This document shows positions 1 through 24,949 of a stretch of 24,949 bases of DNA, in pieces. The translations under genes and the position numbers were made by a program. Below the pieces are notes generated by a model. That model searched no databases. It was not told where the DNA came from and saw only the letters and a program-made list of their open reading frames with translations. Source of the DNA: a virus; IMG/VR virus record IMGVR_UViG_3300025010_000225, positions 1 to 24,949 of that record; one strand, given 5' to 3'. The first letter of the stretch is position 1; the number at the start of each line of letters is the position of its first letter.

Positions 1-108
1 ACCTGATTCAATTTTAATTAGTTCATACGATTTTATACCAATGTTTTCAGATAATTTAGCAACACTTATTTTCTGTATTTTTCGTATTCTTTTTATGTTA
101 GTTCCCAT
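1..108 (-). CDS. XRE/Cro-CI family helix-turn-helix regulator, N-terminal part (runs off left edge)
   Basis: The minus strand reads from an ATG at 106-108, preceded by an AAAAAGGA ribosome-binding site, into 36 residues before the window ends. The peptide begins MGTNIKRIRKIQKISVAKL and continues to KIESG. This is the classic start of an XRE/Cro-CI domain: a basic first helix, then the helix-turn-helix with the KIE-G motif. Such proteins bind operator DNA as dimers and repress phage, plasmid or toxin-antitoxin genes. The frame stays open upstream of the ATG for some codons, but there is no canonical start there and the SD fits the ATG. It lies 64 bp downstream of the zinc-finger gene on the same strand and probably shares its promoter. 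Function beyond DNA binding cannot be judged because the C-terminus is missing. Confidence 0.7.
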   Translation of the reverse strand, partial: MGTNIKRIRKIQKISVAKLSENIGIKSYELIKIESG

Positions 109-172
109 GTAGTTTCCTTTTTCTATTGCTTTTTTAGTTTCTATTTGGAGATAAAAATCTTTTGTATTTTTA

Positions 173-418
173 TTAATGATATTTAATTTTACAACGATAA
201 CATAAAGAAGATAAGTTTTTGTATTTAAAAATTTTGCCACATTTTTCGCATTTATCATATATTATAACTTCTTCTTGGGCAAGCAATAAACTTCTATCAC
301 AGTCGATACATTTTAATGTTGTAGAATTTTCTGGTAATGGTTTAGCACATTTGATACATAAATTGAATGCGATTCTAATCTTTTGAGTATCATTATAATT
401 TATAAGATTTATGTCCAT
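173..418 (-). CDS. Small Cys-rich zinc-finger protein
   Basis: 81 residues with four CxxC knuckles: CIKC near residue 21, CIDC near 37, CEKC near 57 and CYRC near 73. They are spaced as two treble-clef or zinc-ribbon units. The N-terminal 20 residues are polar and there is no signal peptide or membrane segment, so it should be cytosolic. A GGAGG ribosome-binding site lies 7 bases before the ATG and a strong promoter lies just upstream. Small zinc-ribbon proteins of this type are common on phages and plasmids and often bind nucleic acid or act as protein adaptors. I do not recognise the family. The XRE-type gene follows on the same strand. Confidence 0.7.
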   Translation of the reverse strand: MDINLINYNDTQKIRIAFNLCIKCAKPLPENSTTLKCIDCDRSLLLAQEEVIIYDKCEKCGKIFKYKNLSSLCYRCKIKYH

Positions 419-450
419 GTGATAACCTCCATTTCGACAATTATGGTTAT

Positions 451-479
451 ATTATAGCATATTTTGTAGTTTTATTCAA
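451..479 (-). promoter_or_regulatory. Sigma-A promoter for the zinc-finger/XRE genes
   Basis: On the minus strand, TTGAAT (474-479) and TATAAT (451-456) are separated by exactly 17 bp. The -10 box is extended by an upstream TGC. It fires leftwards about 30 bp before the start of the zinc-finger gene and is one of the best consensus promoters in the window. Confidence 0.75.
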
Positions 480-497
480 ATTGGAGAAACAAAAAGA

Positions 498-532
498 ACA
501 GAAGATTGGCTGTACAGCACCAATTCTTCTGT
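498..532. repeat. Nested inverted repeat in the 419-709 intergenic region
   Basis: Arms ACAGAAGATTGG (498-509) and CCAATTCTTCTGT (520-532) are complementary apart from one inserted base. Between them sits the perfect 10-bp palindrome GCTGTACAGC (509-518). No T-run follows on either strand, so it is not a normal terminator. A second inverted repeat, TTGAGTTA (564-571) with TAACTCAA (603-610), lies further right. The whole 419-709 interval separates divergent genes and otherwise holds only promoter sequence. An operator is the simplest guess. Confidence 0.5.
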
Positions 533-709
533 TTAGCAGAAATAATAAAGACGATAGAAGCTGTTGAGTTAATTTGAGCCAGAGAATGATGGACAATTAA
601 AATAACTCAATGTGGATATTATAGCATGGATTTGGTTGAGTTGTAAAGGTTTTGGGGTTGTTGGGTGTTGGATAGGATTATTTATACAATTGGATATGGG
701 AGGTAAAAA

Positions 710-958
710 ATGAATAATTGTAATAATGATAGAGTATTTGTTATTAGTAAAGAAAAATCAAAACAGTTTCTAGAGGATAGGAAAAAGAATGTGATTAGTC
801 CTGAGTTTTTGGAGAAATGTTTGGATTATAATAGGTTGTTTGGTAAGGGAAAGGTTGTTGTTTCGATGGAAGAATCTTTAGAAGATATTATTCCTATTGA
901 TTGGTCTGAGGTAAGAAGAGGGTTTTGGTTTGTGGGTGTGAGTAGAGTTAGTTTATGA
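710..958 (+). CDS. Hypothetical protein, 82 residues
   Basis: The ATG has an ideal GGGAGGT ribosome-binding site 6 bases upstream, and a plausible -10 (TATACA, about 688) lies in front of it. The protein is soluble and mixed-charge, with a basic segment SKEKSKQFLEDRKKN at residues 13-27 and an aromatic C-terminus (SEVRRGFWFVGVSRVSL). No catalytic motif or membrane helix is visible and I do not recognise the family. The stop codon overlaps the start of a 37-codon frame in an ATGA arrangement, so the two are probably translated together. A hairpin terminator closes the unit near 1100. It appears to be an accessory gene independent of the nearby endonuclease. Confidence 0.6.
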   Translation: MNNCNNDRVFVISKEKSKQFLEDRKKNVISPEFLEKCLDYNRLFGKGKVVVSMEESLEDIIPIDWSEVRRGFWFVGVSRVSL

Positions 959-1068
959 GAATGCAATATGCTGATGAGGAGTTTAAGTGTAGTAAATGTG
1001 GGGTTAATAGGGATGATTTAGGATGGATTGGATTAATAGGTTGTATGATGAATAGAATTTTATATTAA
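955..1068 (+). CDS. Tiny CxxC protein translationally coupled to the preceding gene
   Basis: A 37-codon frame begins at ATG 955-957, overlapping the stop of the 82-residue gene by the 4-bp ATGA junction typical of translational coupling. The product starts MRMQYADEEFKCSKCGVNRD and has a CSKC knuckle at residues 12-15 plus a lone Cys at 30, too few for a full zinc site by itself. The second half is hydrophobic (LGWIGLIGCMM). It ends about 10 bp before a terminator hairpin, so the reading frame fills the transcript neatly. It is short and has no SD of its own, so it may be fortuitous. Confidence 0.4.
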   Translation: MRMQYADEEFKCSKCGVNRDDLGWIGLIGCMMNRILY

Positions 1069-1078
1069 TTTATTTTTT

Positions 1079-1105
1079 GAGAGTGCGATTGGGTGCTCTC
1101 TTTTT
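1079..1105 (+). terminator. Rho-independent terminator of the small-gene unit
   Basis: GAGAGT pairs with GCTCTC around a 10-base loop and is followed by TTTTTG. The stem is short (6 bp with one G-T pair), but the T-run and its position just after the 37-codon frame support it. Confidence 0.5.
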
Positions 1106-1181
1106 GTTTGTGGTTTTTTAGGTAAAATTGAATTTAATATTGGTTCTTTGATGTGATTCGAAGCATGTCAAGGGTAAAACG

Positions 1182-1213
1182 AGACGCTTGAGTTTTCCTT
1201 AGATGGAGCGTCT
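1182..1213. repeat. Inverted repeat upstream of the endonuclease gene
   Basis: AGACGCT (1182-1188) and AGCGTCT (1207-1213) are perfect 7-bp complements around an 18-base loop. It ends about 47 bp before the endonuclease start. No clear T-run follows. It could be a leader hairpin or a weak terminator shielding the endonuclease from upstream transcription. Nothing else is seen in 1106-1254. Confidence 0.4.
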
Positions 1214-1260
1214 TATTCCATTTGTAAAACTCTGATTAAAGGAAAGAAGGATGATTGATA

Positions 1261-2256
1261 ATGAGTAAAATTAGAATTAAACATACAACAGAGAGTGTAA
1301 GAATTTATCTTAAAGAATTAGGTTACATATTGATTAGTAAAGTGTATATCAACAATCGTCAAAAATTAATTATAATAGATTTTGAAGGATATTATTATGC
1401 GGCACAATTAAGTAATTTACAAATGGGAAGACCTCCAGAGAGATTTAATTCTGCAAATCCTTTTACTATTGATAATATTAGACATTGGTGTAAAATAAAT
1501 AAAACACCTTTTATTTTATCTAGTTGTGAATGGTTTGGAAATAATAAAAATCTAAAATGGCAATGTTTAAAAGATGATTGTATGGGAATTTTTGAAGCAC
1601 CTTGGAATGCTATTCAACAAGGAGGAGGATGTGGTATATGCCATGGGAAACAAGTCGGATTATCAAATTGTTTAGCAACTATTTATCCTAAATTGGTTGA
1701 TGAATGGCATTTAACCTCAAATGGTGATTTAACACCTTGGAATGTAACAAGTTCATCTAATATCGATGCTAATTGGATCTGTGAAAACAAACATGAATGG
1801 AAAGCAAAAATATGTAATAGGGGTGCTCGTGGCGATGGTTGTCCAGAATGCTCTAAAGATAGTAAAGGAGAATTAAAAATTCAAGAGGTATTAGATAAAT
1901 ATGTTTTAAATTATAATCCTCAATATAAATTTGAAGATTGTCGAGATAAAAATAGACTACCTTTTGATTTTATGATATTTGATAGTAATATAAAAACCAT
2001 CAATAATATATTACTTGGTATTGAGTACGACGGATTACAACATTTTCAACCTGTAAATTTTAATGGTATGGATGATAAAAAAGCAGAAGATAGTTTCAAG
2101 GTAACACAATATCATGATTCAATAAAGAATACATATTGTTTAAGTAAAAAAATTCCTTTGCTTAGAATACCATATTGGAAGTTTAATAATATTGAAGAGA
2201 TATTAGTTGACGTATTAATAAATGGAAATATGAATCATAAATATTTTGTAAAGTAA
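1261..2256 (+). CDS. Free-standing endonuclease: zinc-ribbon repeats plus Vsr-like nuclease domain
   Basis: 331 residues from ATG 1261. An in-frame TTG at 1255 is possible but sits only 4 bases from the GAAGG SD. Residues about 80-130 and 140-200 are two treble-clef/zinc-ribbon modules (C-C pairs ending CGIC and CPEC, Trp-rich), like the probable zinc-ribbon domain (DUF4379). Residues about 203-315 look like a very-short-patch-repair-type nuclease: GELKIQEVL, then LPFDF (Asp 236), IEYDGLQHF (Glu 255, Asp 257, His 261), YHDSIKN and LLRIPY. Proteins with this order occur as selfish, homing-type nucleases in Bacillota phages. Zinc ribbons would bind the target and the Vsr domain would cut or nick it. 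The gene stands alone between a hairpin and a strong bidirectional terminator, as expected for a mobile insert. The family is confident; the target site is unknown. Confidence 0.75.
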   Translation: MSKIRIKHTTESVRIYLKELGYILISKVYINNRQKLIIIDFEGYYYAAQLSNLQMGRPPERFNSANPFTIDNIRHWCKINKTPFILSSCEWFGNNKNLKWQCLKDDCMGIFEAPWNAIQQGGGCGICHGKQVGLSNCLATIYPKLVDEWHLTSNGDLTPWNVTSSSNIDANWICENKHEWKAKICNRGARGDGCPECSKDSKGELKIQEVLDKYVLNYNPQYKFEDCRDKNRLPFDFMIFDSNIKTINNILLGIEYDGLQHFQPVNFNGMDDKKAEDSFKVTQYHDSIKNTYCLSKKIPLLRIPYWKFNNIEEILVDVLINGNMNHKYFVK

Positions 2257-2272
2257 TAAATACTGATATATA

Positions 2273-2323
2273 AGAGGTATCTATTTCATCCTTAATTGGA
2301 TTTTGTAGATACCTCTATTTTTT
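2273..2323. terminator. Strong terminator between convergent genes
   Basis: AGAGGTATCTA (2273-2283) and TAGATACCTCT (2306-2316) form a perfect 11-bp stem, followed by ATTTTTT on the plus strand. It ends the endonuclease transcript. The same stem lies just past the stop of the converging DGQHR gene, though its minus-side T-run is weak. Confidence 0.85.
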
Positions 2324-2330
2324 ACGTTTT

Positions 2331-3986
2331 TTACCTTACTTCTTCTCTGTCAATTTCCTCTAAACTTTTACCCTCTATTGCATACTCAATAAAGACTTTA
2401 TTGATCCAAGTTGCACTACTCGAAGTATTGATTATCTTAAATCCCTCTCTCATTATCTTTCGGAAGATTGGGTTTTCTTTTGCCATAAATTTACCCTTGA
2501 ACACTTTATAATCAATTTCAGCATCAAATTTAGATAACACTGCTAATATTTCTTCCTTGCTTTTGCCTTGTAAATGTTTACTTACTTTAAAGTATCCGTT
2601 CCATGATAATGCCTCCATTGTCAGGAATTTCTCACGAAGTTCTTTTCTTTCTTCAAGATTCCTACTCGCCATAACTTTAGGGAATGTTTGAATTAATGCA
2701 TCTATAAATAATGTGAGATGGTTGCTTAATTCTTCAATTTCTACTTTTGTTTGTGGGGCATAGTTTTCCTTTAAATTCTTTGATAATACTCCAAATGTGA
2801 TTATATTTTCTGAGTTTGCCTTTATCGCTGTACTTATTACCTCTACTTTAAGATCAGATTTTTTCATTATCTCTCTACATAAACGATTTGTATTATCCTC
2901 CACGTTCAAATACTCTCCTCTTGACTTACTAATTTTAAGAGATTTTGTCGAATATTCAGAGAAAAGTGATTTTGCAGAATCGTCATCTAATAGTTCAACT
3001 ACGATTGACATTTGATATTCAGCAGGATTTGGAACTGAATTTGCATCACGGCGATAAGCCTTTAAAATCTTCGAAAATGCACACAGTCTATGTTGACCAT
3101 CTAGGATATCTAATGTTTGATTAATAGAACCTGAAAGCGTATGTTCGTCTTCATCATAATTAATATCCCCTTTTTCTGGGTTCCAGTTGACAGTTAAAAA
3201 TCCTCCAAACATTCGATTTTTGACTATACTTTCATAGATCAAATTTACTTGTTTTTGTGACCGTACAGCTAATAATTCTCCATTTTTCCCGTTACGATAA
3301 CCTCGCTGTAATTCGCCATTATACGACAAAATTCCCCTATCAAAGTAAGAAGCCAATGTTTCAATATTAGCAGTCATTTGGTATTTGACTAGTTCCCCAT
3401 TTCGAAAAATTTCTGTTACGTTCTCGAATTTCCATTGTTCAGCACTATTTAACTTTTCCAATCTTTCCTTCATCTGCTTCTTTAGTTTATTCGCTTCTCT
3501 TTTTTTAGTCAATTCATCCTTTTTTCTTTGAGCATCAGTATATTCTTCATTAAACTCATCCTTCGGAATCTGATTATCCCCATTATCCTCCATTTTCACT
3601 TTTTCACTCAAACTACTCAAACTCCCAAATGGTGGCCTCTGATTTCCTTCATCATCCTTATTCTCCCCACTAGCCCCAACAACCCCATCTCTGCTCCCTT
3701 TGTCCCAGATTTTGTCACTCTCATTTTCCATTTCCTTAATCAATTCCATCTCATGTTGCTGAACCATATCCTCATCATTCTCATCCATTGCTTCTTGATA
3801 CCCAACTGCTGTTTGACTTGCTGTCTCATTTACCATACCTAAAACCTCTTCCTTTACCTGATTGACTACATTCATATCCATTTGATTAAACCTATCTTTT
3901 TCCTTACCTTTTCTTGCCATATCCTGTATATCTCCTTCCATTCCCATATTCTCCATATTGCCACTTTTATTAAATTTAAAAATCAT
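2331..3986 (-). CDS. DGQHR-domain protein (DndB-like) with long acidic N-terminal extension
   Basis: 551 residues. The diagnostic motif DGQHR is at 296-300 (LDILDGQHRL), within a ParB/sulfiredoxin-like fold running from about 185 to 540. This architecture is shared with DndB, the regulator of DNA phosphorothioation, and with orphan DGQHR proteins on phages and plasmids. The first 180 residues are different: Met-rich, strongly acidic, probably disordered, ending in a Lys/Glu-rich helix (about 150-178). No dndA/C/D/E or dpt gene is visible here, so a phosphorothioation role is not supported by context. The ATG has an AGAAGG SD 10 bases upstream and its own consensus promoter, so it is transcribed apart from the M23/ATPase operon. 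It could be a DNA-binding regulator, an NTPase or an anti-defence factor; the biochemical activity is unknown. Confidence 0.7.
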   Translation of the reverse strand: MIFKFNKSGNMENMGMEGDIQDMARKGKEKDRFNQMDMNVVNQVKEEVLGMVNETASQTAVGYQEAMDENDEDMVQQHEMELIKEMENESDKIWDKGSRDGVVGASGENKDDEGNQRPPFGSLSSLSEKVKMEDNGDNQIPKDEFNEEYTDAQRKKDELTKKREANKLKKQMKERLEKLNSAEQWKFENVTEIFRNGELVKYQMTANIETLASYFDRGILSYNGELQRGYRNGKNGELLAVRSQKQVNLIYESIVKNRMFGGFLTVNWNPEKGDINYDEDEHTLSGSINQTLDILDGQHRLCAFSKILKAYRRDANSVPNPAEYQMSIVVELLDDDSAKSLFSEYSTKSLKISKSRGEYLNVEDNTNRLCREIMKKSDLKVEVISTAIKANSENIITFGVLSKNLKENYAPQTKVEIEELSNHLTLFIDALIQTFPKVMASRNLEERKELREKFLTMEALSWNGYFKVSKHLQGKSKEEILAVLSKFDAEIDYKVFKGKFMAKENPIFRKIMREGFKIINTSSSATWINKVFIEYAIEGKSLEEIDREEVR

Positions 3987-4009
3987 TTTAAATCAACCTT
4001 CTTTCACAC

Positions 4010-4038
4010 ATAATATATGATATTTTATGAATTTGCAA
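4010..4038 (-). promoter_or_regulatory. Promoter of the DGQHR gene
   Basis: On the minus strand, TTGCAA (4033-4038) and TATTAT (4010-4015) are spaced by 17 bp. It lies about 25 bp before the gene start and just downstream of the M23-gene terminator, so the gene is an independent transcription unit. Confidence 0.6.
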
Positions 4039-4070
4039 ATATTTTAGCACAGTTTTTATTAAAATTTATT

Positions 4071-4104
4071 AAAAAAAGATGAGCATGTCCAATCACTCAT
4101 CTTT
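4071..4104 (-). terminator. Terminator of the membrane-ATPase operon
   Basis: On the minus strand AAAGATGAG pairs with CTCATCTTT (9 bp) and the right arm runs straight into a T-run (4071-4077 in plus coordinates). The left arm lies inside the last codons of the M23 peptidase gene, so the stop codon is in the loop side of the hairpin. Confidence 0.85.
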
Positions 4105-4647
4105 AAACTCATCAATATTCTGAGGTAAATATTTATTAGCATCAAAATCTGGTACATTATTTTCCTTATCACTCTTACTAATATCTGTATTCTTATTCAC
4201 AAAATCCATTGGATTATAACAAATACATCCTTTCCTCAATTCCCAATGACAATGTATCCCCAAACTCCTTCCAGAATTTCCGCTAATTGCAATGGTATCT
4301 CCTTGTTTAACTTTATCTCCAACTTTAACTAAATTCTCACTATTATGACCATATAATGTTTCTACATTGTCAATATGAGAAATCATCACACAATTACCAT
4401 ATACGCCTTTCCATCCAGAAAAAGAAACTATTCCATTGTTAGAAGCATGGATAGGTTCTACATTACAACCTATATCAATTCCATGATGCAAATCACCTTT
4501 AAATTCCTGTGTAATTACTCCATCAACAGGCATAATCCAAGTATCATTCTCACTATATAAATACTTCCTACTACATAAATAAATTAATAAAACCATTACA
4601 ATAATAAAATATCTATTGTTCCTTAATATATCCATAAAAATATTCAT
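4093..4647 (-). CDS. Membrane-anchored M23 (LytM-type) metallopeptidase
   Basis: 184 residues. One N-terminal membrane helix (about 12-27, FIIVMVLLIYL) after a short positive tail suggests an anchored enzyme facing the cell wall. The M23 domain spans about 38-150 with the expected zinc ligands: HHGID (His 55, Asp 58) and HCHWE (His 132, His 134). YGH at 99-101 supplies the further active-site His. M23 enzymes cut peptide cross-links in peptidoglycan. The last 35 residues are an acidic tail. The ATG follows the ATPase stop by 2 bp, with an AAGGAG SD inside the ATPase gene, so the two are co-translated. In secretion and conjugation operons such hydrolases open the wall for a machine. A lytic role in a phage is less likely given the anchor and context. 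Confidence 0.85.
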   Translation of the reverse strand: MNIFMDILRNNRYFIIVMVLLIYLCSRKYLYSENDTWIMPVDGVITQEFKGDLHHGIDIGCNVEPIHASNNGIVSFSGWKGVYGNCVMISHIDNVETLYGHNSENLVKVGDKVKQGDTIAISGNSGRSLGIHCHWELRKGCICYNPMDFVNKNTDISKSDKENNVPDFDANKYLPQNIDEFKDE

Positions 4648-4649
4648 AA

Positions 4650-7022
4650 TTACACTCCTTTTATAGGAGCAGGTAATTTTGTAATAAACTTTGCATACCC
4701 TTCTTTACATTTGATTAAATTTAAAGAATTGTATCTAGGCAACTTCAGTAAATCCTCCATCTCATACGGTTGTAATTCATCTTTTAATTCATTATAATTT
4801 TGCTTATCACATCCAGATAATAACATATAGCTTGCATTTGCACTTCTTAATTCATCTCTAATTCCTTTGATCTGATTCAAATAATGGCAACTAATAATAG
4901 GTTTAAGTCGGAACTTGGCTAAACGAGAAAGTTTTTCAGTTAGAAACAGTTCAGTATGATTAACTTGATATAGTTCATCAATAAATAAATTTACCTTGAT
5001 TCTATCACCTTTATCTCTAAATTTTTCAGCGCGTAATTGAAGTGATAACCACAACTTAGTCATCCAATAAGTGCAATAAACATCTCTTTCTGCATCTGTT
5101 GAAAACATAGATTCAGGCATCCTTAAACATATTAATTGTGGTTTTTGAAGTTCATCAATTAAATTAATATTATTCTCAGTACCTTTTTTTAACATCAATT
5201 CCATATAAGTGTTTGATTTAAGTTTTTGCAAACGATCTAAAATTCCAGTAATATATGAGTGTTTAGTGCCAGTTACATATCCTTCCTTATTTACCTCATC
5301 TAATTCTTCTAGAGCAGAAAGATATTCTGATAAATTATCTTTTTGACTAGAAGGGACATTGTGAATAAAATTACTTCTTACTGAATGATCTACTAAAATA
5401 TCAAAAACATCCTTAATACTTCCACCTTGAATAAACGCAATTATTGAAGATGCTGTAAGATACCTCTCCATTCTTGGAGCAAGAGTTTTTTCATCTGCAT
5501 TGACAGAATTAATAAGAGTTAATAATTGAGTAGTTTGTTTTTTAGCATTGTCATATTGAATAAATACATCAGAATCTATTCCTACCTCATTATAACCAAG
5601 TCCTTGAAGTTTACTTATATCTCCACATTCAATAATTTTAACTCTATCATCAGGAAATACACTAGCAATTTCCATTGATAGTTCACAGTTTTCTATGAAA
5701 TCAAAAATAATACAGCACTCATTGTGTTCCATCGCATTTTTTGCGAGATTGGCAATTAGTACGCTCTTACCACTTCTAGTTGGCCCAACCAAGACCAAAC
5801 ACAATTGTTGATATTCTTTATCTGTACTAAGAAATGCTTCCTGCATAATTCCTCTGTAAGTATTTTTCCCCACGCTCATAATTCCAGTTCTTAAATCTTC
5901 AGGGACTTGGGTTTCTTGAGTATTTACCTTATCAATAAAATTGAATCTATCAAGTATTTTTCTACCTGCTAAAGCAATAAAATTTTGACATTCTCCAGAT
6001 GAAATCTTATTAATTTCTGCTCCTTTTATAGAATAATCAATAGGATTAAATTTCTGACTATAATATTTCGATTTCAGGGAATTGCCACCATCCTCTTCAT
6101 TTATTACCTCAAAACTTTGAGATAAGCTTTTAGCATGATTGATCTCTCTTAATTTATCTACACTTTCTGATAATATAATAATTTGAGTGTTTAATATAAC
6201 ATCTGTTGCTTTAGAATAAGTTGATTTGCTAACTGCTGATTTATTCATTCTTTCAATAACTCTCTCCATTTGTACTAAACTATCTGTGGATAGTCCTTTC
6301 TTTTTAGATGGTTTACCTGAAGTAACTTCTCCTAGTAAATCACTAATCTCAACAACAATAGTTATAAGAAACTTAAATACAAAATTTACGCTTACTTTCT
6401 GCCTATCAGTTGGCAAACCATCTCTTACTTTTTGAATCGTGTTCTTATACTCAGATTTCCATGAAAATTGATTAGTAGGGATAAAATTATAGAATATCCC
6501 TACTTTATCACCTTCCTCTAATACGTCTATGACATTGAGATTTGAATTAAGAAGTTCGCTACTACGTTTATCAATAGATAAACTAAGTGCATTTTCTTTA
6601 GAATAAACCAATTGATATTTAGTTGATTTTTCACAAAATAGAGGAATTACATCAACTTCTTTAATAGTAACATTTGCCCATGAATCCTTAATTTTTTCTC
6701 TTAACAAAGATAAGTAGGTTTTTGGAATTATGAAATAGAATTCTACATTTTCTTTTTCAATAAAAATGAAATATGATACTTTTTCTGGCATTTGATAACT
6801 GTATTTGGTTCCAACCATGAATTGTCTTTTAAATGGATAAAGTCTTATTAATTTCCCTTCCCCCACTTTGATATGGCGAGACACACCTTGAAAAATAGTT
6901 GAAATTGATTTTGCAATTCGATCTGTACTTTTGTTTTCAATGGAATTATTTGGAGTTAATTTTAGATAGACATACTCAGGGTGAATAATTTCAAAATAAT
7001 TACTTAATTTAATTCCCTTCAT
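4650..7022 (-). CDS. HerA/FtsK-superfamily ATPase of the VirB4/VirD4 (TraG-like) type
   Basis: 790 residues. Walker A is GPTRSGKS (413-420, Lys 419) and Walker B is VNLFIDE (677-683, Asp-Glu at 682-683). After Walker B, residues 700-720 (LAKFRLKPIISCHYLNQIKG) resemble the sensor region of conjugative-transfer and HerA-like ATPases. The N-terminal 380 residues have no detectable transmembrane segment of normal strength and may be the assembly domain that docks on the membrane partners. Such ATPases form hexamers that pump DNA or drive type IV secretion. A GAGGAGG SD lies inside the upstream gene, and the M23 gene follows by 2 bp. Whether it is the coupling protein (VirD4) or the VirB4-like motor cannot be settled by eye. 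A DNA-translocating viral ATPase is a less likely alternative. Confidence 0.75.
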   Translation of the reverse strand: MKGIKLSNYFEIIHPEYVYLKLTPNNSIENKSTDRIAKSISTIFQGVSRHIKVGEGKLIRLYPFKRQFMVGTKYSYQMPEKVSYFIFIEKENVEFYFIIPKTYLSLLREKIKDSWANVTIKEVDVIPLFCEKSTKYQLVYSKENALSLSIDKRSSELLNSNLNVIDVLEEGDKVGIFYNFIPTNQFSWKSEYKNTIQKVRDGLPTDRQKVSVNFVFKFLITIVVEISDLLGEVTSGKPSKKKGLSTDSLVQMERVIERMNKSAVSKSTYSKATDVILNTQIIILSESVDKLREINHAKSLSQSFEVINEEDGGNSLKSKYYSQKFNPIDYSIKGAEINKISSGECQNFIALAGRKILDRFNFIDKVNTQETQVPEDLRTGIMSVGKNTYRGIMQEAFLSTDKEYQQLCLVLVGPTRSGKSVLIANLAKNAMEHNECCIIFDFIENCELSMEIASVFPDDRVKIIECGDISKLQGLGYNEVGIDSDVFIQYDNAKKQTTQLLTLINSVNADEKTLAPRMERYLTASSIIAFIQGGSIKDVFDILVDHSVRSNFIHNVPSSQKDNLSEYLSALEELDEVNKEGYVTGTKHSYITGILDRLQKLKSNTYMELMLKKGTENNINLIDELQKPQLICLRMPESMFSTDAERDVYCTYWMTKLWLSLQLRAEKFRDKGDRIKVNLFIDELYQVNHTELFLTEKLSRLAKFRLKPIISCHYLNQIKGIRDELRSANASYMLLSGCDKQNYNELKDELQPYEMEDLLKLPRYNSLNLIKCKEGYAKFITKLPAPIKGV

Positions 7023-7034
7023 TTTATAACCTCC

Positions 7035-7280
7035 TCATCCCAACAAATATTTGATCATGGTATTGCTTACAATTAAAATACCAACCTTTTGCAATCCTGA
7101 CTTATAACCTCCAATATAAAGGATTATAAGCACCCCACAACCGATTAGAGTAACAGCGTGAGACATATATACGATATTTGAAATTAATCCTGTCATAACC
7201 CAATTAAAGCTTTCAGTAATAGTTTCTTTAAGTGCAGTCTTAATGGAAGTAGTAAACCAATCTGCATAATTTACCATCAC
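7035..7280 (-). CDS. Small two-helix membrane protein of the secretion-like module
   Basis: 81 residues with two hydrophobic segments: about 29-50 (VMTGLISNIVYMSHAVTLIG, running into the second stretch) and a tail (VGILIVSNTMIKYLLG). An amphipathic N-terminal region (YADWFTTSIKTALKETITES) precedes them. Size and layout fit VirB3-like or accessory inner-membrane subunits of type IV systems, but the sequence is not diagnostic. The start is GTG 7278-7280, overlapping the stop of the preceding gene in a GTGA junction, or ATG 7275-7277. A GGAGG SD at 6-9 bases serves either one. It lies 12 bp before the ATPase gene in the same operon. Confidence 0.6.
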   Translation of the reverse strand: MMVNYADWFTTSIKTALKETITESFNWVMTGLISNIVYMSHAVTLIGCGVLIILYIGGYKSGLQKVGILIVSNTMIKYLLG

Positions 7281-7618
7281 TTTAATCCTCCTATTAATGC
7301 ATCGATTTGATCTAGGCCGTAAGGAAGTAATAGTAAAAGTGTATACATTCCTAAATAACTAAGGATAGTTTTCTTTGCTGCTTGGAAATCACCTGAGAGT
7401 GCGTGTTGAACTACTTCTAATCCTCCTTTTATTAAAATTACAGCTCTACCAAGACCTAATACTTTCCTATAAAATTTATCTGATGTTTGCTCAATTGTTT
7501 CTACTCCAAGGGCAACTGAAGGATCGATTAGGATAATATATCCAATTATTAATCCTCCTTGCAAATATTTAATTCCATGTTTTTTAAGATGAATTTTAAT
7601 AGAATCTTTCTTTAACAT
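7277..7618 (-). CDS. VirB2/TrbC-like small membrane protein
   Basis: 113 residues, first gene of the minus-strand operon. A hydrophobic segment near 17-37 (GGLIIGYIILIDPSVALGV) resembles a signal or anchor sequence. Then come two helices near 52-66 (VLGLGRAVILIKGGLEVV) and 84-101 (TILSYLGMYTLLLLLPYG) separated by a short polar turn (SGDFQAAKK). That two-helix, Gly-containing layout is typical of VirB2/TrbC pilin-like subunits. The ATG has an AAGGAG SD 9 bases upstream. The reading is by topology and neighbours (a VirB4/VirD4-type ATPase and an M23 peptidase), not by a conserved catalytic motif, so pilin identity is tentative. Confidence 0.6.
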   Translation of the reverse strand: MLKKDSIKIHLKKHGIKYLQGGLIIGYIILIDPSVALGVETIEQTSDKFYRKVLGLGRAVILIKGGLEVVQHALSGDFQAAKKTILSYLGMYTLLLLLPYGLDQIDALIGGLK

Positions 7619-7686
7619 AAATTACCACTCCTTACTTTAAGGAAATATGATAAAAGAGTTCTAAATTGAATGTTTCTTAGCATATT

Positions 7687-7736
7687 GTTAGGTATAACTC
7701 GTTATGCCGAACAAATTTAGCATAATTATACCTAAC
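7687..7736. promoter_or_regulatory. Large bulged hairpin between divergent units
   Basis: GTTAGGTATAA (7687-7697) pairs perfectly with TTATACCTAAC (7726-7736). Inside it TTATGC (7702-7707) pairs with GCATAA (7720-7725), giving 17 bp of pairing with only a CTCG bulge on one side. It lies upstream of the minus-strand membrane operon and of the plus-strand 28-codon gene, and has no T-run. A shared operator, a transfer-origin-type repeat or a leader structure are all possible. The rest of 7619-7818 holds only SD and candidate promoter sequence. Confidence 0.6.
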
Positions 7737-7818
7737 TTTATAATCCCATTTCTTTTGTATATTTCTTATGATTGTTGGTAATAATACAGTCACAAGAAAA
7801 TTTTAAGGAGATGAGATT

Positions 7819-7905
7819 ATGCCATTAGTTGCAGGATTTTATGTTGCTCTAGGAGGTGGAATGATTTACTCAGGAATTTTAACATTAGCAAGTTTATTGA
7901 ATTAG
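7819..7905 (+). CDS. 28-residue hydrophobic Gly-rich peptide
   Basis: ATG 7819-7821 has a strong AAGGAG SD 8 bases upstream and a perfect terminator starting 4 bp after the stop, so the frame has a full expression cassette. The peptide (starts MPLVAGFYVALGGGMIYSG) is one continuous hydrophobic stretch with four glycines around residues 12-14 and 19 and no charged residue, long enough to span a membrane once. It sits opposite the VirB2-like operon. It may be a secretion-module subunit, a small membrane regulator or a toxin-like peptide. It is not homologous by eye to the known type I toxins. Confidence 0.6.
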   Translation: MPLVAGFYVALGGGMIYSGILTLASLLN

Positions 7906-7907
7906 GA

Positions 7908-8153
7908 TTATCCCTCTATATGAGGGATATTTTTTTGCCCAATTTTAGTTAAATAATATGTGTATGAACTTTTCTCTTTGAACCCAAGTTCAACACAATT
8001 AAGAGACAATAAGTGCTTTATATTATCGCGAACTCTAGCATAGCTTAAACCAGTTTTTTCACTAATATTTTTAATAGTTTTTGATTTCATTTGATCTGTA
8101 ATCCCATCTTCCAATAGACTTTTCAAAATATCAATTTCTACTTTACTTAACAT
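7908..8153 (-). CDS. Small winged-helix DNA-binding regulator
   Basis: 81 residues with a winged-helix pattern. A first helix (EIDILKSLLED) is followed by a helix-turn-helix at about 26-52 (KNISEKTGLSYARVRDNIKHL) and a wing at about 53-70 (NCVELGFKEKSSYTYYLTK). The size and position beside a partition operon recall small partition-linked or copy-control repressors, but the fold is common. The ATG follows a GAGGTG SD by 9 bases. It is transcribed divergently from parM across a 322-bp repeat-rich interval, and its promoter would overlap the tandem 10-bp repeats at 8187-8216. That suggests autoregulation or control of the neighbouring genes. Confidence 0.65.
   Translation of the reverse strand: MLSKVEIDILKSLLEDGITDQMKSKTIKNISEKTGLSYARVRDNIKHLLSLNCVELGFKEKSSYTYYLTKIGQKNIPHIEG
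7909..7936 (+). terminator. Terminator of the 28-codon gene
   Basis: TATCCCTC (7909-7916) and GAGGGATA (7922-7929) form an 8-bp stem with a 5-base loop, followed by seven T. The stem overlaps the 3' end of the converging winged-helix gene. Confidence 0.85.
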
Positions 8154-8186
8154 TCATTAATACACCTCACTTTATCTTTAAATGTC

Positions 8187-8241
8187 TTGAAGTAACTTAA
8201 AGTCATTTAAAGTCATCTACATTAAAGTATAGTTGTAAAGT
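8187..8241. repeat. Tandem 10-bp iteron-like repeats (TTAAAGTCAT)
   Basis: Three adjoining 10-bp units run TTGAAGTAAC (8187-8196), TTAAAGTCAT (8197-8206) and TTAAAGTCAT (8207-8216). Looser copies follow at 8222-8230 (TTAAAGTAT) and 8233-8241 (TTGTAAAGT). The spacing of about one helix turn puts each unit on the same DNA face. They lie between the winged-helix gene and parM. They may be the operator of the winged-helix protein or part of the centromere. Confidence 0.6.
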
Positions 8242-8304
8242 TTTGTCCTTTATGTCTTGTAATAAATGGTAAATATTTTGAATTCAGAATAATGTGCCAT
8301 TACA

Positions 8305-8420
8305 GACAAACTAATTTACTAAGATATGTTTGTCCACACCTGAAAACATATAACTGTAGACAAACATATATACTCACAATTGTAGATATATTTACATACA
8401 ATCGTATACTTGCAATAGTA
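8305..8420. repeat. Centromere-like repeat region upstream of parM
   Basis: Three elements occur here. GACAAAC (8305-8311) is followed by the perfect 11-bp inverted repeat ATATGTTTGTC (8324-8334) and GACAAACATAT (8359-8369). Then come three AAT-N-GTA units: ACAATTGTA (8376-8384), ACAATCGTA (8398-8406) and GCAATAGTA (8412-8420). Actin-type partition loci normally carry repeats directly upstream of parM that ParR binds both as centromere and as operator. Assignment as parC is by position and repeat content. Confidence 0.55.
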
Positions 8421-8475
8421 CACAATGAGTGATAAACTACATTATATTGCAATATTATTGAGGGGGAATTTAAAA

Positions 8476-9444
8476 ATGAACGAAGAGGTTATTTTAGGGC
8501 TTGATGCAGGAAATTCATATTATAAAACCAGCAAAGGGATAGTATTAAGAGCAAGAATTAAGTTTAATACTGAGGGCGATGGTCTACTCAAAAGCAATAC
8601 TTATCTAGTTAAAAAAGACGGTTTAAGTCATCTTGTAGGCGATCCTGAAGGTAAAACCTATATCAACCCAGATAAGTACACTACAACACATTTTGATCTG
8701 TGTACATTAACTGCTATTGCATTAAGTTTTCCAAGTTGTAAAGATATTAAAGTAAAACTAGTTGTTGGCACTCCTGCTGGTTACTATAAACAACATGCAA
8801 TGGCCTACCTCGAAAAACTAAAAACTATGGGGCCACAAACAATTAATATCGGTGACGGCAGAGGAAATATTAATATTGAAATCACTGATTCTATTTGCTA
8901 CATTCAATCTGGAATCACTGATTCTCAAAAAGAAAAATATGATTATCCCCTATTAGTTTTAGATTTTGGTGGAGGAACTTTAGATGCTTCATTATGGCGT
9001 AGAGGTGATGATATTAATCCTGAAAATACCGAAGTAATTTTAGATTCTAAAGTTAGTTATACTCAATTTGGTTTTGATCAAATATTAGAACAGATGACAA
9101 CGACCTTTAATTCTAAAAATGGAACTAAATTTAAACCTCATGAATTATTGCAATATCTTAAACGGTCAGAAATTACTTTGCGAAAACAAAGTTATGACTT
9201 ACAAAGGACAAAAGATGAAATTCTCATTGATTATATTGATAATGTAATTTCTTCTTTAGAGCAAACATTTGACTTACAACAAGCATTAGAAACCTGTGTC
9301 ATGGGTGGCCCTGCTGAAATATTATTATCTTATCTTAATATTAAACTAGATAATACAGCAAAATTATCTAGTGAACATCCTCAATTGACTAATGCTTTAG
9401 CATATCTTGATGGAGGAAAACAATATTGGGACTTGGATGAGTAA
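8476..9444 (+). CDS. parM: ParM-like actin-family plasmid segregation ATPase
   Basis: 322 residues from ATG 8476. This start, rather than an upstream in-frame ATG at 8425, has a GAGGGGG SD and places the first beta strand right at the N-terminus. The actin-fold signatures are present: phosphate-1 loop LGLDAGNSYYK (7-17, Asp 10), phosphate-2 loop VLDFGGGTLD (161-170) and the adenosine-side motif VMGGPAE (275-281). Size matches plasmid ParM/AlfA-type proteins (about 270-340). These form dynamic filaments that push sister plasmids apart via ParR bound to the centromere. It is followed after 2 bp by a small gene with ParR features and preceded by repeats, the standard parC-parM-parR order. It belongs to the divergent Gram-positive ParM group, so filament properties cannot be inferred. 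Confidence 0.9.
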   Translation: MNEEVILGLDAGNSYYKTSKGIVLRARIKFNTEGDGLLKSNTYLVKKDGLSHLVGDPEGKTYINPDKYTTTHFDLCTLTAIALSFPSCKDIKVKLVVGTPAGYYKQHAMAYLEKLKTMGPQTINIGDGRGNINIEITDSICYIQSGITDSQKEKYDYPLLVLDFGGGTLDASLWRRGDDINPENTEVILDSKVSYTQFGFDQILEQMTTTFNSKNGTKFKPHELLQYLKRSEITLRKQSYDLQRTKDEILIDYIDNVISSLEQTFDLQQALETCVMGGPAEILLSYLNIKLDNTAKLSSEHPQLTNALAYLDGGKQYWDLDE

Positions 9445-9446
9445 TT

Positions 9447-9806
9447 ATGGGTAGCCTAAGAAAATATGTTGGCACAAATCTTAGTTCAAAAAATGACACA
9501 ATTTTAATTGACTATGTAAATCAAATGGAAGAACAAGGAATTTCTAATTCACAGTTGGTTAAAACTTGTTTAAAATTTTACATGGATTATTATCCAAAAA
9601 AACTTAAACTAGATGAATTTAATGAAAAAATTACTGATAATATTGTATCAGGGAAAATTAAGGTTTCTGTAAATAGTGTAAATCCAAAAAAAACGAGAAA
9701 GAAAAATGAAGTTGTTGTGGAGCAACCTGAAGTATTAGAACCTTTGCCTGATAAAAAAAAGGAAAGTATTTTTCTTAAAACTATGAATAATCTTATGTCT
9801 GAGTAA
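9447..9806 (+). CDS. parR: ParR-like centromere-binding protein
   Basis: 119 residues, starting 2 bp after the parM stop. The N-terminal half (1-50) fits a ribbon-helix-helix domain: strand LRKYVGTNLS, then helices TILIDYVNQMEEQG and SNSQLVKTCLKFYMDYY. The middle is basic (KKTRKKNEV) and a short hydrophobic C-terminal helix (ESIFLKTMNNLMSE) resembles the segment by which ParR proteins touch ParM filament ends. These features, size and position fit an adaptor that binds parC and represses the operon. Sequence conservation in this family is low, so the call rests on layout. A terminator follows at once, so parM and this gene form a two-gene operon. Confidence 0.75.
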   Translation: MGSLRKYVGTNLSSKNDTILIDYVNQMEEQGISNSQLVKTCLKFYMDYYPKKLKLDEFNEKITDNIVSGKIKVSVNSVNPKKTRKKNEVVVEQPEVLEPLPDKKKESIFLKTMNNLMSE

Positions 9807-9824
9807 TTAATTTTATAATTTATA

Positions 9825-9873
9825 AACCTCATCCGATAATGCAAATAAGTGTTGTTGGATGAGGTTATTTTTT
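9825..9873 (+). terminator. Terminator of the parMR operon
   Basis: AACCTCATCC (9825-9834) and GGATGAGGTT (9857-9866) form a perfect 10-bp stem with a 22-base loop, followed by ATTTTTT. Confidence 0.85.
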
Positions 9874-9885
9874 GTTTATATCCAC

Positions 9886-9914
9886 TTGCCTAACCTAATA
9901 TTTCTTGATATAAT
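9886..9914 (+). promoter_or_regulatory. Sigma-A promoter of the coiled-coil gene
   Basis: TTGCCT (9886-9891) and TATAAT (9909-9914) are 17 bp apart with an extended TGA-TATAAT. The operator repeats lie directly downstream, leaving a leader of about 120 nt before the ATG. Confidence 0.7.
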
Positions 9915-9939
9915 ACATTCAAATCATAATGTATACATT

Positions 9940-9993
9940 TGTTTACTTGTAAACATAGTAAACACAGCATTATTACTACCTAAAATGTAAACA
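9940..9993. promoter_or_regulatory. GTAAACA operator cluster
   Basis: The palindrome TGTTTAC-TT-GTAAACA (9940-9955) is followed by direct copies of GTAAACA at 9958-9964 and 9987-9993. Placed just after the promoter, four copies of one 7-mer are well placed for roadblock-type repression, most simply by the ribbon-helix-helix protein encoded next. Confidence 0.6.
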
Positions 9994-10041
9994 TTTTTCA
10001 TACAACCTCAAACATAAAAACAAACTTGGGAGGAATTAACC

Positions 10042-10866
10042 ATGAGTGAAAACGAAGAACAAAGAAAGACCTCTCCATCCTCTACTCTTTCAATCCGACT
10101 AGATAATGAAGAAGGTAAAACTGAATGGGATTCACTCCAAACTCGCACAGGTTTGAAATCAAAAGATTTGTTTTTAGATATAATCAGATTAAAGAAAGAT
10201 CAATTAGAGGCAGAATCAGGTGGAATATCTGAATTAATAACTCCTCAAATGATTAAGGTTAAAGAGCATACAGAGCGTATTATTCAATCATTTGCAGAAA
10301 TTACTCGTAGTGAAGCTGATCAAAAAAGATTTCATATGGAAACAGTCCAAACATTAACAAATGATTTTAAAACTACTTTAGATTCTCTAAGAGAAAGAAT
10401 TGATATTGCTGAAAATAGCAAAAAAGATTCTGATAAAGCAAAGAAAGAAGCAGAAGAAAATGCTGATAAATTATCAAAAAGGAATATTGAGTTAGAGGCC
10501 GCACAGAATAATTCAAATTATTTGATAGAGACATTGAGATTAGAAAATGATGAAATGAGAAAAAGAATTGGGTCTGTAGATGAATTAGAATTTTCGATTA
10601 GTGAGATGGAAGATTCTAATAAGTATTTGCAACTTCAATTGAAGGAATCTGAAAATAGATCAGTATTTTTAGAAGGTCAATTGGTTGAATTGAAGCAGGA
10701 TAGATTAAAGGAGATTGGTGAGTTGAGAGAAAGTTATGTATTGGAATTAAAATTATTAAGACAAGAATTAAAAGAAGAGTGTGATAATAGGATTAATGAG
10801 ATGAAAAGAGAAATTGAAAGAATAGTAGTTAAGGAGAAGATTTGGTTACCAGTGAATGTTAGATGA
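10042..10866 (+). CDS. Ribbon-helix-helix protein with long coiled coil (KfrA-like)
   Basis: 274 residues with a GGGAGG SD. Residues 14-55 fit a ribbon-helix-helix DNA-binding domain: strand STLSIRLDN, helix KTEWDSLQTRTG, helix KSKDLFLDIIRLKK. From about 85 to 262 the protein is almost uninterrupted coiled coil, rich in Lys, Glu and Leu (for example KKDSDKAKKEAEENADKLSK). The split between a small DNA-binding head and a long rod is that of plasmid KfrA-type and related stability proteins. They bind their own promoter and may organise plasmid DNA or aid partition. The operator cluster upstream supports autoregulation. It is the third maintenance gene after parM and parR but is transcribed separately and ends in its own terminator. 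Confidence 0.7.
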   Translation: MSENEEQRKTSPSSTLSIRLDNEEGKTEWDSLQTRTGLKSKDLFLDIIRLKKDQLEAESGGISELITPQMIKVKEHTERIIQSFAEITRSEADQKRFHMETVQTLTNDFKTTLDSLRERIDIAENSKKDSDKAKKEAEENADKLSKRNIELEAAQNNSNYLIETLRLENDEMRKRIGSVDELEFSISEMEDSNKYLQLQLKESENRSVFLEGQLVELKQDRLKEIGELRESYVLELKLLRQELKEECDNRINEMKREIERIVVKEKIWLPVNVR

Positions 10867-10887
10867 TTTTAAAATTTTAAAATACAA

Positions 10888-10926
10888 AAGCACTATCCAA
10901 AATTAACTGGATAGTGCTTATTTTTG
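10888..10926 (+). terminator. Terminator of the coiled-coil gene
   Basis: AAGCACTATCC (10888-10898) and GGATAGTGCTT (10909-10919) form a perfect 11-bp stem with a 10-base loop, followed by ATTTTTG. Confidence 0.9.
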
Positions 10927-11004
10927 TTTATTACCCTAATTCTCTTCCAGCCTACCACCTAAACATTTTGTCAAAAAAGATATATACATGTTGATAACTT
11001 TTTA

Positions 11005-11013
11005 TGCTATAAT
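11005..11013 (+). promoter_or_regulatory. Extended -10 promoter for the rep leader
   Basis: TGCTATAAT (11005-11013) is an extended -10 box. No convincing -35 sits 16-18 bp upstream; a TTGATA lies too close, at 11 bp. It is the best plus-strand promoter candidate for the leader of the replication-type gene. Confidence 0.45.
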
Positions 11014-11039
11014 ATTCCTGTGGATAATTTAAATACTTT

Positions 11040-11046
11040 AAAGGAG
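11040..11046 (+). promoter_or_regulatory. SD-like site without a proper start codon (possible leader peptide)
   Basis: AAAGGAG at 11040-11046 is followed by TTG at only 2 bases, an ATA at 7 bases and TTG at 12 bases, but no ATG. From ATA 11054 an open frame of about 27 codons runs across the next hairpin. A leader peptide tied to attenuation is conceivable. It may equally be a ribosome-loading site with no product. Confidence 0.3.
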
Positions 11047-11097
11047 ATTTGACATACCTTGTCGAATATATCTACTTAACAAACTCAATAAAATTGA

Positions 11098-11133
11098 AAA
11101 ACCACCTTGTCTGCAAAACAAAGTGGTTTTAAT
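11098..11133. terminator. First leader hairpin (attenuator candidate)
   Basis: AAAACCACCTTG (11098-11109) pairs with CAAAGTGGTTTT (11119-11130) with one mismatch. The A-run and T-run flanks make it terminator-like in both directions. It lies about 90 bp after the leader promoter. Confidence 0.6.
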
Positions 11134-11245
11134 CTAGCAAATGTCCTCTCACCGACATCAGCTTCGATTTCCAAGTTCTAATAAGATTATACCTAAAGAC
11201 ATTCAGAAAATCAAGTCTTTGGTAAATTAGATTAAGGATTTCAAG

Positions 11246-11289
11246 GTTAGTAGTTTTAGTGCAGAGATGTACATGCTACTAACTTTTTT
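11246..11289 (+). terminator. Second leader hairpin with T-run (attenuator candidate)
   Basis: GTTAGTAG (11246-11253) and CTACTAAC (11276-11283) form an 8-bp stem, followed by six T. It sits about 200 bp before the rep start, so readthrough would be needed to express the gene. That fits transcriptional attenuation. Confidence 0.65.
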
Positions 11290-11331
11290 ATTGAGCATGT
11301 TTATAAGAATTACAAACTAAATAAGCAAATG

Positions 11332-11409
11332 CAAAAACCTCCAATTGATGTCGAGTTTGCCGACACAGCATCAATTGGAGGCCCAAAGAGACTAGATGAA
11401 ATTTTCTTA
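11332..11409 (-). ncRNA. Putative antisense (counter-transcribed) RNA in the rep leader
   Basis: The minus strand carries a near-consensus promoter. A hairpin follows about 40 bp downstream: a perfect 13-bp stem (11338-11350 with 11369-11381) with a further TCG/CGA pair, followed by five T on the minus strand. This predicts an RNA of about 75-80 nt that starts near 11409, ends near 11333 and is fully complementary to the rep mRNA leader. The arrangement matches antisense copy-control RNAs of Gram-positive plasmids such as pIP501 and pT181. Ends are estimated from promoter and T-run positions. Confidence 0.7.
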
Positions 11410-11415
11410 TGACTT

Positions 11416-11444
11416 ATTATATCATTTTTAAAATTTCATTTCAA
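11416..11444 (-). promoter_or_regulatory. Strong promoter of the antisense RNA
   Basis: On the minus strand, TTGAAA (11439-11444) and TATAAT (11416-11421) are 17 bp apart, with an extended TGA-TATAAT. It opposes the rep gene 50 bp downstream and is much better than the sense promoter, as expected for an antisense RNA made in excess. Confidence 0.75.
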
Positions 11445-11491
11445 CCCTCTTAGCTTTGCTTTTGGCAAAATGCTGAAAGAAGGTTTTATCA

Positions 11492-12046
11492 TTGAAAGCA
11501 CAACAGCAAGTATTTGAATTTATTAAAGAAAAAATTGGACACAGTACATTATTGGCTATTGCTGGAGACATGACCCCTTTTACTAATGATTCGTTTGATA
11601 ATGCAAGATTTTTAAGTCAGTTACTTTTTTGGGTAGATGATAGCACAGAATGGATTCCTATTCAAATGAAAGAATGGAAAGAAGTTGCTCATTTATCGCG
11701 CTATGCAATAGAAAAAGCTCGTTACTTTTTTTACAACATGGGAGTTCTTGAATATTGTGTTAGAAAAGATTTGAAAGGAAATCCTGTTTCACATTATCGT
11801 TTAGATTTTAAAGCATTAATGAATAAGATGAAAAAATTCTTTAAAGATAATAAATCAAAGCAAATTGTAACTTTTTCTGGTTTTGCTGATTGTTTCAAAA
11901 GGAAAAGTACACAAGAAAAAATCATTAATCCGACAAAAACTTATCCTCAATATAAAGAAAAATTAGAGAGTAAAAATATAGGACAATCTTGTAAAAGTGA
12001 AACTAAAGAAGAAAGAAGAAAGAGATTAGAGAGATTTTACCTATGA
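11492..12046 (+). CDS. Replication-type winged-helix protein (putative plasmid replication initiator)
   Basis: 184 residues with a TTG start (11492-11494) and an AGAAGG SD 8 bases upstream. Residues about 30-112 form the winged-helix module seen in plasmid and phage replication proteins: NARFLSQLLFWVDDSTEW, then EWKEVAHLSRYAIEKARYF (recognition helix) and a wing ending SHYRLDFKAL. The rest (115-184) is basic and probably unstructured (KKFFKDNKSKQ, RRKRLERFYL), suited to DNA or partner binding. It is shorter than most initiators, so it could also be a replisome organiser that loads a host helicase. The antisense RNA and attenuators in its leader are the best argument that it sets copy number. 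An inverted repeat covers its stop codon. Confidence 0.65.
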   Translation: MKAQQQVFEFIKEKIGHSTLLAIAGDMTPFTNDSFDNARFLSQLLFWVDDSTEWIPIQMKEWKEVAHLSRYAIEKARYFFYNMGVLEYCVRKDLKGNPVSHYRLDFKALMNKMKKFFKDNKSKQIVTFSGFADCFKRKSTQEKIINPTKTYPQYKEKLESKNIGQSCKSETKEERRKRLERFYL

Positions 12047-12056
12047 TCTAATCTCT
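12021..12056. repeat. 10-bp inverted repeat across the rep stop codon
   Basis: AGAGATTAGA (12021-12030) and TCTAATCTCT (12047-12056) are perfect complements with a 16-base loop containing the TGA stop. No T-run follows, so it is not a standard terminator. It may be an mRNA-stability structure or a replication-associated repeat. Nothing coding is seen in 12057-12222. Confidence 0.5.
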
Positions 12057-12222
12057 TCGGCCTACGATAATTAAATTAATCACATTTTCAAAAAAGAGTT
12101 ATAAGGATACTCTAGCTTTGCTGCGACTTTTTGTAGGATTTAACTAAATATTCCATACCTATTCTAAATATATGTGTGTTAATATATTACTAATAATGTC
12201 GCAAAAAGAAAGTTAGTGTATA

Positions 12223-12939
12223 ATGTCCAACTATGAATCAGAATCAGAAATTGAAAAAATGCTTAAAGAAGAAATTAGAGAGCAAAAGCGAACAGGCAAT
12301 GGAATTCATGGCAGAGCATTAAGATTAAGAAAACATGAATCTGTTAGGACTCCTTCAGAAGGCTTAGTTGGAATTGAAAGGAAGAAAGTTTTCCTCCCAT
12401 CTGTACTAAGGATTATAACTGTAAAGGAGATTGAAATGGAAGAATTATTAGAAAAAATTAAACAAGGTGAAATTCCATCTAAAGCAGAATTGGAAGCATT
12501 AGACTTTGAAAGTTGTCAAAAAGCAACAGCAGAGTTAAGAAGATTACATACTAATTCTGAGATTATGAAAATATGGAAATGTTCATCACAGTTACTTAGT
12601 AACTTCTTCACAGAATTTCAAATTGCAAAAATTAAAGGTGGAACCGTATTGGTGGGGAAACCTGCTATTGATTTTTTAAACAAAGGCAGAGCAACAAGAG
12701 GAATCTCTAAAATTAAAGAGCAGAGCAAAATTAGTCAAAAAGAGAAATCTAACGAAGAAAATGCAAATACTATTATTCAGGAGGAAAAAGAAATGGATAA
12801 TTATCTAATTAATATTAAAAAGAAGTTTAAAACAGAAGAATTAACTAATTTTCTAGATAGGTTAAGTAAGTTTTTGAGTGAAGAAAATCAGGAGTTTTTA
12901 GTTGAAATTAAGGTGATTGAAATTGGGAATAAGAAGTGA
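12223..12939 (+). CDS. Plasmid protein of unknown function with internal translation start
   Basis: 238 residues from ATG 12223, whose SD is poor. Residues about 26-48 hold a basic conserved-looking motif (HGRALRLRKHESVRTPS). A second part (about 90-155) looks like a small helical DNA-binding or adaptor region (ATAELRRLHTNSEIMKIWK), and the C-terminal 80 residues are helical and charged. An in-frame ATG at 12436 has a perfect AAAGGAG SD 6 bases upstream and would give a 167-residue shorter form starting MEELLEKIKQ. I recognise no defined domain. It follows the rep gene by 176 bp on the same strand and is most likely a replication, copy-control or maintenance accessory. It converges on the minus-strand gene at 12944. 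Confidence 0.6.
   Translation: MSNYESESEIEKMLKEEIREQKRTGNGIHGRALRLRKHESVRTPSEGLVGIERKKVFLPSVLRIITVKEIEMEELLEKIKQGEIPSKAELEALDFESCQKATAELRRLHTNSEIMKIWKCSSQLLSNFFTEFQIAKIKGGTVLVGKPAIDFLNKGRATRGISKIKEQSKISQKEKSNEENANTIIQEEKEMDNYLINIKKKFKTEELTNFLDRLSKFLSEENQEFLVEIKVIEIGNKK
12436..12442 (+). promoter_or_regulatory. Internal start site with ideal SD (12423-12438)
   Basis: AAAGGAG (12423-12429) precedes ATG 12436-12438 in frame with the 238-residue gene. The first start at 12223 has no comparable SD. The internal site may be the main start, with the upstream frame a separate or rarely used N-terminus, or the gene may make two isoforms. Confidence 0.55.
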
Positions 12940-12943
12940 TTTT

Positions 12944-13219
12944 CTAAATAACATCCATTACAATCTTAACAGCATCAAATTCAATTCCTTTATCTCTGAA
13001 AATATCAGCATACAATTTACCTACACAACCAGAGGTATCCAATCTAATTTTACACAACTGAACTTTTTCACTTAATCCACTCTCTTTATCCAAAACATTT
13101 TTAATTGCATATTTAACAATTCTATCAACACATTCTTCAGGTGTTCCATTTATTGATTGCATTTTGCTTTTATTTATAAACCATACTGTGCAACCAGTTC
13201 GTCCAGGATCAATAATCAT
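12944..13219 (-). CDS. Small protein with RNase H-fold-like features
   Basis: 91 residues with an AAAGGAG SD. It opens with MIIDPGRTGCTVWFI, a DPG-x-G strand-turn typical of the first strand of RuvC/terminase-type RNase H-like folds. A helix (about 27-42, TPEECVDRIVKYAIKN) follows, then LDTSGCVGKLYADIFRDKG (about 59-77). That segment resembles the D-T-T/S-G-x-G turn of terminase-type nuclease domains. The protein is far shorter than a RuvC or terminase, so it would be a minimal or incomplete fold. A third catalytic acid is not obvious. It is last in the minus-strand run, 24 bp after the Cys-rich gene. Nuclease activity is an inference; it may equally be a non-catalytic relative. Confidence 0.5.
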   Translation of the reverse strand: MIIDPGRTGCTVWFINKSKMQSINGTPEECVDRIVKYAIKNVLDKESGLSEKVQLCKIRLDTSGCVGKLYADIFRDKGIEFDAVKIVMDVI

Positions 13220-13243
13220 TGTTTATACTCCTTTACACATAAA

Positions 13244-13723
13244 TTATACACATCCATTTGGGCAACTAGAATATTCTCCAATAACTACATTTTTAGCTCC
13301 CCACACTTCTCCTCTATCTTGAACTAGTTTTAATTCACTATGACAAATTTCACATAAACTATTTTCTTTTGCATATTCTCTATTTTCTTCACTCATATAT
13401 TCAAGTAATAGTTTGAAGTTTATAGCATCGCTTGGAGTTCGAAGACCATTTACTATTTGTAAGTATTCTGGATCTGAGACATCATATTCCAAAATAGAAT
13501 TTATGTCTTCACAACCCAACGAAAGTGTTGTTCTATCGTATGTATCATCCTCTGAAACCCTTGCTACAGGCTGATTGTACTCTTCGTTACAAAGTGAATT
13601 TTCTTGATTATGAGGATTTTGCATTTTAAACTCGTTATAAGCGTCCTCACAGGGGTACGTGCATTTTGATTCGCGATCACATTTTCTACACGATTCTGGG
13701 ATGTATAATTTTCTATTTCTCAT
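13244..13723 (-). CDS. Cys-rich zinc-binding protein
   Basis: 159 residues from ATG 13721-13723 (SD AGAAAGGA about 10 bases upstream). A longer reading from a TTG at 13798 would overlap the endonuclease gene and lacks a good SD. The N-terminus has CRKC-x5-C-x3-C (about residues 12-25). The C-terminus has CEICHSEL and a final CPNGC (about 129-132 and 154-158), giving two separate metal sites around an acidic middle (residues 60-110). There is no membrane segment. The family is not recognised. Similar two-site proteins accompany DNA metabolism genes on large phages. The neighbours are the RNase H-like and GIY-YIG genes. Confidence 0.6.
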   Translation of the reverse strand: MRNRKLYIPESCRKCDRESKCTYPCEDAYNEFKMQNPHNQENSLCNEEYNQPVARVSEDDTYDRTTLSLGCEDINSILEYDVSDPEYLQIVNGLRTPSDAINFKLLLEYMSEENREYAKENSLCEICHSELKLVQDRGEVWGAKNVVIGEYSSCPNGCV

Positions 13724-13767
13724 ATGTTTTATTCCTTTCTTTTTGTGTTTTGTTTTATTTTCAGTAT

Positions 13768-14478
13768 CTAAATATTTGGGATTGTAACACTCTTCCAATG
13801 TTTTTCTGTTCGTATTTGACTTAAAACTTGTGGTGAAATATTATATTTACTTGTAATTTCTTTAGTGGTAAAACCTTGTTGTAACATCTTTTTAATTTCA
13901 ATAACTATTTTATTAGTTAATTTTGTAGCTGGATTTTTCTCTCCTGTTGTTTTTGCGCTTATTTTTTCTTTTTGTTCTTTTGGTAATTTTTTACCTATAT
14001 GACTATCGCTCATTTTTTGTTTTGATTCCTTTGAATATTTAAAGTTGCTTTCAAGTTTGCTTTTTGATATTTTTATATTATGTTCTTCAGAGTAAACCCT
14101 TCCTTTAAATGATCTACTCATTTGTTGTTTTGTTTTATCAGTATGCTTTCTACCAAACATTACTGATTCACCACCATAAGAAATATTATAATAATCTTTA
14201 CTCTTAACTGCATTATGATTTTTAATTAATTCTATTTCAAACCTATTTAAATCTTCTTGAGAATAAGCAATAGCAACAATTTCTCGATAAAAATTTTCTT
14301 TCCCGTATTTATTAATTGCATTTTTTAAATATGTGCCACTGCCCAAATAAGACTTCCACATCGAATTAGTATCAAATACTTTTTGCCCTATATATTTCTT
14401 CCCATTAATCATATTAGTTGTAATATAAATAAAACCATGAGGATCAATTATTGTTTCTCTAAATAAATTATTTTCCAA
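13768..14478 (-). CDS. GIY-YIG homing endonuclease with NUMOD3 repeats
   Basis: 236 residues with a TTG start (SD AAGGAA 9 bases upstream). The GIY-YIG catalytic module covers about 15-95: FIYITTNMINGKKYIGQK (16-33), with the expected basic and glutamate residues downstream (ERFEIELIK type). Residues 100-190 hold NUMOD3-type DNA-binding repeats (FGRKHTDKTKQQMS, GRVYSEEHNIKIS, SKESKQKMSDSHIGKK). The C-terminus (about 195-236) is a helix-turn-helix (TKEITSKYNISPQVLSQI). That order is the standard for T4-type intronic or free-standing homing endonucleases, which nick or cut DNA to spread their gene. It begins directly after the deoxyribosyltransferase-like gene stop, an insertion between nucleotide genes that breaks no obvious reading frame. 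Confidence 0.9.
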   Translation of the reverse strand: MENNLFRETIIDPHGFIYITTNMINGKKYIGQKVFDTNSMWKSYLGSGTYLKNAINKYGKENFYREIVAIAYSQEDLNRFEIELIKNHNAVKSKDYYNISYGGESVMFGRKHTDKTKQQMSRSFKGRVYSEEHNIKISKSKLESNFKYSKESKQKMSDSHIGKKLPKEQKEKISAKTTGEKNPATKLTNKIVIEIKKMLQQGFTTKEITSKYNISPQVLSQIRTEKHWKSVTIPNI

Positions 14479-14898
14479 TTATAAATTTCCTTGATCGAAC
14501 ATATTATAAAGAAGTTCTATTATATCATCTAAAGTCTCACAATGATTTGAAATACATGAATTAATATGCGGACTCCAATGCCTTTGTCCAAATGCAATTA
14601 CGGGTTTACCTAATTCTTTAAATCTTGTTAATTCAAATATACTTCCAGGTGATTGCATTATATCATCCAAACAGACCACACATATATCACTCTTATTAAT
14701 ATAGTAATTGTTTTGATCAACCACTATTTTACTGTCATATGTATGATTTCTTTCTTTTAAGAAAGTTTTAGCAGGATTATATGTATAAACATAACTACTT
14801 TCAGCCCATTGATCTAATTTGTTTCGCCATTCTGTAGCCTTATGGAATTCATTAATCCTATGATAGTGGGTTAAGCAGCCGCATTCATATATGTACAT
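14479..14898 (-). CDS. Nucleoside 2-deoxyribosyltransferase-like protein
   Basis: 139 residues. The N-terminal strand and loop (YIYECGCLTHYH) and helix (KATEWRNKLDQW) bind nucleoside in this family. The central DICVVCLDDI and SPGSIFELTRFKELGKPVIAFG (about 84-112) contain the conserved Ser-Gly-Ser and Glu typical of the catalytic region. These enzymes swap the base of 2'-deoxyribonucleosides (salvage) or hydrolyse dNMPs. The ATG overlaps the stop of the kinase-like gene by 1 bp (TAATG) and has a GGAGAG SD, so the two are co-translated. It fits the dNTP-supply operon. Substrate is unknown, and a nucleotide N-hydrolase role is a plausible alternative. Confidence 0.75.
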   Translation of the reverse strand: MYIYECGCLTHYHRINEFHKATEWRNKLDQWAESSYVYTYNPAKTFLKERNHTYDSKIVVDQNNYYINKSDICVVCLDDIMQSPGSIFELTRFKELGKPVIAFGQRHWSPHINSCISNHCETLDDIIELLYNMFDQGNL

Positions 14899-15470
14899 TA
14901 AATCTCTCCAATCTTATTTAAAATATATCCAACACAAGCATCAAAATCATAATTACTAACCATATAATCAACTTCTTGATTAACTATCTCATATGTGAAT
15001 TTTCCTTCATCATCTAATTTACGTCTATTCCATTCCGATTCATCAAAATCAGCTCTACCAATACATCTTTGTTTTCTAGTAGGTTCATCTACATCAATAA
15101 AAAATGATATGACACTATCTTTAAAATGTTTCTTTATCTCTATTAATCCAAGAATATCTAGAACTACTATATAACTGTGTTTCGATAAATCAATTGCTGA
15201 CTTACTTACACCATAAAACCAAACATCTTCTTTCCCTCCGACAAGAGTATTATATTTTCTACATTCAATAAATTCATTTTCAGCAATCATTTCTTCAAAT
15301 TGTTTTTTTGTAATAAAGTAATATGGATTTTCTTCTGATTCTGATGGTCTCATAGGTCTACTGGTGTGCGAGATTACCATTTTGTAATTGTAATTATCTG
15401 ATATGTATTTTTGTAAAGAATCCTTGCCTGATGCGGAAAATCCAGCTATTACTAGAATGTGGTTATTCAA
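14898..15470 (-). CDS. Guanylate-kinase-like nucleotide kinase
   Basis: 190 residues from a TTG at 15468-15470 (GAAGGGAG SD 9 bases upstream). A longer reading frame starting at 15530 is rejected because it overlaps thyX without an SD. The P-loop is GFSASGKDS (10-18). The GMP-binding signature SRPMRPSESEENPYYFI (about 37-53) has the Arg-Pro-x-Arg arrangement of guanylate kinases. A lid-region arginine motif (RKQRCIGRADFDESEW) follows. It would phosphorylate dGMP or another (d)NMP for dNTP synthesis. Its start overlaps the thyX stop by 8 bp and its stop overlaps the deoxyribosyltransferase start, so it is the middle gene of a tight operon. Specificity may differ from the housekeeping enzyme. 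Confidence 0.8.
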   Translation of the reverse strand: MNNHILVIAGFSASGKDSLQKYISDNYNYKMVISHTSRPMRPSESEENPYYFITKKQFEEMIAENEFIECRKYNTLVGGKEDVWFYGVSKSAIDLSKHSYIVVLDILGLIEIKKHFKDSVISFFIDVDEPTRKQRCIGRADFDESEWNRRKLDDEGKFTYEIVNQEVDYMVSNYDFDACVGYILNKIGEI

Positions 15471-16119
15471 TATTATTATCTCCCTTCTTATCAATACGAT
15501 GGCAAGAATTTTTTTCATTGCAATAACCAAGAATTTCGCATTTTACTTTTGCATAACTAATAATTTTCTCCCATTCACTATTTAAATCACCAACAACGCT
15601 TTTTAACTCCTTAATAAATTTCCTAATTTCCCAATATGCTCTTGTACACTCTCTGACCTCAACCATATGTAAAATTGCCCTCGCATTAATTTTTAAGACT
15701 ATTTTACTTTCCATTCCTAATGGTAAAATATTAGCAATGTCTTCTTTTGGAATACTCAAGTCCTCTAATTCTTTGTAAGCGTTTTGAATTGATAACATAA
15801 TTCTTTGATATATACTAAGAGCTAAAATGTTTTTTGCAACTGATTCTGGAATAATATAATCAAATTCTCCATATTTAATATATCTGGTACTAGCTTGAAG
15901 TCGAGTGGTTCCAATAATATGGGTATAAATTTCACGAATAACCCTTGCTGAATATCCACTTATTTCTAGTGTAACATCTGCAAATTCTAAGACGCGACCA
16001 TGATTTGATTCAATACAATCAATTCCTATATGTGGAGAAGGAGTTGAATCCCAACAGTAACTAGCTACTTCTCCCATAAGGGACAATGGATTTTTTGTAT
16101 AATTAATTACTTTAATCAT
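15463..16119 (-). CDS. thyX: Flavin-dependent thymidylate synthase ThyX
   Basis: 218 residues with an AGAGGAAG SD. It has the ThyX layout: an early HIGIDCIESNHGRVLEFADVT region (about 30-50), the active loop TTRLQASTRYIKY (about 71-83) and the C-terminal LPLG...INARAILHMVEVRECTRAYWEIR (about 132-167). ThyX makes dTMP from dUMP using FAD, NADPH and methylene-tetrahydrofolate. The classical RHR-x7-S motif is replaced by a RLQAS-TRY version, whose Ser 77, Arg 79 and Tyr 80 align with the core. Together with the dUTPase and ribonucleotide reductase upstream, it gives the element its own route to dTTP. The kinase-like gene starts inside its last codons. Confidence 0.85.
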   Translation of the reverse strand: MIKVINYTKNPLSLMGEVASYCWDSTPSPHIGIDCIESNHGRVLEFADVTLEISGYSARVIREIYTHIIGTTRLQASTRYIKYGEFDYIIPESVAKNILALSIYQRIMLSIQNAYKELEDLSIPKEDIANILPLGMESKIVLKINARAILHMVEVRECTRAYWEIRKFIKELKSVVGDLNSEWEKIISYAKVKCEILGYCNEKNSCHRIDKKGDNNIE

Positions 16120-16151
16120 TTAATTATTTCTTCCTCTCTAACTCAAATTAT

Positions 16152-16655
16152 TTAAAATTTAGCCTTCTTGTAGTTATGTTTTGAATGATAAATACATCTA
16201 GATTCATAATTGCATTCATTGCACCTCATTTCCGTATAAACGATAGGTGATAGACATGATTTAGAATTATGATATGGAATCAGTCCTGCTTCAAGTACTT
16301 TTTTCTCTATCTCAGAAATATCCTCAGTATCATTTTCGTTTTCATTATCATTTTCCTGATCTAACAACCATTGTTCATATTCTTCAAAAGTTTTCAAAAA
16401 TACATTAGTAATATCTTTTAATTCTTCATTATCATCAAATTTTATCATATAATAATGAGTATTTTTTCTTGTGCTTCTCTTTATAATAGTACATTCTTGT
16501 CCTCTGTGTTCTTCATTAAATCCAATGTAAATTCCTTTGCTTTCAATAGAAAATTTATATTCTTGCTTAATATCACTAGTTTCCTTATATTTGTCTTCCT
16601 TTTTTGGTTCTCTAGGAGTAAGATTAATTCCTTTGCCTTTTGCTATCTTATTCAC
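16152..16655 (-). CDS. Hypothetical protein with C-terminal zinc-ribbon-like Cys pair
   Basis: 167 residues. The annotated GTG start (16653-16655) is only 1 base from AAAAGGA, so the real start is uncertain, but the frame is open only slightly further. The N-terminal 30 residues are basic. Residues about 40-85 resemble a small beta domain (GIYIGFNEEHRGQECTIIKRS, a tudor/KOW-like run). A low-complexity acidic linker (DQENDNENENDTED) leads to a C-terminal Cys region (CNECNYESRC, about 147-156). I do not recognise the family. It is followed by thyX after 32 bp and preceded by its own promoter. Confidence 0.55.
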   Translation of the reverse strand: MNKIAKGKGINLTPREPKKEDKYKETSDIKQEYKFSIESKGIYIGFNEEHRGQECTIIKRSTRKNTHYYMIKFDDNEELKDITNVFLKTFEEYEQWLLDQENDNENENDTEDISEIEKKVLEAGLIPYHNSKSCLSPIVYTEMRCNECNYESRCIYHSKHNYKKAKF

Positions 16656-16695
16656 ATCCTTTTCAATTTATTTTTTATATGTAATCCTAAAACCA

Positions 16696-16725
16696 ATTAT
16701 ATATTAATTCATTAACAAAATCCAA
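16696..16725 (-). promoter_or_regulatory. Promoter in front of the thyX operon
   Basis: On the minus strand, TTGGAT (16720-16725) and TATAAT (16696-16701) are 18 bp apart. It lies about 40 bp before the 167-residue gene, so thyX and its neighbours can be expressed independently of the reductase unit. Confidence 0.55.
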
Positions 16726-16771
16726 CATAAATAATTATTTATACATTTCATATATCCAATACATTCCACAC

Positions 16772-17098
16772 TTAATATCGTGCAAATCCAATAACTCCAG
16801 TATTACTTTCCCAATCGTCTCCTTCTGGCAAATAAATATTGATCAAAACTTCTCCTCCTTTATATAAACATAAAGCATTTTTAGTAGTTTCTAATTCACC
16901 AACTTCAAAGTCATCGAAATAAATCATTATATCATCATTGATCGTAAGTATATTCCAATAACTTTCTTCTTTGATTTCTGCATTAGTTATAACTAAATTA
17001 ATTAATGCAACCAAATCTTCATCTGTATTCATAAATTCAATTTGAATCGGTTTTTCGTTTACTTTATCCATAAAGAATTGCAAATCAAAATCTTTCAT
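16772..17098 (-). CDS. Hypothetical acidic protein, 108 residues
   Basis: It has a perfect AAAGGAGG SD 8 bases before the ATG. The protein is acidic and probably an alpha/beta fold (for example INLVITNAEIKEESYWNILT followed by DIMIYFDDFEVGELE). It has no Cys pair, membrane helix or recognisable catalytic motif. It is first in a block of small proteins between the reductase and thyX units. Such proteins on phages are often host-takeover or regulatory factors; function is unknown. The 17099-17216 interval beyond it holds only its SD and a 22-codon frame that I do not regard as a gene. Confidence 0.6.
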   Translation of the reverse strand: MKDFDLQFFMDKVNEKPIQIEFMNTDEDLVALINLVITNAEIKEESYWNILTINDDIMIYFDDFEVGELETTKNALCLYKGGEVLINIYLPEGDDWESNTGVIGFARY

Positions 17099-17216
17099 TA
17101 TGTATTCCTCCTTTAATTTTGCCTTGTGGGCCTTTTAAATTTTGGTTTGGCATATTTGTACCACAATCAAGTTCTAAACCATTCTACATGCCATTCTATC
17201 GCTCACATAAGCATTT

Positions 17217-17393
17217 TTATTTCAATAAGTCAGGCTCATTTAATAGCTCATATGCGACCTTAATAATTTGCCTAAGAATAATATCACACTCATCAAAATC
17301 TTTTCCTTCAAAATCTGTGATTAAAAATTCCATCATGCGATTGTAGTGTTTTGTTTCTAGTTCTTTATTTTTAAGATTTTTGTTTTCATTCAT
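17217..17393 (-). CDS. Hypothetical small protein, 58 residues
   Basis: The start is set at ATG 17391-17393, which is about 10 bases from the AAAAGGAGA SD. An in-frame ATG 9 bases earlier is too close to the SD. The protein is highly charged and helical (LKNKELETKHYNRMMEF, then FDECDIILRQIIKVAYELL), probably an all-alpha dimer or small adaptor. Family not recognised. It lies in the row of small genes with individual SDs. Confidence 0.55.
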   Translation of the reverse strand: MNENKNLKNKELETKHYNRMMEFLITDFEGKDFDECDIILRQIIKVAYELLNEPDLLK

Positions 17394-17448
17394 AATAATC
17401 ATTCTCCTTTTAATCCAATTTTTTATTTATTTCAATTTCTTTAATTTA

Positions 17449-17483
17449 TGAAATAAGAATTATCTTTATTACTTCTTATTTCA
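17449..17483 (-). terminator. Hairpin at the end of the 60-residue gene (weak terminator or processing site)
   Basis: TGAAATAAGAA (17449-17459) and TTCTTATTTCA (17473-17483) form a perfect 11-bp stem that covers the stop codon of the 60-residue frame. The minus-strand flank is A/T-rich but has no T-run, so termination would be inefficient. Confidence 0.4.
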
Positions 17484-17658
17484 CTTTGCTAGATTCTTTG
17501 TATTTAAGACAGTTCAAACTATCATATAATATCCCTTGAGTTAACCAACAAACATTTGAAAATCCATAATTGTTAGTTAACTTAGAAATGCCTAAACATA
17601 GAGATATAGAATTATGTAGATTGTGAATACATTTTATGAGATTGCAGTTTTGATACAT
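17476..17658 (-). CDS. Possible small Cys-containing protein, 60 residues
   Basis: The frame begins 7 bp after the stop of the previous gene and has only a weak AGAAAG SD. The product (starts MYQNCNLIKCIHNLHNSIS) has five Cys residues but no CxxC pair, and a hydrophobic middle. Position in a tight row of genes on the same strand is the main support. It may be a minor or spurious frame. Confidence 0.35.
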   Translation of the reverse strand: MYQNCNLIKCIHNLHNSISLCLGISKLTNNYGFSNVCWLTQGILYDSLNCLKYKESSKVK

Positions 17659-17665
17659 ATTGATG

Positions 17666-17857
17666 TCAACTTTCTTTTAGAATAAATTTTGATCTAATTT
17701 CAAACACCTTGCTGCTTTCTGGATGATTACAGTCACAATTAAAACATTTGCATTTATTGCACAATGCAGTGTTACATCCAAAATACGATTCTAATTTTTC
17801 TTTTAAATTATTCCAATTGATACAATCTGTGCATGAAACAAGAGTGTTTTTATTCAT
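17666..17857 (-). CDS. Small Cys-rich zinc-knuckle protein, 63 residues
   Basis: An AAAGGAG SD serves ATG 17855-17857. The sequence has nine Cys: CTDC near residue 9, CNTALCNKCKCFNCDCNH at about 28-45. These could build a compact two-zinc cluster. The C-terminus is short and basic. No family is recognised. It is one of at least four small Cys-rich proteins in this half of the window. Confidence 0.6.
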   Translation of the reverse strand: MNKNTLVSCTDCINWNNLKEKLESYFGCNTALCNKCKCFNCDCNHPESSKVFEIRSKFILKES

Positions 17858-17883
17858 TGTTTTTCACTCCTTTTGATATTTGG

Positions 17884-18075
17884 TTATTTAATAACTTTTA
17901 ATTCTAAGGCAACTTGTTCTGGATAGCCCATTACCCTATATTTATTGATATCAACAACTTTGTAGGATTTATTGCTACCTTTGATGGTTATTTCTTCACC
18001 ATTCTTATAGTTGGGATTGTTAGATGTATATGCGGTAACTACTTCATCTTTTGAATTGTAGAGTAGAATGTCTAT
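17884..18075 (-). CDS. Small conserved-looking protein with non-canonical AUA start
   Basis: A 63-residue frame sits 22 bp after the 55-residue gene. A strong AAAGGAGG SD is followed at 7 bases by ATA (18073-18075), with no ATG, GTG or TTG near. The only later in-frame ATG is far inside (RVMGYPEQ). Product by frame: start, DILLYNSKDEVVTAYT, then GEEITIKGSNKSYKVVDINK and a final LELKVIK. This alternating beta pattern looks like a real small domain, not random coding. AUA initiation is rare but known in bacteria. A one-base change from ATG, or a sequencing error, is the alternative. Confidence 0.55.
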   Translation of the reverse strand: MDILLYNSKDEVVTAYTSNNPNYKNGEEITIKGSNKSYKVVDINKYRVMGYPEQVALELKVIK

Positions 18076-18096
18076 GATTATTCCTCCTTTGTTTTA

Positions 18097-18264
18097 TTAA
18101 TTACTTCCTGTCTCTTTTAAGATATTTTGTAATCCTTCAATAATCCAAGTATTTCCTACTTTTTGTATTTCATCACTAAGATAAAATTTAATAGCATTGT
18201 GTAATGCCAAATATTCGTTATCTGTAAGAATTAATGTATGTATTAACTCTGAAGAATATTTCAT
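18097..18264 (-). CDS. Hypothetical small protein, 55 residues
   Basis: The start is set at ATG 18262-18264 with an AAAGGAGAGG SD 6-8 bases upstream. An in-frame ATG at 18297 that overlaps the preceding stop would lack such an SD. The product (starts MKYSSELIHTLILTDNEYL) appears all-helical and acidic, with one Trp near the C-terminus. Unknown family. It is followed by the AUA-start gene. Confidence 0.55.
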   Translation of the reverse strand: MKYSSELIHTLILTDNEYLALHNAIKFYLSDEIQKVGNTWIIEGLQNILKETGSN

Positions 18265-18293
18265 ATCAAACCTCTCCTTTCCGATCAAATTTA

Positions 18294-18458
18294 TCATTTC
18301 TTGGTATTTGATTTTTCATTTTCAATCTTTTTTATTTTATCTAAAACTTCCAACAAAGCTTTCTTGAATCCTTTTGTCCACATATAAGTGCTCTCATTAT
18401 GATAATCTTTATTGATAGAATTTATTTCATTTATCAACCATTCTTTCAGTTCTTCCAT
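18294..18458 (-). CDS. Hypothetical small helical protein, 54 residues
   Basis: The frame runs from ATG 18456-18458 to TGA 18294-18296 and is preceded by AAAGGAGG. The product starts MEELKEWLINEINSINKDYH and ends in a Lys/Glu-rich helix (KALLEVLDKIKKIENEK). It is a short amphipathic helical protein of unknown function. Its stop overlaps the possible upstream start of the next gene. The leader holds two copies of the AGAAAGGAGG SD, described separately. Confidence 0.6.
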   Translation of the reverse strand: MEELKEWLINEINSINKDYHNESTYMWTKGFKKALLEVLDKIKKIENEKSNTKK

Positions 18459-18470
18459 TTACGAATTAAT

Positions 18471-18498
18471 CCTCCTTTCTTTTTATCACCTCCTTTCT
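18471..18498 (-). promoter_or_regulatory. Tandem SD with 14-nt match to the 16S rRNA 3' end
   Basis: AGAAAGGAGG occurs twice on the minus strand (18489-18498 and 18471-18480), 8 bp apart. The upstream copy continues as AGAAAGGAGGTGAT, perfectly complementary over 14 nt to the conserved Bacillus-type 16S rRNA tail. No sensible start follows the first copy, while the second serves the 54-residue gene. Confidence 0.6.
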
Positions 18499-18538
18499 GA
18501 TGTTTTATTTTATGTTTATTTAGTTAAAATGGTGAGTA

Positions 18539-18751
18539 TTATATTTCGTCTCTAATGAAGACAATATAATCTGAGATTTTACATTGATAACACAAATCAA
18601 CATATATTTCCTGAACTTTATCACATTCAATTATTTCTTCACATTCATTGCATTCTACAATACCAGAGCATTTATAATCAATAACTTTTCCTTTGTTTGG
18701 ACAATAGTAATTGCAGAATTGTTGTTTTAAGGTCAATAATTTATCTTCCAT
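18539..18751 (-). CDS. Small zinc-binding Cys-rich protein, 70 residues
   Basis: An AAAGGAG SD precedes ATG 18749-18751. Eight Cys residues are arranged as CNYYC, CSGIVECNEC, ...C and CYQC (about 13-56). This is enough for two zinc sites, in a pattern resembling small zinc-ribbon regulators. It starts 3 bp after the stop of the DUF488-like gene, so the two are co-transcribed. Function unknown. Confidence 0.6.
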   Translation of the reverse strand: MEDKLLTLKQQFCNYYCPNKGKVIDYKCSGIVECNECEEIIECDKVQEIYVDLCYQCKISDYIVFIRDEI

Positions 18752-18754
18752 TTG

Positions 18755-19093
18755 TTACTCCTTTATAAGTTCTTTTATTTCTATTCCTAATTCTAGTTCT
18801 AACCACCTTGCCACTAAAAATCTATGGCAAAATCCACTCTTCTCCCAACAAAGTAATACAGCATCTTCTCCTAATTCTTCATATACTTGTTGAGGATTAA
18901 GTTTGTCTAGGATTTCTTTATAATAATGTTCAATATAATATGTCTCATCCTTATCTTGTTTGTATTTATTGAGTAAGTCCCAACTTGGAGCAAGCTTCTT
19001 GTATTCTTTACAATTCGTGTACCATTTTGGTTTGCTTAGTGAGATTGATACAGCATTTTCGCCTTTGTATTTTGCGTAGTAGGATGTTTGCAT
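18755..19093 (-). CDS. DUF488 family protein
   Basis: 112 residues from ATG 19091-19093 with an AAAGGAG SD 9 bases upstream. A longer frame from 19147 would overlap the previous gene. It shows the DUF488 signature: YYAKYKG and VSISLSKPKWY near the start, YKKLAPSWDLL in the middle, then LLCWEKSGFCHRFLVARWLE (about 82-101), the Cys/His-rich motif that marks the family. The biochemical role of DUF488 is not established. Phage versions often sit among nucleotide and regulatory genes, as here. It is followed by a small zinc protein after 3 bp. Confidence 0.75.
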   Translation of the reverse strand: MQTSYYAKYKGENAVSISLSKPKWYTNCKEYKKLAPSWDLLNKYKQDKDETYYIEHYYKEILDKLNPQQVYEELGEDAVLLCWEKSGFCHRFLVARWLELELGIEIKELIKE

Positions 19094-19109
19094 TTTTAAT
19101 GTCTCCTTT

Positions 19110-19499
19110 CTATTTACTTGCTTTATTAACATCCTCAAAATTAACAAAACAAGTACAATTATTAAAATCAGGATTATTATCTAATCTTATCACTAATGGT
19201 CTTTTTGAATCACAATTATCAATGTCAAATATTGTACCAAAATAACCTTTAAATATTCCATTAATTACTTCAATATAATTACCTACTGATGGGATATTCT
19301 CATAATATGTAATAATCTCATTTAATGAATCTTTAATAAATTTTGCTTGAGCTAAATCAACTGCAAAACAATTGTCTTCACCACTTGAATCTGCGCCGAT
19401 CAATATAAAATCTAAATCTTTACTAGATGTATAATCCCATTTATCTCCATAATTTGGTTCTATCTCAATTTTACCTAATTTGTATTTATTTTTTAACAT
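19110..19499 (-). CDS. Hypothetical protein with KOW-like segment, 129 residues
   Basis: An AAGAGGT SD serves ATG 19497-19499. Residues about 75-105 (GNYIEVINGIFKGYFGTIFD) resemble a KOW/SH3-like ribosomal or transcription-factor motif. The first part has an alternating strand pattern (LDFILIGADSSGEDNCFAV). It could bind RNA or polymerase, but this is a fold-level guess. A possible extended -10 (TGATAAAAT) precedes it. It is the first gene after the dUTPase hairpin region and heads the small-protein block. Confidence 0.5.
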   Translation of the reverse strand: MLKNKYKLGKIEIEPNYGDKWDYTSSKDLDFILIGADSSGEDNCFAVDLAQAKFIKDSLNEIITYYENIPSVGNYIEVINGIFKGYFGTIFDIDNCDSKRPLVIRLDNNPDFNNCTCFVNFEDVNKASK

Positions 19500-19597
19500 T
19501 TTATTACCTCTTTCATAATTATTTTATCATCCCAAGAAATACAAGATTCGAATGATATTTGATTTTCAAAAGTGTTGTGGGAGTGGGGTTATATGGT

Positions 19598-19629
19598 TGG
19601 GATAAAATGTAATTAAGCACTTTATCCCA
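19598..19629. repeat. Inverted repeat between the dUTPase and KOW-like genes
   Basis: TGGGATAAA (19598-19606) and TTTATCCCA (19621-19629) form a perfect 9-bp stem with a 14-base loop, 15 bp past the dUTPase stop. There is no minus-strand T-run, so it is probably an attenuating or mRNA-end structure and not a strong terminator. Confidence 0.45.
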
Positions 19630-19643
19630 TATATTTTTAAATT

Positions 19644-20099
19644 TTATATATTAGTCGATCCAATTCCACCATTTCTTTCATTTTCTGTATTTCCATTGTC
19701 TGCTTCAAGGAATGGTAAGAATATTCCTTGTGCAATTCTTTCTCCTACATCTAGAGTAACTATTTCGTCTGACTTATTGTATAAACAGATACCAATATTT
19801 CCATCATTTTTAGGATTTGAATAGTAATCTTGATCTACAATTCCAATTGTATTAGACAATTCTAAACTCTTATTAATGCCGATTGAACTTCGTACATCAA
19901 GAATTAAAACTTCTCCTACTTGCATATATGCTTTAATATCAGTCCAAATAAGATATTGTTTATGAGGAAGTATTGCTACAGAGATAGGAGTGGAAAAATC
20001 ATAACCAGCACTTGTTTTTGTTCCTCTCTGTGGGAGAATAGCAGGAATATCATTTTTCCTAAAACTTTGTGATACAAATTCAAAACCTCTAATTTTCAT
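19644..20099 (-). CDS. dut: dUTPase (trimeric type)
   Basis: 151 residues, the standard length for homotrimeric dUTPase. All five motifs are present: AGYDF (31-35), RSSIG (70-74), NTIGIVDQDY (83-92, catalytic Asp region), GERIAQGIF (119-127) and RNGGIGSTN (142-150, the flexible tail over the active site). It hydrolyses dUTP to dUMP and pyrophosphate, keeping uracil out of DNA and giving ThyX its substrate. The SD is GAGGT. It follows the HNH-type endonuclease gene by about 30 bp and ends near a hairpin. Motif 5 reads GGIGSTN instead of the common GGFGSTG, within normal variation. Confidence 0.9.
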   Translation of the reverse strand: MKIRGFEFVSQSFRKNDIPAILPQRGTKTSAGYDFSTPISVAILPHKQYLIWTDIKAYMQVGEVLILDVRSSIGINKSLELSNTIGIVDQDYYSNPKNDGNIGICLYNKSDEIVTLDVGERIAQGIFLPFLEADNGNTENERNGGIGSTNI

Positions 20100-20129
20100 T
20101 TATTGTATTACCTCACTTTATTTTATTTA

Positions 20130-20783
20130 TTACTTTACATAACGAAATTCGTAACCTTTTGGTTTAGCATATTTACCATCATCTTTTGCCCAACTACTAA
20201 CTCTATTACAATCTTTCTTATCATAACCAAAGAATAAAACACACTCAGTTACGCTAGGGAATATTTTGAATTCTCCATTAGGTAAAATCATTTCAACTTT
20301 TTTACGCACATTGTCAACTCCTAGTGCCGTATTTAAATCAAAATTTATTACTCTAATATTCTCTTTTGTATATCCTTTCGATGGATCTTTTCTGTCTATA
20401 CTAGGAACTAAATCTTTATCTAAAAGACTTTTGATATCTTGATAGAAATTTTTATAGAGATACCATTTTAATTCTGTACTTGATTCAAAACCAAAAGGAT
20501 TATCTAGATTTCTGTAGCAAGGTTTGTAATCTCTGGATGGTGAAAAAATGCGTGAATGAGCATCATAAGCCATTCTTTTGCATTTTCTATAAACTATGTC
20601 TTGATATATTTCTTTTGGTGGTACAATTCTATCTTCTTCTTTAACTTTAGTTTTTGCGTTTTCACACATTTTGCATTTACCTCTATATACTGGAGTACCA
20701 TCCTTAGTGATTTTACCGCTTTTGTAGAAATCACTAAGGATTTTTAGTTCTCCGCATTGAGTGCAAAGTTTATCAACACTCAT
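20130..20783 (-). CDS. HNH-type homing endonuclease with N-terminal zinc finger
   Basis: 217 residues with an AAGAAGGAG SD inside the reductase tail. The N-terminus has a zinc finger (Cys 7, Cys 10, Cys 37, Cys 40). The centre has the phage HNH-type stretch SIDRKDPSKGYTKENIRVI (about 128-146) followed by NFDLNTALG, in the Asp-Arg-x-Asp...Gly-Tyr...Asn-hydrophobic order typical of that group. A Tyr/Trp/Lys-rich tail (165-217, FGYDKKDCNRVSSWAKDDGKY) resembles a NUMOD-like DNA-binding end. It is a free-standing selfish nuclease inserted between the reductase and dUTPase genes. Sequence support is moderate because the classical HH pair is not clear. Confidence 0.7.
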   Translation of the reverse strand: MSVDKLCTQCGELKILSDFYKSGKITKDGTPVYRGKCKMCENAKTKVKEEDRIVPPKEIYQDIVYRKCKRMAYDAHSRIFSPSRDYKPCYRNLDNPFGFESSTELKWYLYKNFYQDIKSLLDKDLVPSIDRKDPSKGYTKENIRVINFDLNTALGVDNVRKKVEMILPNGEFKIFPSVTECVLFFGYDKKDCNRVSSWAKDDGKYAKPKGYEFRYVK

Positions 20784-20798
20784 ATTTATATCTCCTTC

Positions 20799-23700
20799 TT
20801 AGCGAATTGGGCAAACCCCAGAGGAACATTCTCCATCATTTCCAATATCAAATTCAGTTTCAACTAGTTCATATTTACTAATCAATGAAGGTATAAAAGT
20901 TTTCATTTCACTAACTCTTTTATTATATTCTTTTTCTGTAATAGCTTCTTGTGGCATTAACTGATAAAAAGAATCTGATAGAGATAAGAAACTTACAGCA
21001 ACAACATCGTCCCAATTATTCCAAATCCAATCTTCTACTTGTTCCCATTCATTATCACGAACTGTAACAGTAATCGAAGCATTATGATCAACATAATTAT
21101 CCATAAACATTTTATAATCTTCGAGTTGTTCAATAGCTGATACGTCAAATTTTGTTTTTCCAATAGGTGATTTAACAGGAAATTCAATTACTTTTGTTGT
21201 GCAAGTTTCCCATTCCTGACCGTTTTCTGGAAAGATAGGATAATTTAATTCTTCACAAACTTTTACTAAAGGATCATGAGCGTTTATTCTTACTCTTATA
21301 ATGTACCAAGGAGCTTGAGAATAATGAACACCTGATGAAACGCCTGGAATTTTACTCAATGTTCCTTCTGGTTTCACGGTAGTAATTAATAATGATACTG
21401 GCAATCCTAATTCTTTTGCATATGTATTAATTTCATCATGTGCAGTTTGACGTAATTTTCTTAATAATTCTGCTTCTTCTATCTTATTGATGCCAGTTGC
21501 ATTGACCATATCTTGCCATCCGGTCAAAGAGCATCCAGTTAATCTATCTCTTTTTTGTACAGCATCCCATTTAGGAAGTTCTAGTTCTACACAAGTCATA
21601 CGATATCCTGATCTTGCTGATAATCTTTGTGCTTCTAGCAATGATTTAATATCTAGTAATCCGTCTATTACAAAAGCAAAAACATTCACAGTAGTTAAAT
21701 TACAAAGTCCACAAGAATCAAGTAAAATTTCAGCACAATTATGTGCAACTACATTTTCTACTATTCCCCAATTAGTTTCTGGTTCTGAAAAATCATAAAC
21801 TTTTTGTTTTTCTAAAATATTAATAGATATTACTGTTGGATTTTTCCCATAATATGCTGATAATTCTTTGTTTAAACAATCTTTTGCTTCACATTCTTTG
21901 CCATTGTCTAACATTAAAATATGATCTGGAGTACATTTTATAATTCTATTGTTGCTTAATTGTACTTCAACAATATCTTTTTCCCCATTGCACCAAACTT
22001 TGCCATTTGATACATCGCCATTTAGATTAACAATACTAACTTCTTTCCCGTCTAATTCTTTAAATGTTCTATATCCGTCCGAAGTTAAAAGATTCATATC
22101 ACCAGTAAAACAAGGATTAACCCCATTAAAGTTTGGTCTACGTTTATTACCTGCAATTTCATTAACAAATGCTGGCTCACCAGAATATCTCATTTGTTCA
22201 ATTTGCCAATGAATTTGTTCTCTAGAAGGTTTTTCTTTATAATAAATAGAATTATTACTCATTTGCCTATGAGATAATTCAGTGTCTATTTCCCATTTTC
22301 CATTAATAGGCGATTGTTTATAAAGATTGCTTTTTGCTTTAATACATTCTTCATCATCTGAACCTATAAGCGAAATTTCTGAAGTATTATGAACCAACAT
22401 TCCTTCACAAACAAATTCTTTCGTGCTTTCTACAGATATATCATATGTTTCTTGAAGTTCCTTGTTGTAACTTATACTCAACACTTCAACTGGAATCAAT
22501 TCTTGATTTTCACCACTTATTCTTTCAAAAGTAGAAACAGTCATTTGTCTTGAATCTTTATTCCATATTTTAGAAGTTTTCATGTTTTTTACCCAATCAG
22601 CAGGATAACCATAGTCATTTTGTGAACGATTTGTTTTACAACAATTCTCGTATTTTAAAGATTTGATTGCTATTCTACATTCAAAATCTTTTTTTGCTTT
22701 TTCTCCAATGACTAATAAGTTATATAAATCTTTCCATTTACCTTTGGTTTTTCTTTTTAATTTAAATCTAGAAGGTATTCCAATTGAGGAGAATAGTGAT
22801 TGTACCTGTTTCGTAAAATTAGGATAAACTGAAGACAAGGCAATAACGGGATGATTTTTTGTTGACCCATCTGCATCATACAATCCAGTTAGATATGATT
22901 CCCTAATATTTATTTCACCTTGTAAAATAATATTAGGAATAATTATTTCTACATTAGGCTTTTTATATTGAGAAAGATATTCTGCTAATTGTGTGCTTTT
23001 AGCTTCAACATTGAACCATTTGCCTTTTGTTGGTTTGTCGTGTGCTATAATACCAAAACTTTCGAATATTTTATAAACTTTTTCTCTAATATTTGGTTTT
23101 GTACTCGGAATACTTACACTAACTGCCCTTTTGCTTACATGTCCATTTCCATGTAAATATCCTAAAAACCAAGCAGTATCTTCGTTTAATTCTGGAATTA
23201 CAATATCTACGCTAGTTGTATCATGAATGTCTCTTACATGATGATACTCTGGTAACTCTGTTTTTATACCATCGATAGTTTTACTAACAAAAACCATTCT
23301 GTCGTTCTCTTTTAAATCTTTTGCATATATCCACTCATAACTATTAACATTGTTCATGATTGCTATTTTATGTTTAGGAGTACATTTAAACTCTCCCATT
23401 TGAGTATTAATAGTTAATAATTCTTGCACTCCTTGATAGACCCAATCTGTAACTGGAGCATAACCTTTCGATGTCATAACCATATCATTGATTTTAACTT
23501 GTTCAATTGGAATTAATCCATTTTCCGTATGAACTAATGATCCCTTGGGCAGACATCTTCTTACGCCTCCGATAACAACATTTTCGCCAATAGCATTTAA
23601 AATATCCATACAATTAATTGGTTTTAATTTAATCTTTTCTTGAACTTGATTAGTTCCTTCTTTTTTGATAATCTTATCTACTTTAGCAAACATTGATTTT

Positions 23701-24683
23701 AAACTTTCATATCCAGAAGCAGTTCCACCAAATGTTTTTAATCTTTCTCCTTTTGGTCTAACATTATCATAATCAAACACAATGGTTTTAATATCAATAA
23801 AGTCCTTATCCCATAACATTTTTAAAAAATAATCTAATGCTTGAACCCATCCACCCTTACTATCCCCAACAATAATCTTGACCATATTATTGTTAGTGAA
23901 TTGAATTGATGTGCTATCTTCTCGTTTGTCTCTTGAGACTGAAGAGTAGGCTTTATGTATAACTTCTACATTTGTTTTTACTCTAGGAAGTTTAGCAACA
24001 TCATCTTTTAAAATACGGAATCCAAACCCAGAACCAATCATCAATAAGTAAAAAGCGTCCTTAAATGCTTCAAAATTATCAATTACAGCGAAGCTACAGT
24101 TATAATTTGAGGTGGGGAATTTTTCTGAAACTAATGTTCCACCTATGTATAGTGTCCTACCTGATAGGAATTGTCTAAGATAAAACATATTATCATATAA
24201 TTTTTCAGCTTCTTCTCTAGAGGTTGGAACTAATCCACAATTATATTCTACTGCTCTTTTTACTGTCTCCCACCAATACTCCCTACGTTGTTCTTCAGGT
24301 AAATATCTACTATATGTACGATAATAAACAAAACTTCCTAATTGATTCATAGGGGATGGTAAATGTTTATATTTACTTATAAATTCTTCACTAAGAAGTC
24401 CTTTTACTTTATTCTTACGAGTCTTATCTCTTTGATTGCGATAAATTATATATCTCTTAGCAACATCTTTTCGATTACTTTCCATCAACATATCTTCTAC
24501 AAAATCTTGTATATTTTCAACTGAGTATAATTCTAGTCCAATAGACTCAATTTTATTCGCAATATCATAACTTAGTTTTGTATCAACACCATCTTTTGTT
24601 TCAAGCATTGCATTTTCAACTGCTCGAATTATGCTACTTTTATCAAAGTTAACTAATGTACTATTTCTTTTTTGTACTTTCAA
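20799..24683 (-). CDS. nrdJ: Class II adenosylcobalamin-dependent ribonucleotide reductase with two inteins
   Basis: 1294 residues with a UUG start (GGAGG SD 8 bases upstream); removing two inteins (377-766 and 858-982) leaves 779. Residues 1-90 form an ATP-cone (starts MKVQKRNSTLVNFDKSSIIR). NYNCSF (194-199) holds the first redox Cys and NPCAEILLDSCGLCNLTTVN the catalytic Cys (983) and partner Cys. KPEGTLSKIPGVSSG (about 1104-1118) matches the cobalamin-type active region, and the C-terminal GECSSGVCPIR the final redox pair. The enzyme reduces ribonucleotides without oxygen dependence but needs vitamin B12 coenzyme. It is the first gene of the dNTP block and is followed by the HNH endonuclease and dUTPase. 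Both inteins must splice for activity, because the second sits next to the catalytic Cys. Confidence 0.9.
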   Translation of the reverse strand: MKVQKRNSTLVNFDKSSIIRAVENAMLETKDGVDTKLSYDIANKIESIGLELYSVENIQDFVEDMLMESNRKDVAKRYIIYRNQRDKTRKNKVKGLLSEEFISKYKHLPSPMNQLGSFVYYRTYSRYLPEEQRREYWWETVKRAVEYNCGLVPTSREEAEKLYDNMFYLRQFLSGRTLYIGGTLVSEKFPTSNYNCSFAVIDNFEAFKDAFYLLMIGSGFGFRILKDDVAKLPRVKTNVEVIHKAYSSVSRDKREDSTSIQFTNNNMVKIIVGDSKGGWVQALDYFLKMLWDKDFIDIKTIVFDYDNVRPKGERLKTFGGTASGYESLKSMFAKVDKIIKKEGTNQVQEKIKLKPINCMDILNAIGENVVIGGVRRCLPKGSLVHTENGLIPIEQVKINDMVMTSKGYAPVTDWVYQGVQELLTINTQMGEFKCTPKHKIAIMNNVNSYEWIYAKDLKENDRMVFVSKTIDGIKTELPEYHHVRDIHDTTSVDIVIPELNEDTAWFLGYLHGNGHVSKRAVSVSIPSTKPNIREKVYKIFESFGIIAHDKPTKGKWFNVEAKSTQLAEYLSQYKKPNVEIIIPNIILQGEINIRESYLTGLYDADGSTKNHPVIALSSVYPNFTKQVQSLFSSIGIPSRFKLKRKTKGKWKDLYNLLVIGEKAKKDFECRIAIKSLKYENCCKTNRSQNDYGYPADWVKNMKTSKIWNKDSRQMTVSTFERISGENQELIPVEVLSISYNKELQETYDISVESTKEFVCEGMLVHNTSEISLIGSDDEECIKAKSNLYKQSPINGKWEIDTELSHRQMSNNSIYYKEKPSREQIHWQIEQMRYSGEPAFVNEIAGNKRRPNFNGVNPCFTGDMNLLTSDGYRTFKELDGKEVSIVNLNGDVSNGKVWCNGEKDIVEVQLSNNRIIKCTPDHILMLDNGKECEAKDCLNKELSAYYGKNPTVISINILEKQKVYDFSEPETNWGIVENVVAHNCAEILLDSCGLCNLTTVNVFAFVIDGLLDIKSLLEAQRLSARSGYRMTCVELELPKWDAVQKRDRLTGCSLTGWQDMVNATGINKIEEAELLRKLRQTAHDEINTYAKELGLPVSLLITTVKPEGTLSKIPGVSSGVHYSQAPWYIIRVRINAHDPLVKVCEELNYPIFPENGQEWETCTTKVIEFPVKSPIGKTKFDVSAIEQLEDYKMFMDNYVDHNASITVTVRDNEWEQVEDWIWNNWDDVVAVSFLSLSDSFYQLMPQEAITEKEYNKRVSEMKTFIPSLISKYELVETEFDIGNDGECSSGVCPIR
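21738..22112 (-). other. Mini-intein 2 of the reductase (125 residues)
   Basis: Residues 858-982. It begins CFTGDMNLLTSDGYRTFKEL, has block B IKCTPDHILM (TPDH), block F VYDFSEPETNWGIVENVV and ends AHN before the extein +1 Cys. There is no endonuclease segment. Length 125 is near the lower limit for natural mini-inteins. The insertion is between NP and CAEI, so the +1 residue is the reductase catalytic Cys. Confidence 0.9.
22386..23555 (-). other. Intein 1 of the reductase with LAGLIDADG endonuclease (390 residues)
   Basis: Residues 377-766, bounded by GGVRR and TSEIS. It begins CLPKGSLVHTENG (block A), has FKCTPKHKI (block B), LAGLIDADG-type motifs FLGYLHGNG (near 507-515) and LTGLYDADG (near 598-606), block F ETYDISVESTKEFVCEGM and ends LVHN. 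The +1 residue is Thr. The first endonuclease motif has Asn where the catalytic Asp is expected. Confidence 0.9.
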
Positions 24684-24749
24684 TTATGTATCCTCCAATA
24701 TATTTATTTTAGTATTATAATAATGATTTAAAAAAATTATTCTATTTGC

Positions 24750-24949
24750 TTAATCTTCAATATACCAATTTCCATTAATATTTTCTAAACTTAGTGAATT
24801 ACTACGAATATACCAATCAAATAAATGATATTCAACAAAACCTTCACCTTTAATCTTTTTACCACTATTTATTGCGGTTATAAAATCTACAGGTTCCTTA
24901 ATTAATTCCCATTCCATTTTCAATGCATAATCACTTATTATAAAAACAT
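24750..24949 (-). CDS. C-terminal part of an unknown protein (runs off right edge)
   Basis: Minus-strand frame open from the window edge to TAA 24750-24752, giving about 65 residues: VFIISDYALKMEWELIKEPV, then a middle FVEYHLFDWYIR and end NGNWYIED. An internal ATG exists but has no SD, so the true start lies beyond the edge. Length and acidic aromatic character fit small phage early proteins. Unknown family. It lies 67 bp upstream of the reductase gene on the same strand, with a TATAAT but no clear -35 between. Confidence 0.5.
   Translation of the reverse strand, partial: VFIISDYALKMEWELIKEPVDFITAINSGKKIKGEGFVEYHLFDWYIRSNSLSLENINGNWYIED

Follow-up and report, generated by a model that had tools for sequence, protein, structure and literature searches.

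The region that precedes the replication-initiator gene in the window (the whole stretch of DNA analysed here, a 24.9-kb virus record) is probably the copy-control leader of a phage-plasmid, in which one antisense RNA, A, would switch translation and a second, B, would attenuate transcription at the intrinsic terminator T1 (Table 1). By phage-plasmid we mean here a temperate, tailed phage that is maintained as a plasmid of low copy number, which is the best explanation for this DNA. On sequence and conservation, the rep leader contains a predicted antisense RNA that has a promoter and a terminator to itself. In the mechanism we propose, the rep mRNA would be transcribed from about 11020, and antisense RNAs B and A would be read off the other strand, each stopping at a separate hairpin terminator. 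RNA B would pair with P2 and P3 of the nascent leader and, with P3 occupied, T1 would fold and most transcripts would end before the initiator gene. RNA A would bind hairpin A and the 5' strand of P6; with P6 blocked, P7 would close over the Shine-Dalgarno sequence and translation of the initiator would stop. As copy number goes up, both RNAs would accumulate proportionally and initiator synthesis would fall, which would result in copy control and incompatibility.

Table 1. Features of the leader and initiator gene, in window coordinates.
Feature	Position	Strand	Basis
Bidirectional terminator closing the upstream gene	10888..10919	both	terminator search; z -6.5
Two DnaA boxes, TTATCAACA and TTATCCACA	10989-10997 and 11019-11027	minus	
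Likely rep (sense) promoter, extended -10 TGCTATAAT	11005-11013	+	sequence
P1, long-range stem, 5' strand CTCAATAAAA and 3' strand TTTTATTGAG	11084-11093 / 11286-11295	+	covariation
Antisense RNA B, predicted ~85 nt, from ~11179 to terminator	11093..11179	minus	conserved promoter and terminator; transcript predicted
P2, terminator hairpin of antisense RNA B	11098..11130	minus	wobble bias, compensatory changes
P3, hairpin, putative RNA B target; loop complementary to 5' part of T1	11140..11158	+	folding, complementarity (suggestive)
Promoter B, TTGATT-17-TATAAT	11186..11214	minus	promoter search
T1, sense intrinsic terminator/attenuator	11244..11289	+	fold z -3.0, wobble bias
Antisense RNA A, predicted ~77 nt	11333..11409	minus	promoter, fold, conservation
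Hairpin A, antisense-A terminator (minus) and antisense target (plus)	11338..11381	both	compensatory changes
P6, long-range stem	11386-11405 / 11430-11451	+	folding
Promoter A, TTGAAA-17-TATAAT plus extended -10	11416..11444	minus	promoter search, conservation
P7, hairpin masking Shine-Dalgarno AGAAGG (11478-11483)	11452..11485	+	folding
Replication-initiator gene, TTG start, 184 aa	11492..12046	+	PHROG matches

Scans of IMG/VR gave 13 full or near-full leaders, the window included. These were reached by a protein scan (L003/L009 and L004/L010), by exact leader patterns (L007, L008, L011, L012, L014, L015, and L021, with L007 and L008 having the same leader and being counted once), and by way of other initiators (L029, L036, L039, and L040). 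Nearly all stem from metagenomes 3300024999-3300025012, with L039 coming from 3300050190, and the leaders are not independent of one another. The left end of the L012 leader is missing, so the 5' side of P1 is absent from it, and another locus from the DNA-pattern scan, L013, was rejected as a chance match within a gene. At the DNA level, relatives of the leader were found neither among annotated phages and plasmids nor in the genome contigs scanned, and the plasmid collection held no DNA similar to it. Moreover, four loci (L038, L041, L042, and L043, upstream of position 1501) appear by eye to be reduced versions with an A-like antisense unit only, placed before an initiator of the L012 type. 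L038 and L041 keep the A-like hairpin unit and have no T1/B half, and L042 and L043 show an A-like hairpin plus a minus promoter. Possibly, these reduced versions are the ancestral form.

At its start, the leader follows the terminator of the upstream gene and therefore needs a promoter of its own. The weak sense promoter that the earlier note had seen here has an extended -10, which is identical in L009 and L007, and a weak -35, none being clear; from this sequence, the rep transcript would likely start near 11020. DnaA boxes number two to four per leader in each of the eight leaders checked, against a null of 0.02 exact boxes per 240 b. At 11042-11071 and in the equivalent places, an SD-like AGGAGA has NTGTCGAATATA behind it at an unvarying distance of 12 nt, and both are nearly constant; the first base of the NTG in this element varies (A/G/T/C), with L039 reading NTGTAGAATATA. 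A leader peptide at this site was rejected, as no frame is conserved and L039 has ATG TAG in the NTG frame.

On the minus strand, promoter A is the best promoter of the region, with 11 of 12 consensus matches, and the RNA that would be read from it (11412-11333) folds into a hairpin followed by a T-run (z -3.4, with -6.1 for the plus-strand stretch). Hairpin A itself measures 44 nt with 14 bp and precedes T5 on the minus strand. The opposing promoter, the hairpin with its T-run, and the minus transcript of 75-80 nt that the earlier note had put forward thus stand, the last as a prediction from sequence that is consistent with RNA-A footprints of 72-78 nt in the relatives. Despite diverged sequence, the top-scoring minus promoter lies 59-63 nt beyond hairpin A in 13/13 leaders (in L021, it reads TTGCAA-17-TAAAAT). 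Hairpin covariance across homologues, which had been suggested as a check, was found for both antisense terminators, with compensatory changes at 14/14 pairs of hairpin A (12 sequences, two of them A-only loci) and at 8/10 positions of P2. In fact, hairpin A was also recovered by RNAalifold on a MAFFT alignment, where 14 of the 18 predicted pairs, mostly in hairpin A, had both partners altered in one or more sequences. Judged from these sequence comparisons, the placement of promoter A and the compensatory change in hairpin A exceed chance. The hairpin-A core of L029 (1359-1384) is the exact reverse complement of window 11347-11372 (GATGTCGAGTTTGCCGACACAGCATC), and hairpin A is therefore inverted in L029; such an inversion of the antisense target loop may be a way of changing compatibility.

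As a Shine-Dalgarno switch, antisense RNA A is well supported in silico. Here, the probability that the whole Shine-Dalgarno sequence is open was computed for the free leader and for the leader with the RNA-A footprint masked. Masking lowered this computed probability by 19- to 49,000-fold in 13/13 leaders, and in the window from 0.012 to 3.9e-5 (310-fold), although the mean exposure of the window Shine-Dalgarno stays low whether or not the footprint is masked (0.11 v 0.10). When only hairpin A was masked, the effect was small in most leaders and 30-fold in the window, with most of the effect coming from the 5' strand of P6. This strand falls under the predicted RNA A, and, according to folding, a formed P6 favors an open Shine-Dalgarno. 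With dinucleotide shuffles of the P6 5' strand, the native openness was reached by 0/100 window shuffles and by 0-7% of the shuffles of each other leader. The P7 3' arm, AAATGCTGAAAGAAGGTTTT, has the same sequence in eight of the 13 leaders. The coupling of P6 and P7 is less direct in the window than in L009 or L012, because the folded P7 misses P6 in the window.

The earlier note described one antisense unit and missed another on the minus strand, which has its promoter at 11214-11186 and its terminator at 11130-11098. The terminator-like hairpin reported at 11098-11133 is real (z -2.9), but it makes the better terminator on the minus strand, at 11098-11130, where it carries a GGTGGTTTTTC tail. 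When the P2 pairs are read as sense, the 102 cells comprise 92 Watson-Crick, 10 C-A, and no G-U pairs, and since a C-A in sense is a G-U in the minus RNA (10 versus 0), P2 was kept as a minus-strand structure. With P2 being better on the minus strand and the near-consensus promoter B ahead of it, there are therefore two antisense units and not one, which lie in tandem as B (~11179-11093) and A (~11409-11333) with the sense terminator T1 between them. In 12/13 leaders, the equivalent of promoter B scores highest and its distance hardly varies, with spacers and surroundings that differ; in L010, another site scores better. We infer that both minus transcripts exist. As a separate observation, the P2 loops (window 11106-11122) keep UGCAA, mostly as a palindromic UUGCAA, while the stems vary, and this UGCAA might serve as a kissing or dimer contact.

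The second hairpin that had been called terminator-like, at 11246-11289, is likewise real and corresponds to T1. Over both of its stems, T1 has nine G-U and no C-A pairs (four and none for the lower stem in another sequence set), and it was kept as a sense structure because the wobble pairs occur only in the sense RNA. P1 is paired in 104/104 cells in 11 leaders, with two compensatory positions, and is not evident in L039. The P1–T1 domain spans about 215 nt and is multibranched, with a near-constant T1 stem and a GNRA-like tip in most copies. As for the antisense attenuation proposed earlier, antisense control of the leader holds, but RNA A cannot attenuate at T1 because it lies downstream of T1, and it fits a translational switch; any attenuation would fall to the upstream antisense RNA B. 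A switch between leader folds had also been proposed, by pairing of CGACATC (11153-11159) with GATGTCG (11347-11353), and this has to be given up: the two are present and complementary (8 nt), but only in the window, and the sites in 12 relatives are complementary over just 3-5 nt, which is chance level.

As for RNA B, complementarity in matching registers exists between the P3 loop and the 5' part of T1 (CAAAC/GUUUG plus UUCC/GGAA in L012, ACCAA/UUGGU in L014, and CACC/GGUG in L009). For this complementarity, shuffling gave a Fisher-combined p of 0.005 over eight types, with the register picked after inspection, a cognate-versus-permuted p of 0.07, and a p of 0.2 for the window alone. When the leader was folded as it stands before the T1 3' arm exists, P3–T1 pairing was predicted in six of nine leaders, the window not being among them. 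At equilibrium, T1 formed at near 1.0 with or without B in eight leaders, including the window, and at 0.70 v 1.00 in L014; equilibrium folding is thus uninformative on an effect of RNA B in the window, where T1 is fully formed in both states. The complementarity would be suggestive of a pT181-type pre-emptor pairing between P3 and T1 that is blocked by RNA B, and we regard attenuation of transcription at T1 by RNA B as likely but unproven.

Alternatively, RNA A alone might regulate the initiator, much as in pSK41, with T1 setting basal expression or sensing some other signal and RNA B being a by-product. We think this unlikely, even with L038 and L041 keeping an A-like unit without the T1/B half, no effect of RNA B on T1 in equilibrium folding, and a weak P3–T1 test, since 12-13 leaders preserve promoter B together with its terminator hairpin and show a minus-strand wobble bias, which a by-product would not need. 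Less probable still, the P1–T1 domain could be a riboswitch-like attenuator responsive to a ligand or a protein, with the minus promoters serving other ends. A multibranched fold with a long-range P1 does recur in the leaders examined, and the 5' element NTGTCGAATATA is conserved at a constant distance behind its AGGAGA, but no Rfam family was found for the leader at the gathering threshold, the loops differ between leaders, and P2 is selected as a minus RNA. A minus-strand match to L10_leader (E 0.0026) was rejected, being sub-threshold and not reproduced in L007.

The copy-control leader with two predicted antisense RNAs, which remains our preferred reading, stands before three types of initiator (window/L003/L004, L007/L014/L011/L015, and L012/L021) that are at best marginally similar, the first two at E 0.002. 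L011 and L012 have the hairpin-A sequence in common but differ in the initiator, whereas L012 and L021 have the initiator in common (85%) but differ in hairpin A. From this reassortment, the control cassette has been exchanged independently of the initiator, and neither the P1 types nor the hairpin-A types track the initiator type. That the hairpins are just terminators or DNA-level sites (e.g. for initiator binding) and the minus promoters chance occurrences in AT-rich DNA is highly improbable: the region is AT-rich and its eight promoter-like sites compare with 6.8 expected, but all 13 leaders have promoter A as their top minus site, equally far from hairpin A, although the sequence has diverged, the P1 and hairpin-A types do not follow the initiator type, and P6/P7 are, as computed, coupled to the RNA-A footprint in 13/13 leaders. 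Only tentatively would we go on to propose a new type of replicon control, with two independent antisense RNAs, B (attenuating transcription) and A (switching translation at the Shine-Dalgarno), that act in series on a single leader as an exchangeable cassette of large phage-plasmids that have different initiators.

As for the initiator itself, the window protein has PHROG matches to 'replication initiation O-like' at 2.6e-10 and to 'DnaD-like helicase loader' at 1.6e-9. The DnaD-like family was also matched by initiators of the L007 type (3e-19) and the L011 type (2e-20). In Pfam, the L012-type initiator passes the cut-off for Phage_rep_O (PF04492) with 36.4 against 28.7 bits; the window initiator has no match to this family, none to RepA_N, and is not recognised as Rep_trans. 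Its AlphaFold model is of low confidence (mean pLDDT 42). On these family matches, the window protein presumably initiates replication. The earlier suggestion of a short, non-classical initiator in an undescribed replicon is supported, as is antisense-RNA control ahead of it.

Adjoining the leader is an actin-like ParM (ALP_N; PHROG partition protein), and the 119-aa gene directly 3' of it could be its ParR partner. A relative of the window, G004 (118 kb), encodes a tape measure protein, DNA polymerase, DnaB, primase, and endolysin, and its single record combines phage structural genes with plasmid replication/partition genes. Of the window proteins, nine have matches in G004, and two of these, from the partition region, are 92-94% identical; no structural gene was recognised in the 25-kb window. 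Given the gene content of G004 and the partition genes, the relatives of the window are tailed phages with plasmid functions, and the source is a large virus of bacteria that is probably plasmid-like.

Several other parts of the records were also noted. The partition module beside the leader (window 8425-9806, L003 2218-3329, L004 3170-4248, and L011 2552-3690) comes in two forms, with two ParM-like proteins that have different small partners, and is another exchangeable part. Window 20799-24683 encodes a ribonucleotide reductase (RNR_Alpha, B12-type insertion domain) that also has intein-splicing (in two stretches) and LAGLIDADG endonuclease domains. A DndB-like protein (Pfam DndB, 1.7e-20) at window 2331-3986 has a copy of 63% identity in G004, and no other dnd genes were recognised. 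The minus-strand cluster at window 4093-8153, with an M23 peptidase, a 790-aa P-loop ATPase (phrog_5156, 1.1e-76), and small membrane-looking proteins, is reminiscent of a transfer or secretion apparatus.

Among known systems, RNAI of the staphylococcal RepA_N plasmid pSK41 is an antisense RNA of ~83 nt, complementary to a stretch ~100 nt upstream of the rep translation start, and is proposed to bring about a stem-loop masking the ribosome-binding site (PMC5703833). The likeness lies in a Shine-Dalgarno-hiding hairpin that follows masking of the antisense footprint, which here is computed, although the present initiator is not a RepA_N protein and the leader has, in addition, a second predicted antisense RNA and an attenuator further upstream. 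In pT181, the terminator directly precedes the start codon, and the ribosome-binding site is predicted to lie within it (PMC5703833). The window leader is similar in its predicted antisense RNA against the rep leader, intrinsic terminator, and candidate pre-emptor pairing, but differs in that T1 ends ~200 nt upstream of the start codon at 11492, the Shine-Dalgarno hairpin is separate, and the initiator is not recognised as Rep_trans. Inc18 plasmid pIP501, with RNAIII and CopR, has a long rep leader, an internal minus promoter, and an attenuator, with one antisense RNA (PMC5703833, PMC4981023); the window shares the layout of the leader, though with two predicted antisense RNAs, without a recognised CopR-like repressor upstream, and without a RepR-type initiator. 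The proposed window system also resembles cluster A mycobacteriophages, which have an extrachromosomal prophage with a non-coding RNA beside the partition genes, and in the non-RepA members the RNA is required for replication itself and an initiator protein was not found (PMC7157519), whereas the window has an initiator gene after the leader and its predicted RNAs look regulatory. When proteins alone were compared, the DnaD-like/lambda O-like initiators of Geobacillus phage NIIg9.7 and Staphylococcus phage 37 showed N-terminal winged-helix similarity to the window initiator, but with ~23-36% identity over roughly half the protein.

In the open-access literature searched, we came across neither a case of two antisense RNAs directed at different steps within a single initiator leader nor such a phage-plasmid cassette. 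Each half of the leader resembles a known control (pSK41 for the one, pT181/pIP501 for the other), and by this comparison the combination would be the first found in that literature. How large phage-plasmids are maintained at low copy is poorly known, and the leader offers a concrete cassette with nucleotide-level predictions. The antisense target loop varies between leaders, once by exact inversion, which could give rise to new compatibility groups; with a control cassette that is independent of the initiator type, such natural antisense-loop variants may define the compatibility of co-resident phage-plasmids.
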